Assembly (NCBI GenBank): GCA_902530745.1
Contig: CACABO010000006.1
Location: forward strand, 1-64,000
Direction: 5' to 3'
Origin: an uncultured Alphaproteobacteria bacterium
Lineage (GTDB): Bacteria > Pseudomonadota > Alphaproteobacteria > HIMB59
Length of the DNA: 64,000 bases
Positions 1 to 64,000 of the stretch are shown here, piece by piece; within the stretch, counting starts at the first letter, position 1, and each line of letters starts with the position of its first letter. Made by a program: the position numbers and the translations under genes. The notes beneath the pieces are model-generated. The model was given only the letters and a program-made list of their open reading frames with translations. It searched no databases and was not told the DNA's origin.

Positions 1-1
1 T

Positions 2-697
2 TCAATTAAGGAAGGAATATTGAATGAAATAGACTCTCTTGAAAATTTTGAAAAAGAAAAAAAAATGATGTTTAATAAGTATAATTATGCTCTTAATGAC
101 TACAAAGAGGAGGCCTTAAAAGTATCAAATTTAAGAAAAAAAGAGTCAAAAAGAATATCGGAGAGTATTAACAAACAACTTCCTATTGTGAATATTGAAC
201 AAGGTGAGATTGTGTTTAAATTTTATGAAAAAAAAGAAAATGAATATAATTCAAAAGGATATGATGAATTAGATGTATTATTCAGAACAAATAAAAAGTC
301 TGAATTTAATTCAATAAAAAAAGTAGCCTCAGGTGGCGAGCTATCTAGATTGCTTTTGATAATAAAATCATTATCAGCAAAAAATGATAGTAATCTAACC
401 CTTATTTTTGATGAGGTAGATAGTGGTTTAAGTGGCAAGATTGCTTCAAATGTATCTGAAAAAATTAATAACATTTCGAAAAAAAATCAAGTTATAGCCA
501 TAACTCACTCACCCCAAGTTGCTTCAAAAGCTCACAAACATTGGAAAATTGAGAAAATTATAAAAAATGATCAGATGACAAGTCAAATAATTGAGTTAAA
601 CGATCAATCAAGAGTTGATGAAATTGCAAGTTTAATAAGTGGTAATAAAATTACTGAGACTGCTAAAAAAGTAGCTTCAGATTTACTTCAAAATTAA
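2..697 (+). CDS. recN: DNA repair protein RecN, C-terminal part (5' end outside window)
   Basis: RecN is an SMC-like ATPase that acts in recombinational repair of double-strand breaks. The reading frame is open from base 2, so the gene begins upstream and only its C-terminal ~230 residues are visible. They show the end of the long coiled coil, the ABC signature SGGELSRL (about 329-352), the Walker B stretch LIFDEVDSG and the switch-histidine segment ITHSPQVAS. This order is specific to RecN among SMC-type ATPases. The TTG at 20 is not the true start. ligA follows after 4 nt on the same strand, the usual alphaproteobacterial recN-ligA order, so the two are probably co-transcribed. Confidence 0.95.
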   Translation, partial: SIKEGILNEIDSLENFEKEKKMMFNKYNYALNDYKEEALKVSNLRKKESKRISESINKQLPIVNIEQGEIVFKFYEKKENEYNSKGYDELDVLFRTNKKSEFNSIKKVASGGELSRLLLIIKSLSAKNDSNLTLIFDEVDSGLSGKIASNVSEKINNISKKNQVIAITHSPQVASKAHKHWKIEKIIKNDQMTSQIIELNDQSRVDEIASLISGNKITETAKKVASDLLQN

Positions 698-701
698 GTT
701 A

Positions 702-2696
702 ATGAAAAACAAAGAGAGTTTCATCAAACTAAGAGATAAGTTAAAAAAGTACAATAAAGAATATTACAACTCAAATCCATCGATTGACGATTCTAAGTAT
801 GACGATTTAAAGAAAAAGTATGATTATTTATTATCTAATAATCCAAGATTTAAAGAATTTGATAATTTGGGTGTAGGTACATCACCCTCGTCTAAATTTG
901 AAAAATTTAAACACTATGAGCCTATGCTTTCTCTCTCAAATAGTTTTAATTTAAGCGATACTGAAGATTTTTTTGATAAAGCAAGTAACTTTTTAAAAAA
1001 AAAAGACTCAAAATATACATTTAATGTAGATTGTAAAATAGATGGGGTATCTTTATCATTGATATATAAAAATAATAAATTATTTAAGGCTATCACAAGA
1101 GGAGATGGTATTGTTGGAGAAGAAATTACAGAAAATGTATTGGGAATTAGGGGTATACCCAATATTTTAAATAATTGTAAATCTGATCTCATAGAAATAA
1201 GGGGCGAAGTATTTTTTTTAAGAAATGATTTTGAAAAATTAAATAAACAATTTGAAAAAAAAAATCAGTTTTCAAACCCTAGGAATGCTGCCTCTGGTTC
1301 TCTTCGCCAAATAAATAGTGAAATTACAAAAAATCGACCCTTGAGATTTATACCTCATGGATATGGTAAGTTTTCATTTGAAAATGAGTTTTTAAACTTT
1401 GAAGAATTCATAAATTTCTGCAAAAGAAATAATTTTGATCAAACAAGCTATGCTAAGGAATTCAATAATTTAAAAGATGTTTATAATTATATTTCAGACA
1501 TTGAAAAAAAAAGATCCTCAATTAATTTTGATATTGATGGAATGGTAATAAAAATTAGTGATTTAGATTTACAAAGGATGTTAGGGAGCACCAACAAATT
1601 TCCCCGTTGGGCAATAGCTGCTAAATTTAGCTCTGAAGAAGCATTGACACAAGTTAAAAAAATAGATCTACAAATTGGTAGAACTGGAGCCATAACACCT
1701 GTTGCTAGACTTAAAGCAATAAATATTGGTGGTGTAATTGTATCAAATGCAACACTTCATAATTTCGATGAAATTCTCAGAAAAGATATAAGAATTAATG
1801 ATTTTGTTTGGGTAAAAAGAGCTGGAGATGTAATTCCTTATGTTTCTAGAGTTGATATAAAAAAAAGAAAAAAATCTAATAAAAAATTTGTCATACCGAA
1901 AAATTGTTTGTGCGGATCTAAAATAATTAAAATTAAGGATGAAGCGGTACAAAGATGCAGTGCAGGAAAAAATAAATGCAAATACCAAAATTTAGAGTCT
2001 CTCAAATACTTTGTATCTAAGAAAGCAATGAATATTGATGGGCTTGGTGAGAAATTGATTGAAAAATTTATTAGTCTAAATTTAATTTCCAGTAATTTAG
2101 ATATTTACAAATTAGAAAATCATAAAGATCAAATAATTAAATTGGAGGGATTTGGAGAAAAATCTTATTTAAATCTTATTGAGTCAATAAATAAATCAAA
2201 AATAACGTCATTATCTAGATATTTAATTTCTCTTGGCCTAAGATATTTAGGCGAAAATAATTCTGAACTTATATCTATGTATTTTAAAAATAAAACAAGA
2301 TTTAAAAATTTTATAAAATCAAAAAATCTAAAAGAAATACTTGAAAACATTGATGGTTTAGGAGAAAAAGCTATAAGTTCTTTTGTTAATTATTTTTCAG
2401 ATAAAGCTAATGTTGACGAGTCATTTGAAATACTTGATATAATTGAGATTATTGAAAATGAAGATAATAAAACTAGCCTCAATAAAAGTATTTTGTTCAC
2501 AGGAACTCTTCAAAAACTATCAAGAGACCGAGCAAAAGAATTGGCAAAAAAAAAAGGATATAAAATTGCTTCAAACGTATCAAAAAATTTAGACATACTT
2601 GTATTTGGAGAGAAATCTGGTTCCAAATTAAAAAAAGCTAAAGATTTAAAAATCAATATTTTAAATGAGAGAGAATTTTTAAATCTTATTAATTAA
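702..2696 (+). CDS. ligA: NAD-dependent DNA ligase LigA
   Basis: LigA seals nicks in replication and repair using NAD+. The product has 664 aa, normal for the family. The adenylation motif CKIDG gives catalytic Lys112. It is followed by the OB fold, a zinc finger near residues 402-426, helix-hairpin-helix repeats and a C-terminal BRCT domain (about 590-664, starting near ILFTGTL). The zinc finger keeps four cysteines, but the spacing is unusual: CxC then Cx6C, where the family has Cx2C then about Cx4C. The gene starts 4 nt after recN without a clear ribosome binding site, suggesting translational coupling. Its 3' end overlaps the convergent aminopeptidase gene by 18 bp. Confidence 0.97.
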   Translation: MKNKESFIKLRDKLKKYNKEYYNSNPSIDDSKYDDLKKKYDYLLSNNPRFKEFDNLGVGTSPSSKFEKFKHYEPMLSLSNSFNLSDTEDFFDKASNFLKKKDSKYTFNVDCKIDGVSLSLIYKNNKLFKAITRGDGIVGEEITENVLGIRGIPNILNNCKSDLIEIRGEVFFLRNDFEKLNKQFEKKNQFSNPRNAASGSLRQINSEITKNRPLRFIPHGYGKFSFENEFLNFEEFINFCKRNNFDQTSYAKEFNNLKDVYNYISDIEKKRSSINFDIDGMVIKISDLDLQRMLGSTNKFPRWAIAAKFSSEEALTQVKKIDLQIGRTGAITPVARLKAINIGGVIVSNATLHNFDEILRKDIRINDFVWVKRAGDVIPYVSRVDIKKRKKSNKKFVIPKNCLCGSKIIKIKDEAVQRCSAGKNKCKYQNLESLKYFVSKKAMNIDGLGEKLIEKFISLNLISSNLDIYKLENHKDQIIKLEGFGEKSYLNLIESINKSKITSLSRYLISLGLRYLGENNSELISMYFKNKTRFKNFIKSKNLKEILENIDGLGEKAISSFVNYFSDKANVDESFEILDIIEIIENEDNKTSLNKSILFTGTLQKLSRDRAKELAKKKGYKIASNVSKNLDILVFGEKSGSKLKKAKDLKINILNEREFLNLIN

Positions 2697-4394
2697 ACTT
2701 TTTATAAAATAATTTTTCTGATTGTAATTTAATCTTGTTTCAAGACATTGGAAAATTTTTTTATGATATTGCTTTATATAAATTTTTTCAAATTTTGTTA
2801 TTAATTTCCAGTTAATAAGATCTAAATCATAAGGAATTAATGTGACATTTTTTAATTGCAAGTTTTTATTAATAACCTTTGTAACATAAAGGTTTTCTAT
2901 TCTGATACCATATTTACCCTCGACGTAATGACCTGGTTCGATAGAAAATAAATTATTATTAGTTAAGATATCCATAGATCTGGGAGAAATAGATGGATAT
3001 TTTTCATGAACATCACCAAAGTTTCCGACACCATGGCCAGTCCCATGACTATAGGATATTTTAAATCTAGATAGGTAATTTCTTATAAATAGATCAACAT
3101 TAGATGCTCTTATATTTCTTGGAAATTTTTTGTTTTCTATTTTTATTAATGACTTTAGTAAATAAGTATAAGAATTTTTTATTCTAGAATAATTTTTTGC
3201 TCCTATTTTAATTACTCTTGTGACATCTGTAGTGCCCTCTAAATATTGAGCACCGGAGTCAATCAGTAATATTTTTCTATTTTTTGAAGAATGAGAATTT
3301 TCAGAAAGAGGTTTGTAATGAACGATAGCAGCATTTGAGTCAAATGCACTGATATAATCAAAGGAGTTTCTGAAAAAATTAATACCTTCTTTTCTTTTAT
3401 TGTATAAATATTCAGAAACTTGGAATTCATTTTTGGGATTTATTTTTTTTTGTTTTAGATCAATTATAAATCTAATTACTGCTAAGCCATCTTCAATGTG
3501 ACAACTCTCAATATTTTTTATTTCTTTAGATGTTTTAATACCTAGATATTTAGATACATTTATTTTAGTTTCAGATAAATTCAAAAATTTAGATAATTTC
3601 ATATACATATAAAGATTTAAAAATTCATAAGATGTTTCAATATTTTTGAATTTTGATGATTTGAGAAATTTTATAAATTTTTCTTCTCCATAAATATTAA
3701 AATCATTTAGTTTACTAACTTTTTTCAAATTTGGGTTATTTGTTATTAAAAAAGGTTTAATATTTTTATTAGGAATAAATAAACCTGCAAAAGGCTTGGT
3801 TGAATTCCAAAGTTCAAACGATCTAAGATTAAGTAAATAAGCTACCTGAGCATTATTCCAAATTAACATACCATCACTTTTCAGATTAGTCTTAATCCTT
3901 TTTAAATTATTAATATAAGGTCTTGGAATTAAATATTTTGGCATACTCATTGGATAGGAAATATTAAAATTTGGATAATAATTTTTTATGAAAAAGTTTT
4001 TTGAGTGTGGATATATATTAATTTTATTTTTTTGTAATTTTGAATTTATCTCTTTATATTCTTTTACTGATATTAATTTTGAGTCTAAAACACCTGATAA
4101 ACTTTTATTTTGCATAATCAGGTAGTCAACAAAAGTAATTTCACTTATATCATATATTTCACAGTTATTTTTGAAAAACTTTTTAGCTGCAAGCGTGTAA
4201 CGTGAGTCTGTAAAAAAAATAAATCTATTTATAAAGAAAAGTATATACCCTTTAGTGCAATCAAATTTAAATAATTTATATATATCTTTTAAATCTAAAT
4301 TTGGACTTTCATTAAGATGTAAATCGTTATTTGTAATAAGATAAAAATCTATCCTATTGTCTTTTAAATATTTTTTAATTAAATGAGATTTCAT
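2679..4394 (-). CDS. pepP: Xaa-Pro aminopeptidase (aminopeptidase P, M24 family)
   Basis: Cytoplasmic metallopeptidase that removes N-terminal residues preceding proline. The product has 571 aa, consistent with the long bacterial/eukaryotic-type aminopeptidase P of about 600 aa, with two creatinase-like N-terminal domains before the pita-bread catalytic domain. Dimetal ligands are visible in order: Asp in LLIDSGAQY (about residue 377), Asp in TTDVTR (about 389), His in HGTGHGVG (about 451), Glu in SIEPGHY (about 484) and Glu in IRIENL (about 498). The start overlaps the uvrD stop by 4 bp, so it is probably the second gene of a uvrD-pepP unit. The 3' end overlaps ligA tail to tail. Confidence 0.93.
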   Translation of the reverse strand: MKSHLIKKYLKDNRIDFYLITNNDLHLNESPNLDLKDIYKLFKFDCTKGYILFFINRFIFFTDSRYTLAAKKFFKNNCEIYDISEITFVDYLIMQNKSLSGVLDSKLISVKEYKEINSKLQKNKINIYPHSKNFFIKNYYPNFNISYPMSMPKYLIPRPYINNLKRIKTNLKSDGMLIWNNAQVAYLLNLRSFELWNSTKPFAGLFIPNKNIKPFLITNNPNLKKVSKLNDFNIYGEEKFIKFLKSSKFKNIETSYEFLNLYMYMKLSKFLNLSETKINVSKYLGIKTSKEIKNIESCHIEDGLAVIRFIIDLKQKKINPKNEFQVSEYLYNKRKEGINFFRNSFDYISAFDSNAAIVHYKPLSENSHSSKNRKILLIDSGAQYLEGTTDVTRVIKIGAKNYSRIKNSYTYLLKSLIKIENKKFPRNIRASNVDLFIRNYLSRFKISYSHGTGHGVGNFGDVHEKYPSISPRSMDILTNNNLFSIEPGHYVEGKYGIRIENLYVTKVINKNLQLKNVTLIPYDLDLINWKLITKFEKIYIKQYHKKIFQCLETRLNYNQKNYFIKSLINKI

Positions 4395-6409
4395 TTTGTA
4401 TTTTTTCTTAAAAATTCTAACATTCTTTTTTTTCCAGGACTTAATTGTATGTTATCCGAAGTAGTCTTTTTAGTTAGATTAAATGAAGAGTTATCCTCTA
4501 CAACATTTGGCATATTTTTTTCAATATTTGAAATTTCATTTAAAAATCTTGAGGGTAATGAATAATTATTCATTCCGTATGTATATCTGGAAGTTGCATA
4601 ACTCAAATTTAAATCAAACTTTGCCCTCGTAATACCTACATAAGCAAGTCGCCTCTCCTCTTCAAGAGATTTAGATGAATTTTGCTCTAATGCTCGAGAG
4701 CTTGGAAAGATGCCTTCTTCCCAACCTGGTAAATAAACATGATCAAATTCTAATCCTTTAGCAGCATGTAATGTCATTAATTTTACAGAGTTAGAGTGTG
4801 TTTTTTTTTGATTTTCATTAACTAAACCAACATGTTCTAAAAATTCGTCCAGATTCTCAAATTCTGAAAGGGCATTCACAAATTCTTTTAAATTATCAAT
4901 CCTTGATTCATTTTCTACTTGTTTCAATTTATTTTTTTCATTTTCTAACATTTTTAAATATCCTGACTCCTCAATTATAAAAATACCTATATCTTCAAGA
5001 GTTGTTTTGTTTATGAGGTCAGATGTTTTTTTTATAATATCAATGAAAGGTTTAGTTTTTATCATAAGAGACCCCGGTAAGTTATTTTCTCTAGACAAAA
5101 GCTCTAATGACTCAAAAAAGGAAATTTTTCTTTCTCTTGCTTTGTCAATAATTAATTTTACTGATTGATCGCCTACTCCTCTTTTAGGAAGATTAATTAC
5201 TCTTTCAAATGATAGATCGTCTTTAAAACTATTAGCGAGTTTTAAGTATGCAAGAATATCTTTTATTTCTTTTCTCTCAAAGAATCTAGGACCCCCTATA
5301 ATTTCATAGGGTAAGGCATATTTTATAAATTTATCCTCGATACTTCTCATTTGTGCGGTTAATCTCACTAAAACCCCAATACTATTATCATCCTGAAACT
5401 TTCTTGATATGTCATCTGATATCCATAATGACTCCTCTTCTTGAGAGTAAAATGAATGTAAACTTATTTTTTGTTCAGGTATGTTTTTATTAAAACTTAC
5501 TAAATCTTTTCCTAATCTATTTTTATTGTTACTTATTATGCAAGCTGCTGCCTCTAAAATAGAGCTATTTGAACGATAATTTTTTGTTAAGCGAACAACT
5601 GATGAATTAAATTCTTTTGGAAAATTTATGATGTTCTCAATATTCGCTCCTCGCCATGCATAAATTGACTGATCATCATCGCCAACACAAAATAAATTTT
5701 TATTAGAATTTAAAACTAATTTAATTAAATCATACTGGATTAAGTTTGTGTCTTGAAATTCATCTATTAAGATATGTTCAATAAAATTTTGATATAATTT
5801 CCTTAAATCTAAATTACTTGAAAGTATATTGTAACTATGTAAAAGAATATCACCAAAATCTACTGCGTTTATTTCAATTAATCTTTGCTGATAATAAGAG
5901 TAGATATCATCTAATCTTTCTATAGATGAAAATTTACATATCTTTTTGTTTTCATTAAAAAGGATTTTATTATCTTTTAAGTTCTGAATTTCATTGTGAT
6001 ATATACCCTCATTAATATCTTTATCTATCTTGCAATAATCTAAAACTTGTTTTAGAAGTTTCTTTTGATCCTCTATGTCTAATATCGTAAAATTTGATTT
6101 TAAATTTACTAAAGTAGAATGCTTTCTTAGAAATTTTGCAAATATTGAATGAAAAGTACCTATCCAAGGAGTATCAATACTTCTTTGAAGTTCAGTATTA
6201 ACTCTTTCTTTAATTTCATTTGCAGCCTTATTTGTAAAGGTTACGGCTATAATTTTATTAGAGTTAACATTTAAATTTTTTACAATATAAACGAATCTAG
6301 ACGTTAAAACTCTTGTTTTCCCTGTTCCAGCTCCTGAAAGAACCAAAAGTGGTCCTTTTTTGTGCTCAACAGCAATTTTTTGTTCTTTATTTAGTTTACT
6401 AAGATCCAT
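4391..6409 (-). CDS. uvrD: DNA helicase UvrD/PcrA (superfamily 1)
   Basis: A 3'-to-5' DNA helicase for nucleotide excision and mismatch repair. The product has 672 aa, slightly shorter than E. coli UvrD. Motifs in order: Walker A GAGTGKT at residues 26-32, Walker B DEFQDTN near 214, motif III GDDDQSIYAWRGA near 240, and the C-terminal TLHAAKGLEFDHVYLPGWEEG stretch near 540-560 (motif V). It is the first gene of a minus-strand unit with pepP. The divergent mlaA starts only 37 bp away, so the two promoters must lie in or overlap that short gap. Confidence 0.96.
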   Translation of the reverse strand: MDLSKLNKEQKIAVEHKKGPLLVLSGAGTGKTRVLTSRFVYIVKNLNVNSNKIIAVTFTNKAANEIKERVNTELQRSIDTPWIGTFHSIFAKFLRKHSTLVNLKSNFTILDIEDQKKLLKQVLDYCKIDKDINEGIYHNEIQNLKDNKILFNENKKICKFSSIERLDDIYSYYQQRLIEINAVDFGDILLHSYNILSSNLDLRKLYQNFIEHILIDEFQDTNLIQYDLIKLVLNSNKNLFCVGDDDQSIYAWRGANIENIINFPKEFNSSVVRLTKNYRSNSSILEAAACIISNNKNRLGKDLVSFNKNIPEQKISLHSFYSQEEESLWISDDISRKFQDDNSIGVLVRLTAQMRSIEDKFIKYALPYEIIGGPRFFERKEIKDILAYLKLANSFKDDLSFERVINLPKRGVGDQSVKLIIDKARERKISFFESLELLSRENNLPGSLMIKTKPFIDIIKKTSDLINKTTLEDIGIFIIEESGYLKMLENEKNKLKQVENESRIDNLKEFVNALSEFENLDEFLEHVGLVNENQKKTHSNSVKLMTLHAAKGLEFDHVYLPGWEEGIFPSSRALEQNSSKSLEEERRLAYVGITRAKFDLNLSYATSRYTYGMNNYSLPSRFLNEISNIEKNMPNVVEDNSSFNLTKKTTSDNIQLSPGKKRMLEFLRKNTK

Positions 6410-6446
6410 AAATTGATTGTATTATAATGAATCAAGATTTTAAGTA

Positions 6447-7187
6447 ATGAAAAAACATTTGAAAGTTATTCTTTTATTAATATTTGTTACTTTTTTACAT
6501 ACAATAAACACATATGCAAATGAGGATGCTTCTGTATCAGGAATTTATTACGATGAAATTTATGATCCTATAGAGCCTATAAACAGAGCGGTTTTAAATT
6601 TTAATTTTTTTATAGATGACATTGCAATTAGACCGATAGTAAAAACATACAAATTCATTGCACCTGAACCAGTTGAAAAAGGTGTATCAAATTTTTTTAG
6701 TAATTTAAAAGAACCAATAAGAACTATTTCTTTTATTTTTCAGGGAGAATTCTCTAAGTCTTTTAATTCTTTAGGAAGATTTACCATTAATTCTTTTACA
6801 AGCTTAGGTACCTTTGATGTAGCCTCAAGATTAGGAATGGAAAAAAATGAAACTGATTTAGGAATTACCCTTGCAAAAGGAGGTGTTTCAAGTGGTCCCT
6901 ATATAGTTATACCAATTATAGGCCCAAGTAATTTGAGAGATTTTAGTGGAGATGTCATAGAGTATTTTGTAGATCCAATATCAAATAATGTTCCAAATAG
7001 AGAATATATAGCAATAGGAAGTGGCTTAAATGAAAGAGTAGAGATAGACGAACAACTTGATAAAGTGAGAGAAGCCTCCTCAGATAGATATGAAATGATT
7101 AAATCAATTTATTACCAGAATATAAATGCACAACTTGAGGAGGAATATATACAAAATCTGCCTGTGCCGAAAATTTATATTGAATAG
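6447..7187 (+). CDS. mlaA: MlaA/VacJ-family outer-membrane phospholipid-removal protein
   Basis: MlaA extracts misplaced phospholipids from the outer leaflet of the outer membrane and hands them to MlaC. The 246-aa product has an N-terminal signal peptide ending near TYA-NE (about residue 25) and the family core with DPIEPINRAVLNFN, GRFTINSF and GPYIVIPIIGPSN. Unlike E. coli MlaA there is no cysteine after the signal peptide, so it does not look like a lipoprotein. A possible -10 TATAAT lies at 6423-6428 without an obvious -35. The mlaC-like gene follows 27 bp downstream on the same strand. The rest of the Mla transporter (FEDB) is not in the window. Confidence 0.93.
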   Translation: MKKHLKVILLLIFVTFLHTINTYANEDASVSGIYYDEIYDPIEPINRAVLNFNFFIDDIAIRPIVKTYKFIAPEPVEKGVSNFFSNLKEPIRTISFIFQGEFSKSFNSLGRFTINSFTSLGTFDVASRLGMEKNETDLGITLAKGGVSSGPYIVIPIIGPSNLRDFSGDVIEYFVDPISNNVPNREYIAIGSGLNERVEIDEQLDKVREASSDRYEMIKSIYYQNINAQLEEEYIQNLPVPKIYIE

Positions 7188-7214
7188 TTTTTCAAACTAT
7201 ATTTACTAAGATAT

Positions 7215-7781
7215 ATGAAAATATTTCTAATAATATTTAGTATAATTTTTTCCTTTTCAACTATTCAAGCTTCAGAAGTTTCAGAGTGGTTTGAAAAAGA
7301 GTCAAACCAGTTTTTAGAGATAATTAATAATAATGAAGGAACTGAAAGTGAAAATTATGAAAAATACAAAGATTTTGTTAATAAAAATTTTGCAGTAAAG
7401 TCAATTGCATATGGCCTAATTGGAGAGAGTATCATTAATAAGAGCTCAAAAAATGAGCTAACAATATATTTAAATGTTTTTACGGATTATCTGATAACAA
7501 CAATATACAAACTAGCTAATTCAAGTACTTCAAGTTCAATCACTCTTAGAGATGTTGATGTAAAAGACAATATTTACATTATCAAATCAGAAATTATAGA
7601 TAAAAAAACATCCGCAAATCTTTATTGGAAAGTAATAGACACAGGTTCGTCTTTTAAAATTATTGATGTTATTGTCGAAAATACATCTTATTTTGTTACA
7701 AAAAAATCTGAGTTTAACAAAATATTAAGAAAAAATAGGGGAAGCTTAGAAGCTTTAATCAAAGAAATACAAAAAATATAG
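7215..7781 (+). CDS. mlaC: MlaC/Ttg2D-family periplasmic phospholipid-binding protein
   Basis: Probably the periplasmic shuttle that carries phospholipid between MlaA and the inner-membrane MlaFEDB complex. The product has 188 aa with a signal peptide (residues 1-19, cut near IQA-SE) and the alternating alpha/beta pattern of the Ttg2D family, including the segments VNKNFAVKSIAYGLIG and LYWKVIDTGSSFKIIDVIVE. Sequence conservation is modest, and the call is strengthened by its position directly after mlaA. The island boundary (truncated tRNA copy) begins 15 bp after its stop codon, so no terminator is obvious between them. Confidence 0.85.
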   Translation: MKIFLIIFSIIFSFSTIQASEVSEWFEKESNQFLEIINNNEGTESENYEKYKDFVNKNFAVKSIAYGLIGESIINKSSKNELTIYLNVFTDYLITTIYKLANSSTSSSITLRDVDVKDNIYIIKSEIIDKKTSANLYWKVIDTGSSFKIIDVIVENTSYFVTKKSEFNKILRKNRGSLEALIKEIQKI

Positions 7782-7796
7782 TATTATATAATCAAA

Positions 7797-7845
7797 TGGT
7801 GGGCCCGGCGGGACTCGAACCTGCGACAACGGCGTTATGAGCACC
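7797..7845 (-). pseudogene. Truncated 3' tRNA fragment (distal island junction)
   Basis: This segment repeats the CCA end, acceptor 3' strand, T arm and anticodon arm of the complete tRNA at 10836-10912. The only mismatch in 49 bp is at 7810 (g, versus a at 10849), which breaks an A-U pair in the T stem. Past 7845 only scattered matches remain (for example gttc at 7848-7851), so the D arm and acceptor 5' strand are absent. It cannot fold as a tRNA. It is best read as the displaced 3' end left by integration, and the stem mismatch fits drift without selection. Confidence 0.88.
7797..7845. repeat. Direct repeat, left copy (attachment-site core)
   Basis: 49-bp direct repeat; its partner is 10836-10884, 3039 bp away, with 48 of 49 bases identical. 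It covers the tRNA 3' half through the anticodon loop, the usual crossover segment for tRNA-targeting integrases. Confidence 0.9.
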
Positions 7846-7888
7846 AAGTTCAAAATTTGCGACTTTGAAAGAATATAAGCATTAAATA

Positions 7889-7924
7889 TTTAGCAATGCC
7901 ATATTTGGCAACGCTACGGCAACA
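7889..7924 (+). repeat. Left-end decamer repeats (possible integrase arm sites)
   Basis: Three related decamers lie in the same orientation: TTTAGCAATG at 7889, TTTGGCAACG at 7904 and TACGGCAACA at 7915. The 7904-7915 pitch is 11 bp, the same as between the two perfect copies at the other end (10751 and 10762). Short direct repeats one helical turn apart just inside attachment cores are typical of tyrosine-integrase arm-type sites. That role is inferred. Confidence 0.55.
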
Positions 7925-7934
7925 ATGCTATATT
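7905..7934 (+). promoter_or_regulatory. Possible promoter for the left island gene series
   Basis: TTGGCA at 7905-7910 and TATATT at 7929-7934 are separated by 18 bp and lie 43 bp before the first small gene. The -35 would overlap one of the decamer repeats, so integrase binding could interfere with transcription. The match is only moderate in such AT-rich DNA. Confidence 0.3.
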
Positions 7935-7976
7935 AACTTTTCATGTATTTAAGTTTACAGAAGGGAGTACTTTCAA

Positions 7977-8084
7977 ATGACATATATATTGGGATTTATT
8001 TTTTTTCTAATAGTTGCCTGTCACTTAGAAAATTTAAGACAATTCAGGGATATTAAAAATAAACAAGATATGGGGATGATGTAG
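7977..8084 (+). CDS. 35-aa single-pass membrane peptide of the island
   Basis: Unrecognised small gene. The ATG is preceded by AAGGGAG at 7961-7967, a good ribosome binding site. The product begins MTYILGFIFFLIVACHLENL, a hydrophobic stretch of about 14 residues followed by a charged tail rich in Arg, Lys and Asp. The stop codon at 8082-8084 is part of the AGGAGG-type binding site for the next gene, which starts 9 nt later, so the two are probably translated in series. No function can be assigned. Confidence 0.6.
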   Translation: MTYILGFIFFLIVACHLENLRQFRDIKNKQDMGMM

Positions 8085-8093
8085 GAGGTTTTA

Positions 8094-8261
8094 ATGTTCG
8101 GACTAGAAATACATTTTGGTTTATTTATCTGGATTGCTATTGCAACTGGTATCGTTGGTTGGAATCTTGGTAAAGCTACAGATAGAATAGAAGCAAAATT
8201 AGAAAAAATTAATTCAAAATTAGACAGAATAGAAATGAGGACAAACAATGAAGACAATTAA
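8094..8261 (+). CDS. 55-aa membrane-anchored coiled-coil peptide of the island
   Basis: Unrecognised small gene with AGGAGG 5 nt upstream of its ATG. It encodes an N-terminal hydrophobic segment (about residues 8-24, FGLFIWIAIATGIVGW) and a short amphipathic helix with heptad-like spacing (DRIEAKLEKINSKLDRIE), so it may oligomerise at the membrane. Its 3' end overlaps the start of the next gene by 14 bp in another frame. This overlap and the ribosome binding site support a real compact operon. Confidence 0.65.
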   Translation: MFGLEIHFGLFIWIAIATGIVGWNLGKATDRIEAKLEKINSKLDRIEMRTNNEDN

Positions 8262-8451
8262 ATTAGAACTATCAGTTAAACTATTATTAGGGGCAATAGC
8301 ATTAGGGTTATTTTTAAATGTGTTCAAGGATTTTCCACCAATGGCAAATGCATCGTACCATGTTCAAAAAGTGGAAATTTGTAATGAAAGTGGATGGACT
8401 TGCGCAGATGTAGGCGTATGGGGACTTGAAGTAGAAAGAAGAGATGATTAG
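8248..8451 (+). CDS. 67-aa small exported/membrane protein of the island
   Basis: Unrecognised. The ATG follows GAGG with 7-nt spacing. The product has a hydrophobic N-terminal segment (about residues 10-25, VKLLLGAIALGLFLNV) and then a roughly 40-residue polar part with two cysteines (EICNESGWTCADVG) that could form a disulfide if the part is periplasmic. An ANA-S context near residue 35 could be a cleavage site. It overlaps the previous gene by 14 bp, and the last base of its stop codon is the first base of the next start (TAGTG). Confidence 0.7.
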   Translation: MKTIKLELSVKLLLGAIALGLFLNVFKDFPPMANASYHVQKVEICNESGWTCADVGVWGLEVERRDD

Positions 8452-8630
8452 TGGGTTGGTGGAATGGCGATTTTGATGAGGAAGAGTTAAAGCCTAAACA
8501 GAAGAAGTGTGAGAAATGTGGTGAAGCTTCTGATGTTTTAGAGAAATGGAAACATATTGATGTTCATATTTGTTTAGATTGTAGAAGAGAAATCTATATT
8601 GAGAATATTGACTATGTTGGCTATCATTAG
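8451..8630 (+). CDS. 59-aa zinc-ribbon-like protein of the island (GTG start)
   Basis: The open frame runs from a GTG that overlaps the preceding stop. A TGA two codons upstream in the same frame excludes a longer start. The product has two CxxC knuckles, KCEKCG near residue 20 and ICLDCRRE near 42, separated by 18 residues, with acidic and aromatic flanks. This is a plausible one-zinc ribbon, possibly binding nucleic acid or a protein partner. I do not recognise a family. The nearest upstream purine tract (AGAAGAG) is a modest ribosome binding site, so coupling to the upstream gene is likely. Confidence 0.6.
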   Translation: MGWWNGDFDEEELKPKQKKCEKCGEASDVLEKWKHIDVHICLDCRREIYIENIDYVGYH

Positions 8631-8636
8631 ATAGAA

Positions 8637-8981
8637 ATGAAATTTATTTTTGGCTTAATAATATCCCTAGCAATAATAGTTCTTATAAGATTTTCTATAA
8701 TTGTTTTAAGGGATATGTTTGGTTATCCTTTAAATTTAGTAATTGTTTTTGGGTCAATATTATTAATAACAGTAGTAGTTTTGTTTACTGTTCATACGAT
8801 TAATAAAAACAAAATAATTAAACTTAAAGAGGAAGGTAAATGGGTAGAGCCTAAAGTAGAACTCAAAAACACCAAAGATGACGAAAATGCCCCTAAGCCA
8901 AACACTAAAATCATACTTACAGTTGGTTTATTGTTATTAATATTAATACCTGGATTAGCATTTTTTTTAAGAACTTTATGA
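8637..8981 (+). CDS. 114-aa membrane protein of the island
   Basis: Unrecognised. Three hydrophobic segments are visible at about residues 4-24, 32-53 and 92-111. Between the second and third is a charged loop of about 40 residues rich in Lys, Glu and Asp (for example KEEGKWVEPKVELKNTKDDE). No signal peptidase site or catalytic motif is evident. It starts 6 nt after the zinc-ribbon gene without a clear ribosome binding site and ends in ATGA, overlapping a 22-codon frame. Confidence 0.65.
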   Translation: MKFIFGLIISLAIIVLIRFSIIVLRDMFGYPLNLVIVFGSILLITVVVLFTVHTINKNKIIKLKEEGKWVEPKVELKNTKDDENAPKPNTKIILTVGLLLLILIPGLAFFLRTL

Positions 8982-9046
8982 AAATCCTCTTAACCCTATT
9001 GTTATTAACCCCTAGTTTGAGTTGGAGGAAAACAAATTATGATTAA
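8978..9046 (+). CDS. 22-codon leader-like open frame in the island
   Basis: A short frame starts at the ATGA overlap with the previous gene and ends 8 nt inside the next one. It encodes a Leu-rich hydrophobic stretch (MKILLTLLLLTPSLSW) and a short polar tail, resembling a bare signal peptide. It may be a relic of a secreted protein, a coupling peptide for the next gene, or chance. Confidence 0.3.
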   Translation: MKILLTLLLLTPSLSWRKTNYD

Positions 9047-9530
9047 ATATTTACTCATATTATTTATTTTTTTCAGTAAAAATATTTTATCTGAAGAACT
9101 ACCAAATTATTATTGCAAAGATGAAACAGGTTTATTTCAGTATCTATTTCAAATATACCCTAATAAACAACCTGTTCTGTGGTTTTTAGAGTCAGGTGTA
9201 TGGGCAAGCAATAAACATAATTCAAAAATTTTACTTGGTGGAGACTTTGGAACAGAAATATTTTTTACATCTAAACTACAAAAACAAAATATATTTTTGG
9301 ATTTTTATAATTTAGGAATGATGAATTATTATGAGGAAGATTTATTTATAGGATTGAGACATTATCAAATATTTACAGGATTTGTTGACACTAATAGCGA
9401 GTATTTTTTTCTTAACCATTTGATTTATTTGGATACAGAAAATAAATATTCTGATGAGGTAGATTTTAATATCCCTCCAAAAGGTTTAACTAAAGCTTTT
9501 GGAATTCTAATAAAGTGTTCTAAATACTAA
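9039..9530 (+). CDS. 163-aa secreted protein of unknown function (island)
   Basis: Unrecognised. The ATG follows GGAGG with good spacing. The N-terminus is a signal peptide (about 1-18, LLILFIFFSKNILS then EELPNYYC). The mature part is rich in aromatic residues and in predicted beta strands, with one cysteine at each end (YYCKDE and LIKCSKY) that could pair in the periplasm. No lipobox is apparent. It is the last gene with a clear binding site in the left-hand series. Confidence 0.7.
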   Translation: MIKYLLILFIFFSKNILSEELPNYYCKDETGLFQYLFQIYPNKQPVLWFLESGVWASNKHNSKILLGGDFGTEIFFTSKLQKQNIFLDFYNLGMMNYYEEDLFIGLRHYQIFTGFVDTNSEYFFLNHLIYLDTENKYSDEVDFNIPPKGLTKAFGILIKCSKY

Positions 9531-9572
9531 AAAAAATATATAGAGCAAAATTTATTAGATAAAATAAATGAA

Positions 9573-10013
9573 ATGTATGCACTTATAGCTCAGTTAAATC
9601 CTAAAAATATTAAATCAAATCAAATAAACTGTACCTGTATTATCTCTAAAGATGGACAATACAATGTTCTTAACCCTCAATTTAAAAAAATCCACCCTGA
9701 ATTGGAGAAAATGCATTGGGTTTATATTAATTTGAAACACCAACCTAATAGTTCTCAAGATGAAAGAGGTAATATTATAAAAACTGTTGATGAAAGGGGA
9801 AGATTTGCAATTAAGATTGATTTAAATCTAATCACAAAAAGTGAATTTGATTCTATAGCAAGGGATTTAAAAAAATATAAAAACGAAAACTCTGATTTAG
9901 AATCCAATTTTATTGATATGATTATAGAATTTAGCAATCCTTTTGGAGCCATAGATAGATATATTTTTTGGAACAAAAAACATCATACAAAATTGTGGCA
10001 AGATAAAATTTAA
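9573..10013 (+). CDS. 146-aa unknown protein of the island
   Basis: Unrecognised soluble protein with no signal peptide or membrane segment. It is rich in Lys, Asn, Asp and Ile and carries a central charged stretch around DERGNIIKTVDERGRF. ATG 9573 may be preceded by an alternative start a few codons upstream, and neither has a ribosome binding site. Its 3' end overlaps the convergent coiled-coil gene by 4 bp. The frame has no stop for 146 codons in very AT-rich DNA, which supports a real gene. Confidence 0.6.
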   Translation: MYALIAQLNPKNIKSNQINCTCIISKDGQYNVLNPQFKKIHPELEKMHWVYINLKHQPNSSQDERGNIIKTVDERGRFAIKIDLNLITKSEFDSIARDLKKYKNENSDLESNFIDMIIEFSNPFGAIDRYIFWNKKHHTKLWQDKI

Positions 10014-10285
10014 AGTTTAAATACTTTATTTATCTTTTGTAAGTGTTCTTTGTATTTTTTATTGTAAATCTTTCTTATACCTTCTAATTCTTTTTTTGGA
10101 GCATCACCACGTTTGAATAATTTCTTGATATTTGAAACTAATTTTTTTAATTCCTTGATTTCAGAGGAGTGAAGTTTAGATAAATCTTTCTTTAAATTAG
10201 ACAACGAGTGATAAGAGCTAGTAATGTTTTCAGCAGCCTTCTCAGCAATTTTTGTATTTTGTTTTTTGTCAACCTGCAGATTCAT
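10010..10285 (-). CDS. 91-aa basic coiled-coil protein of the island
   Basis: Unrecognised. The product is almost entirely helical, with about a third Lys/Glu and heptad-like leucine/isoleucine spacing (for example LSNLKKDLSKLHSSEIKELKKL). It is strongly basic and has no cysteine or membrane segment. Small basic coiled-coil proteins on mobile elements are often DNA-binding or regulatory, but nothing in the sequence proves that. It is the only minus-strand gene inside the island and has its own start region next to the riboswitch promoter region. Confidence 0.6.
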   Translation of the reverse strand: MNLQVDKKQNTKIAEKAAENITSSYHSLSNLKKDLSKLHSSEIKELKKLVSNIKKLFKRGDAPKKELEGIRKIYNKKYKEHLQKINKVFKL

Positions 10286-10382
10286 AATTAAATCATACTT
10301 AACAAAAACTAAAAAATTAAGAGCAAAAATTTAATAACTGTGAAGTAGTTGATAATTAAAACTTTAATTTTTTCATAATGTG

Positions 10383-10410
10383 TTGATATAAATTTAAATT
10401 TATTTATAAG
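10383..10410 (+). promoter_or_regulatory. Promoter for the SAM-II riboswitch transcript
   Basis: -35 TTGATA at 10383-10388 and -10 TATAAG at 10405-10410 with 16-bp spacing. Initiation 6-8 nt later would fall at about 10416-10418, exactly where the first riboswitch helix begins. The independent agreement of promoter and aptamer position supports both. Confidence 0.55.
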
Positions 10411-10415
10411 TATTA

Positions 10416-10476
10416 AAAGCACTGATTTAATTACACAATATTGCGGGTGCTATATAAATGCAGCTAAAACGGTGAG
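10416..10476 (+). ncRNA. SAM-II riboswitch aptamer
   Basis: The conserved blocks of the SAM-II class appear in the right order. P1 5' strand AGCAC (10418-10422) is followed by the loop CTGATTTAA, the tract ATTGCG, the P1 3' strand GTGCT (10447-10451, perfect complement), and the tail AAATGCAGCTAAAAC ending in GGTG. Pseudoknot pairing TTGCG/TGCAG is possible (with G-U pairs), and CAC (10434-10436) can pair with GTG (10472-10474). SAM-II binds S-adenosylmethionine and usually controls methionine or SAM synthesis genes. Here the next gene is an unknown 62-aa protein in a mobile island. The CTGATTTAA and GCAGCTAAA blocks favour SAM-II over the related SAM-V. Confidence 0.85.
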
Positions 10477-10499
10477 TCTTAATTCCCACATTAGTTGCC

Positions 10500-10525
10500 T
10501 TGTTTAAACCAAAGGAGGTTAACAA
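10500..10525 (+). promoter_or_regulatory. Possible SD-sequestering hairpin below the riboswitch
   Basis: TTGTTTAAACC (10500-10510) can pair with GGTTAACAA (10517-10525) with two bulged bases. This would place the Shine-Dalgarno AAAGGAGG (10511-10518) in the loop and upper stem and the first base of the start codon at its foot. It would suit translational control, but the coupling to the aptamer is inferred. Confidence 0.35.
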
Positions 10526-10713
10526 TGCCAATGAAAAAATTAACGCTAAAAGAGATAAGAGAACTAGGAATACCTATTCATCGCTCTTATATACAATTTC
10601 ATCAAAAACCATTACCTAATCAAAAACTTAAAAAGTTTTTAAATGCCGCCAATAAATCAAAGGATAGTAAAAATGGTCAAAGTCATAAAAAGCATAATTT
10701 CCAGAAAGCTTGA
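10525..10713 (+). CDS. 62-aa basic protein under the SAM-II riboswitch
   Basis: Unrecognised. The start chosen is ATG 10525, with AAAGGAGG 6 nt upstream, the strongest ribosome binding site in the window; an upstream in-frame TTG at 10495 lacks one. The product is soluble and basic, with an N-terminal helix (KKLTLKEIRELGIPIHRSY) and a Lys/Asn/His-rich disordered tail. No methyltransferase, SAM-lyase or methionine-synthesis motif is present. As the only gene after the aptamer it is the apparent regulated target. Small size and basicity would fit a nucleic-acid binder or an anti-host peptide, but that is a guess. Confidence 0.7.
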   Translation: MPMKKLTLKEIRELGIPIHRSYIQFHQKPLPNQKLKKFLNAANKSKDSKNGQSHKKHNFQKA

Positions 10714-10750
10714 GGATTTAGTCAAACTAAAGTACAAAACTGGAATAATT

Positions 10751-10771
10751 TTTGGCAACGATTTGGCAACG
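10751..10771 (+). repeat. Right-end tandem decamers (possible integrase arm sites)
   Basis: Two identical TTTGGCAACG copies at 10751-10760 and 10762-10771, 11 bp apart and in the same orientation as the copies near the left end. They lie 65 bp inside the attachment core, in a 122-bp stretch with no gene. Confidence 0.6.
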
Positions 10772-10835
10772 CAAATAGTTTTTTTAATCAAAACGGATAT
10801 TAAGCGTTAAAAAATTTATTGATATTTAAGGATTT

Positions 10836-10884
10836 TGGTGGGCCCGGCAGGACTCGAACCTGCGACAACGGCGTTATGAGCACC
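10836..10884. repeat. Direct repeat, right copy (inside the intact tRNA)
   Basis: Partner of 7797-7845 with one mismatch at 10849. It forms the 3' part of the functional tRNA gene, so integration rebuilt the gene from the element's own sequence, as is usual for tRNA-targeting elements. Confidence 0.9.
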
Positions 10885-10912
10885 GCGTTCTAACCAACTG
10901 AACTACAGGCCC
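10836..10912 (-). tRNA. tRNA with CAT anticodon (probably tRNA-Ile2, else elongator tRNA-Met)
   Basis: Read on the minus strand, the 77 nt form a complete cloverleaf with encoded CCA. The acceptor is GGGCCTG/CGGGCCC (one G-U), the D stem GTTC/GAAC, and the anticodon stem CGGTG/CGCCG (one U-G) around loop CTCATAA. The T arm is GCAGG-TTCGAGT-CCTGC. The CAT anticodon allows Met or lysidine-modified Ile. The acceptor pairs C4-G69 and C5-G68 match known TilS recognition features of tRNA-Ile2, which favours Ile2. It is not an initiator, because position 1 pairs. The gene hosts the island and lies 65 bp downstream of rpoD. Confidence 0.9.
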
Positions 10913-10977
10913 ATGATTAGAGACGTTACTAATATAACCTTATAAAAAAAAAACAAGAATATAAATTTATGATACTT

Positions 10978-13029
10978 TTAGGAATCCATAAAAGATTTAA
11001 GTTTCTTTGATCTAATTGGATGTTTTAATTTTCTTAGAGCTTTTGCTTCAATCTGTCTAATTCTCTCTCTAGTCACACTAAATTGCTGACCTACCTCTTC
11101 AAGAGTGTGGTCAGAAGACATGCCAATACCAAATCTCATTCTAAGAACTCTTTCTTCTCTAGGAGTTAAGGTTGAAAGTATCTTAGTAGTTGTTTCTCTG
11201 AGATTTAATTGCATGACTGCATCTTCAGGTATCACTGCATTCTTATCTTCAATGAAGTCACCAAGAAAGCTATCATCATCATCACCAATTGGTGTCTCTA
11301 AACTTACTGGCTCTTTAGCTATCTTTAAAACCTTTCTTACTTTTTCTATTGGCATTTTTAGTCTGACAGATAATTCTTCAGGTGTTGGTTCTCTTCCTAA
11401 TTCTAAAATCAATTGCCTACTTGATCTCACTATTTTATTTATAGTTTCAATCATATGAACTGGAATACGAATAGTCCTTGCCTGATCAGCAATAGATCTA
11501 GTAATTGCTTGTCTTATCCACCATGTTGCATAAGTAGAAAATTTATATCCTCTACGATATTCAAATTTATCTACAGCTTTCATTAATCCTATATTTCCCT
11601 CTTGAATAAGATCTAAGAATTGTAGACCTCTATTGGTATATTTTTTTGCAATTGAGATAACTAAACGCAAATTAGCTTCAATCATTTCTTTTTTTGCCTG
11701 ATTTGCAGTCCTTTGTCCAGATTGAATCTCTCTTACTTTCTCTTTAAATTCAATGGTATTTTGATTTGCAATTTTAGATAAACTTAGAACATCTTTATAA
11801 ATTACCTTTAATTTATCACTATTTTTTTGAAATAAAGCTTTAAAAGACTCATCAGATGAAATCATGTGCTTTTGATAGAGAGTATAAGTATCCTTTAAAC
11901 TGTGATGTTTTAAAAAAACTTCTCTACGTATTTTATTTTGTGTAGCTAGGGTTAGTAAAGAGACCTCTTTTGACTGTATCTCCTTATTTATAGAATAAAG
12001 ATGCGAAATTATCTCTTCTAATTTGTGAGGTTTGATTTTTATTTCATTAAAGTAATTTAGAATTTCATCCTGATATTTTTTTAGCTCTTTGAGTGATTTT
12101 GTGTCAGAAATTTTTGTAATGTTTTTATTTTTTTTTATTTTGGTTATGTTTTCAGATAAGACAAGAACTCTATCTAATTTTTTTAGAATTTCAGGTTTAT
12201 AGAACTCCTCAATTATAGAAATAGAAAAACTTTCATTTTCAATATCTTCTTCATTTGAGGTTTCTTGGAGTTTATCTTTGTCAATTTCAATTCCCTGCTC
12301 TTTCAACAATTGCTGCTTTTCTTTTAAAAGGGCTTTCTTTTTATCGTTAATTATTTTTTGTATTTCTTTTCTTTTGGACGAATTAGAATAAGGATCGTTA
12401 TCTTCATTAAAATATTCATCAAAATCAACTATTTCTCTTAAATTTATTTCATTATTTTTAACTTGTTCGATCCATTTTTTTAAAATGTCTATTGATGCTG
12501 GACACTCAAGAATTGAATTCATCATTCTATCTAATCCAGACTCAATTCTTTTAGCAATTGCTATTTCACCTTCTCTAGAGAGTAGCTCGACATTGCCCAT
12601 TTCTTTAAGATACATTCTGACAGGGTCATCACTTTTTACTCCAGTTGATTTTTCTTCCTCTTCTGTTTCGTCGTTAGACGATGTTGAGTCTGATTCTACT
12701 GAAGAAGAATATGCTTTAAATAATTTAAAAAGATCTTCATCATGATTTTCAATATAATTTAAGAAATCTTTTACTGTGATGATAGAGTCCTCAATTTTTG
12801 AGTAAGACTTTACATACGTTTTTGACTTTAACGCTAAATCTTTATCAAAATCTTTTGTAATTAATGAAATTAGTTGATTTTCATTTTCTTTATAAATTGA
12901 CTCCAGTGGACTTAATAGTTTTTCAGATTTTTTTTTAGTTTTGGATAGTTTAGCTTTTTTTAATATGTGGTCTTTATTTTTTGTAGTCTTTTTTTTAACT
13001 TTACTTTTAGTTACTTTTTTTTTTACCAT
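10978..13029 (-). CDS. rpoD: RNA polymerase primary sigma factor RpoD (sigma-70)
   Basis: Housekeeping sigma factor. The 683-aa product has a very Lys-rich N-terminus (about 1-40) and an acidic, Ser/Glu-rich stretch near 110-135. It then has region 1.2 ([21 protein letters not shown]), a long non-conserved insert, region 2 with [20 protein letters not shown], region 3, and region 4 with the [23 protein letters not shown]. It is the last gene of yqeY-dnaG-rpoD and starts 2 nt after the dnaG stop, an ancient macromolecular-synthesis arrangement. Translation is probably coupled. The CAT-anticodon tRNA is downstream on the same strand. Confidence 0.98.
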
Positions 13030-13031
13030 TT

Positions 13032-14615
13032 TTAACTATTTATAAAACTGATAGTTTTTTCAATTTCATTGTACGGATCTTCATTAAATTTAGGTGATGC
13101 AAATCTACACAGCCTTCGAACTTCATTAGAAAATAGTAAATTTTTTGTAAAATTCAATCCTTTAAGGTCTAATTCTTGATAAATCTCAATAGTTGTTGAT
13201 TTGAAAAGAGTTTTTTTAATAATAATATCTCTGATTTCTCTAAATTTGCCCTCAAATTTAGCTGTGGCTATCAAATCAAAGACTTTTTCTCTGTAAGACG
13301 TGTTCTCAATATAAAATATAATTAGTGCTGCTGAAAATTTTGACTTTAAATCAAATTTAAAATCTAGTTTTTGATTATTTGGTATTGAGTTATTTTTAGT
13401 TGGTTTCTTAATTAAACTTATTTTATTAAAATGATTAGTTAGTATTTTTTTTAAATCAATGTTTGATATATTGTCTAATAAACTTTTTAGAACCTTAGAG
13501 CCTTTAAACTGACTGTCAACATCATTACTTTTACTAAATTTTTCTAAATATTTCTCTATAAGCTCCTCGATTGACAGTGGTTCATCCAAGAGTTTGTTTA
13601 ATTTATCAGACATATTTGACTCTATTAATTGATCTGGATCAAAATTTTTTGGCAAAAGTACAAATTTTATTCCAAGCTCAAAATCTTTGTCACTAAGTAA
13701 ATTATTCATTAGTCTTATAGTGGCATTTCTTCCAGCTAAATCTCCATCAAGGCAAATTATTATCTCAAAACCTTTTTTAGTAATCTCAATTAATTTTTTA
13801 TGATTTATTGATGTACCTAGCGGAGCTAAACAGTTTTTAAAACCACTTTGTTCTAATTTAATAACATCGAAATAACCCTCCACTATGATTATTTTTTTAT
13901 TATTTTGTTTATTAAGTATTTTTTCATTAAATAGTATTTGCTTTTTTTTGAAAATTTTAGTTTCAGCTGTGTTAATATATTTTGGTAAGCTATCGTTAAT
14001 TACTCTTCCTCCAAATCCCAAGGTTTTATTTTGCAAATTAATTATTGGAACCATGATTCTATTAGAAAAAAATAATTTGGGATTTTTAGTTCTACTAAAA
14101 ATCCCTGCTGATAACAAGTCATTGACTTCAAAATTATTCAAGAGTTTTTTTTGAAGATTAAATGAATTTACTGACGAACCTAATTCAAATTTATGGATTG
14201 TGTCTATGTTAAAATTTCTTTTTTTTTGTAAATATCCTAGGTGTAGTTTTGAATTTAATAAATTTTTGTAAAATAATTCTTTTGCAAATAAATTAATTTC
14301 ATAGATGGTATTATTTAATTTTGATGATTTAAAACTTAACTCAATACCAGCTTTATCAGCTAATTCGTATAAAGCATCCTTAAAGCTATATCCTTTAACT
14401 TTAATCAAAAAATCAATAACATTTCCGTGTTCTCCTGTGCTAAAACAATGAAATATTTTCTTTTCCTCGTTTACAGAAAAAGATGGTGTTTTCTCCTTTT
14501 TAAAAGGACTTAAACCAAAATAATTACTTCCTTTTTTTTTTAAAGGTACAGATGAATTTATAATCTCAACAATAGAAGTTCTGTTTATTACTTCTTTGAT
14601 ATTATCATCTGTCAT
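13032..14615 (-). CDS. dnaG: DNA primase DnaG with eroded zinc-binding motif
   Basis: Synthesises RNA primers at the replication fork. The product has 527 aa, shorter than E. coli DnaG (581). The N-terminal CHC2 zinc domain is recognisable ([15 protein letters not shown] then [15 protein letters not shown]), but three of four zinc ligands are replaced: the usual CPFH is SPFK (Ser36, Lys39) and the second CxxC is C57-x-x-T60. The Toprim catalytic core is intact ([11 protein letters not shown] and [10 protein letters not shown]). The C-terminal helicase-interaction part is short. The start overlaps yqeY by 4 bp, and rpoD follows at once. Confidence 0.95.
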
Positions 14616-15070
14616 TCTTTGAAAATATTTTTGATAATTTTTGATGCTAAATTCATATCAATTTTATTATTATAGTTTTGTTTAAGAAAACCCATTATTC
14701 TTCCAAAGTCTTTATTTTCTAAATTATTTTCTTCTATGTGGTTTGATATAATGTCAATTGTATTTTTCTCGTCCATCATTGTCGGAAGAAAGTCATTAAG
14801 ATAATTTATATCAAATTCCAAGTCCTTTATTCTAACTTGATCCTTAGCTTTTGTTGCAAAATCTAAAGACTCTTTTTTTTGTTTTAGTTGGGTCTTAACA
14901 ATTTTGATTATATTTTCATCAGATAATTTAAGCACATCTCTATCTAGATTCTCTTTAATTAGAAAATTTTTTAACTCAGAATAGACATACCTTGCTATTG
15001 AAAGTTTTTTCTTATCTCCACCTTTTAAAGCACTTTTGACGTCATCACAAATTTTTTTTGCCAAACTCAT
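14612..15070 (-). CDS. yqeY: GatB/YqeY domain protein
   Basis: 152-aa protein of the YqeY family, related to the tRNA-binding tail of the amidotransferase subunit GatB. Its exact role is unsettled; tRNA or amidation-related functions have been suggested. Typical features are the N-terminal ALKGGDKKKLSIARYVYSELK, the central QLKQKKESLDFA and the helical C-terminal LNDFLPTMMDE. It is the first gene of the yqeY-dnaG-rpoD unit, overlaps dnaG by 4 bp, and has a GAGG ribosome binding site, uncommon for first genes here. It is divergent from carA with 43 bp between the starts. Confidence 0.93.
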   Translation of the reverse strand: MSLAKKICDDVKSALKGGDKKKLSIARYVYSELKNFLIKENLDRDVLKLSDENIIKIVKTQLKQKKESLDFATKAKDQVRIKDLEFDINYLNDFLPTMMDEKNTIDIISNHIEENNLENKDFGRIMGFLKQNYNNKIDMNLASKIIKNIFKE

Positions 15071-15113
15071 TTGAAATTCCTCTTATATAATATACTAATA
15101 CACATGATTTAAT

Positions 15114-16253
15114 ATGACCGTATTAGATAATAAAACTAAGCTTAATTATCAAAACGGTTATTTAATTTATAACAAAAAATATATTTTCAAAGGTAAGTTT
15201 TTATCAAAAGATCAATTCAAGATAGCAGAAATTTGCTTTAATACTAGTATGACGGGGTATCAGGAAATATTAACTGATCCCTCATATAAATCTCAGTTTA
15301 TAAATTTTACCTTTCCATTGATTGGTATTGTTGGGTGTAATAATGAAGATTACGAGTCATGGAAAATACATGCATCTGGTTTAATATGTAATGAATTATT
15401 TGAATTAAGTTCAAATTGGAGAGCAAAAATAAATTTTACAAATTGGATCATAAGTCAAAATTCTTGTGCTTTTTTTGATTTAGATACAAGGACCGTAACT
15501 AAAATTGTAAGAAATTTTGGACCTAAAAATATAATGCTATGTTCTGAGGAATATTTTAAAAACAAAGGAATAGAACAAATTTGCAAACAAATAGATCAAA
15601 GTCTTTCTCTAGAAGAGAATGATGTTATTAAAGATTTTACATCTGAACTGAATATAGAAAAACAAGAAATAGGAAAAAAAAAGTACTCAATAGCCTTTTT
15701 AAATTTTGGAGCAAAAGACAACATTAAGAAAAACTTATACTCTAGAAATTGTAAGATTGAGGAATTTGATATGAATTTTAAAGCTGAAGATATTATTAAT
15801 AAGAATTTTGATGGTTTTTTTTTAAGTAATGGTCCAGGTGATCCTAAAAAAGTATATGAAAATATAAAACCTGAATTAAATAAATTACTAAATAAAAAAA
15901 TACCCACTTTTGGTATATGCCTTGGTCATCAGATATTGAGTTTAGCATTTAATGCCTCCACTGCTCGAATGGAAAAAGGCCATCGAGGTGGTAATCACCC
16001 AGTAAAAAATTTGGAGACAAACAAAGTTGAAATTACATCTCAAAATCATGGTTTTGTAGTTTTAGACGAAAATTTTCCCTCTAATCTTCAAATAACACAT
16101 AAATCATTGTTTGATAAAACTATTGACGGCATGAGAGCAAATGATCAACCTTTGTTTTCAGTTCAATATCATCCAGAGTCTAGCCCTGGACCACATGACA
16201 GCAGATATCTTTTCGATGAATTTATAAATTTAATTGAAATGAATGCCGGCTAG
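15114..16253 (+). CDS. carA: Carbamoyl-phosphate synthase small subunit
   Basis: Glutaminase subunit that supplies ammonia to CarB for arginine and pyrimidine synthesis. The 379-aa product has the CarA-specific N-terminal domain ([13 protein letters not shown]) and a class I glutamine amidotransferase domain with nucleophile Cys in GICLGHQ (about residue 269) and the His/Glu pair in [11 protein letters not shown] (about 350). Its 3' end overlaps carB by 11 bp, ensuring coupled synthesis. The short gap to yqeY contains TATAAT (15086-15091) and TATACT (15091-15096), possible -10 boxes, with no convincing -35. Confidence 0.97.
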
Positions 16254-19200
16254 AAAAGATATATCTAAAATATTGGTTATTGGCTCTGGTCCTATCATTA
16301 TAGGTCAAGCATGTGAATTTGATTACTCTGGCAGTCAAGCATGTAAGGCACTTAAAAAAGAAGGTTATGAAGTTGTTTTAATTAACTCTAATCCAGCAAC
16401 TATAATGACAGACCCAGAATTCGCAGATAAAACTTATATTGAGCCTATTGATAAAGAAATTGTAAAAAAAATAATTGATAAAGAGAAACCCGATGCAATT
16501 TTACCAACAATGGGAGGTCAAACAGCTCTAAATATTATCAGAGAGTTAAACAAAGAGAATTATTTTGAAAATTGTTCAATCAAAATTTTAGGTGCTAGTC
16601 CAAGATCTATCGATGTAGCTGAAGATAGAAAATTATTTGCCGAGGCGATGTCTGAAATTGGACTCGAGACACCATTTAGTATAATAGTTGATGACAAGTC
16701 TGATCTAAATAAAATAATTAATGAAGTAAGTTTTCCATTAATTTTAAGACCTTTTTATACTCTTGGAGGAACCGGTGGTGGTATTGTATACGACAAAGAT
16801 GAATTTATATCAAAGGTCAAAAATGCTATCGATTTAAGTCCTGTATCAAAAACTCTTGTTGAAGAGTCCTTAATTGGATGGAAAGAATTTGAATTTGAGG
16901 TAGTTAGAGATAATTTAGATAACTCGATAATAGTTTGTTCAATAGAAAACTTAGATCCAATGGGAGTGCATACTGGGGATAGTATTACAATAGCTCCAGC
17001 ACTTACATTAACTGATAAAGAATATCAAAAACTAAGAAATCAAAGTATTGCTATTCTAAGAAAAATTGGAGTAGAGACTGGTGGTTCAAATGTCCAATTT
17101 GCAGTAAATCCAGAAAATGGAAGGATATTGATTATTGAAATGAATCCGCGAGTTAGTAGGTCATCTGCACTAGCTTCTAAAGCTACAGGTTTTCCTATCG
17201 CTAAAATAGCAGCATTGTTAGCAGTTGGTTACACATTAGATGAATTAGAAAATGATATTACTAAGGTAACTCCAGCAAGTTTTGAACCAGTTATAGACTA
17301 TATTGTGACCAAAATACCAAAATTTAATTTTGAAAAATTTCAAGGGACACCTAGTGAGTTAAATACTGCCATGAAATCAGTTGGTGAAATTATGTCTATA
17401 GGTAGAACTTTTAAAGAGTCTCTTTTAAAAGCTTTCTACTCAATAGAGTCAGATAATTTTGGTTTAAATATAAGTCATGAATTATTAAATATTAAAGATG
17501 AAAATTTAAAAAATATACTAACTAAGCAAAGACCTGATAGATTGTTAATAGTTGCAGAAGCTATAAGACGTAAGATAACTTTAGCTGAAATAAACGAATT
17601 AACATATATTGATATGTTTTTTTTGAGAGAAATAAATGAGATTATAAAAATTGAGCAACAATTAGTAAAGGCAGGTAGTAGTTTAGAAAAAAATTTATTT
17701 ATTTTTGCCAAAAAAATTGGATTTTCTAATCATCATATAAGCAATTTAACAAAAATTAGTATAAATGAAATTTACGACCTTCAGGAAAAAAATAACTTAA
17801 AAACAGTATTTAAAAGAGTAGACACTTGTGGGAATGAATTTGACTCTTCTACTGCATATCTTTATTCAACTTTTATCACTGAAACAAATGAATTTAGCTG
17901 TGAGTCTAGACCAACGAATAAGAAAAAGATAATTATTCTTGGCTCTGGTCCTAATAGAATAGGTCAAGGTATAGAATTTGACTATTGTTGTGTTCAAGCT
18001 GTAAAATCTTTTCAGAAACTTGGTTATGAAACAATTATGATTAATTGTAATCCTGAAACAGTATCAACTGATTATGATACTTCAGATAAACTATATTTTG
18101 AGCCTTTGGACTTTGAATATGTTAAAAATATAATTGATACAGAAAACGAGAAAGGTGTTGTTGAGGGTGTTATTGTCCAATTTGGTGGGCAGACACCTTT
18201 GAGAATAGCTAATAAACTTAAAGAATATGGATATAAGATATTAGGCACATCTTTCGAAGCGATAGACATATCTGAAGACAGAGAGAGATTTCAAAAATTA
18301 ATTCAAAAGGTAGGTTTAAAACAACCAAAGAGTGATATCTCTTTAGGTACAAAAGAACTTGTCACTAAATCCTCTAAGCTTAAGTTTCCTATTTTGTTAA
18401 GGCCCTCATATGTCCTGGGAGGAAGAATGATGGAAAAAATGGCTAATTTAGATGATGTACAAGATTATATTGATCAAAACTATTGGGCACTAGAAAATAA
18501 TGTGATTCTAATAGATGAGTTTCTTCAGAATGCTAAAGAGGTAGATGTTGATGTATTAAGAGATAATAAGGGTAATACCATGATAGCTGGAATTATGGAA
18601 CACATTGAAGAGGCTGGTATTCACTCAGGTGATAGTGCTTGTAGCATACCTCCCTTTTCTCTAAATGATAATATTTTATCAGATATAAAAAAATTTAGTA
18701 TCTCTCTTGTGAATGAATTAAAGATACTTGGTTTAATGAATATTCAATATGCTATCAAAGACGATGAAATTTTTATACTTGAAGCAAATCCTAGAGCTAG
18801 TAGAACAATTCCTTTTCTTGCTAAAGCAATAGGAATACCATTCATTAAAATTGCAGCTGAATTAATCGTAGGTAAAACTCTAACTGAAAAGTATCAGAAT
18901 TTTGATAATAATACTTTACCTTACTTTGCAATCAAGGAGGCTGTATTTCCATTCAATAAATTCCCAAACACCGATGTAATACTTGGTCCAGAGATGAAAA
19001 GCACTGGTGAGGTTATGGGTATAGACGAGGATTTTTATTTAGCTTATTTCAAAAGTCAAATTGGTGCAGGACAAAAACTAAATGACTTAAAAAACATATT
19101 CATCTCTGTTAAAAATGAAGATAAGCAAAGTATATCTAAAATAGCTAAATCTTTCATAGAAAATGGTTATAATTTATATACAACAAAAGGAACTCACGAC

Positions 19201-19485
19201 TTCTTAATGAAAGAGGGAATTTCTTCAAATTTAGTTAACAAGGTGGCTGAAGGATCACCACATGTAGTAGAGTATATAAAACAAAATAAGATTGACTTAG
19301 TTATTAATACAACAGAAAAAAAACAGGCAATTATTGATAGTTTTACTATAAGGAGAACGTCTGTTGATCTTAATATTCCATATTACACCAACCTTAGAAG
19401 TGCAGAAATACTAATTAAATCACTGATTACTTTGAAAAATAAGCCTATTTCTGTAAAACCTATACAAAATCATCATTCTTTTTAG
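16243..19485 (+). CDS. carB: Carbamoyl-phosphate synthase large subunit
   Basis: Makes carbamoyl phosphate from bicarbonate, ammonia and two ATP. The product is full length at 1080 aa, with two homologous ATP-grasp halves ([21 protein letters not shown] at the start of the first, [20 protein letters not shown] at the second), an oligomerisation linker between them, and a C-terminal MGS-like allosteric domain (TTKGTHDFL). The start ATG lies inside carA (11-bp overlap) and gives the typical MPARKDI N-terminus. carAB is divergent from yqeY-dnaG-rpoD. Confidence 0.98.
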
Positions 19486-19554
19486 TGTAAAAATTCATTT
19501 GTAATAACACATAAAATTCAATATTTTCTACAACTTAATAAATATACTAATAAA

Positions 19555-20028
19555 ATGGAAAAGATACCAATGACAGAAGAGGGGCAAAAGAAACTCCTCG
19601 ATGAACTAAAACATCTTAAAACAGTTGAAAGGCCAATTATCATTAAGGCCATAGCTGATGCTAGAAGTAATGGTGACCTTTCTGAGAACGCTGAATATCA
19701 TGCTGCTAGAGAAAAACAAAGCTTCATTGAAGGACGAGTAGCTGAGATAGAGAGCATTATTGCTCAAGCAGAACTAATAGATGTATCAAAACTATCAGGA
19801 ACGGTTGTAAAATTTGGAGCTACTGTTTCAATTATAAACTTAGATAATGATAAAGAGTCTAAGTATCAGTTAGTTGGAGAGGTGGAAGCTGACATTGAAC
19901 AAAAAAAAATATCTGTAACTAGCCCTATTGCAAGAGCTTTGATTGGAAAGAAGAAGGGTGATTATATAGAGGTATCAACACCAAAAGGTATAACCTCATA
20001 CGAAATTAAGTCAGTAAGATTTAAATAA
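19555..20028 (+). CDS. greA: Transcription elongation factor GreA
   Basis: Rescues backtracked RNA polymerase by stimulating transcript cleavage. The product has 157 aa, normal length. The N-terminal coiled coil carries the acidic tip in ARSNGDLSENAEYHAARE, and the C-terminal FKBP-like domain ends in PIARALIGKKKGDYIEV. The gene follows carB after a 69-bp AT-rich gap with TATACT just upstream of the ATG and no ribosome binding site, suggesting its own promoter with a very short leader. Confidence 0.97.
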   Translation: MEKIPMTEEGQKKLLDELKHLKTVERPIIIKAIADARSNGDLSENAEYHAAREKQSFIEGRVAEIESIIAQAELIDVSKLSGTVVKFGATVSIINLDNDKESKYQLVGEVEADIEQKKISVTSPIARALIGKKKGDYIEVSTPKGITSYEIKSVRFK

Positions 20029-20034
20029 TATAAT

Positions 20035-20976
20035 TTGAATACCTACAAAGTAATTACCATCAGTGAAGGTGCTGCTGGTATGAGAAGTCAAATAGAGGGA
20101 TTAGCTAATTTAATCTCTGACTCTTATGAAAATTATGATTTAAAACTTAAATCTATTTTCAAAAATTTACCTATTGAGTTAATACCTACCAGTAGTTTTG
20201 CATATAGTAATTTATCTTTATTAAAGATTGAAAAAAATACAATTCTTATCAGTTGTGGTAAAAAAAGTATCAAAGCGTCTGTTTATTTAAAAAGAAAGTT
20301 TAAGGATTTAATTTTTAATATACACATACAAGACCCAAAAATAAATTATAAGCTTTTTGATCTTATTGTTTGCCCAGAACATGATAATTTAAATTTTGAT
20401 AATTGTATTTCAACTTTATTAGCCATACATAATATTAAATTCAAAAAAAATATTAGAAATAAAAATACAATAAATTTTATTATTGGCGGACCAAACAAAT
20501 ATTTTAAATATCAACAGCAAACACAAGAAAAAATTTTAAATGAAATAAGATTTTTAAGTAATAAGTTCAAAATTAATGTTATACCATCACGAAGAACACC
20601 AATGGGGCTTATAGAAGAATTATCAAAAATTGATAATGAAAATGTTATTACCTTTAATGATTTATTTAATCCAAAGAAGTATGGTGAGCTTCTATCTGAG
20701 GGTAATTTACAAGTTGTAACTTGGGACTCAATATCCATGATATCTGAAGCTATATCCTCTGAAGCTGGTACTTTTTTATTTAAGTTTGAAGAAAAATTTT
20801 GCCCGAAAAGGTATCTTAAGTTTTTTGATAAAATTACAAAGCTTAATTTTGCAAAATTTTATAATCAAAATTTAAAACCTTATGAAATCTCTATTGATGA
20901 GTATAACAAAAATCTTAAAACTAAGATCTTGAATAAGATACAATCTAATTTAAGGTTCAGATCTAATAATGCTTAA
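20035..20976 (+). CDS. ELM1-family (mitochondrial fission ELM1-like) protein
   Basis: 313-aa member of the family that includes plant ELM1, common in alphaproteobacteria and of unsettled biochemical role; it resembles GT-B glycosyltransferases. Family features are the N-terminal ISEGAAGMRSQIEGLA, the central IGGPNKYF, SRRTPMGLIEEL and the C-terminal VVTWDSISMISEAISS. The start is TTG at 20035, 6 nt after the greA stop, since no closer in-frame ATG gives the conserved N-terminus. The downstream oxygenase gene overlaps by 8 bp, so greA, this gene and the oxygenase probably form one unit. Confidence 0.82.
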   Translation: MNTYKVITISEGAAGMRSQIEGLANLISDSYENYDLKLKSIFKNLPIELIPTSSFAYSNLSLLKIEKNTILISCGKKSIKASVYLKRKFKDLIFNIHIQDPKINYKLFDLIVCPEHDNLNFDNCISTLLAIHNIKFKKNIRNKNTINFIIGGPNKYFKYQQQTQEKILNEIRFLSNKFKINVIPSRRTPMGLIEELSKIDNENVITFNDLFNPKKYGELLSEGNLQVVTWDSISMISEAISSEAGTFLFKFEEKFCPKRYLKFFDKITKLNFAKFYNQNLKPYEISIDEYNKNLKTKILNKIQSNLRFRSNNA

Positions 20977-21595
20977 GGAATCAATATTAAATCGTTGTAC
21001 TACATACTCAGACCCTTTCCCTCACTGGGAGCTAGACTTCCCTTTTACAGAGGGGCTCATAAAAGAACTTAATGATGTAGATATATCTGATGCACCTCGA
21101 TCCTTTGACGGAACAAGAGCCGCTGATGCAGGTGGAGATGGGATAGATGGAAAACTTAGAGTTTTTTTAGAGAGAGATAATTCAAAAAACTTATCAAATG
21201 GTATGGGTTTAATTGATGATTTGAGGGATAAAGATGTTATTGAGTCAATACAAGAGAAAATCAAAAAAAATTTATCAAATAGTTTTATTAGAATTGAGTA
21301 CATATCAGATCGTAAAGGTTTTTGGCTAAAACCACATTTAGATATCAAAGAGAAATTAATGACAATGATGTTATTTATAAACACTTACGATGAATCAGAA
21401 AAACTTGGAACAGATTTTTATGATACTGACATGAATCTTGTTAAAACAGTACCATACAAACATAACACTGGTTATTTTTTTGCCTCTGGAAATAATACTT
21501 GGCACGGACTCGAAAAAAAAGAAATTAAGGTTGAGAGAAGATGCATGCAAATAAATTATGTAACCTTCCCCACTAGTTGGCCAATCGATGGCTGA
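20969..21595 (+). CDS. 2OG-Fe(II) oxygenase superfamily protein
   Basis: Probable 2-oxoglutarate-dependent non-haem iron dioxygenase of 208 aa. The iron triad is readable as His and Asp in PHLDIKEK and a distal His in NTWHGLEKK. A downstream Arg in VERRCMQINYV is a candidate 2-oxoglutarate-binding residue. Substrate is unknown; many alphaproteobacterial homologues sit in envelope or glycan contexts, and the ELM1-family neighbour would fit that. It overlaps the upstream gene by 8 bp and trxB by 8 bp. Confidence 0.78.
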   Translation: MLKESILNRCTTYSDPFPHWELDFPFTEGLIKELNDVDISDAPRSFDGTRAADAGGDGIDGKLRVFLERDNSKNLSNGMGLIDDLRDKDVIESIQEKIKKNLSNSFIRIEYISDRKGFWLKPHLDIKEKLMTMMLFINTYDESEKLGTDFYDTDMNLVKTVPYKHNTGYFFASGNNTWHGLEKKEIKVERRCMQINYVTFPTSWPIDG

Positions 21596-22508
21596 TATTA
21601 ATAATGTTATTATTATAGGTTCAGGACCTGCTGGATATACTGCTGCAATATACGCTGCTAGGGCTAATTTAAAGCCTATTTTAGTGAGTGGCTTTCAGCC
21701 TGGTGGTCAACTAACCATAACAACTGATGTGGAAAACTATCCAGGGTATGAAGATCCTATCCAAGGGCCATGGTTAATGGAACAAATGCAAAAGCAGGCA
21801 GCACATGTTGGTACTGAAATAATCAATTCACAAGTAACAGAAGTTTTTTTAAACGAAAAAATTAAAAAATTAAATTTAGATAATGGCACAACTCTAAATA
21901 CCAAAACTGTAATAATTAGCACAGGAGCACAAGCGAGATGGCTTGGTTTAGATGATGAGGCTAAATTTCAAGGTCATGGACTATCTGCTTGTGCAACTTG
22001 TGATGGTTTTTTCTTTAAAGATAAAGAGGTTGCTGTTATTGGTGGTGGAAATAGTGCAGCTGAGGAAGCATTATTTTTAACTAAATTTGCAACAAAAGTT
22101 TATCTTGTTCACAGAAGAGATAAACTAAGAGCTGAAAAAATATTACAAGATCGATTAAAACAAAATTCTAAAATAGAGTTTATTTGGAATAGTGAAGTAA
22201 CTAAGTTTAATGGAAATGATGATTTAGAGTCAATAGACTTGTTAAATAAACAAGATAATAAAATTTCAAATCTCAAAATAGATGGTGTATTTATTGCGAT
22301 AGGGCATGATCCAGCAACACAATTGTTTAAAGGTCAACTAAAAATGGATGACGGTGGATACATTATTACAGATCCAGATAGTACAAAAACCTCAGTTGAA
22401 GGAGTATTTGCTGCAGGGGATGTAAAAGATAAAATTTATAGACAAGCCGTTACAGCTGCAGGTATGGGATGTATGGCAGCATTAGAAGTTGAGAAGTATC
22501 TGGATTGA
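21588..22508 (+). CDS. trxB: Thioredoxin reductase TrxB
   Basis: FAD/NADPH enzyme that reduces thioredoxin. The 306-aa product has the N-terminal FAD motif IIGSGPAGYTAAIYAARA, redox-active Cys135 and Cys138 in ACATCDGFF, the NADPH motif VIGGGNSAAEEALFL and the C-terminal FAD motif VFAAGDVKDKIYRQA. All catalytic features are intact. It overlaps the oxygenase gene by 8 bp and ends 2 bp before the convergent rpmJ stop. Confidence 0.97.
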   Translation: MADINNVIIIGSGPAGYTAAIYAARANLKPILVSGFQPGGQLTITTDVENYPGYEDPIQGPWLMEQMQKQAAHVGTEIINSQVTEVFLNEKIKKLNLDNGTTLNTKTVIISTGAQARWLGLDDEAKFQGHGLSACATCDGFFFKDKEVAVIGGGNSAAEEALFLTKFATKVYLVHRRDKLRAEKILQDRLKQNSKIEFIWNSEVTKFNGNDDLESIDLLNKQDNKISNLKIDGVFIAIGHDPATQLFKGQLKMDDGGYIITDPDSTKTSVEGVFAAGDVKDKIYRQAVTAAGMGCMAALEVEKYLD

Positions 22509-22510
22509 TT

Positions 22511-22636
22511 TTAGCCTTGTCTGGCTTTCATTCTTGGGTTGGTTTTGTTGATTACATATAACCTACCCTTTCTTCTAACCAGTTGATTATTTTTATCTCT
22601 GGTTTTAGCTGTTTTAAGAGAACTTTTAATTTTCAT
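22511..22636 (-). CDS. rpmJ: Ribosomal protein L36 (bL36)
   Basis: 41-aa product read on the minus strand: [17 protein letters not shown] then [20 protein letters not shown], ending RQG. It is the cysteine-free (C-minus) form usual for alphaproteobacteria, which does not bind zinc. The gene is monocistronic between convergent trxB (2-bp gap) and divergent sufE. No ribosome binding site is seen before the ATG. Confidence 0.96.
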
Positions 22637-22675
22637 AATTTAATGTATTAGTTATTAATAATAAGGCAAAAATCT

Positions 22676-23092
22676 ATGTTAATTCATGAAAAAATCAACA
22701 AAATTAAGGAAGATTTCTCATTTTTTGATAATTGGGAAGATAAATACCAATACCTGATAGATTTAGGAAAAAAACTCCCTGATCTTGAGGATAAATATAA
22801 AACTGAGGAATATCGTGTTCAAGGATGTACATCAAATCTATGGATGGTGCCAAAATTTATTGATGGAAAAATTAAACTTTCTGGTTCAAGTGACTCTGTA
22901 ATTGTAAAAGGTTTGTTTTATTTAGTTTATTTTTCTTATAATGAAGAGACTCCTGAAACTATAATAAATAATCCCTTATCTTTTTTTGAAGAAATTGGTC
23001 TTTCTAATCATCTAGGTCAATCAAGATCTAATGGGCTTAATTCGCTAAGAAAAAAAATAAAATCAATAGCGACAGATTTATCAAATAAATAA
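22676..23092 (+). CDS. sufE: Fe-S cluster assembly sulfur acceptor SufE
   Basis: 138-aa SufE family protein that accepts persulfide sulfur from cysteine desulfurase SufS and passes it to the SufBCD scaffold. The acceptor is Cys51 in EYRVQGCTSNLW, and the conserved EEIGLSNHLGQSRSNGL segment is present. It is monocistronic and divergent from rpmJ. The other suf genes are not in the window. A short AAGG tract lies 12 nt upstream of the ATG. Confidence 0.95.
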   Translation: MLIHEKINKIKEDFSFFDNWEDKYQYLIDLGKKLPDLEDKYKTEEYRVQGCTSNLWMVPKFIDGKIKLSGSSDSVIVKGLFYLVYFSYNEETPETIINNPLSFFEEIGLSNHLGQSRSNGLNSLRKKIKSIATDLSNK

Positions 23093-23127
23093 ATTTTATT
23101 GTCTGTAAACTATGTTAATTTTATTCA

Positions 23128-23685
23128 ATGAGTTTGATTAAATTAATATTTTCAATTTCATTTTTACTATTTTCTAGCAATTTATATTCTAAGGAGGATG
23201 TTATTAATTTACAACTTAAAGACGGAATCGTCAAAATAAAGACCTTTGAAGATAAGGCTCCAAAACATGTTAAACAAATAACTGATCTAGTTGCCAAAGG
23301 CAGTTACGATGGGGTAGTTTTTCACAGAGTAATAGATGGTTTTATGGCCCAAACAGGAGATGTTCAGTTTGGTAATTCGAATTCAGATAACTATGATTTA
23401 AGAAGAGCGGGTACAGGTGGTTCTGGTAACAATATTGAAGCAGAATTTAATGATATGCCACATAAAAGAGGAACTTTAAGTATGGCACGTGCACAAGATC
23501 CAAATAGTGCTGATAGTCAATTTTTTATTTGTTTCGGCGATACTCCACACTTAGACGGACAATATACTGTTTGGGGCGAGGTAATCGAAGGAATGGAGTT
23601 TGTTGATGCAATCAAAAAAGGCGATCCTATAAAAAACGGTCTGGTAGATGATCCAGATAAGATTATCAAAATGTGGATTGAATAA
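23128..23685 (+). CDS. Periplasmic cyclophilin-type peptidyl-prolyl isomerase
   Basis: 185-aa cyclophilin with an N-terminal signal peptide (about residues 1-21, LLFSSNLYS then KED), so it probably assists folding of proline-containing proteins in the periplasm. Active-site segments are VVFHRVIDGFMAQTGD, MARAQDPNSADSQFFI and HLDGQYTVWGEVIEGM. The catalytic Arg in FHRV and the Gln/Phe pocket residues are conserved. It sits 35 bp after sufE and converges on the OmpA-type gene with 2 bp between stops. Confidence 0.93.
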   Translation: MSLIKLIFSISFLLFSSNLYSKEDVINLQLKDGIVKIKTFEDKAPKHVKQITDLVAKGSYDGVVFHRVIDGFMAQTGDVQFGNSNSDNYDLRRAGTGGSGNNIEAEFNDMPHKRGTLSMARAQDPNSADSQFFICFGDTPHLDGQYTVWGEVIEGMEFVDAIKKGDPIKNGLVDDPDKIIKMWIE

Positions 23686-23687
23686 AT

Positions 23688-24971
23688 TTACTTTTGAGTA
23701 ATTTTTAATTCAATTCTTCTATTTTCTTTGAGATCATCTTTAGTATCTCCTGTATTAATAGGTTGATATTCGCCGTAACCATTTGCTGACAATTTGTTAG
23801 CAGGGATACCTTGTTGAATAAGAAATTTTACGACCTCAAGCGCTCTAGCGTGAGATAGTTCCCAATTTGATGGAAATTGAGAGGTAGAAATAGGAATCTT
23901 ATCAGTGTGACCGTCTATTTGTAAGATCCAATTTAAATCAGATGGTATTGACTCCGCAACTTCTATAATTGTTTTCGTAATAAGAGATAGTGCTATCCTA
24001 CCTTCTTCTTGTATATTTGCACTACCAGAGTCAAATAAGATCTCAGATTGAAAAATAAATCTATCCCCTTTAATTTGGATATCGTCTCTATCAGCTAAAG
24101 CTTCAGATAACTTGCCAAAAAATTCTGATTTATACTTTTGTAATTTGAATAATTCACTTGTAAGTACTCTATTTAATCTATCTCCTAACTCTCCGAGTTC
24201 TATCTCATTTTTAGCTATTTCTGCTTCTTTTGACTCTAGTAAATTATTTAAGAGATTAATTTCATTACTAAGTATCTCAATATCCAAGGCTAAATTAGAT
24301 ATCAAATTTAGAGCCTCATTTAGATCACTTGATTGTATTGCTGACTCCTCCTGTAGAGTAGATAATTTGTTTTGTAATTCTTGATTTATATTCTCAGAGG
24401 AACTTAATGATTCTAGAAGATTTTCAATTCTATTTTGTGACTCGCCAATTTGGCCAACTAGCTTACTGTTTTCTCCACCAAGTTTTATTAAATCTGATTT
24501 TAATATTTCTTGTTGCTTATTTAATTCAGAAAGATTTTCTTGAAGGGTTTCTCTGTCAGCTAAAGATAAAGATAATTCATCAGTAATTTTTGCAATTATC
24601 GTATTTAGTTTATCTATATCAAGTGCTTGGTCTTGAATAATCGTATCTTGAGCTAAAATTTGAGATTGTTTAATTGATATCTCTTCATCAAGTTTTTCAA
24701 TAAGATTTTGTCTGTCAATTAATTCAATCTCTTTATCTGTGAGTGTTACATCTTGTTCCACAATAGTTTCGTCTTGAATAACAATTGTTTTTTCCAAACT
24801 CTGTATTTGTTCATTTTTTCCTACTACAAGATCTCCCAAATAAACTTGGGCAACTGTGAATAGTAAAACTATAAAAATTATAACCATCAACGTAGATGCC
24901 AATACATCTACAAATCCAGGCCAAATTATATTTCCATTATCTGAACTTTGAGTTTTAGAGAGATAACTCAC
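23688..24971 (-). CDS. MotB/OmpA-type peptidoglycan-anchored stator subunit with long coiled coil
   Basis: 427-aa inner-membrane protein. The N-terminal helix (about 18-44) has Asp22 in WPGFVDVLASTLMV, the position of the proton-carrying Asp in MotB/ExbD-type stators. A very long coiled coil (about 50-290, rich in Gln, Glu, Ile and Leu) follows, then an OmpA-like peptidoglycan-binding domain (about 300-425, with ILQIDGHTDKIPIS and NRRIELKI). It overlaps the MotA-like gene by 4 bp. No flagellar gene and no Zorya effector is nearby. The job is probably envelope-related energy transduction, but this is inferred. Confidence 0.85.
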   Translation of the reverse strand: MSYLSKTQSSDNGNIIWPGFVDVLASTLMVIIFIVLLFTVAQVYLGDLVVGKNEQIQSLEKTIVIQDETIVEQDVTLTDKEIELIDRQNLIEKLDEEISIKQSQILAQDTIIQDQALDIDKLNTIIAKITDELSLSLADRETLQENLSELNKQQEILKSDLIKLGGENSKLVGQIGESQNRIENLLESLSSSENINQELQNKLSTLQEESAIQSSDLNEALNLISNLALDIEILSNEINLLNNLLESKEAEIAKNEIELGELGDRLNRVLTSELFKLQKYKSEFFGKLSEALADRDDIQIKGDRFIFQSEILFDSGSANIQEEGRIALSLITKTIIEVAESIPSDLNWILQIDGHTDKIPISTSQFPSNWELSHARALEVVKFLIQQGIPANKLSANGYGEYQPINTGDTKDDLKENRRIELKITQK

Positions 24972-25828
24972 TTTTTGTCTAAGTCTTTGATAGACTTGCT
25001 TACAGACTTAAGTTCTGTAATAACATCTTTCCTTAAATCATCATTATAATTTTTCATACCATCAACCAAATCATCAAGCTTAGAAACAATATTTTGAGAT
25101 AAGTTGGTGCTATTAGAATTCTGATTAAATTTATTTGTATTCGGGCTAGATCTATAAAAAAGTCGAATTTGATTTTCACAAAATTCATAATAATTCTGCT
25201 TAATGCCTCTAGTGATTATTTCATAAAGTCCTAAAATTAAAGAAGTTACTAAACCAAACAAAGATGAGCTAAAGGCTATTGTCATTCCAGATAAAGGTGA
25301 CTTTAGTCCATCTTTTAGATTGTTAAAAAATAACCCAAAGTCTTGTTCTTCAATTGATAAACTATCAATGACGTTTGAAACACTTCCTATTGTTAATAGT
25401 AATCCATAAAAAGTCCCAATGAGTCCTAAGAATATAGCTAAGTTGATAAGATATTTTGATATGTCACTTCCACTTTCAACAGTAGATAAAAGATCATCTA
25501 GTATCTCATCAAGTGTTTTAGTTATACTTTTGGAGGTAGTTGTTATACCAAGATTATTCGCAATAGATTTTGTTATTGGATAGTTGTTTATAGATGAGTC
25601 GTTTAATTTTAATTTTCCAAATGCTACAGAGTTCATGAATCTAAACTCTGAGCTTAAAGTGAATATCTTAAAAGAGTATAGAAGAAAACCAATTATAAGT
25701 GTAAGAAGTATTATTCCATTAATATATGGATTTGCATCAAAGTAAATTTTTATTTCCTCGTACCCAATTACAAGAATTATTACAATTAAGATCGAGAATA
25801 ATAAATAAGCTAAAAAGTTTTTAGTCAT
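24968..25828 (-). CDS. MotA/TolQ/ExbB-like proton-channel subunit
   Basis: 286-aa membrane protein with about four transmembrane segments (about 6-26, 36-55, 127-150 and 178-203). The signature region is AIFLGLIGTFYGLLLTIGSV followed by LSGMTIAFSSSLFGLVTSL, typical of MotA/ExbB-like channels. The C-terminal 80 residues are cytoplasmic and helical, ending in a Lys/Asp-rich tail. It is translationally coupled (4-bp overlap) to the OmpA-domain partner, forming a two-gene ion-driven stator. Function in this lineage is unknown. Confidence 0.85.
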   Translation of the reverse strand: MTKNFLAYLLFSILIVIILVIGYEEIKIYFDANPYINGIILLTLIIGFLLYSFKIFTLSSEFRFMNSVAFGKLKLNDSSINNYPITKSIANNLGITTTSKSITKTLDEILDDLLSTVESGSDISKYLINLAIFLGLIGTFYGLLLTIGSVSNVIDSLSIEEQDFGLFFNNLKDGLKSPLSGMTIAFSSSLFGLVTSLILGLYEIITRGIKQNYYEFCENQIRLFYRSSPNTNKFNQNSNSTNLSQNIVSKLDDLVDGMKNYNDDLRKDVITELKSVSKSIKDLDKK

Positions 25829-25884
25829 TAATCATAAAAATAAACGAATTTTGTAAATTAACAATTGGATATTTATGAAAAAAT

Positions 25885-26370
25885 TTAGAAATTTCTATTG
25901 TAAATAAGGTAATAATTATTTGTGCCTGGATTTACTGTGGCTAAACCTGCATTAGAAATGTGATGCGAACCTAATCCAAACCTGGATTCTTTTGATATTT
26001 TATAAAAAATGTTAATCTCTGATTTAAATTGCAAATCATTTCCTAAATCTTTGCCATCTCCATTGTTGTAAATGCCAACTGATGAAGAGAGATTAAAATA
26101 AATAGAGTCTGCTCCAATATTTGTTTCAAACCCACTGTAAAACATTGAAGCATTTTCAGCTGTTATGAAACCTCCAATTACTGGGTTAATTGTTAAAATA
26201 TTTATCAAATCTATTTCATTATCAGACATATGATAATTAAGACCAAACAAATTCGTTGTATTATCATCATCATAATCATAGGTACCTCCAAAAATAGAAT
26301 AACTATTTGCATTTATAGTTATGTTTGATGAAAGTAAAAAAATTAAAAAACTTAATAAATATTTTTTCAT
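25885..26370 (-). CDS. PagL-like lipid A deacylase family outer-membrane protein
   Basis: 161-aa beta-barrel-type protein with a signal peptide (about 1-21). The C-terminal region has the PagL signature GSHHISNAGLATVNPGTNNY and ends in an aromatic strand (YLIYNRNF), typical of outer-membrane proteins. In Pseudomonas PagL the catalytic residues are His, Ser (two after the His) and Glu 12 residues after the Ser. Here His and Ser are kept (HIS), but the Glu position is Asn. It may be inactive or use another acid. It is monocistronic, next to tRNA-Val. Confidence 0.78.
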   Translation of the reverse strand: MKKYLLSFLIFLLSSNITINANSYSIFGGTYDYDDDNTTNLFGLNYHMSDNEIDLINILTINPVIGGFITAENASMFYSGFETNIGADSIYFNLSSSVGIYNNGDGKDLGNDLQFKSEINIFYKISKESRFGLGSHHISNAGLATVNPGTNNYYLIYNRNF

Positions 26371-26406
26371 TCAACTAAACCATACACCATCAATTTAGAA
26401 AGTAAA

Positions 26407-26483
26407 TGGTGGGCGTGACAGGATTCGAACCTGTGACCCCTTGCGTGTCGAGCAAGTACTCTAACCAACTGAGCTACACGCCC
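26407..26483 (-). tRNA. tRNA-Val (GAC anticodon) with C at position 33
   Basis: The 77 nt on the minus strand fold as a full cloverleaf with CCA. The acceptor is GGGCGTG/CACGCCC, the D stem GCTC/GAGT, the anticodon stem CTTGC/GCAAG around loop TCGACAC, and the T arm ACAGG-TTCGAAT-CCTGT. A seven-base loop puts GAC at 34-36, reading valine GUC/GUU codons. Position 33 is C instead of the nearly universal U. All stems are intact, so the gene does not look decayed. Confidence 0.9.
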
Positions 26484-26538
26484 ATAAAAACAGGGATAAA
26501 TACTTTTAAATTATATTGAAAATTAGTAAATAAAATTC

Positions 26539-28059
26539 CTAATTAAATTTATTTAATTGAAACACAAGTTTTATTTCGTTTAATTTAAGCCAATTTAAAA
26601 TCAAAAAATATATTATTAAACCAATAAGTATTTGAATGAATAAATCTACATAAATGTTCAAATCCAAAATTTTTTTAAATATTAATATTGAAGTCACCAT
26701 AATAATTGCACTAAATAAAATCTTTAATAGTTTCTTAAAATCAAAAATTAATAATTTTTTATAAAAACCTCTAAAATTTTTTCTTAAGTAAAAAATTTGA
26801 ATAAATAAATTTAGCCATATACTCACAGCACCTGATATAGCTAAACCCAAAACACCCAGAGGTCTATAAAGAAGAAAACATAAAATAAAATTACATACAA
26901 ATGTTGGGACAGCTGCTTTAACGGGATACTCAACTTTTTCATAAGAGTAAAATACTTGATTAAAAATTCGAGCGAGCATATATCCTGGCAATGAAAAAGA
27001 GTAGACTAGTAAAATCTTAGATGTAATTAACACATCCTCATTATTAAATTCACCCCTACCAAATAATGCTCTTATAATATCTTCACTCAGAATAAAAATA
27101 CCGAATGAGCTTGGGATAGCAAAAAGAAAGCAAAATATTACTGTTTCGTTAAAAGCTTTAGAGTTTTTACTCTCATCTGAAATATTTTTACTCAAATAAG
27201 GTAAAAGTGTAAAAGACATAGCTACTGCAATAAGAGCAAATGGTAAGTCAATAATTCTATCAGCATAGTAAATTTGGCTTATAGCACCCCCGCCCACTAA
27301 AGAAGCAAATAACATTGAGATAAAAATATTTAACTGAACAATACCAGAACCCAGTAAAGAATAGAGAAATCTTCCAAAGAATTTTTTAAGCTCTTCAGAC
27401 AAGACTTTTATGCTCTTTAAACCAATACCCCAAAATATTTTTATTGTGCTTAAGTTGATAAATAAAAGGATCAATTGAGTGAAACCAGCTATTATCATTG
27501 ACCAAGCGAGTGCAAAATGAGAGTTAGACTTGAATGACACCAAAGAAATAATCATAAAAATGTTTAGAATTACTGATAAGAAGGAAGGTAAAAAAAATTT
27601 TCCTTTCACGTTCAAAACTGAGCTCAACACTGATGATAGAGTTACAAATATCAAAAAAGGAAAAGTTATAACCAATAACTGATTTGCTAATAAAAATTGA
27701 CTTTTATTTAATAAAAAGCCTGGTGCTAAAATTGATATGACTTGCTCACTTAAAAAAAATATAAAAAAAGATAAAAATAAGGTAATTACAAAAAAAAAGT
27801 TGAAAACTATCCATATAAAATCATTTGCTGATTTTGAATTTATTTTTTCTTGGTTTACATACAAAGGAATAAATACACTATTCATTGAACCCTCAGCAAA
27901 AATTCTTCTAAATAAATTTGGTAATCTATAAGCAAAAAGGAATGCATCTGACATCAAATTTGCACCTAAATAATTTGCAAAAAGTATGTCTCTAATAAAT
28001 CCGGTTACACGAGATCCAAAAATATTTGATGAAATCTTTGAAAAATTACTGATTTTCAT
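26539..28059 (-). CDS. murJ: Lipid II flippase MurJ
   Basis: 506-aa polytopic protein with about 14 hydrophobic segments, of the MOP/MVF superfamily. MurJ moves lipid II across the inner membrane for peptidoglycan synthesis. Conserved features are the N-terminal RVTGFIRDILFANYLGA, FRRIFAEGSMNSVFIPLY and the central YYADRIIDLPFALIAVAMSFTLLP (split here for length). The gene lies 5 bp downstream of the DsbA-like gene on the same strand and probably shares its transcript. Confidence 0.96.
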   Translation of the reverse strand: MKISNFSKISSNIFGSRVTGFIRDILFANYLGANLMSDAFLFAYRLPNLFRRIFAEGSMNSVFIPLYVNQEKINSKSANDFIWIVFNFFFVITLFLSFFIFFLSEQVISILAPGFLLNKSQFLLANQLLVITFPFLIFVTLSSVLSSVLNVKGKFFLPSFLSVILNIFMIISLVSFKSNSHFALAWSMIIAGFTQLILLFINLSTIKIFWGIGLKSIKVLSEELKKFFGRFLYSLLGSGIVQLNIFISMLFASLVGGGAISQIYYADRIIDLPFALIAVAMSFTLLPYLSKNISDESKNSKAFNETVIFCFLFAIPSSFGIFILSEDIIRALFGRGEFNNEDVLITSKILLVYSFSLPGYMLARIFNQVFYSYEKVEYPVKAAVPTFVCNFILCFLLYRPLGVLGLAISGAVSIWLNLFIQIFYLRKNFRGFYKKLLIFDFKKLLKILFSAIIMVTSILIFKKILDLNIYVDLFIQILIGLIIYFLILNWLKLNEIKLVFQLNKFN

Positions 28060-28064
28060 TAAGT

Positions 28065-28949
28065 TCAGGAAAATTCATTTTCCAAAATCTCAGTAATTTT
28101 ATCAGCATCGATAAAGCCTGGAATTATTTGATTTCCAATTATAGTTGCAGGTGTTCCAGTAAATTTAAATTCATCAGCATAACCTCTATGAATAGATAAA
28201 AAATCTGATACCTCTTGTGAGTCTAAATCATTCTTTAGTATGTCAAGATCAACACCTCTTAGAAATAAGTCAGCCAAAATATCCTCCATTTTTGATTTTC
28301 TCTCAGTAGAATATAAATAATTATGGACAACCTTAAATTGCCCTTGCAAGGAGGAAGCTAGTGCCAACTTTGTCAACTCCTCCGAAAAATTCCCTAAAAT
28401 TGGCATCTGTATAATAACAAGTTTTAATGAATTATTTTTCATTACATTTATTAATTCTTGATGGAATTTTTGACAATAACCACAATTATAATCAACAAAT
28501 TCATATATAACTTTTGCAGAATTTGAGTCACCCAAGTACATAGGATGATATGCGAGGTTTAAATTTTTTATACTTGAGATATTTTTTTGATTAGTTTTTT
28601 CTTGCTCTAATTTATTCTGCTCTAATTGATACTCTCTAAGAACACCTAAGATATAATCTGGATTTTCCTCTATAAATTTTTTGATGTTTTTGTCAAATTC
28701 CTTTTTGGTAAAATACTCATCAAAATTTATATCTTCTTTTTTTAAATAAGAGCTAAGATCTGACTCTATAATTTGATTTGGCTCTTCTTCAAACTGCGAA
28801 TCTGTAATATTTGATAAATCAAAATTACTTTTTTCTGAAAAAATTTTAAAAAAATATAAAGTTGTAAGAACAATAATTAAAAATAAAAAAATCAAAAAAA
28901 CATTTAAAAAATTAAATCTCTTTTTTTTAACATAAATACCCATGTGCAA
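28065..28949 (-). CDS. DsbA-family thiol-disulfide oxidoreductase, membrane-anchored
   Basis: 294-aa protein with an N-terminal transmembrane anchor (about residues 15-37), a helical spacer and a C-terminal DsbA-like thioredoxin fold. Active-site CGYC lies at about residues 154-157 (FVDYNCGYCQKF), with the cis-proline region GTPATIIGNQIIPG. It probably oxidises or isomerises disulfides in the periplasm. A second possible start (ATG two codons downstream) would change little. It is followed 5 bp later by murJ. Confidence 0.9.
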   Translation of the reverse strand: MHMGIYVKKKRFNFLNVFLIFLFLIIVLTTLYFFKIFSEKSNFDLSNITDSQFEEEPNQIIESDLSSYLKKEDINFDEYFTKKEFDKNIKKFIEENPDYILGVLREYQLEQNKLEQEKTNQKNISSIKNLNLAYHPMYLGDSNSAKVIYEFVDYNCGYCQKFHQELINVMKNNSLKLVIIQMPILGNFSEELTKLALASSLQGQFKVVHNYLYSTERKSKMEDILADLFLRGVDLDILKNDLDSQEVSDFLSIHRGYADEFKFTGTPATIIGNQIIPGFIDADKITEILENEFS

Positions 28950-28998
28950 AATATCTTATTTAACTATTACTGCAGTGTAAATAATTTTAGCATTAAGA

Positions 28999-29616
28999 CT
29001 AATCACATTTACATATAGAAATAAATTTACCATTTAAGCTATCTTGTTTCATTAAACTGATACTAGAGTAATTCAAAGATTTGATTGAATTGTCAAATAT
29101 AATCTCTTTTGTGATATCTGATACTGAGATATGGTGATTGCTAAACTCAAATAAATAAGGATATCCCCATATAAAATAATATTCCATTTCTAAAGAGGAT
29201 AAATTACTGAAACGCTTTAGATCTTTTTGTATTTCTTGTTGGTTAAGTGTTTTTCTAAATAAATCGAAATGTCTCATTATATCATTGCACAAAAAATTGA
29301 ATTTTTCATTTGAGTTAATTTCTAGAGCAAAAACATTTTTAATTTTCTTTAAACCTAAAACGTTAAATTCATCTTTATAAGATTTATTCTGATTAGATAA
29401 AAAATATTCTTGAAATGAGTTAATAAGTTCTTTCTCACTATAAAGATGACTTAAATAAAAAGGAGCTTTGACAGTATAATGAAGGCCATACTTAGATAAT
29501 TCAAGACTATCAAATTTGACATCATACTTTAAAAGTAAATTGTCAACTTGATCAATAAATAATTTATTAGGTATCAAGTAAATTGAGTAGCGAGGGAATT
29601 GAATATAATTATCCAT
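28999..29616 (-). CDS. DUF1045 family, 2H phosphoesterase-like protein
   Basis: 205-aa protein matching the DUF1045 pattern: RYSIYLIP near the start, YGLHYTVKAPFYL with H46-x-T48, and FSNHHISVSD near residue 160 as the second H-x-S motif, plus the family WGYPYLFEF. The two H-x-T/S motifs suggest a 2H phosphodiesterase fold. In other bacteria this family is linked to phosphonate (C-P lyase) operons, but no phn gene is present here. It overlaps the Gate-domain gene by 8 bp, so the two work as an operon. Confidence 0.82.
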   Translation of the reverse strand: MDNYIQFPRYSIYLIPNKLFIDQVDNLLLKYDVKFDSLELSKYGLHYTVKAPFYLSHLYSEKELINSFQEYFLSNQNKSYKDEFNVLGLKKIKNVFALEINSNEKFNFLCNDIMRHFDLFRKTLNQQEIQKDLKRFSNLSSLEMEYYFIWGYPYLFEFSNHHISVSDITKEIIFDNSIKSLNYSSISLMKQDSLNGKFISICKCD

Positions 29617-30565
29617 CTGTAAGTCTACTCAATATAAAATTTTGCATTTTTGTTTCTAATATAAATTTCATTATAAGAATTATAATAACGGTGTAAAAAA
29701 ATCTAAAAAATAAAATACCAGAAATATGACTACCTAGTAACAAAATTAATATTGTATCCTCAATTATGCTATGACATAAACTTAAAAAAGATAAAGACAG
29801 TAAAATATCTTTCTTTGAAATATTATTTTTTCTGGACTCTTCAATTAAAAAACCTCCACCAAATGAAATCCCCAACGTTAAGCCAATTAAAATTATATTA
29901 GCTACTTTCTCGGACATTCCTAAATAGGATAAAGGAATTTTCAAAGTATTAATTATGAATTTCCAAATACCGATTGCTTTGAGGATATTAATTGTCGATA
30001 TAATAAAAAATATTATTAAAAAAATTAGGAAAAAATTTTGAAGTTGTAGAATAGCCCAATCAATGTTTGAGACTGCTTCAATCGGGACTTGTAAGATAGA
30101 ATTATTAGGTTCGTTAAATAAATTATATTTAGTGAATATAAAATTTAATATTTTTCCAGCTACTACTGCATTCACAAATCTAAAAGTTAAATTAAATACC
30201 CATGAAATTCTTGATTTTTTTGCAATAGCCACTTCAATTGGTAAACTATGTGCTATAAGTATAATTAATCCTAATATTGTGGTTTCAGCTATTGTGTAAT
30301 CAAATATCGCTTGGAGGGATGCAAAAGCAGCCAAACCTGCATAAATGTTTACAAATATAGCTGCCATCCAAACTAGCCCTAATGAACCATCAATGCCAAT
30401 AAAGCTTGTTATTGGCTCTAGGAATTTAGCTAAAAAAGGGATTACTCCAATAAGCTCGAGGGCTCTAATAATAACGATAACGGGTAAAATAACTTTAAAT
30501 AAAATCCAAAAAATTTTACTAGTTTCTTGAAATATATTTACTAGTATTTGTTTAGATTTTTCCAT
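29609..30565 (-). CDS. Nucleoside-recognition (Gate) domain membrane protein
   Basis: 318-aa polytopic protein of the nucleoside recognition/Gate domain family (related to SpmA/SpmB and YjiH), with about eight hydrophobic segments. Family-like features are KVILPVIVIIRALELIGVIP at the start and, late in the protein, GLTLGISFGGGFLIEESR followed by a conserved His in SLCHSIIEDT. Transport of a nucleoside-like or other solute is likely, but the substrate is unknown. It is the first gene of a two-gene unit with DUF1045 and divergent from the M23 peptidase. Confidence 0.82.
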   Translation of the reverse strand: MEKSKQILVNIFQETSKIFWILFKVILPVIVIIRALELIGVIPFLAKFLEPITSFIGIDGSLGLVWMAAIFVNIYAGLAAFASLQAIFDYTIAETTILGLIILIAHSLPIEVAIAKKSRISWVFNLTFRFVNAVVAGKILNFIFTKYNLFNEPNNSILQVPIEAVSNIDWAILQLQNFFLIFLIIFFIISTINILKAIGIWKFIINTLKIPLSYLGMSEKVANIILIGLTLGISFGGGFLIEESRKNNISKKDILLSLSFLSLCHSIIEDTILILLLGSHISGILFFRFFYTVIIILIMKFILETKMQNFILSRLTDG

Positions 30566-30608
30566 TATGATAACAACTGATTAATTTTACTTCTTTATAA
30601 AGAAATAA

Positions 30609-32075
30609 ATGGCAAGGACAAATAGTTTTACAATAAAAGCATCACTATCAACTTTATTGGCTTTCATCAGCTTTTTTTGCTTTTATATAAGCTATTCTGA
30701 CTTCGTAAAAATAAACAATGAATATGCTTATATTTATGATGATGTAAATATTAATTATTTTGATAAAAAAAAATTTCAAAAATATTATGAAATCATAAGC
30801 ATTGAAAGTCTAGACGACCCGATATTTGACAAAGAAAAATCAAAAAATTATTTTGAAAGTATAACACTTGAAAATTTATCAAATATTTTTGATGAAGATT
30901 TAAACAAAAAAGAAGATAAAATTGATTTAGAAACACCAGACGAGTACAAACCAATTGAAAATGAGATAGTCAATGAATTAAATAATTTCGATGAAATCAT
31001 AGTTTCCAAGGGAGATAATTTTGCAAAAGTTTTAAAAAAAGGAGGCTTAAGAGGAAGAGACATAGACTTAGTTATACTCAACGGAAAAGAATATTATGAT
31101 TTTTCTAAACTATATATTGGGGATACTGTAAAAATATTCAGCGAATATGATGCTGAGGGTTTAAATACTTTTGACCTAATTTATAAATATTCTGATACTA
31201 AAGAATTAATCATATCTTACCTAAATGATAATTTTATTTATGAAATTAATGAAATTCCCTTGAATTCCGAAGAAATTTTTGTGACTGGGAAAATTAAAAC
31301 AAGTTTATATAAAGCAATGAAAGATCAAGGGTTGTCTGAAATAGTAATTAATGAGATTATCAGGATTTACAGTTTTGATGTTGATTTTCAGAGAGATATT
31401 TATGAGGGTGATAATTTTGAAATGCTGTTTGTCAAAAAGGTAAACAATGATGGTAAGATAATTCAAATCGAAGATCCAAAATACCTAATGCTTTCATCAA
31501 GAGGCACTCCATTAATTTACTATCTTTATAATAATGGAGAATTCAGCGAATATTTTGACGAAAAAGGTAAAGGAATGACAAAAAGCTTAATGAAAACTCC
31601 AATAAATGGTGCAAGGCTGAGTTCCAGTTATGGTATGAGAAAACATCCTATCTCCGGTTATAATAAATTGCATAAAGGAGTAGATTTTGCTGCCCCAACA
31701 GGAACTCCAATTTTCGCTGCTGGGAATGGTATTGTAGAGTACGTAGGTAGAAATGGAGGATATGGAAAATATATTAGAATTCGTCACGATAGTACTTATA
31801 AAACAGCTTACGCGCATCTTAATGGTTATAAAAAAGGGATATCAAGTGGTGTAAGAGTGAAACAAGGTGATGTAATTGGTTATGTAGGTTCAACAGGAAA
31901 ATCAACTGGACCTCATTTACATTATGAAATTATTGTTAATGGAAAACAAATAAACCCAGCTACACTTAAATTACCCTCAGGAAGGAAGCTTAACGAACAA
32001 CAACTAAATGAATTTCAAATATTAGTCTCTAAAATAGATGAAGAAGTTAATATTTATAAAAATAAAATAAATTAA
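30609..32075 (+). CDS. M23 family peptidoglycan metallopeptidase
   Basis: 488-aa envelope protein with an N-terminal membrane anchor (about 10-30), a long linker, an OapA/LysM-like region (VSKGDNFAKVLKKGGLRGRD, about residues 134-155) and a C-terminal LytM/M23 domain. Zinc ligands are visible in HKGVDFAAP (HxxxD) and the late HLH in GPHLHYEI. It probably cleaves peptide cross-links during growth or division. All metal ligands are present, so an active enzyme rather than an EnvC-type activator is likely. Its 3' end overlaps DUF4167 by 4 bp. Confidence 0.92.
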   Translation: MARTNSFTIKASLSTLLAFISFFCFYISYSDFVKINNEYAYIYDDVNINYFDKKKFQKYYEIISIESLDDPIFDKEKSKNYFESITLENLSNIFDEDLNKKEDKIDLETPDEYKPIENEIVNELNNFDEIIVSKGDNFAKVLKKGGLRGRDIDLVILNGKEYYDFSKLYIGDTVKIFSEYDAEGLNTFDLIYKYSDTKELIISYLNDNFIYEINEIPLNSEEIFVTGKIKTSLYKAMKDQGLSEIVINEIIRIYSFDVDFQRDIYEGDNFEMLFVKKVNNDGKIIQIEDPKYLMLSSRGTPLIYYLYNNGEFSEYFDEKGKGMTKSLMKTPINGARLSSSYGMRKHPISGYNKLHKGVDFAAPTGTPIFAAGNGIVEYVGRNGGYGKYIRIRHDSTYKTAYAHLNGYKKGISSGVRVKQGDVIGYVGSTGKSTGPHLHYEIIVNGKQINPATLKLPSGRKLNEQQLNEFQILVSKIDEEVNIYKNKIN

Positions 32076-32461
32076 GCTAACTGACTAGCTAAGTCATCAA
32101 AATCAGAAGTTGAGTTACGCTCTGCCTTATTATCTTTATTCAAATCGCTGTCATTATTATCAATTTTGTCTTTACTTATAATTTTTCTGGCAACAAAACC
32201 TCTATTTGAGTTGTCTGTTTGTCTAAAATAGTGTTCAGCGTGTTGCAGGTAAAACTGCTCTAATACATCATCACCCTGTCCCTTGGCATCTTTTGCTTTG
32301 TTAAGATAATCGTTATATTGATCTTTAGGGTTTTTTCCGTTTCTTTTAAATCCGTTGGAATTTCCATTAGCTTGCAGATATGGAGAGTCAGCAACACCAG
32401 ATCTTGATGAGTTTATTTTTCTTTGACCGCCGTAAGGCTTTCTTTTTACAAAATTTTTCAT
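32072..32461 (-). CDS. DUF4167 domain protein
   Basis: 129-aa alphaproteobacterial protein. The DUF4167 core is RSGVADSPYLQANGNSNG through DVLEQFYLQHAEHYFRQTD, with an Arg/Lys/Gly-rich N-terminus and an acidic Ser/Asn-rich tail. Function is unknown; the basic N-terminus suggests RNA or ribosome contact. Its place beside prmC and prfA is conserved in the class and hints at a link to translation termination. It converges on the M23 gene with a 4-bp overlap. Confidence 0.88.
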   Translation of the reverse strand: MKNFVKRKPYGGQRKINSSRSGVADSPYLQANGNSNGFKRNGKNPKDQYNDYLNKAKDAKGQGDDVLEQFYLQHAEHYFRQTDNSNRGFVARKIISKDKIDNNDSDLNKDNKAERNSTSDFDDLASQLA

Positions 32462-32498
32462 TAATTTTTAGTTGATTATCTCTAAAAAAGCCCATCAA

Positions 32499-33365
32499 TT
32501 AGTGTTTAGGGAATTTTATCTTTATCAGTCTGTCTAAATTAAGATAATCAGTTTTTTTATAAACTATTTTTACACCTTTTTCTAATAATAATTTATACAT
32601 ATTTTTAGTGATAATTGGATCAATTTCAAAATAAACAAACCCTTCAAACTTTACGCTAATTAAAAAATTAATAATTTTAACATAATAATCCATGCCTAAT
32701 TTTCCACCATCAAGTGAAATTCTTGGATCGTGCAAAGTCTCTTTATTTAAATTTAAATAATTTCTTGTTGGTATATACGGTGGGTTACAAACAATGAAAT
32801 CAATATATTTCAGTCTATTTATTGGATAATTTTCAAATAAATTCGAGTGGAATATTTTTGTTTTTTGTTGCTGTTTAAATTTTATTATATTTTTTTTGCA
32901 AGCAGTAAGAGCATGTTTGGAAACATCAATGAAATCACAAAATGCATTATCTAGCTCATCTAAAATAGAAATTCCGAGGCACCCAGTCCCACAACACAAA
33001 TCAAGCAACTTCAAGTGTTTTTGATTTTTATTTTTTTTACAATCAATTAATATTTGTTCAACTAATATTTCAGAGTCAGCTCTTGGATCTAAAGTGTAAT
33101 CATCTGTATAGAAAATTTTTTTCCAAAAACCTTTTTCGTTGATTATTTTTGCTAATGGCTTTCCTTTTACTCTTTCATTTAGGATCTTATTAATTAATTC
33201 TTGATCAACTTCACTATTATTAATATCTAAATTATTTTCACTATTAGATGAATAAGAAATCATTATTTGGGACTCTTGCTCAGCTTGAGATCCAGAAATT
33301 GATTTTAAATTTTTAAGTAACATTTTTTTTATATCTAATTTACTTAAATAATTATTAATTAGCAT
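32499..33365 (-). CDS. prmC: Release factor glutamine methyltransferase PrmC
   Basis: 288-aa SAM-dependent enzyme that methylates the GGQ glutamine of release factors. The SAM-binding motif is [16 protein letters not shown] and the catalytic NPPY sits near residue 191 ([12 protein letters not shown]). The N-terminal PrmC helical domain is present but weakly conserved. The start overlaps the 3' end of prfA by 11 bp, so the methyltransferase is made with one of its substrates. Confidence 0.95.
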
Positions 33366-34434
33366 TAAGTTGACTTAATTTTTCGGCTTGTTCACTGGCT
33401 GACAAAGCTGATATCATTTCATCTAATGCCTCGCCAGTTAAAAACTGGTCTAATTTATAGAGCGTTAAGTTAATTCTATGATCTGATACTCTGCCCTGTG
33501 GAAAATTATATGTTCTAATTCTCTCAGATCTATCTCCTGAACCAACTTGGTTTTTTCTATTAGATGAAACCTCTTCTTGTTTCTTAATTCTTTCAACTTC
33601 ATATAATCTAGATCGTAAAATTTTTAACGCTTTAGCTTTATTTTTATGTTGAGATCTTTCGTCTTGTTGAGTTACTACTATATTTGTAGGTAAATGTGTA
33701 ATTCTTACAGCACTATCTGTTGTATTTACCGATTGGCCTCCCGCCCCTCCTGACCTATAAACGTCTATTCTTAAATCAGTATCTTTTATATCTAAGTCAA
33801 CGTCCTCAGCTTCTGGCAAAACAGCAACAGTTGCAGCCGAGGTGTGAATCCTTCCCCCAGACTCAGTTTCTGGTATGCGTTGAACTCTGTGGACACCAGA
33901 CTCATTTTTTAAAAATTTAAATACACCATCTCCTTTAATTTCTATTATTGCTTCTTTTATACCCTTCAATCCAGTCTCGCTCTTCTCCATTGGCTGAAAC
34001 TTCCAACTTTTTAATGACGAATATCGCTCATACATTCTATATAAATCTCCAGCAAATAATGCAGCCTCATCTCCTCCGGTACCAGCCCTTATTTCTAATA
34101 TTACATTTTTATCATCAGCCTCATCTTTAGGCAGTAGAGCTATTAGTAATTCTTTATTTTTAATATCTAAATCTTTTTCATACAGAGGTAATTCTTGTTT
34201 TGCTAAATTTCGAAGCTCTTCATCATTTTCATTTTCAAGTATTTCTTTATAGCCTTTGATTTCCTTATCTAAGTTTTTAATGGTGTCAGTTAGAGCAATA
34301 ATTGGCTCCAATTTTGACAAATCTTTATTTATTTGAATAATTTCCTCATTTTTTAAGTTTTGAGAATTTAAAAGTTTCTCATTTAATTGATTAAATTTGT
34401 TTTTTAAATCAATGATTTGTTTATCTAATTTCAT
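33355..34434 (-). CDS. prfA: Peptide chain release factor 1
   Basis: Recognises UAA and UAG stops. The frame is open to ATG 34461, but ATG 34434 is preferred: it gives the normal [15 protein letters not shown]-terminus and 359 aa, the usual length, and overlaps hisS by 14 bp rather than 41. The GGQ motif is at about residues 228-233 ([19 protein letters not shown]). The codon-recognition region and C-terminal coiled coil are normal. It lies between hisS and prmC in one minus-strand unit. Confidence 0.95.
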
Positions 34435-35668
34435 TTTTAAGCTCGAATTTGGAAATTTCAAAAGATTTTTGATTTTTATTTTTTAAATCTTTTAAAATAA
34501 TTTTTTTATTTTTGATCTCTTCTTCACCAATAAGAAGAATAAAATTGAAATTGTTTTTATCTGCATAACTAAAAAGTTTTTTTATATTTTTACTAACTCT
34601 AACTTCATGATTATATCTTAAACTGTAAATTTGTTTTAAAATTCTATTATTATTTAAATAAGACTCATCTTGGACAGCAAATAATATCTTTTTATCTAAT
34701 TCTGACTTTTCATCTTTTATAGATATCAAATCCATTAATCTTTCTATACCAGCTGCCCAACCAACTCCTGGTATATCTCTAGAAGAAATCATACTAATTA
34801 AATTGTCATACCTACCGCCAGCTAATATTGCATTTTGTCTTTTATCTTCATTTGTTTGAAACTCAAAAGCTGTATGTGAATAATAATCTAATCCTCTAAC
34901 TAATTTTGGGTCTTCAAAAAATTTAATTTTATTATCGTTTAAAAGTTTTTTAACTTGATTGATATAATTTTTACTCTCTTCAGATAAATGCTCACTAATT
35001 TTTGGAGCATTTACTAATATTTCATAGTCTTTTGGATCTTTACTATCCAAAATTCTAAGTGGATTTTTATCCAATCTAGATTGTGAGATTTCTGATAACT
35101 GTTTTTTAAATTCAGTTAAATATTTTTTTAATTCATAAGCATATTTGATTTGATCCTCTTTTGACCCTAATGAATTAATTAATAACCTATAATTATTTTC
35201 TTTAATTCCAAGGTCATCAAATAATAACTTTGCGATTAGAATTAATTCAAAATCTACATAAGGACTTTTTTCACCAATAGATTCAATATTTATTTGATGA
35301 AACTGTCTATATCTTCCTTTTTGAGGTCTTTCTCTTCTAAACATTGGACCGTGAGTAATTAATTTAAGTAAGCCCGATTGATAGTTTGAAGCAGCAAACC
35401 TAGCTAGACTACTTGTGGCCTCAGGTCTTAAACTAATATACGCTTCTCCTTTATCTAAAAATGAATACATCTCTTTAGAGACAATATCGGTTTGCTCGCC
35501 TACGGTCCTAGAGAATAAATCTTGTTGTTCCAAAATAGGGGTTTGTATAGATTTAAAATTGAAATTCCTACAGATTGAATAAAATTTTTCAACAATAAAT
35601 TCAAACTTCTCCATTTCAGCTCCATGAATATCATGTGTGCCTTTTACTAAACTAATATTTCTTTTCAT
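34421..35668 (-). CDS. hisS: Histidyl-tRNA synthetase
   Basis: 415-aa class II synthetase. Motif 2 is [21 protein letters not shown] (split: [13 protein letters not shown]) and the HisA-type signature [15 protein letters not shown] is present. The N-terminal [12 protein letters not shown] and the C-terminal anticodon-binding domain are also seen. It overlaps the end of ispG by 4 bp (ATGA) and the start of prfA by 14 bp. The intact coupling to the shifted 3' part of ispG argues that the operon is otherwise healthy. Confidence 0.96.
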
Positions 35669-36760
35669 TTTAAATGATGAATCTGATCAACTTTATTTTC
35701 TATAGTTTTAACTAAGTACTCAACTAAATCTTCGTCTTGTATTCTATGGCTTTTTTCTCCATCGACGTATACCATATGTGTGTTATTTCCACCACCTGTT
35801 ATGCCTATGTTCGTCATTGTAGCTTCACCTGGCCCATTAACAACACATCCAATAATTGAAACTGTTATAGGTTTTTTTAATGTGAGAAAGTTTTTTCTCA
35901 ACATTTTTAACTGTCTCAATAACATCAAATTGCTGTCTTGCGCAAGATGGGCAAGATATTATTGTTACACCATAATCTCTTAAATTTAGTGATTTTAACA
36001 TTTCAAACCCTACTTTGACCTCTTGAGTTGGATGGTCTGAAAGTGAAACTCTCACTGTATCGCCAATACCATCATAAAGAAGCAATCCAAGGCCTATTGA
36101 AGATTTTATTGTTCCACTAAAATAACTTCCTGCTTCAGTAATACCTAAATGAAGAGGATAATCACAAAAATTAGATAACTTTCTATATGACTCTACTGCT
36201 GTAAAAACATTTGAAGCTTTAACACTAATCTTAAAATTATCAAAATTTAGATCCTCTAAAAGTTTTATATTTAGCTTAGCACTTTCAAATAATGCCTCAG
36301 AGGTTGGGCTTTTATATTTTTCTAATATAGATTTTTCTAAACTTCCAGCATTAACACCTATTCTTATAGGTATTTTGTTCTGCTTGGCAGCTTCAACAAC
36401 CTCTTTTACTTTCTCCCTAGAGCCAATATTACCTGGATTAATTCGAAGACAATGTGCTCCATTTTCTGCAGCCTCAAGTGCTCTTTTATAATGAAAGTGA
36501 ATATCAGCGACTAAGGGGATCTTAATTTCAGGAATTATTTTTTTTAATGCTTTTGATGATTTTTCATCAGGAACTGAAACTCTGACTATATCGCATCCCT
36601 CTTGTTCAATGAGAGATATCTGCTCAAGTGTTGCATCAATGTCATGTGTAAGGGTATTTGTCATTGTCTGAACCGTAATTGGAGAGTCTCCACCGACAAA
36701 AATATTTCCGATTTGAATTTTTTTTGTTTTTTTTCTCTTTATTGAATGAGAATATTTCAT
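35665..36760 (-). CDS. ispG: 4-hydroxy-3-methylbut-2-enyl diphosphate synthase IspG, split by a frameshift
   Basis: IspG is the penultimate enzyme of the MEP isoprenoid pathway and carries a [4Fe-4S] cluster. The gene is in two frames: an N-terminal 307-codon frame (36760 to 35837) and a C-terminal frame (to 35665). They join at a run of seven A on the coding strand (35872-35878). Six A would give the continuous [23 protein letters not shown]. Two cluster cysteines (CPSC) are before the break and the third (IIGCVVNG) after it, so unshifted product would be inactive. A 6-bp hairpin (35884-35889/35894-35899) sits 5 nt upstream of the A run in the mRNA. Slippage, an assembly error or a true mutation are all possible. 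Confidence 0.92.
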
Positions 36761-37476
36761 AATAAAGTCTCTAAATCTTTAATGTGAAAATTAAATAAAT
36801 ATGAGTTTAATTCCTTATTTAATCTAATTTCTACACCTCTGTAAATTATCTTATCAATATTATTTATATTAGATAAATCGATAAAAAAATCATTGTCTAA
36901 ATCGAGAATAAGTTCATTAGATTTGGTAATTTCACCAAATTGTAAAGTATTTTTTATATTGTTTTGAATTTTGTAAAAAATAGTCTTATTATGTTTTGCA
37001 AAAATTGATAAATTTTGCGAATAGTTAGCTCTATTTAACGGGATAAGATTATTTATAAAATCATCATGACTTAATTCATACAAATCATATTGATTAGAGA
37101 TCTTATAAACATCATTATAAACTTGATCTTTTTCAAACTCTTTAAATGAAATTTGATTGTTAAATTTATTATATATATTTAAAGACATTAAAATCAGAAT
37201 AGTAAAAATAAGTAATAAAAAGAAATAAGTTAATGAAATTTTTGTATAATCTACTGGAATATCACTGATTAAGTTTTTATATTTTATCTCATAACCTAAA
37301 TAACGATATATAGATTTTTTATAAGTCGATTGATAAGATCTATATTTTTTAGGTAACTTTAAATTATCATCTAATAGCCGAATTATCTCTATATCTAATT
37401 TTAAAGCTTTGGATAAATCATTGATTGATAATCCTTTCTTAATTCTTGCCTCTTTGATTGAAATTAACTTATCCAA
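36757..37476 (-). CDS. rodZ: RodZ-like cytoskeletal adaptor (HTH and membrane anchor)
   Basis: 239-aa protein with an N-terminal XRE/Cro-type HTH ([21 protein letters not shown], residues 5-25), one transmembrane segment (about 81-102) and a periplasmic C-terminal domain. The layout and the location immediately upstream of ispG (4-bp overlap), as for E. coli rodZ-ispG, identify it as RodZ, which links MreB to the membrane during rod-shape maintenance. The periplasmic part is poorly conserved. It follows lysC by 4 bp on the same strand. Confidence 0.82.
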
Positions 37477-37480
37477 AAAA

Positions 37481-38695
37481 TTATTTATGTAGTTTGAAGG
37501 CTTGATGTAATTTTTGTACAGCTAAATCAGTTTGATCTTCATGAATTAAAATACTTATTTTTATTTCTGAAGTGGTAATAACTTGAATATTTATTTTATT
37601 TTTTCCAAGAGTATCAAATAATGTTTGGGCAACTCCAGCATGAGATCTCATCCCTACTCCAACCACTGAAATTTTTGAAATATTATTAGATGAAATAATT
37701 TTTTTATATCCAATTATCGATTTCTCTTTTTTTAGTATTTTTAATGCTTTTTCTAAGTCTAGTCTTGGCAAAGTAAAAGATAAATTTGCAAACTTTCCAT
37801 CTTGTGAAATATTTTGGAGTATCATATCAACATTTATATTGCCTTTAGCTAAAGGGCCAAAGATTTTTGAAGAGACTCCAGGTTTATCTTGTACTTTTGA
37901 AAGTGTAATTTTTGCTTCATCTTTGGAGTAAGTTATTCCACTCACAGTATTATTTTCTAAAACACTTTTTTCGTCAGTAATCATGGTACCAATTTTTTTA
38001 GGTTTGAAAGAAGATCTTACACTTAATTTAGTATTTTTTCTCATAGCTAACTCAACAGAACGAGTTTGAAGAACCTTAGCCCCTTGTGAGGCTAATTCAA
38101 GCATTTCTTCATATGAAATTTTATTAATTTTTTTTGCTTTAGGTACTATGTTTGGATCAGTGGTAAATACACCCTCAACATCAGTATAAATTATACATTC
38201 TGTTTCCATCGCTGCTGCAACAGCAACAGCACTAGTATCAGAACCACCTCTACCTAAGGTAGTTAATTCTCCCTTGTTGTTAATACCTTGGAAACCAGGA
38301 ATTACTAGAACATCAAAATTTTTTAATTCATCATATAAAAATTTTTTATTAATAGATAGAATCCTCGACTTCATATGCTCTGACGATGTTATAATGGGTA
38401 TTTGCCAACTAAGTAGCGATTTAGCTTTAATTTTTTGATTGTTGAGACATATAGACATTAACGCGCAAGATACATTTTCACCTGATGAAATGGCGTTATC
38501 AAAATCAATTGGATTTGGATTTTTTGAAAAAGATTTTGTTAAATTTATTAAACGATCAGTTTCACCTGACATAGCAGATAACACAGCTATAATTTTTGAT
38601 TTTTTTGACCAATCATGAATAATATCTGCTGATCTTTTTATAGCTTCAATGCTTCCAACAGATGTGCCACCAAATTTTAAAACTTTAATTTTCAT
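37481..38695 (-). CDS. lysC: Aspartate kinase
   Basis: 404-aa enzyme that phosphorylates aspartate, the entry to lysine, threonine and methionine synthesis. The kinase domain has KFGGTSVGS near residues 7-15 and GRGGSDTSAVAVAAA. Two C-terminal ACT domains (about 265-400) suggest feedback control by lysine and/or threonine. It is divergent from ubiG, a gene order common in alphaproteobacteria. No SAM or lysine riboswitch is seen in the 42-bp gap. Confidence 0.96.
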   Translation of the reverse strand: MKIKVLKFGGTSVGSIEAIKRSADIIHDWSKKSKIIAVLSAMSGETDRLINLTKSFSKNPNPIDFDNAISSGENVSCALMSICLNNQKIKAKSLLSWQIPIITSSEHMKSRILSINKKFLYDELKNFDVLVIPGFQGINNKGELTTLGRGGSDTSAVAVAAAMETECIIYTDVEGVFTTDPNIVPKAKKINKISYEEMLELASQGAKVLQTRSVELAMRKNTKLSVRSSFKPKKIGTMITDEKSVLENNTVSGITYSKDEAKITLSKVQDKPGVSSKIFGPLAKGNINVDMILQNISQDGKFANLSFTLPRLDLEKALKILKKEKSIIGYKKIISSNNISKISVVGVGMRSHAGVAQTLFDTLGKNKINIQVITTSEIKISILIHEDQTDLAVQKLHQAFKLHK

Positions 38696-38737
38696 GAATT
38701 ACGGTAATATACTCTTAACATTTATGATGTAAAGAAC

Positions 38738-39394
38738 ATGGACACTTATAATAGCAAGTATTACGAACCATTAGAGCAAATGATGGCTATAAGACATCAG
38801 TATATGTCAAAAATATTAAGAGATCATAGTGGTCAAGATATTTATGAATTCTTTAAGAATAAAAAGATTTTAGATCTTGGATGTGGAACTGGCGAATTCC
38901 TTAATAATTATTATGTTATGGGTGCAGAGTGTTCAGGTATTGATATCAAGAATAATTTTAAAATAAAAAACAAAATAAATTTTAAACTCATTAATATAGA
39001 AGCTAATAAATTTTTAAAAAATTGTAAAAAAAAATTTGATGTTATTTTTTTGTTTGAATTCTTAGAACATTTAGAAGAACAAGATAAGTATCAACTTTTT
39101 GAAAACTTAACTAAAAATCTCAATAAAAATGCTTATATATTTATATCTACACTTAATAAGAATTTATTATCAAAATATTTAGCAATTGATATTGCTGAAA
39201 ATCTCTTAAAGCTACTTCCAAAAAAAACCCACGATTTTAATCTTTTTTTATCTCCCTCTAAATTACAATCAATTATTCAAAAATATAATTTAAATTTAAT
39301 GGATATAGAAGGCATACAATACAATCCAATTTTTAAATCTTTCAAACTAAGTAAATTTGATTTAGTAAATTACTTTGGTACTTTGAAATACTAA
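38738..39394 (+). CDS. ubiG: Ubiquinone biosynthesis O-methyltransferase UbiG, divergent
   Basis: 218-aa SAM-dependent methyltransferase. Motif I is ILDLGCGTGEF (residues 44-54), and UbiG-like landmarks follow: FLEFLEHLE-type acidic motif, ISTLNKNLLSKY, LPKKTHDFNLFLSPS and the terminal DLVNYFG. UbiG performs the O-methylations of ubiquinone. The N-terminus lacks the usual WWD segment, so the protein is shorter and divergent. The neighbourhood (lysC divergent, DUF1178 convergent with 4-bp overlap) supports the call. Confidence 0.82.
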   Translation: MDTYNSKYYEPLEQMMAIRHQYMSKILRDHSGQDIYEFFKNKKILDLGCGTGEFLNNYYVMGAECSGIDIKNNFKIKNKINFKLINIEANKFLKNCKKKFDVIFLFEFLEHLEEQDKYQLFENLTKNLNKNAYIFISTLNKNLLSKYLAIDIAENLLKLLPKKTHDFNLFLSPSKLQSIIQKYNLNLMDIEGIQYNPIFKSFKLSKFDLVNYFGTLKY

Positions 39395-39825
39395 TTTTTA
39401 TTTTTTTCTTTTTTACTAAAAGGAAGTCTTACTAAACCTATACCCTCATCAACCAATTCTTGACTTTCTTTTTCAGTTGCCTCTCCATAAATAGGTTTAT
39501 CTTTCGCTTCACCATAATGAATTTTTCTTGCCTCCTCTGGAAATTTTTTACCAACATATGTAAAATTTTTTTCTATTTCAGATTTAATTTTATTTAATTG
39601 TTTATTATAATTTGAAAATAATTTCTTTTTTTCACGATTTATTTTAGCTGAACTTGTTGATTTATCAGAAATGTTTGGTGCCATAACTGATTTTGATATT
39701 GTTGATGAATTACAGAAAGGGCATTCAATTTGTTTTTTCCTTTTTTGTTTTTCAAAAGAGTTTGAGTCATCAAAACTAGCTTCAAATATGTGTTGATTTT
39801 CACAAATTAAATCAAATTTTATCAT
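39391..39825 (-). CDS. DUF1178 protein
   Basis: 144-aa alphaproteobacterial protein of unknown function. The N-terminal MIKFDLICENQHIFEASF and the zinc-knuckle-like CPFC at residues 35-38 are family hallmarks; Cys8 may be a third ligand. The middle is Lys-rich and helical, and the C-terminus holds GLVRLPFSKK. It converges on ubiG by 4 bp and follows the carbon-nitrogen hydrolase at a 39-bp gap, the conserved class neighbourhood. Confidence 0.88.
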   Translation of the reverse strand: MIKFDLICENQHIFEASFDDSNSFEKQKRKKQIECPFCNSSTISKSVMAPNISDKSTSSAKINREKKKLFSNYNKQLNKIKSEIEKNFTYVGKKFPEEARKIHYGEAKDKPIYGEATEKESQELVDEGIGLVRLPFSKKEKNKN

Positions 39826-39864
39826 TATCTACATTTGGTTATTCAATGATAATTTTCAATAATA

Positions 39865-40653
39865 TTAATCAAAATTTCTATCATTATCTAATACAGGTAT
39901 TGCGTTTTGACATTCTCTGACTCTATTTAAATCAAGTTCAGCAGCAATGATCATTTCACCATCTTCAGCTTCAGCTAATGTCTCTCCCCAAGGGTCTACT
40001 ATTAAAGTATGCCCATAAGTTACTCTTTTTTCATTATTTATTCCCCATTGATTAGGTGCCAATATAAAAACACCATTCTCAATAGCCCTTGCTTTAATAA
40101 GAGAATGCCAATGAGCCTTGCCAGTTGTGTGTGTAAAAGCTGAAGGGACAACAATAATTTGTGAACCTTTTTTTGCCAAAGCTCTATACAATTTAGGATA
40201 CCTTAAATCATAACAAATAGTGTGACCAACTGAGTGGCCCAATACTTTAGTGATTTTTAATTCACTTCCAGGTGAGTAAAAATCACTTTCTTTATAAGAC
40301 TCTCCATTTTTTAATGTGATGTCAAACATATGAATTTTGTCATAAATTGAAATAATATCTCCATCAGGATTAATTAAAATTGAACGATTAAATAATTTAT
40401 CATTTTCGGTTATAGGAATAGAGCCCAAAAGTAAATGTACATTATTTATTTTTGAAAATTTTTTAAAATATTTTACAGAGTCATGGCTCATTTCAATCAC
40501 AATTTTTGATTTACTTGATAAAAAAAGAAAGCACTCAGGAAGTAAAATGAAATCTGGGTTTGAGTTTAAACTATCTTGTAAAAATTTTTTTGTTTTTTCG
40601 AAATTTTCATCAAAATTTGAACCGACTGTAATTTGAATGAGTGCAACCTTCAT
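39865..40653 (-). CDS. Carbon-nitrogen hydrolase (nitrilase superfamily, Nit-type)
   Basis: 262-aa amidase-fold protein with the complete triad: Glu40 (LLPECF), Lys106 (YDKIHMF) and Cys147 (HTICYDLRYP). It resembles the Nit1/Nit2 omega-amidase and deaminated-glutathione amidase group, so metabolite repair is a reasonable guess; the true substrate is unproved. It begins immediately after the stop of the 102-aa gene with no gap, suggesting one transcript running on to DUF1178. Confidence 0.9.
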   Translation of the reverse strand: MKVALIQITVGSNFDENFEKTKKFLQDSLNSNPDFILLPECFLFLSSKSKIVIEMSHDSVKYFKKFSKINNVHLLLGSIPITENDKLFNRSILINPDGDIISIYDKIHMFDITLKNGESYKESDFYSPGSELKITKVLGHSVGHTICYDLRYPKLYRALAKKGSQIIVVPSAFTHTTGKAHWHSLIKARAIENGVFILAPNQWGINNEKRVTYGHTLIVDPWGETLAEAEDGEMIIAAELDLNRVRECQNAIPVLDNDRNFD

Positions 40654-40962
40654 TTAATTATTTAATTTATAAATAATGTAATTTGATACGTCTTTAATCG
40701 CTTTATGAATTTTTATTTTTTCTTGAGGTAAAATAGAAATGCTATGGTTTGAAAATAATATATATTCTAATTCCTTGTTATCTTTTACTAGGGTTAATTT
40801 TAAAGTCTTATCTTTATTTAGAACTACAATTGGTTCTTCAGTAGAATAAAAAAATTCATTATTATTATTTGAGGAAATTAATTCAGTAAATTCTTTATGA
40901 AATAATTCGGGATTTTCATAAAATGCTAATCTTTTTTGATCTAAATTAAATCTGGATATCAT
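40654..40962 (-). CDS. Unknown 102-aa protein
   Basis: Unrecognised soluble protein with no signal peptide, membrane segment or cysteine. It is acidic-to-neutral and rich in Asn, Lys, Ile and Leu, with N-terminal FNLDQKRLAFYENPELFHKE and a probable mixed alpha/beta core. In other alphaproteobacteria this place between the NDUFAF5-like methyltransferase and the nitrilase usually holds comF and grxC; neither is recognisable here. Its stop abuts the nitrilase start, which supports it being a real gene. The methyltransferase diverges 21 bp upstream. Confidence 0.65.
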   Translation of the reverse strand: MISRFNLDQKRLAFYENPELFHKEFTELISSNNNNEFFYSTEEPIVVLNKDKTLKLTLVKDNKELEYILFSNHSISILPQEKIKIHKAIKDVSNYIIYKLNN

Positions 40963-40983
40963 GTTAGATTACATTAACACATT

Positions 40984-41691
40984 ATGAATGAATTTAATTT
41001 AAAAAAGAGGAATGTTAGGAGAAAGGCATTTTTTGACAAAAATAATTTACTAGAAAAAAATGGATCAAATTTAATAAGTGATAAATTAAAGCTTATGTCA
41101 AAAAAAATACAAAACTGTCTTATTTTAGATGAAGAACTAAGTATTGATGTATCAAATTTTAAAAACACAAAAATCATTAATATCAATGACATTAGTACAG
41201 TCGAAGGTAAATTTGATGCTGTAATATCAAATTTTTCTCTGCAAATACCATTATTTTTGAATAGCAATGATATATTTAATAAAATTTTATCTAAATTAGA
41301 CGATAACAGTTTATTATGCTTCAATACTATAACATCAAATTCTATGAAAACACTTCAAAATATTTTTTTAGAAATTGATGAAAAGATTTTTGATGGAGTT
41401 TATAGAAGATTTGGACCTTTTTTAGAAACTACAAAATTGATAGAGGATTTAAATAAAAGCAAATATAAAGATGTAGTTGTAGGGATTGATAACTTAGAAA
41501 TAAACTATAGTTCTTTGAGCAAAATAAGAAGTGATTTTAGAAAATTTGGGATTTCTAATATTTATAATGAAAAACCTAGATTTAAAAAAGATTTTTTAAA
41601 ATTAACGAATAAAATATTTTCAAAATTAATCGATAATCATAAATATATTCCATTAGAAATAGAGATTGCTACATTTACATCATGGAAATAA
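40984..41691 (+). CDS. NDUFAF5/BioC-like methyltransferase, degenerate SAM motif
   Basis: 235-aa protein with the pattern of the alphaproteobacterial NDUFAF5 (complex I assembly) methyltransferases: a basic KKRNVRRKAFF start, a DAVISNFSLQIPLF segment in place of the usual DLV(I/V)S motif, and a late region with RRFGPFLETTKLI. The glycine-rich SAM loop is not recognisable (LILDEELSID stands where DLGCG-like sequence is expected), so it may bind SAM weakly or not at all. Context beside the nitrilase/DUF1178/ubiG group supports the family. secA follows 26 bp later. Confidence 0.62.
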   Translation: MNEFNLKKRNVRRKAFFDKNNLLEKNGSNLISDKLKLMSKKIQNCLILDEELSIDVSNFKNTKIININDISTVEGKFDAVISNFSLQIPLFLNSNDIFNKILSKLDDNSLLCFNTITSNSMKTLQNIFLEIDEKIFDGVYRRFGPFLETTKLIEDLNKSKYKDVVVGIDNLEINYSSLSKIRSDFRKFGISNIYNEKPRFKKDFLKLTNKIFSKLIDNHKYIPLEIEIATFTSWK

Positions 41692-41717
41692 TATGAATTT
41701 AGTATATTTGTAATGTA

Positions 41718-44186
41718 ATGTTCGAAAAGATTAATAATTTTTTTTCTTCTAAAAAAAATTCTAACTTAATTAAAGAAATTTCAAATAAATATTTAAATAA
41801 AGTCAATCAATTAGAAGGTAATATTTCAAACTTATCAAAAGAAGAAATGGCTCTTAAAATTGAAACCTTAAAACAAAATTATATTTCTAATCAAAAAGAT
41901 GAGTTGTTAGATGAGGACATAAGTCTAGTCTGTGCTTTATTGAGAGAAGTATCAAAAAGAACTATTAAACTAAGACATTATGACTCTCAAATAATTGGAG
42001 GTATTGCTCTTTATCATGGGTTTGTTGCTGAAATGAAAACAGGAGAAGGTAAAACACTTGTTGCAACAATTCCAATCATATTAAATTATGTTTTAAATAA
42101 AAAAGTTCATTTAATTACTGTAAATGATTATTTGGCTAAAAGAGACTCTCTATGGATGGGTCCTGTTTTTGAATACCTTAATATCAGCTGTGCGTGTATT
42201 CAAAACACTCAGACTATTGAAGAAAAAGTAAAAAGTTATCAATCACACGTGGTATATGGGAATAATAATGAGTTTTGCTTTGATTACCTTAGAGACAATT
42301 TAAGAGGTATAAATCAACCAAAAATGCAAAATGAGCATCATATAGCATTAATTGATGAAGCCGACTCAGTTCTAATAGATGAGTCTAGGTCACCTTTAGG
42401 TATTTCTGGACCTGTAAAGACTCCAATTCAGCTTTTTAAATTATGCTATGAAATTACTGAAGATCTCTCAAGAGACGATGTAGAAATAAATGAAGAAAGA
42501 AAAAATGTTTTACTTATAGATAGCGGGATTAAGAAAATAGAATTTAACCTAAAAAAAATAAATTTTTTAAAAGGGAATAGTTTGTTCGACAATGAAAATT
42601 TAGAGGCTTATCAAATTATAAATCAATCATTGAAAGCTCGCTTTTTGTATGAGAGGGACAAAGATTATGTAGTAAAAGATGGACAAATAATTGTCATAGA
42701 TGAGTTTTCGGGTAGATTAGCAGAAGGAAGGAGGTTTGGTGAGGGTCTTCATCAATCTTTAGAAGCTAAAGAAAATCTCAAAATACAGGAAGAGAGTATT
42801 ACTTTAGCAAGTATTACCTTTCAAAATTATTTCAAAAAATATCAAAAATTATCTGGAATGACCGGAACTGCATTGACTGAGTCAGAAGAGTTTTTGGAAA
42901 TATATGGTTTAAGTGTCATAGAAATACCTACTCATCAACCTATGATCAGAATTGATCAAAATGATCAAATTTATAAAACCCCAGAAGAGAAATACAAAGC
43001 TGTTTTAGATTTAGTGAAAGAAAAATATGAAAAAGGTCAACCAATATTAGTTGGTACAACTTCAATTGAAAAATCAAATTTTATTTCAGATATATTAAAA
43101 ACTAACAATATTCCTCACAATGTTTTAAATGCAAAAAATCATGAGAATGAGGCTGAAATTATTGCTTTAGCAGGCAAACCGTCACAAGTAACGGTTGCTA
43201 CTAATATGGCAGGTAGGGGTACAGATATAAGATTAGGTGGTAATCCAGAAATAGATAAAGATTTTAATGAGAATGATTATCAAAAGGTTATCGATTTAGG
43301 TGGGCTATGTATTTTAGGGACCGAAAGACATGAAAGTAGAAGAATAGATAACCAATTAAGAGGAAGATCTGGAAGACAGGGAGATCCTGGACAAAGTATA
43401 TTTTTTGTCTCTTTAGAAGATGACCTAATGAGAATTTTTGGGTCAGAAAAACTTCAATCTATGCTTTCAACATTGGGCCTAAAAAAAGGAGAAGTTATTG
43501 AACATAAATGGTTAACTTCATCAATTGAACGAGCGCAGAAAAGAGTTGAGGGTCATAATTTTGATATTAGAAAGCAATTATTAGAGTTTGATAATATTAT
43601 TGATAAACAAAGAAATATAATTTACTCAAAAAGAGAAACTATAATTAATGAAGATATCATAAATTTTATTCAAGAAACTGAGGATGAATTTATATCCAAT
43701 TTATTAGAGGGCGAAAAAGAGGAAATTAAGAATTTTTCAGACTTATTGTCTTTTATTGATGCAGATGAAAATAATAATAAAGATCATTATCTATCTTCAT
43801 TTAAAAAAATAAAAGATGAAAATTATGCAAAACATACAAATGCTTATATTTTTATACTTAGACAAGTAAGCCTGTCTATTTTAGATAAAAATTGGCATAA
43901 CCATATCCAAGAGTTAACTAATATACGCATGTCTGTTAGTCTCAGCGGATATGGAGGGAAAGATCCAGTTAATGAATTTCGTAAGGCCTCTTTGAGTGCA
44001 TTTAATCAACTAATATATGAAATACAAAAGCAAATGGTTTTAGTCTTAAACAATATTAGGGTTGAAAAAAAGAGTGAAAATCAAGAAGAGAAAAAAATTG
44101 AACCCATTACTAAAAAAATTGGACGGAATGATCCTTGTCCTTGTGGATCAGGAAAAAAATACAAACAATGTCATGGAGGTAATTAA
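41718..44186 (+). CDS. secA: Preprotein translocase ATPase SecA
   Basis: Drives Sec-dependent export. The 822-aa product, slightly short for the family, has Walker A MKTGEGKTLVA (about 103-113), DEAD-type LIDEADSVLIDESRSP, the second-motor TNMAGRGTDI and the arginine finger region QLRGRSGRQGDPG. It ends in an intact SEC-C zinc motif (CPCGSGKKYKQCHGG). The acidic linker is reduced. The stop is directly followed by the accA stop on the other strand, leaving no terminator space. Confidence 0.98.
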   Translation: MFEKINNFFSSKKNSNLIKEISNKYLNKVNQLEGNISNLSKEEMALKIETLKQNYISNQKDELLDEDISLVCALLREVSKRTIKLRHYDSQIIGGIALYHGFVAEMKTGEGKTLVATIPIILNYVLNKKVHLITVNDYLAKRDSLWMGPVFEYLNISCACIQNTQTIEEKVKSYQSHVVYGNNNEFCFDYLRDNLRGINQPKMQNEHHIALIDEADSVLIDESRSPLGISGPVKTPIQLFKLCYEITEDLSRDDVEINEERKNVLLIDSGIKKIEFNLKKINFLKGNSLFDNENLEAYQIINQSLKARFLYERDKDYVVKDGQIIVIDEFSGRLAEGRRFGEGLHQSLEAKENLKIQEESITLASITFQNYFKKYQKLSGMTGTALTESEEFLEIYGLSVIEIPTHQPMIRIDQNDQIYKTPEEKYKAVLDLVKEKYEKGQPILVGTTSIEKSNFISDILKTNNIPHNVLNAKNHENEAEIIALAGKPSQVTVATNMAGRGTDIRLGGNPEIDKDFNENDYQKVIDLGGLCILGTERHESRRIDNQLRGRSGRQGDPGQSIFFVSLEDDLMRIFGSEKLQSMLSTLGLKKGEVIEHKWLTSSIERAQKRVEGHNFDIRKQLLEFDNIIDKQRNIIYSKRETIINEDIINFIQETEDEFISNLLEGEKEEIKNFSDLLSFIDADENNNKDHYLSSFKKIKDENYAKHTNAYIFILRQVSLSILDKNWHNHIQELTNIRMSVSLSGYGGKDPVNEFRKASLSAFNQLIYEIQKQMVLVLNNIRVEKKSENQEEKKIEPITKKIGRNDPCPCGSGKKYKQCHGGN

Positions 44187-45128
44187 TCAAACAATATAAT
44201 TTAAATATCGATTATTTCTTTTCTTTATCAATTCATCTTTTGATAATAATTTAAGATCCTCAATACTTTTTATCAAAGTAACCTTAAGATCATTTGATAC
44301 CTTATCAAAATGCCTATGAGCTCCTCCAATTGGTTCTTCGATAATTTTATCAATAATTTTCAATTCTAGGCAGTCCTTTGCTGTTATTTTTAGAGAATTA
44401 GATGCTGTCTCAGCAAAATCAGAAGATTTCCATAGTATTGACGAGCAACCCTCAGGAGAAATAACAGAATAAATTGAATTACTTAGCATTATAACAATAT
44501 CACTTGTAGCAAGAGCGATTGCGCCACCTGATCCACCCTCGCCTATGACTATTGAAATACATGGTGTTTCGCAATTAAGAGATACTTTCATTGATTGGGC
44601 TATTGCCTCAGCTTGTCCTCTTTCCTCAGCATCCTTACCAGGGTAGGCTCCAGATGTGTCCACAAAACAAATTAAAGGTAAATTTAATTTTGAGGCTAAT
44701 TTCATAATTCTTTGAGACTTTCTATAGCCTTCAGGTTTTGCCATACCGAAATTATGTTTTAATCTAGTGTTCATATCATTACCCTTTTCAGTGCCTAGTA
44801 TGATGACAGGTGAGTTATCTAAAAATGCAAAGCCTGAGATGATAGCATTATCTTCAGAATAAAGTCTATCACCATGAAGGGGTATAAATTGTGTAAAAAT
44901 ACTGTTAATAAAACTTTTTGTTTTAGGTCTGTTAGGGTGTCTTGCAAGTTTGACAATTTGCCAAGGAGATAAATTAGAGTAAATTCTATTTAATTCTGAT
45001 TGTTTTTTTTTCTTAATATCTTTAATTTTTCCATCAACATCTATATCACTTTCTTTTGAAAGCTTTATTAAAGATTGTATTTCCATATCATATTTTTCCA
45101 ATTTTTCTTCAAAATCTAAGTAAAACAT
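44187..45128 (-). CDS. accA: Acetyl-CoA carboxylase carboxyltransferase subunit alpha
   Basis: 313-aa subunit that with AccD transfers the carboxyl group from biotin to acetyl-CoA in fatty-acid synthesis. Family blocks are NPRxxx-free N-terminal helices, FAFLDNSPVIILGTEKG, the PEGYRKSQRIMKLA segment, FVDTSGAYPGKDAEERGQAEAI (split: FVDTSGAYPGKDAEERGQ) and IGEGGSGGAIALA. It is the last gene of the unit xerD-accA on the minus strand, 2 bp after the xerD stop. Confidence 0.97.
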   Translation of the reverse strand: MFYLDFEEKLEKYDMEIQSLIKLSKESDIDVDGKIKDIKKKKQSELNRIYSNLSPWQIVKLARHPNRPKTKSFINSIFTQFIPLHGDRLYSEDNAIISGFAFLDNSPVIILGTEKGNDMNTRLKHNFGMAKPEGYRKSQRIMKLASKLNLPLICFVDTSGAYPGKDAEERGQAEAIAQSMKVSLNCETPCISIVIGEGGSGGAIALATSDIVIMLSNSIYSVISPEGCSSILWKSSDFAETASNSLKITAKDCLELKIIDKIIEEPIGGAHRHFDKVSNDLKVTLIKSIEDLKLLSKDELIKKRNNRYLNYIV

Positions 45129-45130
45129 TT

Positions 45131-45994
45131 TTAGGAATATAATTTATTTTTTAATGGATGATAAGAGTCTAAAACTCTCTTTTTCATTGACTTTGCAACT
45201 TTAGTATAAATTTCTGTGGTTGAAATACTTGAGTGACCTAATAACTTTTGGATATGTCTAATATCAGCGTTATTTTCTAACATAGTTGTAGCAAAAGAGT
45301 GTCTAAAAACATGAGAGGATAATTTATCTTTAATTATTGAGTCGTAGTAGCAATTCTCAAGAAATTTATTTACTGATCTGGCCGAAATTTTTTTATCATT
45401 TAATGTAAATACAAATTGATTTTTTTTAACTAGATTTTTCAAAAGCTCCAAAAAATCTTTAATTATAAATACTTTTCTTTCTTTAGAACCTTTTCCAAAG
45501 ATGTAAATAGAATTATCTTGATGGTTAATATCAGACCATTTTAAATTCAGTGCCTCTGATATTCTCAATCCTGATAAATAAATTAATTTTAGTATTAAAA
45601 TATAAAGCTCTTTATTAGACTGTTTTGAATTATGTAAATTAATGAATATTTGCTCCATTTGTAATTTTGATATGGCCTTTGGAATTTTTTTTAAATTTGA
45701 TAGGCTTTCAAATTCTTGAAAATCAATTTTTCCAATTATTTTTTCAGCTTGGAGGAACTTCAAAAAATTTTTTAAAGTTGATATTTTTCTATTTATACTC
45801 GATATTTTCAAATTTTTTTTTCTTAAATTAGTAATATATGATTTAATATTAGTATTAAGATTACCAACTTTTATGTCCTTATTACTAAAAAATTGATCTA
45901 AATCAACTAAATAATTGTTTACAGAGTTTCTTGAAAGATTTTTTTCAGAAATTAAAAATTGTATGTATAAATCTTTATATTTTTCATATTTCAT
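45131..45994 (-). CDS. xerD: Tyrosine recombinase XerC/XerD
   Basis: 287-aa site-specific recombinase that resolves chromosome dimers at dif. Catalytic residues are visible: Arg in LSGLRISEAL, Lys in the beta-hairpin region FGKGSKERKV, the HxxR box SSHVFRHSFATTML, His in LLGHSSISTTEIYTKV, and the nucleophile Tyr in the latter. The length is typical of Xer proteins. It lies in a chromosomal operon with accA, not in the tRNA island, so it is not the island's integrase. Its start overlaps the upstream gene by 4 bp. XerC versus XerD is not separable from this sequence alone. Confidence 0.93.
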   Translation of the reverse strand: MKYEKYKDLYIQFLISEKNLSRNSVNNYLVDLDQFFSNKDIKVGNLNTNIKSYITNLRKKNLKISSINRKISTLKNFLKFLQAEKIIGKIDFQEFESLSNLKKIPKAISKLQMEQIFINLHNSKQSNKELYILILKLIYLSGLRISEALNLKWSDINHQDNSIYIFGKGSKERKVFIIKDFLELLKNLVKKNQFVFTLNDKKISARSVNKFLENCYYDSIIKDKLSSHVFRHSFATTMLENNADIRHIQKLLGHSSISTTEIYTKVAKSMKKRVLDSYHPLKNKLYS

Positions 45995-47448
45995 AAATTA
46001 ATTAAATGTACTCTGAAGGCTAGTTTTATTAATTCATTTTTAAGATATTCATTATCTATGATGTAATTATTTAAGAAATATAAATCGAATTCATTTATCG
46101 AGTAAAATTTTTCACTCAAATTGACATAATATATGTATGAGTCAATCAAATTTAAATTTTCGGCTAAACTTGCCAAATAAACTGGATTAACTGAAATTGT
46201 ATCTGTCTCTGTTATTTTTAAATTGTCACTTTCTATAAAATTAATATTTCTATTCAAAAATAAAAATTTCATCAAAGGACTGTCTATATTCTGATCGTTA
46301 TCTGCATAGTATTTATTTTCGAAATTTTTAATTAAATAATTCTTTAAAGCTGTTGCTATATCATTACTTTCAATTACACCGTTAGGTACATCTCTCAATA
46401 AAATTAACAAATTTTCTAGAAAACTTGAATTTTCATATAGTGATAAAAGCATTAAACCATTTATGTAATTTAAATTTCTTGAGGTGATTCTCATTTCACT
46501 AAATTGATCATTAACTAATCTGGATACATCGTATAAATCTAATTGTAATAAAGGAATATAGTTCTCTAAAATTTCTAGTTTTTTATTATAGTTAATATTT
46601 TTTTGCATTTCTTCATACATAGCTAATTCTTTAGGTTTAACTTTTAGCATTTCTAGCATTGATAAATATTGTGATTTGTTTATGACTCTGTTCTTAAAAA
46701 GGTAATTTATTTGATAAAGATCAATTATATTTGATTTGAGATATATCTCTAATTCAAGAGTGTTATTAATTTCATCTATATTGACTTTTATACTATCAGA
46801 AATCAAAGCTATATATTTATCAATTAATCCTAATTCACTTAAGTTATAATTGTTTTCAATTGTATTATTTTTGAGAAAGTCTAACAAAAATTTTGTATTT
46901 AATTTATCAAACTCTTTTTGATCATAAATTTCAATTATAAAATTAATCTGCTCAAATTGATTATCTTTTATTAAGCATAAGATATTATAGACTAAAATAT
47001 CATCAAAATTTTTTTGATTATTATCCAATTCAAATAAATATTGGCACAATTCATTAAATTGATTTGAGTCGAATAAATAAGCTAAATATGACTCATTATG
47101 GTTTGGGTTTTGGAATTCTTCAAAAATAACTTTTTCAAATAAATTTGAGTTAATTTGGTATCTATAGTTTTTTTTATTGAATAAATTTATTTTTTCGAAA
47201 AAAAATTCATTTTCATTTGAATATTCAGGATAAATAATATTATTTGTTAAAGGGTCAAATAAAGAATAAAAAAAATTATTATTATTTTCTGTGGAGTTTA
47301 TAAGTTTTAGAAGAGTTTCTTCTGATTTAATTGATGAAATTATATTGTTTTGTGAAAATGATTTTTCTTGAAATATGATTTCTTCATTAACCTTATCTGC
47401 CTTTAATGGAAGAGCTATTAATAACAAAAAAAAAATGAGATATTTCAT
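45991..47448 (-). CDS. Unknown exported helical-repeat protein (485 aa)
   Basis: Unrecognised. There is a signal peptide (about 1-17, FFLLLIALPLKA then DKV). The mature part of about 465 residues is rich in Asn, Leu, Ile and aromatic residues and looks almost all-helical, reminiscent of a repeat solenoid. It has about two cysteines and no catalytic motif. A similar uncharacterised secreted protein between xerD and aroK occurs in other alphaproteobacteria, as far as I recall. It overlaps both the 43-aa gene and xerD by 4 bp. Confidence 0.82.
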   Translation of the reverse strand: MKYLIFFLLLIALPLKADKVNEEIIFQEKSFSQNNIISSIKSEETLLKLINSTENNNNFFYSLFDPLTNNIIYPEYSNENEFFFEKINLFNKKNYRYQINSNLFEKVIFEEFQNPNHNESYLAYLFDSNQFNELCQYLFELDNNQKNFDDILVYNILCLIKDNQFEQINFIIEIYDQKEFDKLNTKFLLDFLKNNTIENNYNLSELGLIDKYIALISDSIKVNIDEINNTLELEIYLKSNIIDLYQINYLFKNRVINKSQYLSMLEMLKVKPKELAMYEEMQKNINYNKKLEILENYIPLLQLDLYDVSRLVNDQFSEMRITSRNLNYINGLMLLSLYENSSFLENLLILLRDVPNGVIESNDIATALKNYLIKNFENKYYADNDQNIDSPLMKFLFLNRNINFIESDNLKITETDTISVNPVYLASLAENLNLIDSYIYYVNLSEKFYSINEFDLYFLNNYIIDNEYLKNELIKLAFRVHLINL

Positions 47449-47576
47449 GTGAACTGATCTATTGGAATGTCATAAACCTTTTCTTTTATTGGTGCTGGTA
47501 TTTTTATAGAGTTTATTAAAACAAAAACTAATAAAATTAGTATAATAATCGTTGATAGTAATGCTATTTTTCTCAT
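47445..47576 (-). CDS. 43-aa small membrane protein at the head of the xerD operon
   Basis: Unrecognised. It starts at ATG 47576 and ends at TGA 47445, overlapping the 485-aa gene by 4 bp (ATGA), the same coupling used throughout this operon. The product has a basic start (MRKIALLSTI), one transmembrane segment (about residues 5-22) and a periplasmic-looking tail with IKIPAPIKEKVYDIPIDQ. This coupling and operon position make it more likely real than chance. It is divergent from aroK with 54 bp between starts. Confidence 0.7.
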   Translation of the reverse strand: MRKIALLSTIIILILLVFVLINSIKIPAPIKEKVYDIPIDQFT

Positions 47577-47630
47577 TATTATTAATTTATTGGTTTTTCA
47601 TATTATATATTTAAAACATATCAAATAACA

Positions 47631-48134
47631 ATGATGAAAAAAAAATTTGAAAAAATATGTATCATTGGTATGCCTGGATCAGGTAAATCTACGATTGGTA
47701 GGGCATTATCTGATTACTTAAAATTTGATTTTTATGATACTGATGAACAAATTGAAATAGAAAGTCAATCTAGGATTAAAGACATATTTAACAAAGAGGG
47801 TGAAGAGTATTTTAGAAAATTAGAGAGATCAATATTCAAAAAATTGATTTTGAAGAAAAATATTGTTGTTTCTACTGGTGGAGGAATAATTTTAAAAAAT
47901 AAAGATCTTTTGAAACAAACATTTAATATATATTTAAAATGTGATTTAAAAACTTTAATTAAAAGAACTTCACGTAATAAAAATAGGCCCCTATTAAAAA
48001 ATAATGTCGAGAAAAATATAAAAATACTTTTCAATGACAGAAAAGAAATTTACAATGCAACATCTGATTTTACAATTAATGCAACTAGTAATACTCAAAA
48101 AACTATAGAAATTATATTAGAACATTTAAACTAA
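47631..48134 (+). CDS. aroK: Shikimate kinase
   Basis: 167-aa P-loop kinase that phosphorylates shikimate in aromatic amino-acid synthesis. The P-loop is GMPGSGKST (residues 13-21); the DTD-type shikimate-binding stretch FYDTDEQIEIES and the lid region RTSRNKNRPLL are present. The start is ATGATG; either ATG is possible. The stop shares a base with the aroB start (TAATG), so aroK-aroB-corC are translationally coupled. Confidence 0.96.
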   Translation: MMKKKFEKICIIGMPGSGKSTIGRALSDYLKFDFYDTDEQIEIESQSRIKDIFNKEGEEYFRKLERSIFKKLILKKNIVVSTGGGIILKNKDLLKQTFNIYLKCDLKTLIKRTSRNKNRPLLKNNVEKNIKILFNDRKEIYNATSDFTINATSNTQKTIEIILEHLN

Positions 48135-49186
48135 TGAAGATAAGAAAGATTATTGATAAACAAATACATGAAATTGAATTTTTAAAAATAGTTCAATTAG
48201 AAAAAAAATTAATTAATAATATTTCAAATCATGATATTTTAATATTTGACAGGAATATTGCAAAAAATAGATTAATAAAAAAGCTTATAAAAAAATTTCC
48301 TAAACGATGTTTTGTTATTAAGTGCCATGAAAAAATTAAAAATTTACAAAACTATTCGTCTTTAATTGAGAAAATAATTAAAATTGGAGTTCAACGTAAA
48401 ACTATAATTTACTCATTTGGTGGTGGAACACTAGGAGACCTCACAGGTTTTTTAGCATCCACGATATTAAGAGGAGTTGAGCACGTACTGATACCCACAT
48501 CTCTTTTAGCTATGGTAGATAGTTCAATTGGTGGTAAGACAGGAATTAACAGCAAATTTGGTAAAAATTTAATTGGAACTTTTTATCTTCCAAAAAAAGT
48601 ATTTATATGTTCAGATTTTATTAAAAGTTTACCAAAAAGAGAAATTGCATGTGGATATGCTGAAATAATAAAATATAGCCTTATTCATTCAAAACAACTT
48701 CATAAACTTCTTATTAAGGGATCCAAGGGTGACATAAATAAAATTATCAAACTATCTATTTTCTCGAAATTTAAATATATCAGTGATTTTAGAGAAAAAT
48801 TAAAATCTAAAAATTCTAGAGCAATTCTGAACTTTGGACACACAATTGGTCATGCTATTGAAAATTCAAATTTTTATAAAGGCAATCTAAAACATGGAGA
48901 GGCGATATCTTTAGGTATGATAGTAGAATTAAAAATTTCTAGTTTATTAAATTACTATCCTAAAACAGTTGGTAATTTAATTGAAATTCTAAAAAAATAC
49001 AATTTACCTATTAACTACAACAAATATGTAAATAGAATAACTATTCCATCATTAATAAAAAAAATTGCATTTGATAAAAAAGTTGTAAACGAAGATGTTA
49101 ATATTGTTTTAATTGGAAAAAATGGAGGTTTTGTTAAAAAGATTTCAATTAGAGATCTTAAATCTATTCTAAATCAAATAAAATAA
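48134..49186 (+). CDS. aroB: 3-dehydroquinate synthase
   Basis: 350-aa NAD- and metal-dependent enzyme that makes 3-dehydroquinate. Signatures are SFGGGTLGDLTGFLASTILRG, the metal-binding FGHTIGHAIEN (second His ligand) and the glycine-rich SSIGGKTGIN. It follows aroK in a one-base overlap, the common alphaproteobacterial aroKB arrangement, and shares another one-base overlap with the corC gene. Confidence 0.97.
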   Translation: MKIRKIIDKQIHEIEFLKIVQLEKKLINNISNHDILIFDRNIAKNRLIKKLIKKFPKRCFVIKCHEKIKNLQNYSSLIEKIIKIGVQRKTIIYSFGGGTLGDLTGFLASTILRGVEHVLIPTSLLAMVDSSIGGKTGINSKFGKNLIGTFYLPKKVFICSDFIKSLPKREIACGYAEIIKYSLIHSKQLHKLLIKGSKGDINKIIKLSIFSKFKYISDFREKLKSKNSRAILNFGHTIGHAIENSNFYKGNLKHGEAISLGMIVELKISSLLNYYPKTVGNLIEILKKYNLPINYNKYVNRITIPSLIKKIAFDKKVVNEDVNIVLIGKNGGFVKKISIRDLKSILNQIK

Positions 49187-50430
49187 TGACTTTAATTGTT
49201 ATTATAAAAATTTTAGCAATAATTATCTTGCTCTTATTATCAGCCCTTTCCTCTGGTTCGGAAACTGCTTTAACTGCAGTGTCGAAACAGCGAGCTCACA
49301 GACAAAAAGATAAAGGAGCTAAAAATGCGAATTTCATTTTAAAAATTAAAGAATTTAAAGATGAATTTATTACGGGAATCTTACTTGCTAATAACCTATT
49401 TAATATTTTAGCTACAGCTTTAATGACAGAATTACTTGTTTCAGAATTTGGTGGTTTAGGAGTTTCAGTTGCTACAATTTTTATGACATTAATGATTGTT
49501 ATATTTTCAGAAGTTACTCCCAAAATTTTTGCAATTAATAAACCGATGACTTTTGCACTAAAAGTTTCTAAGTTTTTTTACTTTTACACGAAATTAATTA
49601 AACCAATTGTAAATCTCATTAATAAAGTTTCTAACAAAATTATTAAATTAATTGGATTAAATTTAAATGCAGACCAATCAAAAATTATAGAAGAGGAGTT
49701 TGAAGGAGCTGTTCAACTGCAAAAACAATACTCAAAAGATGGTGAATATGAGGCTGATTATATGAGTAATATTCTTGAGTTGAAAAAATTAAAAGTTGAT
49801 GAGCTAATGACCCACAGAAATGAAATTCTATTCATTAACCTAGATGATCCCTATAAACAAAATTTTAAAGCTATAAGCTCATCAACATTCACAAGAATAC
49901 CAGTTATAAAGGGCGATTTTAATAATCTGATTGGTATTATAGACATCAGAGATTTTTTAAAAGACTCCTCTTTAGAGGAGTCAAATGAAAGTATTAAAAG
50001 AAATACTTTTCAGCCTGTTTTTATTCCCCAAAACAAACTTGCGATGAAACAACTTATTGATTTTAAATCTTCTAGAGAACATATGGCTTTAATAGTAGAT
50101 GAATATGGAGAAATACAAGGCTTAATTACATTGGAGGATATTATTGAAGAAATAATTGGAGAAATTTTCGATGAAACCGACACTGATGAAACATATCTAG
50201 AGAAAATTGACTCTAATAATTATTTATTTAATGGAAATGCTAGTGTAAGAGAAATTAATAGAAGTTTGGATATCAACTTACCTGATCAATTTGTGACATT
50301 ATCAGGTTTAATTCATGATTTAGCAAAAGAAATCCCTAAAGTTGGAAAGGTTTTCTATATTGAGGATGTAAAATTGCAAATAATCTCTAGATCAATTAAC
50401 AAAATTAATAAGGTTAAGCTATCTATTTGA
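49186..50430 (+). CDS. CorC/HlyC family membrane protein with DUF21 and CBS domains
   Basis: 414-aa protein with a DUF21/CNNM transmembrane domain (about residues 1-130, SSGSETALTAVS near the start), a pair of CBS domains (about 195-310, with FTRIPVIKGDFNNLIGIIDI) and a C-terminal CorC_HlyC domain. Homologues are linked to magnesium/cobalt efflux. The position after aroB is the same in many alphaproteobacteria. The 3' end overlaps the convergent bolA by 12 bp. Confidence 0.92.
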   Translation: MTLIVIIKILAIIILLLLSALSSGSETALTAVSKQRAHRQKDKGAKNANFILKIKEFKDEFITGILLANNLFNILATALMTELLVSEFGGLGVSVATIFMTLMIVIFSEVTPKIFAINKPMTFALKVSKFFYFYTKLIKPIVNLINKVSNKIIKLIGLNLNADQSKIIEEEFEGAVQLQKQYSKDGEYEADYMSNILELKKLKVDELMTHRNEILFINLDDPYKQNFKAISSSTFTRIPVIKGDFNNLIGIIDIRDFLKDSSLEESNESIKRNTFQPVFIPQNKLAMKQLIDFKSSREHMALIVDEYGEIQGLITLEDIIEEIIGEIFDETDTDETYLEKIDSNNYLFNGNASVREINRSLDINLPDQFVTLSGLIHDLAKEIPKVGKVFYIEDVKLQIISRSINKINKVKLSI

Positions 50431-50676
50431 TATTTTTATTTCTAGGGAGTGTAGGCCAGATTTAAAAACCGGTTCTAATTTTTCATGAATTGTTCTATGA
50501 ATATCTATTTTTTTCAGATTATTTTTATTCAATATTCTAAGCTCTACATGAGTTAACATGGTTGATGTATTTTCTACACCAGCATGTCCTATGTGTTTTT
50601 CACTGTTGTTAATAATTTCTAAAATTTCAAATTCACTAATATCTTGTAAAAGGATTTTAATATTATTTAAATTCAT
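50419..50676 (-). CDS. bolA: BolA family protein
   Basis: 85-aa BolA domain. BolA proteins pair with monothiol glutaredoxins in Fe-S trafficking and also affect cell morphology. The family helix region with HAGVENTSTMLTHVELRI and the conserved His in DIHRTIHEKL are present. It is convergent with corC (12-bp overlap) and divergent from the DnaJ-domain gene with 13 bp between starts, a conserved bolA / dnaJ-like / cobS order in this class. Confidence 0.92.
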   Translation of the reverse strand: MNLNNIKILLQDISEFEILEIINNSEKHIGHAGVENTSTMLTHVELRILNKNNLKKIDIHRTIHEKLEPVFKSGLHSLEIKISNR

Positions 50677-50689
50677 AATTAAATCTTAA

Positions 50690-51199
50690 ATGAATAAAAA
50701 AAATAAAATAGAAAATTTATGCAATCATCCAAATTGTAAAGAGGAAGGTGTTTATAAAGCACCTTTAGACTATGATAATTTAGGTAATTATCAGTGGTTT
50801 TGTATTGAACATATTAAAGAGTTTAACAAAAAGTGGAATTACCATAAGAAAATGAATGCAAATGAAATTGAAAACGATATTCGTTTTGACACCATCTGGA
50901 GAAGACCCACAAGCTCTTTTGGATCGGGGAGGAAATTTTATAATTTTACGATCAATGGTGAAGATATGGGCACATTTGATAACCCTGCTGGATTTCAGCC
51001 TCAATCAAACAAATTGTTAAAATCCCTTAGTATTTTAAAATTAGATATAAATACAGACTTAAAATTGATAAAGAAAAGGTATAAAGAACTGGTTAAAGAG
51101 CATCATCCAGATGTAAAGGGTGATAGTAAAAAAGTTATTGATAAATTTAGAGAAATAGTAGAAGCATATAATTACTTAATTGAAAGATACAAAAAATGA
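50690..51199 (+). CDS. J-domain co-chaperone with N-terminal Cys/His region
   Basis: 169-aa protein. The N-terminus has Cys/His pairs (LCNHPNCKEEG and WFCIEHIKEF) that may bind metal. The C-terminal J-domain (about 112-169) has the HPD motif in EHHPDVKGDS, which stimulates DnaK. This arrangement, J-domain last, is typical of the alphaproteobacterial protein next to cobS. It overlaps cobS by 4 bp, so it may act with the CobS/CobT chaperone machine. Confidence 0.88.
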   Translation: MNKKNKIENLCNHPNCKEEGVYKAPLDYDNLGNYQWFCIEHIKEFNKKWNYHKKMNANEIENDIRFDTIWRRPTSSFGSGRKFYNFTINGEDMGTFDNPAGFQPQSNKLLKSLSILKLDINTDLKLIKKRYKELVKEHHPDVKGDSKKVIDKFREIVEAYNYLIERYKK

Positions 51200-52152
51200 A
51201 TAAAATCGAGGCTCTTAAAAAAAAGGATAATTTACAAATTTCTGATGTATCATCCAAAGAAGTCTTTGGAATTCAAACAGATATAAAAGTTCCAAAATTT
51301 AATGAAGCTAGTGAATATTGCCCTAAATTAGATACAAACTACGTATTTGATGAAAGTACGACGATTGCTATTTTGCTTGGTCTAAAATTCAATAAACGAG
51401 TTTTTTTACAAGGTTTACATGGAACTGGAAAGTCCTCTCATATTGAACAGGTTTGTGCAAGATTAAACTGGCCTTGCATAAGAGTTAACTTAGATAGTCA
51501 TGTATCGAGAATCGATCTTATTGGTAAAGATGCAATAGTTTTAAAAGATAACAAACAAGTAACAGAATTTCAGGAAGGTATCCTTCCTTGGGCATTTCAA
51601 AATAACGTTTCTTTAGTTTTTGACGAATACGATGCAGGTCGACCAGATGTAATGTTTGTCATTCAAAGAATACTTGAAGCTGAGGGAAAATTAACTCTTC
51701 TTGACCAAAGTAAAGTTCTCTCACCTCATCCTTATTTTAGGCTATTTGCTACTGCTAACACAGTAGGTCTTGGGGATACCTCTGGGATTTATCATGGAAC
51801 AAATCAGATCAATCAAGGTCAAATGGACAGATGGAATATAGTTGCAAAATTAAACTACCTTGATGAAGATAAAGAAATAGAAATTATTTCAAAAAAAGTT
51901 TCTGCAAACAATGAAGAGAAGAAAATAATAGCTTCTATGGTTCAAATGGCAAATTTAACAAGAAAAGGTTTTGAACAAAAAGATATATCTATTGTCATGA
52001 GCCCTAGAACTGTAATTATGTGGGCAGAAAATTATAAAATTATTAAAGATATTAAAAACTCTTTGAAGTTTACTTTTTTGAATAAATGTGACGAAAGTGA
52101 AATAGATATATATAAAGAATATTTCCAAAGAACCTTTGCAATTGATATCTAA
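51196..52152 (+). CDS. cobS: CobS-like AAA+ ATPase (MoxR group)
   Basis: 318-aa AAA+ ATPase. Walker A is GLHGTGKSS, Walker B LVFDEYDAG, and sensor region FATANTVGLGD is intact. In aerobic B12 producers CobS/CobT/CobN insert cobalt. Many SAR11-type and other alphaproteobacteria keep cobST without CobN, so a general metal- or cofactor-insertion chaperone role is likely. No cobalamin gene is visible here. It is coupled by overlap to the J-domain gene and directly followed by cobT. Confidence 0.9.
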   Translation: MNKIEALKKKDNLQISDVSSKEVFGIQTDIKVPKFNEASEYCPKLDTNYVFDESTTIAILLGLKFNKRVFLQGLHGTGKSSHIEQVCARLNWPCIRVNLDSHVSRIDLIGKDAIVLKDNKQVTEFQEGILPWAFQNNVSLVFDEYDAGRPDVMFVIQRILEAEGKLTLLDQSKVLSPHPYFRLFATANTVGLGDTSGIYHGTNQINQGQMDRWNIVAKLNYLDEDKEIEIISKKVSANNEEKKIIASMVQMANLTRKGFEQKDISIVMSPRTVIMWAENYKIIKDIKNSLKFTFLNKCDESEIDIYKEYFQRTFAIDI

Positions 52153-53943
52153 TTGTCCGAGAAACAACTAAATATTCCTGGGCAAATTTCAAATACACTC
52201 AATTCTGTTAATAAAACCATATCGGAAAACAAAGAATTAAAAATAAATGTAAATTCAAATATTGTTTTAGAGAAAGATGATACTTTAAACCTTCCCTCAA
52301 TCTCAAATATTTTTAATTATGAGGATATGCGTGGTGCAGCAGACTCATTTGCTCTTAAAAAAAAATACCATGATGAAAAACTGTTAAACCAAATAACATC
52401 TAAAAATATTGATATTAGAGAAGAAATAATTTTCTTAGAGCGTTTACGATATGAGACATATGGCTCAAAACCCTTCAAAGGTATTATAAAAAACATTGAG
52501 AATAAATGGTTTAAAAGATTAGAGTTATTAAAATCAAAAAAACAAAAAGACTCTAAAGATTTATTTTATTTTACCTTAACACATTTTTTCATTGATTTGG
52601 TAAACAGTAAAGTGTGGAAATCAAATAATAATCATTTAAAGAATATAACTTCTAAAGACAACATATCAAAATTTTATAACACACTTCAAAAATTATCTCA
52701 GAATATTCAAGACCAAAAAGAATATTTAAATTTATCGGTAGATTTACTCAGAATTATTTTTCCATCGGTTGAGGATGAAAGCCAACCAGATGATAAAGAT
52801 CTCGATGAGGGAAATGATGAAGAGGATTTTAATCAACAACAAAATCAAGAAGAAAATCAAGCCCAAAAACCTGAAGAAAGCCAATTAGAGGAAAATATGC
52901 ATACTCCAGAAAATGACTCAGATAATAGTCAATCTAGTGTTCAAGGAGAAGAGATTGATATTGAAATTTCAGACCAACAAATTGAAGATATATTTAAGTC
53001 AATCGATAGTTATAGAAACCTTAATCAAAATTATAAAGCAGCTACTAATCAATATGATGAAATCATAGAAGCAATTAAACTATGTGATCATGAAGAGTTA
53101 GTGGCCCTAAGAAGGCAACTCGATGAAAAATGCGATTTATATCAAAAGCAAATATCAAGATTAGCAAATAAATTGTATCGAAAGCTTCAATCAAAACAAA
53201 ATAGGTCATGGAATTTTGATTTAGACGAAGGTGTTCTAGATACTTCAAAACTTACCAGGGTTATAACTAATTCAAACAGTTCTCTCTCTTTTAAAAAAGA
53301 AAAAGAAATTAAATTTGAAGATACAACAGTAACTTTGTTAATTGATAATTCAGGATCAATGAGAGGAAAACCTATTATGATAGCTGCTTTAACAACTGAT
53401 ATGATAGCCGCTACTTTAGAAAAATGCAAAATCAAAGTTGAAATTCTTGGTTTTACAACAAAAGCATGGAAAGGTGGAAAAACTAGAGAGCATTGGCTCA
53501 AAAATGGAAAGCAGAAAAATCCTGGAAGACTTAATGACCTAAGACATATTATTTATAAATCTGCTGACCAAAACTCAAAAAAATCTAAAATAAATTTAGG
53601 CCTAATGTTAAAAGAGGGTCTATTAAAAGAAAATATTGATGGCGAAGCACTTCTTTGGGCTAGTTCTAGAATTTCGAAAAGGCCTGAAAGTAGGAAAATA
53701 CTAATTGTTATATCTGATGGCGCCCCCGTAGATGACTCAACACTGTCTGTAAACAATAGTAATTATTTAGAAAAACACCTAAAAAGTACTATTCTTGCGA
53801 TTGAAGAGAAATCAAACATTGAACTATTAGCAATCGGTATAGGTCATAACGTAGGTCAGTATTACAGTAAAGCAATTACCATTCATGATGTAGAAGAGTT
53901 GGGTGGAATTATGTTTGAAAAAATAGAGTCATTATTCGACTAA
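52153..53943 (+). CDS. cobT: CobT-like von Willebrand A domain protein (TTG start)
   Basis: 596-aa partner of CobS. The N-terminal half is helical, followed by a very acidic, Gln/Glu/Asp-rich linker (about 210-270) and a C-terminal VWA domain (about 390-596). The MIDAS motif is DNSGS in [13 protein letters not shown], with Thr and a late Asp (ISDGAPVDD) completing it. It starts at TTG directly after the cobS stop; no ATG nearby fits the conserved start. Together with CobS it forms a MoxR/VWA chaperone pair. Its 3' end overlaps tgt by 12 bp. Confidence 0.92.
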
Positions 53944-55134
53944 ATTAAACAAAATTTTATTCTTATACTCTTCAAACCTATCCTCATTTATAGATAATCT
54001 TATTTCTTCAAAAAACTTATTCATAAACCAAATATTATATATTGATAAAATGGTCATACCGAGCATCTCATTAGCTTTAAACAAATGATGTATATAAGAT
54101 TTTGAAAATTTATTTATTTCCTGTAATTCACATCCTTCATCAATACTAGAATGATCGTCTTTAAATTTTGAGTTGTTTAAATTAATTCCTTTACTACTTA
54201 GTTTTGACATCATAATACCATGTCTAGCAATCCTTGTAGGTGATACACAATCAAATGTGTCATATCCAGAACTTACACCATGCAAAATATCATCTAGTCC
54301 TCCAATTCCTAGAATATGAATAGGTTTTGATTTATCTATATAATTTTCACAGAAAGAAAAGATATCGTACATCTGATTTTTTGTACTTCCCAAAGAGCCG
54401 CCTATTGCAAGTCCATCGAAATTTTTTGAGCATGTTTCTTCACAAGCAATCTTTCTTAAATCCTCATAAACACCACCTTGTATTATACCATATAGTGACT
54501 GTTTTCCTGAGGAACCAAAGGTTGAGTTATACTTTTTAAATTTTGAGTCGAAAGAATTTATACATCTTTCTGCCCAGCGATGACTCATGTACATAGACTT
54601 TTCTGTATATTTTTTTGAGACATTAAAGGGCGTACATTCATCTAAGACAAAAATCAGATCAGCGCCAAAGTCACGTTGTAATTCAATAGATCTCTCAGGT
54701 GATAAGAATACCTTATCACCATTAATATAATTTCTAAATGAAGCACCATCCTCGTTTATTTTTATAAGAGATTTTCTCTTTGCATTATTGTTTTTTCTTT
54801 TAATTTCTTCTGAAACTGAACCATATCCTAGCGAAAATATTTGATATCCCCCACTATCAGTCATCATAGGCCCATTCCAATCAGTAAAACTCTGTAAGCC
54901 CCCTTCTTTTGATATGACCTCTGGACCAGGTTGAAGCATTAAATGGTATGTGTTTGAAAGAATAATTTGTGTTCTTGCTAATTTTAATTGAGAGGGGAGT
55001 ACAGATTTGACAGTGGCCTTAGTGCCACAAAAAATAAATGAGGGTGTATTGATTTTACCATGAGCTGTGTTAATTAATCCAAGTCGAGCATTTGATAATT
55101 TTGACTTTTTTTTTACTTGAAAAAAATTAGTCAA
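53932..55134 (-). CDS. tgt: tRNA-guanine transglycosylase, divergent, zinc site lost
   Basis: 400-aa TGT family enzyme that exchanges guanine 34 of some tRNAs for a deazapurine (preQ1 or queuine). Catalytic landmarks are kept: [13 protein letters not shown] and [13 protein letters not shown] (nucleophile Asp). The bacterial zinc site (CxCxxC ... His) is lost: only the first Cys remains in [10 protein letters not shown], and the usual His in TIHN is Tyr (SIYN). The substrate loop GLAVGEP reads GLAIGGS, so the Glu is Gly. It overlaps the YhhQ-type transporter gene by 8 bp, pointing to base salvage rather than synthesis. Confidence 0.9.
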
Positions 55135-55894
55135 GTTTAGATGGCAAAAAGATCTTCGCTAAATATATAAATATTGTGTCAAATAGACTTAATAAAATTC
55201 TAAGTAAATAAATACCTATTCCATAAGAAATAATTAGGTCAAATAAAGGCACTGGATTAGAAGATAAGATATTAAATGCAAGAACGCTAAATATAATATT
55301 ATCAATAAATTGCGATACAATTGTTGATGCATTATTTCTAAACCAAAGGTTAGTATTTTTCTTTTTTAAATAAGAAAATATAAAAATATCAATTTTTTGA
55401 CTTATAAAAAAAGCACAAATACTTCCAACTATTATTGGAAACTGTGGGAGGAAAATAGTCATAATTGACTCATGCATACCATAGCTCCAAGACCATGCAG
55501 GATGCTCATCAGGATTAATTGGGGCCATAGATATTGTTAAAAACATAAGCACGGTTGAAAATAAGTATGCTGCAATACCAAGGTATATACATCTAGTTGC
55601 AGATTTTTTATCAAAATATTCATTCAAAATGTCAGTACAAAGAAATATAGATATAAACAAAACAGTTCCTAGGGCCATTGGTTCAGGAAAGAAAGGAAAG
55701 TCTACAACTTTAAGAACTTGAATATTCGCTAATATGATTGCGATCGCTACATAAACATAAATACCTGTCTTTCCGAAGAACTTAAGTGAGAGTAAAATTG
55801 AAAGATAACAAAAAATAATTTGAAATAACCAGATAATTATAACTGAAGAGTTATTTAAGTTATTTGATAAATTTAAAAATAATTCTTGAAACAT
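55127..55894 (-). CDS. yhhQ: Queuosine-precursor transporter, YhhQ/VUT family
   Basis: 255-aa membrane protein with about seven hydrophobic segments. The VUT/DUF165 hallmarks are present: FLCTDILNEYFDKKSATRC and, later, QKIDIFIFSYLKKK and IVSQFIDNIIFSVLAF. E. coli YhhQ imports preQ0 and preQ1, and other members import queuine. The direct overlap with tgt supports uptake of a deazapurine for tRNA modification. rpmB ends one base upstream of its start. Confidence 0.9.
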   Translation of the reverse strand: MFQELFLNLSNNLNNSSVIIIWLFQIIFCYLSILLSLKFFGKTGIYVYVAIAIILANIQVLKVVDFPFFPEPMALGTVLFISIFLCTDILNEYFDKKSATRCIYLGIAAYLFSTVLMFLTISMAPINPDEHPAWSWSYGMHESIMTIFLPQFPIIVGSICAFFISQKIDIFIFSYLKKKNTNLWFRNNASTIVSQFIDNIIFSVLAFNILSSNPVPLFDLIISYGIGIYLLRILLSLFDTIFIYLAKIFLPSKLD

Positions 55895-56188
55895 TTAGCT
55901 AGCTTTTTTGCTAACGTTTTTTTCGATTTGCTTTTTGATTTTTAAGGCTTTATCAGTTAAAGATCGTGAGCTTGTTTTATTTAGATATTGATCTAAACCA
56001 CCATGTTTATCTATAGTTCTAAGTGTAGATGAGGCTATTCTTAGTCTAAATTTTCTCTGTAAAGACTCACTAAATAGAGTGACACTGTTTAAATTAACCA
56101 TAAAACGCCTTTTAGACTTAATATTAGAATGGCTGACGTTATGACCAGTTTGGTGTTTTTTTCCAGTAATATCGCAAGATCTAGACAT
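55895..56188 (-). CDS. rpmB: Ribosomal protein L28 (bL28)
   Basis: 97-aa protein with the L28 start MSRSCDITGKKHQTGHNVSHS and the basic RRFMVNLN. The C-terminal extension (about residues 70-97), Lys-rich, is typical of alphaproteobacterial L28. It is directly followed by yhhQ with no gap, so a ribosomal gene and the queuosine salvage pair share a transcript. Confidence 0.96.
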   Translation of the reverse strand: MSRSCDITGKKHQTGHNVSHSNIKSKRRFMVNLNSVTLFSESLQRKFRLRIASSTLRTIDKHGGLDQYLNKTSSRSLTDKALKIKKQIEKNVSKKAS

Positions 56189-56239
56189 GAGATGAGTTTA
56201 TAATACAAAAGTCCCTTTTTTACAATAAGTAATAGTTTC

Positions 56240-57061
56240 TTAAAGTTTTAAATGGCTTATTGCATATTTTGGTGTGTACTTCTCTAAAAGTGGGTTGATC
56301 TCATCTTTTTTTTTCAATTTAGATTTATGAATTCCATTTTTAATCCAGAGAGAGTCTAATTTCATTTTTTTACCTCCTGCAATGTCATGCCACAATGAGT
56401 CACCAATAACTAATACCTTACTAAGATTTGTAATCCTCATTTTTTTAAAAATATCCTGATATATTGGTTCGTAAGGTTTTCCATATCTAAAGACAGTCCC
56501 TCCTAAATCAGAGTATAACTCTGCTATCGTACCACCACTCATAGAAAGAGTATTTTTATTATGGACTAAGTAATCTGGGTTTGCACATAGTAGTGGAAGT
56601 TTATACTTCATAATTTTATCTAAATGTTCAGCAAAATCTAAAATAGATAATCCATCTTTTAGATCTGCAATCATAGCAAAATTTGCACTTTCAACTTTTT
56701 TAGTGCAATCTAAATTGAAATACTTAATTTTTTGCTTTGATAGCTCTAAAGGGTAACATTTTCTACCAAACTTTTTATATATATCTTTTTTGATGTTATT
56801 TAATGCTATTTGTCCACTAGTAATACAGTAATCAAATAGTTTTTCACTAAAACCCAATCTTTTTAAATTTGCCTCTGATTGAATAGTGGGGCTAGCTGAA
56901 TTAGAAATAAGAATGATTTTTTTATTTTCTAATTTAAGATACTCTAAACATTTTTCTGCTTCTATAAACTTTTTATGACCGTTATGAAGAACCCCCCACT
57001 GATCAAATAAAAAATAGTTATATTTACTAACTACATTTTTAAAAGATGAAATATTTTTCAA
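56240..57061 (-). CDS. HAD-superfamily hydrolase, subfamily IIA (TIGR01459-like)
   Basis: 273-aa phosphatase-like protein. The nucleophile motif is FDQWGVLHNG, with Trp in the place where most HAD-IIA enzymes have a second Asp, as in the TIGR01459 group. The Ser motif is LISNSASP and the late motif VIGDSLWHDIAGGK. Substrate unknown; a small phosphate ester is likely. It overlaps pyrD by 4 bp as the last gene of the fdx-lysS-pyrD unit. Confidence 0.88.
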   Translation of the reverse strand: MKNISSFKNVVSKYNYFLFDQWGVLHNGHKKFIEAEKCLEYLKLENKKIILISNSASPTIQSEANLKRLGFSEKLFDYCITSGQIALNNIKKDIYKKFGRKCYPLELSKQKIKYFNLDCTKKVESANFAMIADLKDGLSILDFAEHLDKIMKYKLPLLCANPDYLVHNKNTLSMSGGTIAELYSDLGGTVFRYGKPYEPIYQDIFKKMRITNLSKVLVIGDSLWHDIAGGKKMKLDSLWIKNGIHKSKLKKKDEINPLLEKYTPKYAISHLKL

Positions 57062-58101
57062 GAGTACTGTCCAATTACCTCGGAGATGCTTCTAAAACCT
57101 TGTTGTTGAATTAAATTTATCAAATCATATGTCATTTTTTTTACATGGTAAGGACCTTCATATGTAAAGCTACTATAAATCTGAATTAATGAGGCTCCTA
57201 ATTTCATTTTAGTTAAGATATCATTTGCATCAAAAATACCCCCTACTCCTATAATTTTAATTTTTCCTGATGTCAGAGTATAAAAATCTCTTATTAATTC
57301 ATTTGATTTAAGGAATAATGGTCTACCACTTACTCCTCCCTCTAACTTATCATTAACCATCGATTTATTAATTGTCGTATTAGTCAGTATTAGCCCATCC
57401 ACATCATTTGCGAGTGAAATCAATGAAATATCCTTTTTATCCTGATCAGAAATATCTGGTGATATTTTGAATAAAATAGGGATTTTTGAGTTATTCTCAT
57501 CTCTTAGCCTATGGATATTTGTAACGATCTTTTCAAAATTTTGAGATTTAAGATTATCTCTCAATCCAGGTGTATTTGGTGAAGATAAATTGATCACAAT
57601 GTAATCACCAAGCCTATACAGTCTATCGAAAAGCTTTTTGAGATCATCTAAAATTTCTACGGTATCCTTATTGTTACCTATGTTTATACCAATGATTTTA
57701 TCTTGGAAATTTTCTTTAAGGTTTGAGTTATTGATATTTCTTTCAAATACATCCATGCCTTTGTTATTAAATCCTAAAGAATTTATTAATGCTTTTTGAG
57801 CAGGAAACCTATGAATTCTGGGTTTTGAGTTGCCTTTTTGAGGCAAAGGAGTAACTGTTCCCAACTCAGTAAAACTAAATCCTAAATTTAATATTGGATT
57901 TATCACCTCTGCATTTTTGTCAAAACCTGCCGATAACCCAATAGGAGTTTTAAAAGTTCTACCCCATATTGTTTGTTCAAGGATTTCTGTATTTTTACAA
58001 ATAATTTTTGGATAAATGCCTAATTTGAGAGCTTTTATAGATATATTATGTGATAATTCTGGATCTAACTTTTTGAGAATACGATGAGCTAAATTATACA
58101 T
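57058..58101 (-). CDS. pyrD: Dihydroorotate dehydrogenase (quinone), class 2
   Basis: 347-aa FMN enzyme that oxidises dihydroorotate with ubiquinone in pyrimidine synthesis. The class 2 N-terminal membrane-association helices are present. The core has GLSAGFDKNAEVI, ELGTVTPLPQKGN, and the catalytic Ser in VINLSSPNTPGLRD, followed by GVGGIFDANDI. It overlaps lysS by 8 bp upstream and the HAD gene by 4 bp downstream. Confidence 0.97.
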   Translation of the reverse strand: MYNLAHRILKKLDPELSHNISIKALKLGIYPKIICKNTEILEQTIWGRTFKTPIGLSAGFDKNAEVINPILNLGFSFTELGTVTPLPQKGNSKPRIHRFPAQKALINSLGFNNKGMDVFERNINNSNLKENFQDKIIGINIGNNKDTVEILDDLKKLFDRLYRLGDYIVINLSSPNTPGLRDNLKSQNFEKIVTNIHRLRDENNSKIPILFKISPDISDQDKKDISLISLANDVDGLILTNTTINKSMVNDKLEGGVSGRPLFLKSNELIRDFYTLTSGKIKIIGVGGIFDANDILTKMKLGASLIQIYSSFTYEGPYHVKKMTYDLINLIQQQGFRSISEVIGQYS

Positions 58102-59641
58102 TTAGCTTCGAGTTGAACAACTCCAGAGTTTTAGCTTTTGTATAAATTTTAGTAAATGAGCCCAATCTTGGTCCATTCTCTTGACCAAAAACAACTTGAT
58201 AAATGAGTTTAAAAAATTCCTTAATATTCTCTTTATATACAGAATTTTTTCCGACACTAAAAATAGCAGTTTGAAATTCATCTGCATCAGCCGAAGACTC
58301 TACTTCTTTTAATTTAGACACAACTTCTTTAAGTATAATTAATTCTTCAGAATTTGGAATTTTAAAGTTTAAATTTGGTTGTATAAAATCCCTAAAATAA
58401 TTAATACCACAATCAATCATTCTATTAATAAGATCAGTTTCTGCTTTGCTAAAATTAGATTGATAATTTTTTATTAAACCAAAAATCACATTAGGGTCCT
58501 CAGACTTGCAAACTGATATAATATTTAGGATTAAACTATAATTAATTTTTGATTTATATGATGGATTTTCAGCTTTATGAATATGCCAAGCAGGGTTATC
58601 TGGATTAAGATCATCGGACTCTAATTTATTAACGTGCGTTAAATATTCATCGGTGTTTTTAGGTATTACATCAAAATAGAGTTTCTTTGCAGTAGTTGGT
58701 CTTTGATACATAAACATGGCCAAACTCTCTTCAATAGAGTATTTAAGCCAATCATCGATGCTTATACCATTACCTTTTGACTTACTAATTTTTTCAGCAT
58801 TTTCATCAAGAAATAGCTCATAAATTAAATTTTCAGGAGGCTTAGAACCGATTATCTTACATATCTTTGATGATAGGGTATAACTCTCTGTTAAATCTTT
58901 ACCACACATTTCATAATCTACACCAAAAGCAGCCCACCTCATTGCCCAATCAACTTTCCATTGAAGTTTGCAATTGCCATCTAAAACTGATTTAGATTTC
59001 AATACACCATCCTCATAATATGAAACAGTAAATTCTTCATTATTAATTTCTTCAATTGGAACTTGCAATATTTTACCAGTTATTTCACTAATTGGAAAAA
59101 ATGGACTATAAGATTTTCTTCTTTCTTCACCAAGTGTCGGAAGAACTACATTGATAATTTCATCATAATTTTTTATAATTTTCTTTATTGTTTCATTGAA
59201 CAACCCTGATTTATAAGCATCTGTTGAACTTTGAAAAGAAAAAGGCAAATTAAATCTATTTAAAAAATCTTTAAGTTTTGAATTATTATGTTCACCAAAA
59301 CTCTTAAACAACTCAAAAGGATCTGGGACGGATGTCAAAGGGTAATCAAGGTAGTTAGATAATTTTTCTTTGTTCGGGATATTATCAGGGACTTTTCTAA
59401 AGCCATCCATATCATCAGAAAATGCTATGAGGTCAGTCTCTTTACCAGTCAATTTTTCATAACAAAATCTTACCATATTTGTCCTTAGCACTTCCCCAAA
59501 AGTACCTATATGAGGTAAGCCGGATGGACCGTACCCAGTTTCAAAGATTATTTTGTCTTTAGTATTATTTTTTTCAAAGCGTTTTATAATTTTTTTTGCT
59601 TCATTAAATGGCCAGGATTTGTATGAGTTATAATCAGTCAA
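58094..59641 (-). CDS. lysS: Lysyl-tRNA synthetase, class I
   Basis: 515-aa archaeal-type class I LysRS, the form used by alphaproteobacteria in place of the class II enzyme. The HIGH-like motif is PHIGTFGEV and the KMSKS loop is EKISKSKGNGIS. The N-terminal ETGYGPSGLPHIG and the C-terminal helical anticodon domain agree. It overlaps the ferredoxin gene by 4 bp and pyrD by 8 bp. Confidence 0.96.
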   Translation of the reverse strand: MTDYNSYKSWPFNEAKKIIKRFEKNNTKDKIIFETGYGPSGLPHIGTFGEVLRTNMVRFCYEKLTGKETDLIAFSDDMDGFRKVPDNIPNKEKLSNYLDYPLTSVPDPFELFKSFGEHNNSKLKDFLNRFNLPFSFQSSTDAYKSGLFNETIKKIIKNYDEIINVVLPTLGEERRKSYSPFFPISEITGKILQVPIEEINNEEFTVSYYEDGVLKSKSVLDGNCKLQWKVDWAMRWAAFGVDYEMCGKDLTESYTLSSKICKIIGSKPPENLIYELFLDENAEKISKSKGNGISIDDWLKYSIEESLAMFMYQRPTTAKKLYFDVIPKNTDEYLTHVNKLESDDLNPDNPAWHIHKAENPSYKSKINYSLILNIISVCKSEDPNVIFGLIKNYQSNFSKAETDLINRMIDCGINYFRDFIQPNLNFKIPNSEELIILKEVVSKLKEVESSADADEFQTAIFSVGKNSVYKENIKEFFKLIYQVVFGQENGPRLGSFTKIYTKAKTLELFNSKLNV

Positions 59642-59955
59642 AATTTAGGTGCTAATGTTAGAGTAATACCATTGAGCTCTTCTGTAAATGGAATTTGACA
59701 TGAGAGTCTTGAATTTTTTTTTATATCCATAGCTTGGTCAAGCATAGATTCCTCATCGTCATCAGCTTTTGATATTTTTTCTAACCAATTTTCATCGACA
59801 TAACAATGGCAGGTAGCACAAGCGCAACAACCCCCACATATAGCTTCAATATCTAATCCAGCGTCTCTAATAATCTCCATTATTGAAAAACCAACTGTTG
59901 CTTCGATTTTATGAGGTGAACCCTCATGATCTATAACGTTAATATGATATGTCAT
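59638..59955 (-). CDS. 2Fe-2S ferredoxin (adrenodoxin type)
   Basis: 105-aa ferredoxin. Four cluster cysteines are recognisable in ICGGCCACATCHC (the CX5CX2C pattern) and LSCQIPF; the acidic DDDEESMLDQA segment is the partner-docking region of adrenodoxin-like ferredoxins. It probably passes electrons in Fe-S assembly or haem A synthesis; divergent ctaA next door makes the latter attractive, but not proved. First gene of a unit with lysS, pyrD and the HAD gene. Confidence 0.93.
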   Translation of the reverse strand: MTYHINVIDHEGSPHKIEATVGFSIMEIIRDAGLDIEAICGGCCACATCHCYVDENWLEKISKADDDEESMLDQAMDIKKNSRLSCQIPFTEELNGITLTLAPKF

Positions 59956-60063
59956 TTTGAAATTTTTAAATATTTAGACTATAAGATCTATCAGTTAGAC
60001 AGGCTTAATGCGACTAAAATTAATATACTAAATATATTCTAAAAAATTATAAATTTAGATTAG

Positions 60064-61083
60064 ATGTATAAATCCGAGAATTTTCAGATAAGTCTTTGGC
60101 TTGTAAGTCTCATGTCAATTATATTGCTGATGATCATTGTTGGTGGTTTGACAAGATTAACTGAGTCTGGTTTGTCCATGGTTGATTGGAGATTATTTAT
60201 GGGAACAATACCCCCTTTATCCCATGGAGATTGGTTAAAAGTTTTTGAAGACTATAAGCAATATCCTGAATATCAAATAAAAAATATAAATATGACACTA
60301 TCAGAGTTTAAATACATCTTTTGGTGGGAATATGGACATAGAGTATTGGGAAGACTAATAGGAATTATTTTTATCATCCCTTTTATTTACTTTGCTTTGA
60401 AAAAATACTTTTCTAATGAAGAGTTATACTCATATTCATTCCTTCTTTTTCTTGGAGGGGCACAAGGTATTATCGGATGGTGGATGGTAAAAAGTGGATT
60501 AGATGTTAATCCATACGTTAGCCATTTAAGACTTGCCGTTCACTTAATTATAGCTCAAATAATTCTCTCTTTAATTGTTTATCTTTTCTTGAAAAGGCTT
60601 GATATTGGAATTTATAAAAATAATTTTAGCTCACATAAAACTTTTTTTATTTTTTTTAATATAATAATTTTTTTTACAGTAATTTACGGTGCTTTTATGG
60701 CTGGTTTAGATGCTGGAAAATCATTTAATACTTGGCCCAAAATGGGAGATAATTACATTCCTGAAAATTTAATTTTTATTGAGGATCGACTTTTTGGTTT
60801 TTTTGATAACAGTGTCTTCATACATTTTTTTCATAGAGCCTTAGCTTATTTATCATTTTTAACAATTCTTTATATGTGCTTTAAACATTTTAAGGGAATT
60901 GAAAATAAATATCAAAAAATCCATTTCCTGATTGTGCTATTTCTAGTTTTAATTCAGTTATTTATTGGTGTTTTTGTTGTTTTGAGTAATGTTCAAGTCT
61001 CTTTGGGTTCTATCCATCAAATAATAGGCACTTTATTGTTTGTATCAGCTACTTGTTATAGCCTTCAAATACTTAAGAATTAA
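60064..61083 (+). CDS. ctaA: Haem A synthase CtaA
   Basis: 339-aa membrane protein with about eight transmembrane segments that oxidises haem O to haem A for cytochrome oxidase. Landmarks are VGGLTRLTESGLSMVDW, EYGHRVLGRLIG with a haem-ligating His, and the second-half HRALAYLSF and SIHQIIGTLLF His positions. It is of the type 2 class without the cysteine pair of Bacillus CtaA. It is divergent from the ferredoxin over a 108-bp AT-rich gap holding no visible gene. Confidence 0.95.
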   Translation: MYKSENFQISLWLVSLMSIILLMIIVGGLTRLTESGLSMVDWRLFMGTIPPLSHGDWLKVFEDYKQYPEYQIKNINMTLSEFKYIFWWEYGHRVLGRLIGIIFIIPFIYFALKKYFSNEELYSYSFLLFLGGAQGIIGWWMVKSGLDVNPYVSHLRLAVHLIIAQIILSLIVYLFLKRLDIGIYKNNFSSHKTFFIFFNIIIFFTVIYGAFMAGLDAGKSFNTWPKMGDNYIPENLIFIEDRLFGFFDNSVFIHFFHRALAYLSFLTILYMCFKHFKGIENKYQKIHFLIVLFLVLIQLFIGVFVVLSNVQVSLGSIHQIIGTLLFVSATCYSLQILKN

Positions 61084-61115
61084 ATCTAATTAGGGTTACA
61101 TTTTGTATAAACTGC

Positions 61116-61817
61116 ATGGGTAAAATTCTAGTTATTGGTGCAAATGGTTCTGTTGGCAAATCATGTGTTAACAACCTAAAAGATGATAATGATTTAGTTC
61201 TAATATCAAGAAGCGAATTTGATAGTGATGTTGAAGGTAATTTTGAAAAAAATGTTCTAGATATTAATGATTACACGAATACAGAAAGTTTCATAAAATC
61301 AATTAACTACGAAATATCTGGCATAATCTTTGCCATTGGCTCGATAAACTTAAAACCTTTCTCAAGCACCTCTGTTGATGATTTTAAAAAAATAATGGAT
61401 GATAATTTTTATAATATCGTTCATTTCCTTAATCATTGCATAATTAAGATGTCGGACTCATCTTCAGTAGTATTTTTTTCATCAATAGCAGCTATTAGAG
61501 GTTTTAAAAATCATACAGCAATCTCCTCTGCAAAAAGTGCATTAATTGGTTTATCAAATTCTTTAGCCGCAGACTATGCTCCGAAGATAAGATTTAATAC
61601 AATATCTCCTAGCCTATCTTTTTCCAAAATGTCAAATTTTATGGTTTCTAATGAAAAGGTTGCTGAAGGAATTGGAAAACTTCACCCTATGTCAAGACTT
61701 GGAACAGGTGATGACATAGGTAATTTGGCTTCTTTCTTGGTATCTAAAAAATCATCATGGATTACAGGACAAAACTTCCAACTTGATGGTGGAAGATCAA
61801 CTTTAATCACAAAATAA
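61116..61817 (+). CDS. Short-chain dehydrogenase-like protein lacking the catalytic Tyr
   Basis: 233-aa Rossmann protein. The NAD(P) loop is GANGSVG, and VVFFSSIAAI holds the Ser region. In active SDRs the YxxxK follows, but here the segment reads HTAISSAKSAL with Ile in the Tyr position. The Lys is kept, and the end (WITGQNFQLDGG) is typical. It may be inactive as a dehydrogenase, or act by binding only. It starts 32 bp after ctaA and precedes the photolyase-related gene by 10 bp, forming a cluster with a second SDR. Confidence 0.85.
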   Translation: MGKILVIGANGSVGKSCVNNLKDDNDLVLISRSEFDSDVEGNFEKNVLDINDYTNTESFIKSINYEISGIIFAIGSINLKPFSSTSVDDFKKIMDDNFYNIVHFLNHCIIKMSDSSSVVFFSSIAAIRGFKNHTAISSAKSALIGLSNSLAADYAPKIRFNTISPSLSFSKMSNFMVSNEKVAEGIGKLHPMSRLGTGDDIGNLASFLVSKKSSWITGQNFQLDGGRSTLITK

Positions 61818-61827
61818 TAAAAACAAA

Positions 61828-63315
61828 ATGAAGGAATGCTTTGTAGTTCTTGGAAATCAACTATTTGATAAGAAGTACTTAACAGAATTTAAAAACTCAT
61901 GTGATTTTTTTATACAAGAGGATATGGGCCTTTGTAGTTATTTTAAACATCACAAACAAAAAATTTATTATTTTTTGGCATCAATGAGGGAATACAGGGA
62001 CTATCTAAAAAAAAATAATTTTAAAGTAAATTATATTTCTCTTGATAAAAATATTTCTAATTTCAAAGACTATTTTGCTGGTCTAAAAAGCTTCTTAAGT
62101 AAAAAAAATATTTCTAAAATTAATATCTTCGAAATAGAAGACTTAGAATTCAGAATTAAATTTGAGCAATTTTGTAAAAATAGCAAAATTGAACTAATTT
62201 TTCATAAATCTCCTATGTTCCTTGTTAGTAGAACTGATTATAAAGATATGGTTACTACAAAAAAACCTCAACTTGCTAATTTTTATAGCAATGTTCGGAA
62301 AAGTTTTCAAATATTTGTAAAAGACAATAAACCTATTGGAGATAAGTGGAGTTTCGATGAGGATAATAGAAAAAGAGTTCCTAAAGGTTATCAAAGTCCT
62401 AAATCTTATACATTTGAGTCAAAATATTTTGAGGAAATAAAAAAATTAATTGATAAATTTTTTTCAAAACACTTTGGAAATTTGGAAAAGAAAATAATAT
62501 TTCCAATGAATTTTAAAGACTCATCTAAAGTTCTTGATAATTTTATTAGCAGTAAACTTGAAAACTTTGGACATTACGAAGATTTTGTGAGCACCAGTGA
62601 TCCATACATTAATCATAGCATAATTAGTGCACCATTAAATATAGGTTTAATAACACCAGAACAAGTGCTCAATAAATTGAGCTCTTTTTCATATACTAAA
62701 GTTGGCATCAATAATTACGAAGGGTTTATTAGACAAGTCTTTGGTTGGAGAGAATTTATGAGATACTTAAATATTCACTATTATAAAGATTTTAATAAAG
62801 GTAACTTTTTTGGAAATGACAGAAAATTAACAAAACATTGGTATGAGGGTACAACAAACATTCCTATTTTAAATGACATGATATTAAATTTAAAAAAAAG
62901 TGGATATGTTCACCATATCCCAAGATTGATGATAATTAGTAATATAATGAACTTAGCTGGATTAAAGCCATCTGAAGTTTATAAATGGTTTATGGAGACA
63001 TTCATTGACTCATCTGATTGGGTTATGACGCCAAATGTCTATGGAATGGGGATGTTTAGCGATGGAGGTATTTTTGCAACAAAACCATATTTATGCGGTT
63101 CAAATTACTTATTAAAGATGAGTAATTATAGTCGGGGGGATTGGACACAAACATTAGATGGTTTATATTGGAATTTTATATATAAAAATAAAAATTATTT
63201 TAAAACTAATCAGAGACTCTCTATGATGTACTATACTGTAAATAAAATGGACAAGTCTAAAATTAGTACTCATATATCTAATGCAAAAAAATTCATCAAA
63301 GAATACACAAGATAG
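61828..63315 (+). CDS. Cryptochrome/photolyase-related protein (FeS-BCP-like, cluster ligands absent)
   Basis: 495-aa protein of the deoxyribodipyrimidine photolyase-related family (COG3046). Its N-terminal region is VVLGNQLFDKKYL, and the FAD-binding helical domain includes INNYEGFIRQVFGWREFMRYL, WMETF-type helix and NVYGMGMFSDGGIFATKP. In iron-sulfur bacterial cryptochromes/photolyases a CxxC...C region follows KMS; here KMSNYSRGDWTQTLDGLYWNF is shortened and has no cysteines, so no [4Fe-4S] cluster is expected. Repair or light sensing is possible. The second SDR gene overlaps its 3' end by 35 bp. Confidence 0.85.
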   Translation: MKECFVVLGNQLFDKKYLTEFKNSCDFFIQEDMGLCSYFKHHKQKIYYFLASMREYRDYLKKNNFKVNYISLDKNISNFKDYFAGLKSFLSKKNISKINIFEIEDLEFRIKFEQFCKNSKIELIFHKSPMFLVSRTDYKDMVTTKKPQLANFYSNVRKSFQIFVKDNKPIGDKWSFDEDNRKRVPKGYQSPKSYTFESKYFEEIKKLIDKFFSKHFGNLEKKIIFPMNFKDSSKVLDNFISSKLENFGHYEDFVSTSDPYINHSIISAPLNIGLITPEQVLNKLSSFSYTKVGINNYEGFIRQVFGWREFMRYLNIHYYKDFNKGNFFGNDRKLTKHWYEGTTNIPILNDMILNLKKSGYVHHIPRLMIISNIMNLAGLKPSEVYKWFMETFIDSSDWVMTPNVYGMGMFSDGGIFATKPYLCGSNYLLKMSNYSRGDWTQTLDGLYWNFIYKNKNYFKTNQRLSMMYYTVNKMDKSKISTHISNAKKFIKEYTR

Positions 63316-64000
63316 AGTAGTTTTTATAACAGGTGCTAGTAGTGGGATTGGTTACGCACTATGTGAAGAGTACCTCAGACAAGGCTGGAATGTGATAGGC
63401 TTAGCAAGAGATGATACCAAAATACCAAATGAAACAATTGATAATCCAAAATTTGAGTTTGTAAAAACAGATTTATCAAATTTCGACTCAAGTAAGCTAA
63501 TTATAGATGAGGTATTTAAAAAAAATGCAAATATTAGTACATTTATTTTAAATGCAGGTATTTATATCCCCGATAGTCTAAATGATTTTAACTTTGAAAA
63601 TGCAAAGGCAACTTTTGATACCAATGTTTTAAGTATTTATTTATCAATAGAGCTAATAAAAAAAAATTTCGAGCTAAATTCAAATTATACCTTGGCAATA
63701 ATGTCCTCCACAGCTGGATATAAGGGTCTCCCAAAATCTTTTTTATACGGACCCTCAAAAGCGGCTTTAATTAATCTAGCCGAGGCTATAAAATCTGAAA
63801 TGCATGATAATCTCAATGTAAAACTTATCTGTCCAGGATTTGTAGAAACTCCTGCTACAAAAGTAAATTCATTTAAAATGCCATATTTAATGTCGCCTAA
63901 AGATGCAGCTAGGATTATTTATAGTAAAATATATAAAAAAGGTTTTGAAATATCCTTCCCTTTTCCTTTTAATTCTATAATGAAATTTGGTAAAGTGTTG
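63281..64000 (+). CDS. Short-chain dehydrogenase/reductase (3' end outside window)
   Basis: The frame starts at ATG 63281, inside the photolyase-related gene, and is open to the last base (240 codons seen). The NAD(P) loop is ITGASSGIGYA, the NAG motif is FILNAGIY, and the catalytic pair is intact in FLYGPSKAAL (Tyr and Lys). Active-site Ser precedes it in IMSSTAGYKG. Substrate unknown. Similar SDR-photolyase clusters in other bacteria often continue with DUF1365, cyclopropane-fatty-acid synthase and an amine-oxidase-like protein in a light-stress operon; that cannot be checked here. Confidence 0.92.
   Translation, partial: MQKNSSKNTQDRVVFITGASSGIGYALCEEYLRQGWNVIGLARDDTKIPNETIDNPKFEFVKTDLSNFDSSKLIIDEVFKKNANISTFILNAGIYIPDSLNDFNFENAKATFDTNVLSIYLSIELIKKNFELNSNYTLAIMSSTAGYKGLPKSFLYGPSKAALINLAEAIKSEMHDNLNVKLICPGFVETPATKVNSFKMPYLMSPKDAARIIYSKIYKKGFEISFPFPFNSIMKFGKVL

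Follow-up and report, generated by a model that had tools for sequence, protein, structure and literature searches.

A probable SAM-II riboswitch leading a mobile small-gene cassette in an uncultured HIMB59 alphaproteobacterium

SAM-II riboswitches (Rfam RF00521, SAM_alpha; long-loop form, RF01726) precede metX, metY, metA, hom, metC, metW, and bhmT (PMC4239095, PMC5069961, PMC2704228). In the literature searched, their known targets are methionine and sulfur genes; here, the targets are tiny island genes. The RNA described in this work resembles SAM-II in its core blocks, its P1 helix, the core of its pseudoknot, and its position in a 5' leader, and one and the same model (R1, see below) finds both the leaders of the small genes and the metX, metY, and bhmT leaders of the lineage. 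It differs from SAM-II in having small island genes as targets, in its long loop, in a score that lies under the Rfam cut-off, and in a separate anti-aptamer platform located about 25-60 nt downstream. Another described system, SAM-V (RF01826), forms a similar H-type pseudoknot and controls translation in marine alphaproteobacteria (PMC6061858, PMC2704228). However, the SAM-V model gives a relative's copy of our RNA 13 bits, which is far below the SAM_alpha score on the same stretch.

Anti-restriction proteins and control proteins of restriction-modification (R-M) systems are encoded by small genes beside R-M operons and are able to adjust restriction. The small genes of the present cassette that lie beside R-M operons could adjust restriction as well, but they match no family, and their putative control is by an RNA that senses the methyl donor. 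Searches of titles and abstracts, with partial coverage of the literature, that combined SAM-II and phage, SAM riboswitches and mobile elements, or riboswitches and defence islands returned no comparable case; within that partially covered literature, a mobile small-gene cassette is a new setting for SAM-II.

In this work, we analyzed a stretch of 64,000 nucleotides (the window; contig CACABO010000006.1, positions 1 to 64,000), to which coordinates without a locus label refer. An earlier note, made from the letters alone, had proposed a SAM-II riboswitch ahead of a small gene on a mobile island. The RNA, the island, and the pairing of RNA and gene, which recurs in two families, have stood up; the gene length, the promoter, and the perfect pseudoknot have not. 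We conclude that 10416-10518 is probably a SAM-II riboswitch of this lineage, which leads a mobile small-protein cassette and most likely acts as a SAM-repressed translational switch.

Identity of the aptamer

The RNA elements of the leader are as follows.

10416-10474, plus strand: SAM-II aptamer, long-loop variant (Rfam SAM_alpha 17.3 bits, below cut-off; R1 87.5 bits; kept in relatives)
10418-10423, plus strand: 5' arm of P1 (covariation across aptamers)
10439-10444, plus strand: P2 pseudoknot strand UAUUGC (invariant in close copies)
10446-10451, plus strand: 3' arm of P1 (covariation across aptamers)
10463-10469, plus strand: P2 pseudoknot strand GCUAAAA (invariant in close copies)
10491-10498, plus strand: anti-aptamer UUAGUUGC, complementary to GCAGCUAA at 10460-10467 (predicted ligand-free pairing probability 1.00)
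10498-10518, plus strand: CCUU..AAGG hairpin overlapping the Shine-Dalgarno sequence AAGGAGG at 10512-10518 (predicted Shine-Dalgarno openness 0.74 when free, 0.31 with the pseudoknot strands blocked)

The block pattern GATTT..TATTGC..AAATGCAGCTAAA occurs only once in the genome, at 10416-10474. The ligand-site blocks GAUUU, UAUUGC, and GCUAAA, which we compared with the SAM-II contacts listed in PMC11508383, are present in the window, as the earlier note had claimed, and are invariant in close copies.

Rfam places the RNA below its threshold. For a 131-base stretch, the top match is SAM_alpha with 17.3 bits (E=0.046), and the window aptamer thus falls short of the gathering cut-off of RF00521 (36 bits). 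A scan of the whole window returned no SAM-II among the above-cut-off matches, a scan of a 941-base stretch returned none at E<=10, and a search of the source genome with RF00521 missed the site at 10416-10474, weak matches being equally common in control genomes. Short-loop copies and those of the sister family score 21.6-21.9 bits (E about 0.003), still below the cut-off. However, the source genome's own metX leader scores lower than the window aptamer (11.5-13.2 bits), and the metY leader of one relative scores 17.1 bits. Since these two leaders are also rejected, we take the cut-off to be too strict for this lineage rather than to exclude the RNA. The covariance-model check proposed in the earlier note, by which a score under the threshold would refute the reading, formally goes against the RNA, but the positive controls are missed by the same threshold.

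A model of the lineage's own RNAs, R1, was trained solely on 11 small-gene leaders and saw no methionine gene in training; the window aptamer's 87.5 bits are the score of a sequence that is itself in the training set. Across the 162 genomes of the order, R1 picks up the leaders of metY, metX, bhmT, and a sulfurtransferase-like gene, and the first three genes were confirmed by family models. Because a model that contains no methionine genes recovers the classical SAM-II targets, this search is strong evidence of identity: the window aptamer is homologous to the methionine-gene leaders of its lineage. By that homology, the RNA at 10416-10474 is classed as a SAM-II riboswitch, and it would be expected to bind SAM.

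Two further observations belong here. In G056 (L073) and G052 (L075), SAM-II stands ahead of a sulfurtransferase-like gene (assigned by eye), besides bhmT. In the sister family, there is another SAM-II-like RNA (GAACGATTTGACTCTATTGCGGTTC..AAGCAGCTAAAATGAG; L081 1788-1835, minus strand; L147 18820-18867, plus strand; L150 1023-1070, minus strand), about 65 nt downstream of which lies an 85-aa ORF (MNLCVVSKGSFTKEDYMEL..).

The P1 region (AGCACT/GGTGCT) forms six pairs, one of which is G-U, in keeping with the helix that had been called perfect. Among close copies, one pair shows compensatory change (CG, UA, or UG). In the wider set, which consists of 38 distinct sequences pre-filtered to form four or more of the five P1 pairs and includes one evident chance match, each of the five pairs occurs in several types. 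The paired fraction in this set (0.963, versus 0.678 in shuffled sequences) is biased upward because of the pre-filtering, although the filter leaves the variety of pair types unexplained. As for the pseudoknot, also described as perfect, the window copy has only the core complementarity UAUUGC/GCUAAAA; the outer CC/GG pairs are missing from this long-loop copy and present in the short-loop copies.

A mobile island and its small genes

The island and the genes led by the RNA are the following.

7797-10835, no strand: mobile island at the 3' end of tRNA-Met (58-nt tRNA-Met repeat at its borders; empty site in relatives)
7797-7854, minus strand: partial tRNA-Met copy, the attachment-site repeat (93% identity to 10836-10893)
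10836-10912, minus strand: intact tRNA-Met (CAT), the integration site (ARAGORN and Rfam)
10525-10713, plus strand: ORF1, a 51-aa gene read through to 62 aa, with TCA here for the TAA of relatives (12 copies in 10 genomes; coding codon-position pattern)
10673-10810, plus strand: ORF2 (MVKVIKS..), overlapping the ancestral ORF1 stop, its end replaced by island-end sequence (comparison with close copies)

The two copies of the 58-nt tRNA-Met repeat (7797-7854 and 10836-10893) lie 3.04 kb apart, and mlaC directly adjoins tRNA-Met in 27 of the 29 relatives checked. The target repeat and the empty site in relatives together mark a tRNA-integrated element and bear out the mobile island that had been claimed. 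There is no integrase-sized ORF, and hence no integrase of its own, within 7797-10835; the island has small genes in common with a G013 element, which encodes a tyrosine integrase and also carries an AlpA-like gene (assigned by eye). Second tRNA-Met pieces occur near the rpoD/tRNA-Met site in G009, G012, G013, G037, and G050, and the site resembles an integration hotspot. A repeat, TTTGGCAACG..GGCAAC, is found close to both island ends (7901-7923 and 10748-10770), where it possibly represents recombinase arm sites.

ORF1 has relatives at E<1e-20 in nine other genomes of the genus, which makes 12 copies counting that of the window. In all 11 other close copies, the gene stops after 51 codons (..KNG); the 62-aa gene described by the earlier note is this gene with its stop lost. 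ORF2 starts in a different frame, just ahead of the ancestral ORF1 stop. Because the ORF1 stop and the ORF2 end are both lost, the window copy may be decaying and is perhaps non-functional. ORF3 is a third small gene that comes next in four genomes and elsewhere lies directly behind the aptamer, including at the second locus of the source genome (G000:C12). Differences by codon position (ORF1, 405/200/509; ORF3, 362/117/607) follow the pattern expected of coding genes.

Searches of Pfam, PHROGs, NCBIfam, and PADLOC with ORF1 and ORF3 gave nothing above the cut-offs, and scans of IMG/VR gave no relatives. The AlphaFold models of ORF1 and ORF3 are weak (pLDDT 78 and 69, pTM 0.44 and 0.29, respectively), and a fold search with the ORF3 model gave a best E of 4.7. 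Two 34% matches within tape measure genes of phage records (E 0.6-0.9) were taken as chance, and weak ORF1 matches in recN-like ORFs (G003, G030), in G054, and in G023:C15 were discarded by eye.

The aptamer followed by ORF1 or ORF3 forms 34 units in 29 of the 162 genomes of the order. The earlier note had asked whether homologues of the small protein also follow SAM-II: the RNA stands upstream of each of the 12 close copies and of all 34 units, and the pairing is conserved in two families of the order. In the sister family, where ORF3 or ORF1 lies behind the aptamer, the pseudoknot region contains the Shine-Dalgarno sequence and ends a few bases before the start codon. In G084, SAM-II is followed by a terminator-like hairpin (by eye) and then by an operon with ORF3 and ORF1, so that it lies several hundred bases upstream.

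Leader platform and predicted switching

A strong Shine-Dalgarno sequence (AAAGGAGG) precedes the ATG at 10525, and the good ribosome binding site read from the letters is indeed there. The promoter that had been placed with its start on P1 was not recovered: a scan for consensus promoters gives none upstream of P1, and fewer sites than in shuffles. The folding energy of the leader is no better than that of shuffles (z -0.97).

Folding was computed for ten leaders, and the bound state was imitated by blocking the pseudoknot strands, the energies of pseudoknots being outside the model. In the ligand-free state, GCAGCUAA is predicted to pair with UUAGUUGC with a probability of 0.81-1.00 in the ten leaders. 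Upon blocking, four leaders, that of the window among them, fall in predicted openness of the Shine-Dalgarno sequence from 0.71-0.74 to 0.31-0.39, and a fifth falls from 0.58 to 0.30; four others change little, and the metY leader falls from 0.54 to 0.37. Five leaders thus show clear predicted switching, and several others show slight switching. The anti-aptamer platform of the window leader is also present in the metY leader of G015.

These predictions suggest the following mechanism. At high SAM, the aptamer pseudoknot would hold GCUAAAA, the anti-aptamer helix would be blocked, and the CCUU/AAGG hairpin would hide the Shine-Dalgarno sequence. At low SAM, GCAGCUAA would pair with UUAGUUGC, the Shine-Dalgarno sequence would open, and ORF1 would be translated, as would ORF2 and ORF3 in other copies; the small proteins would then serve the surrounding islands as a response to low SAM. 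In the sister family, with the Shine-Dalgarno sequence inside the pseudoknot, the same logic would operate by a shorter route. Because pseudoknot energies are outside the model, we infer the OFF state at high SAM, helped by what is known of how SAM-II acts on methionine genes.

Methyltransferase neighbours and rival readings

The 29 cassette genomes were searched with PF00145, PF02384, and PF01555, and the near-universal PF01555 gene was taken as CcrM and set apart. Besides CcrM, these genomes hold 23 accessory methyltransferases, 13 of which lie within 5.5 kb of a cassette versus 0.3 expected under uniform placement; this test is post hoc because it was prompted by neighbours already seen, and its P value is not literal because some of the methyltransferases share one R-M system and uniform placement ignores hotspots. 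CcrM lies within 20 kb of a cassette in 0 of 25 cases. C5 methyltransferases are commoner in cassette genomes (15/29 versus 17/133 others, P=1.5e-5, a statistic that ignores phylogeny and completeness), also inside each family (P=0.0002 and 0.02). The link to R-M genes is a statistical association.

Among the individual neighbours, a HaeIII-type pair lies 0.3 kb from the second cassette of the source genome; G040 and G044 have an MvaI/BcnI-type pair, G115 has a type I system, and G093 has a type III-like pair (Res subunit by eye). In five genomes, the cassette stands beside differing R-M types at 80-530 nt. Many cassettes, including that of the window, have no R-M methyltransferase nearby, and the window island itself contains no methyltransferase. 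The suggestion that the island uses SAM to sense the state of methylation draws circumstantial support from co-location and co-occurrence across genomes and finds none in the window island. Two arrangements were also seen by the way. In G124 (L145 9051-11345), two SAM-II units, one of the ORF3 type and one of the ORF1 type, flank a C5 methyltransferase and a possible restriction gene. Near the cassette in L103 and L152, a C5 methyltransferase precedes an ATPase-like ORF and a large helicase-like one, by eye a defence operon.

One account of this neighbourhood, which we regard as evenly balanced, treats the cassette as ordinary cargo of islands that has captured a leader of the metY type, meets R-M genes only via common integration hotspots, and encodes proteins for sulfur starvation or for the element itself. 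This would fit the several cassettes in islands without a methyltransferase found, the three sister-family cassettes amid sulfotransferase-like and other non-defence genes, the near identity of the metY leader and the cassette leader, the tRNA-Met hotspot, and the assumption of uniform placement in the distance test. However, methyltransferase co-occurrence is raised at the genome level in both families, and the variety of R-M types so close to the cassette in five genomes is less easily accommodated.

The proximity of accessory methyltransferases but not CcrM, the excess of C5 methyltransferases, and the HaeIII-type pair in the source genome would instead suit a low-SAM response acting on R-M: the small proteins would either curb self-restriction while methylation is failing or step up defence once a phage has destroyed SAM. 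Phages are known to counter R-M with enzymes that degrade SAM (PMC7877911). We consider this rather unlikely: ORF1 and ORF3 match no family in the databases named above, and the association was found post hoc with statistics that ignore phylogeny and hotspots. A role of the small proteins in restriction-modification or defence may be suggested by this neighbourhood. In its fullest form, the idea is of a safety or alarm device for R-M, in which a fall in SAM, through starvation or a phage SAM-degrading enzyme, would lead the small proteins to adjust the restriction or defence of the same island; we hold this to be unlikely. That the aptamer in small-gene copies is a SAM-II-like relic that no longer binds SAM is very improbable, for although the Rfam score is under threshold and the window copy, with its damaged genes, is missing the outer P2 pairs, the core blocks are invariant, and the loop and P1 vary with compensation in functional-looking copies.

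The reading of the RNA as a SAM-repressed switch on a mobile cassette has consequences at two levels. For annotation, the Rfam SAM-II cut-off misses leaders that are likely genuine in this marine lineage. For biology, a SAM sensor on mobile islands, enriched beside methyltransferases that consume SAM, would tie metabolite sensing to genome defence, and the question of whether defence responds to the supply of the methyl donor is made directly testable.
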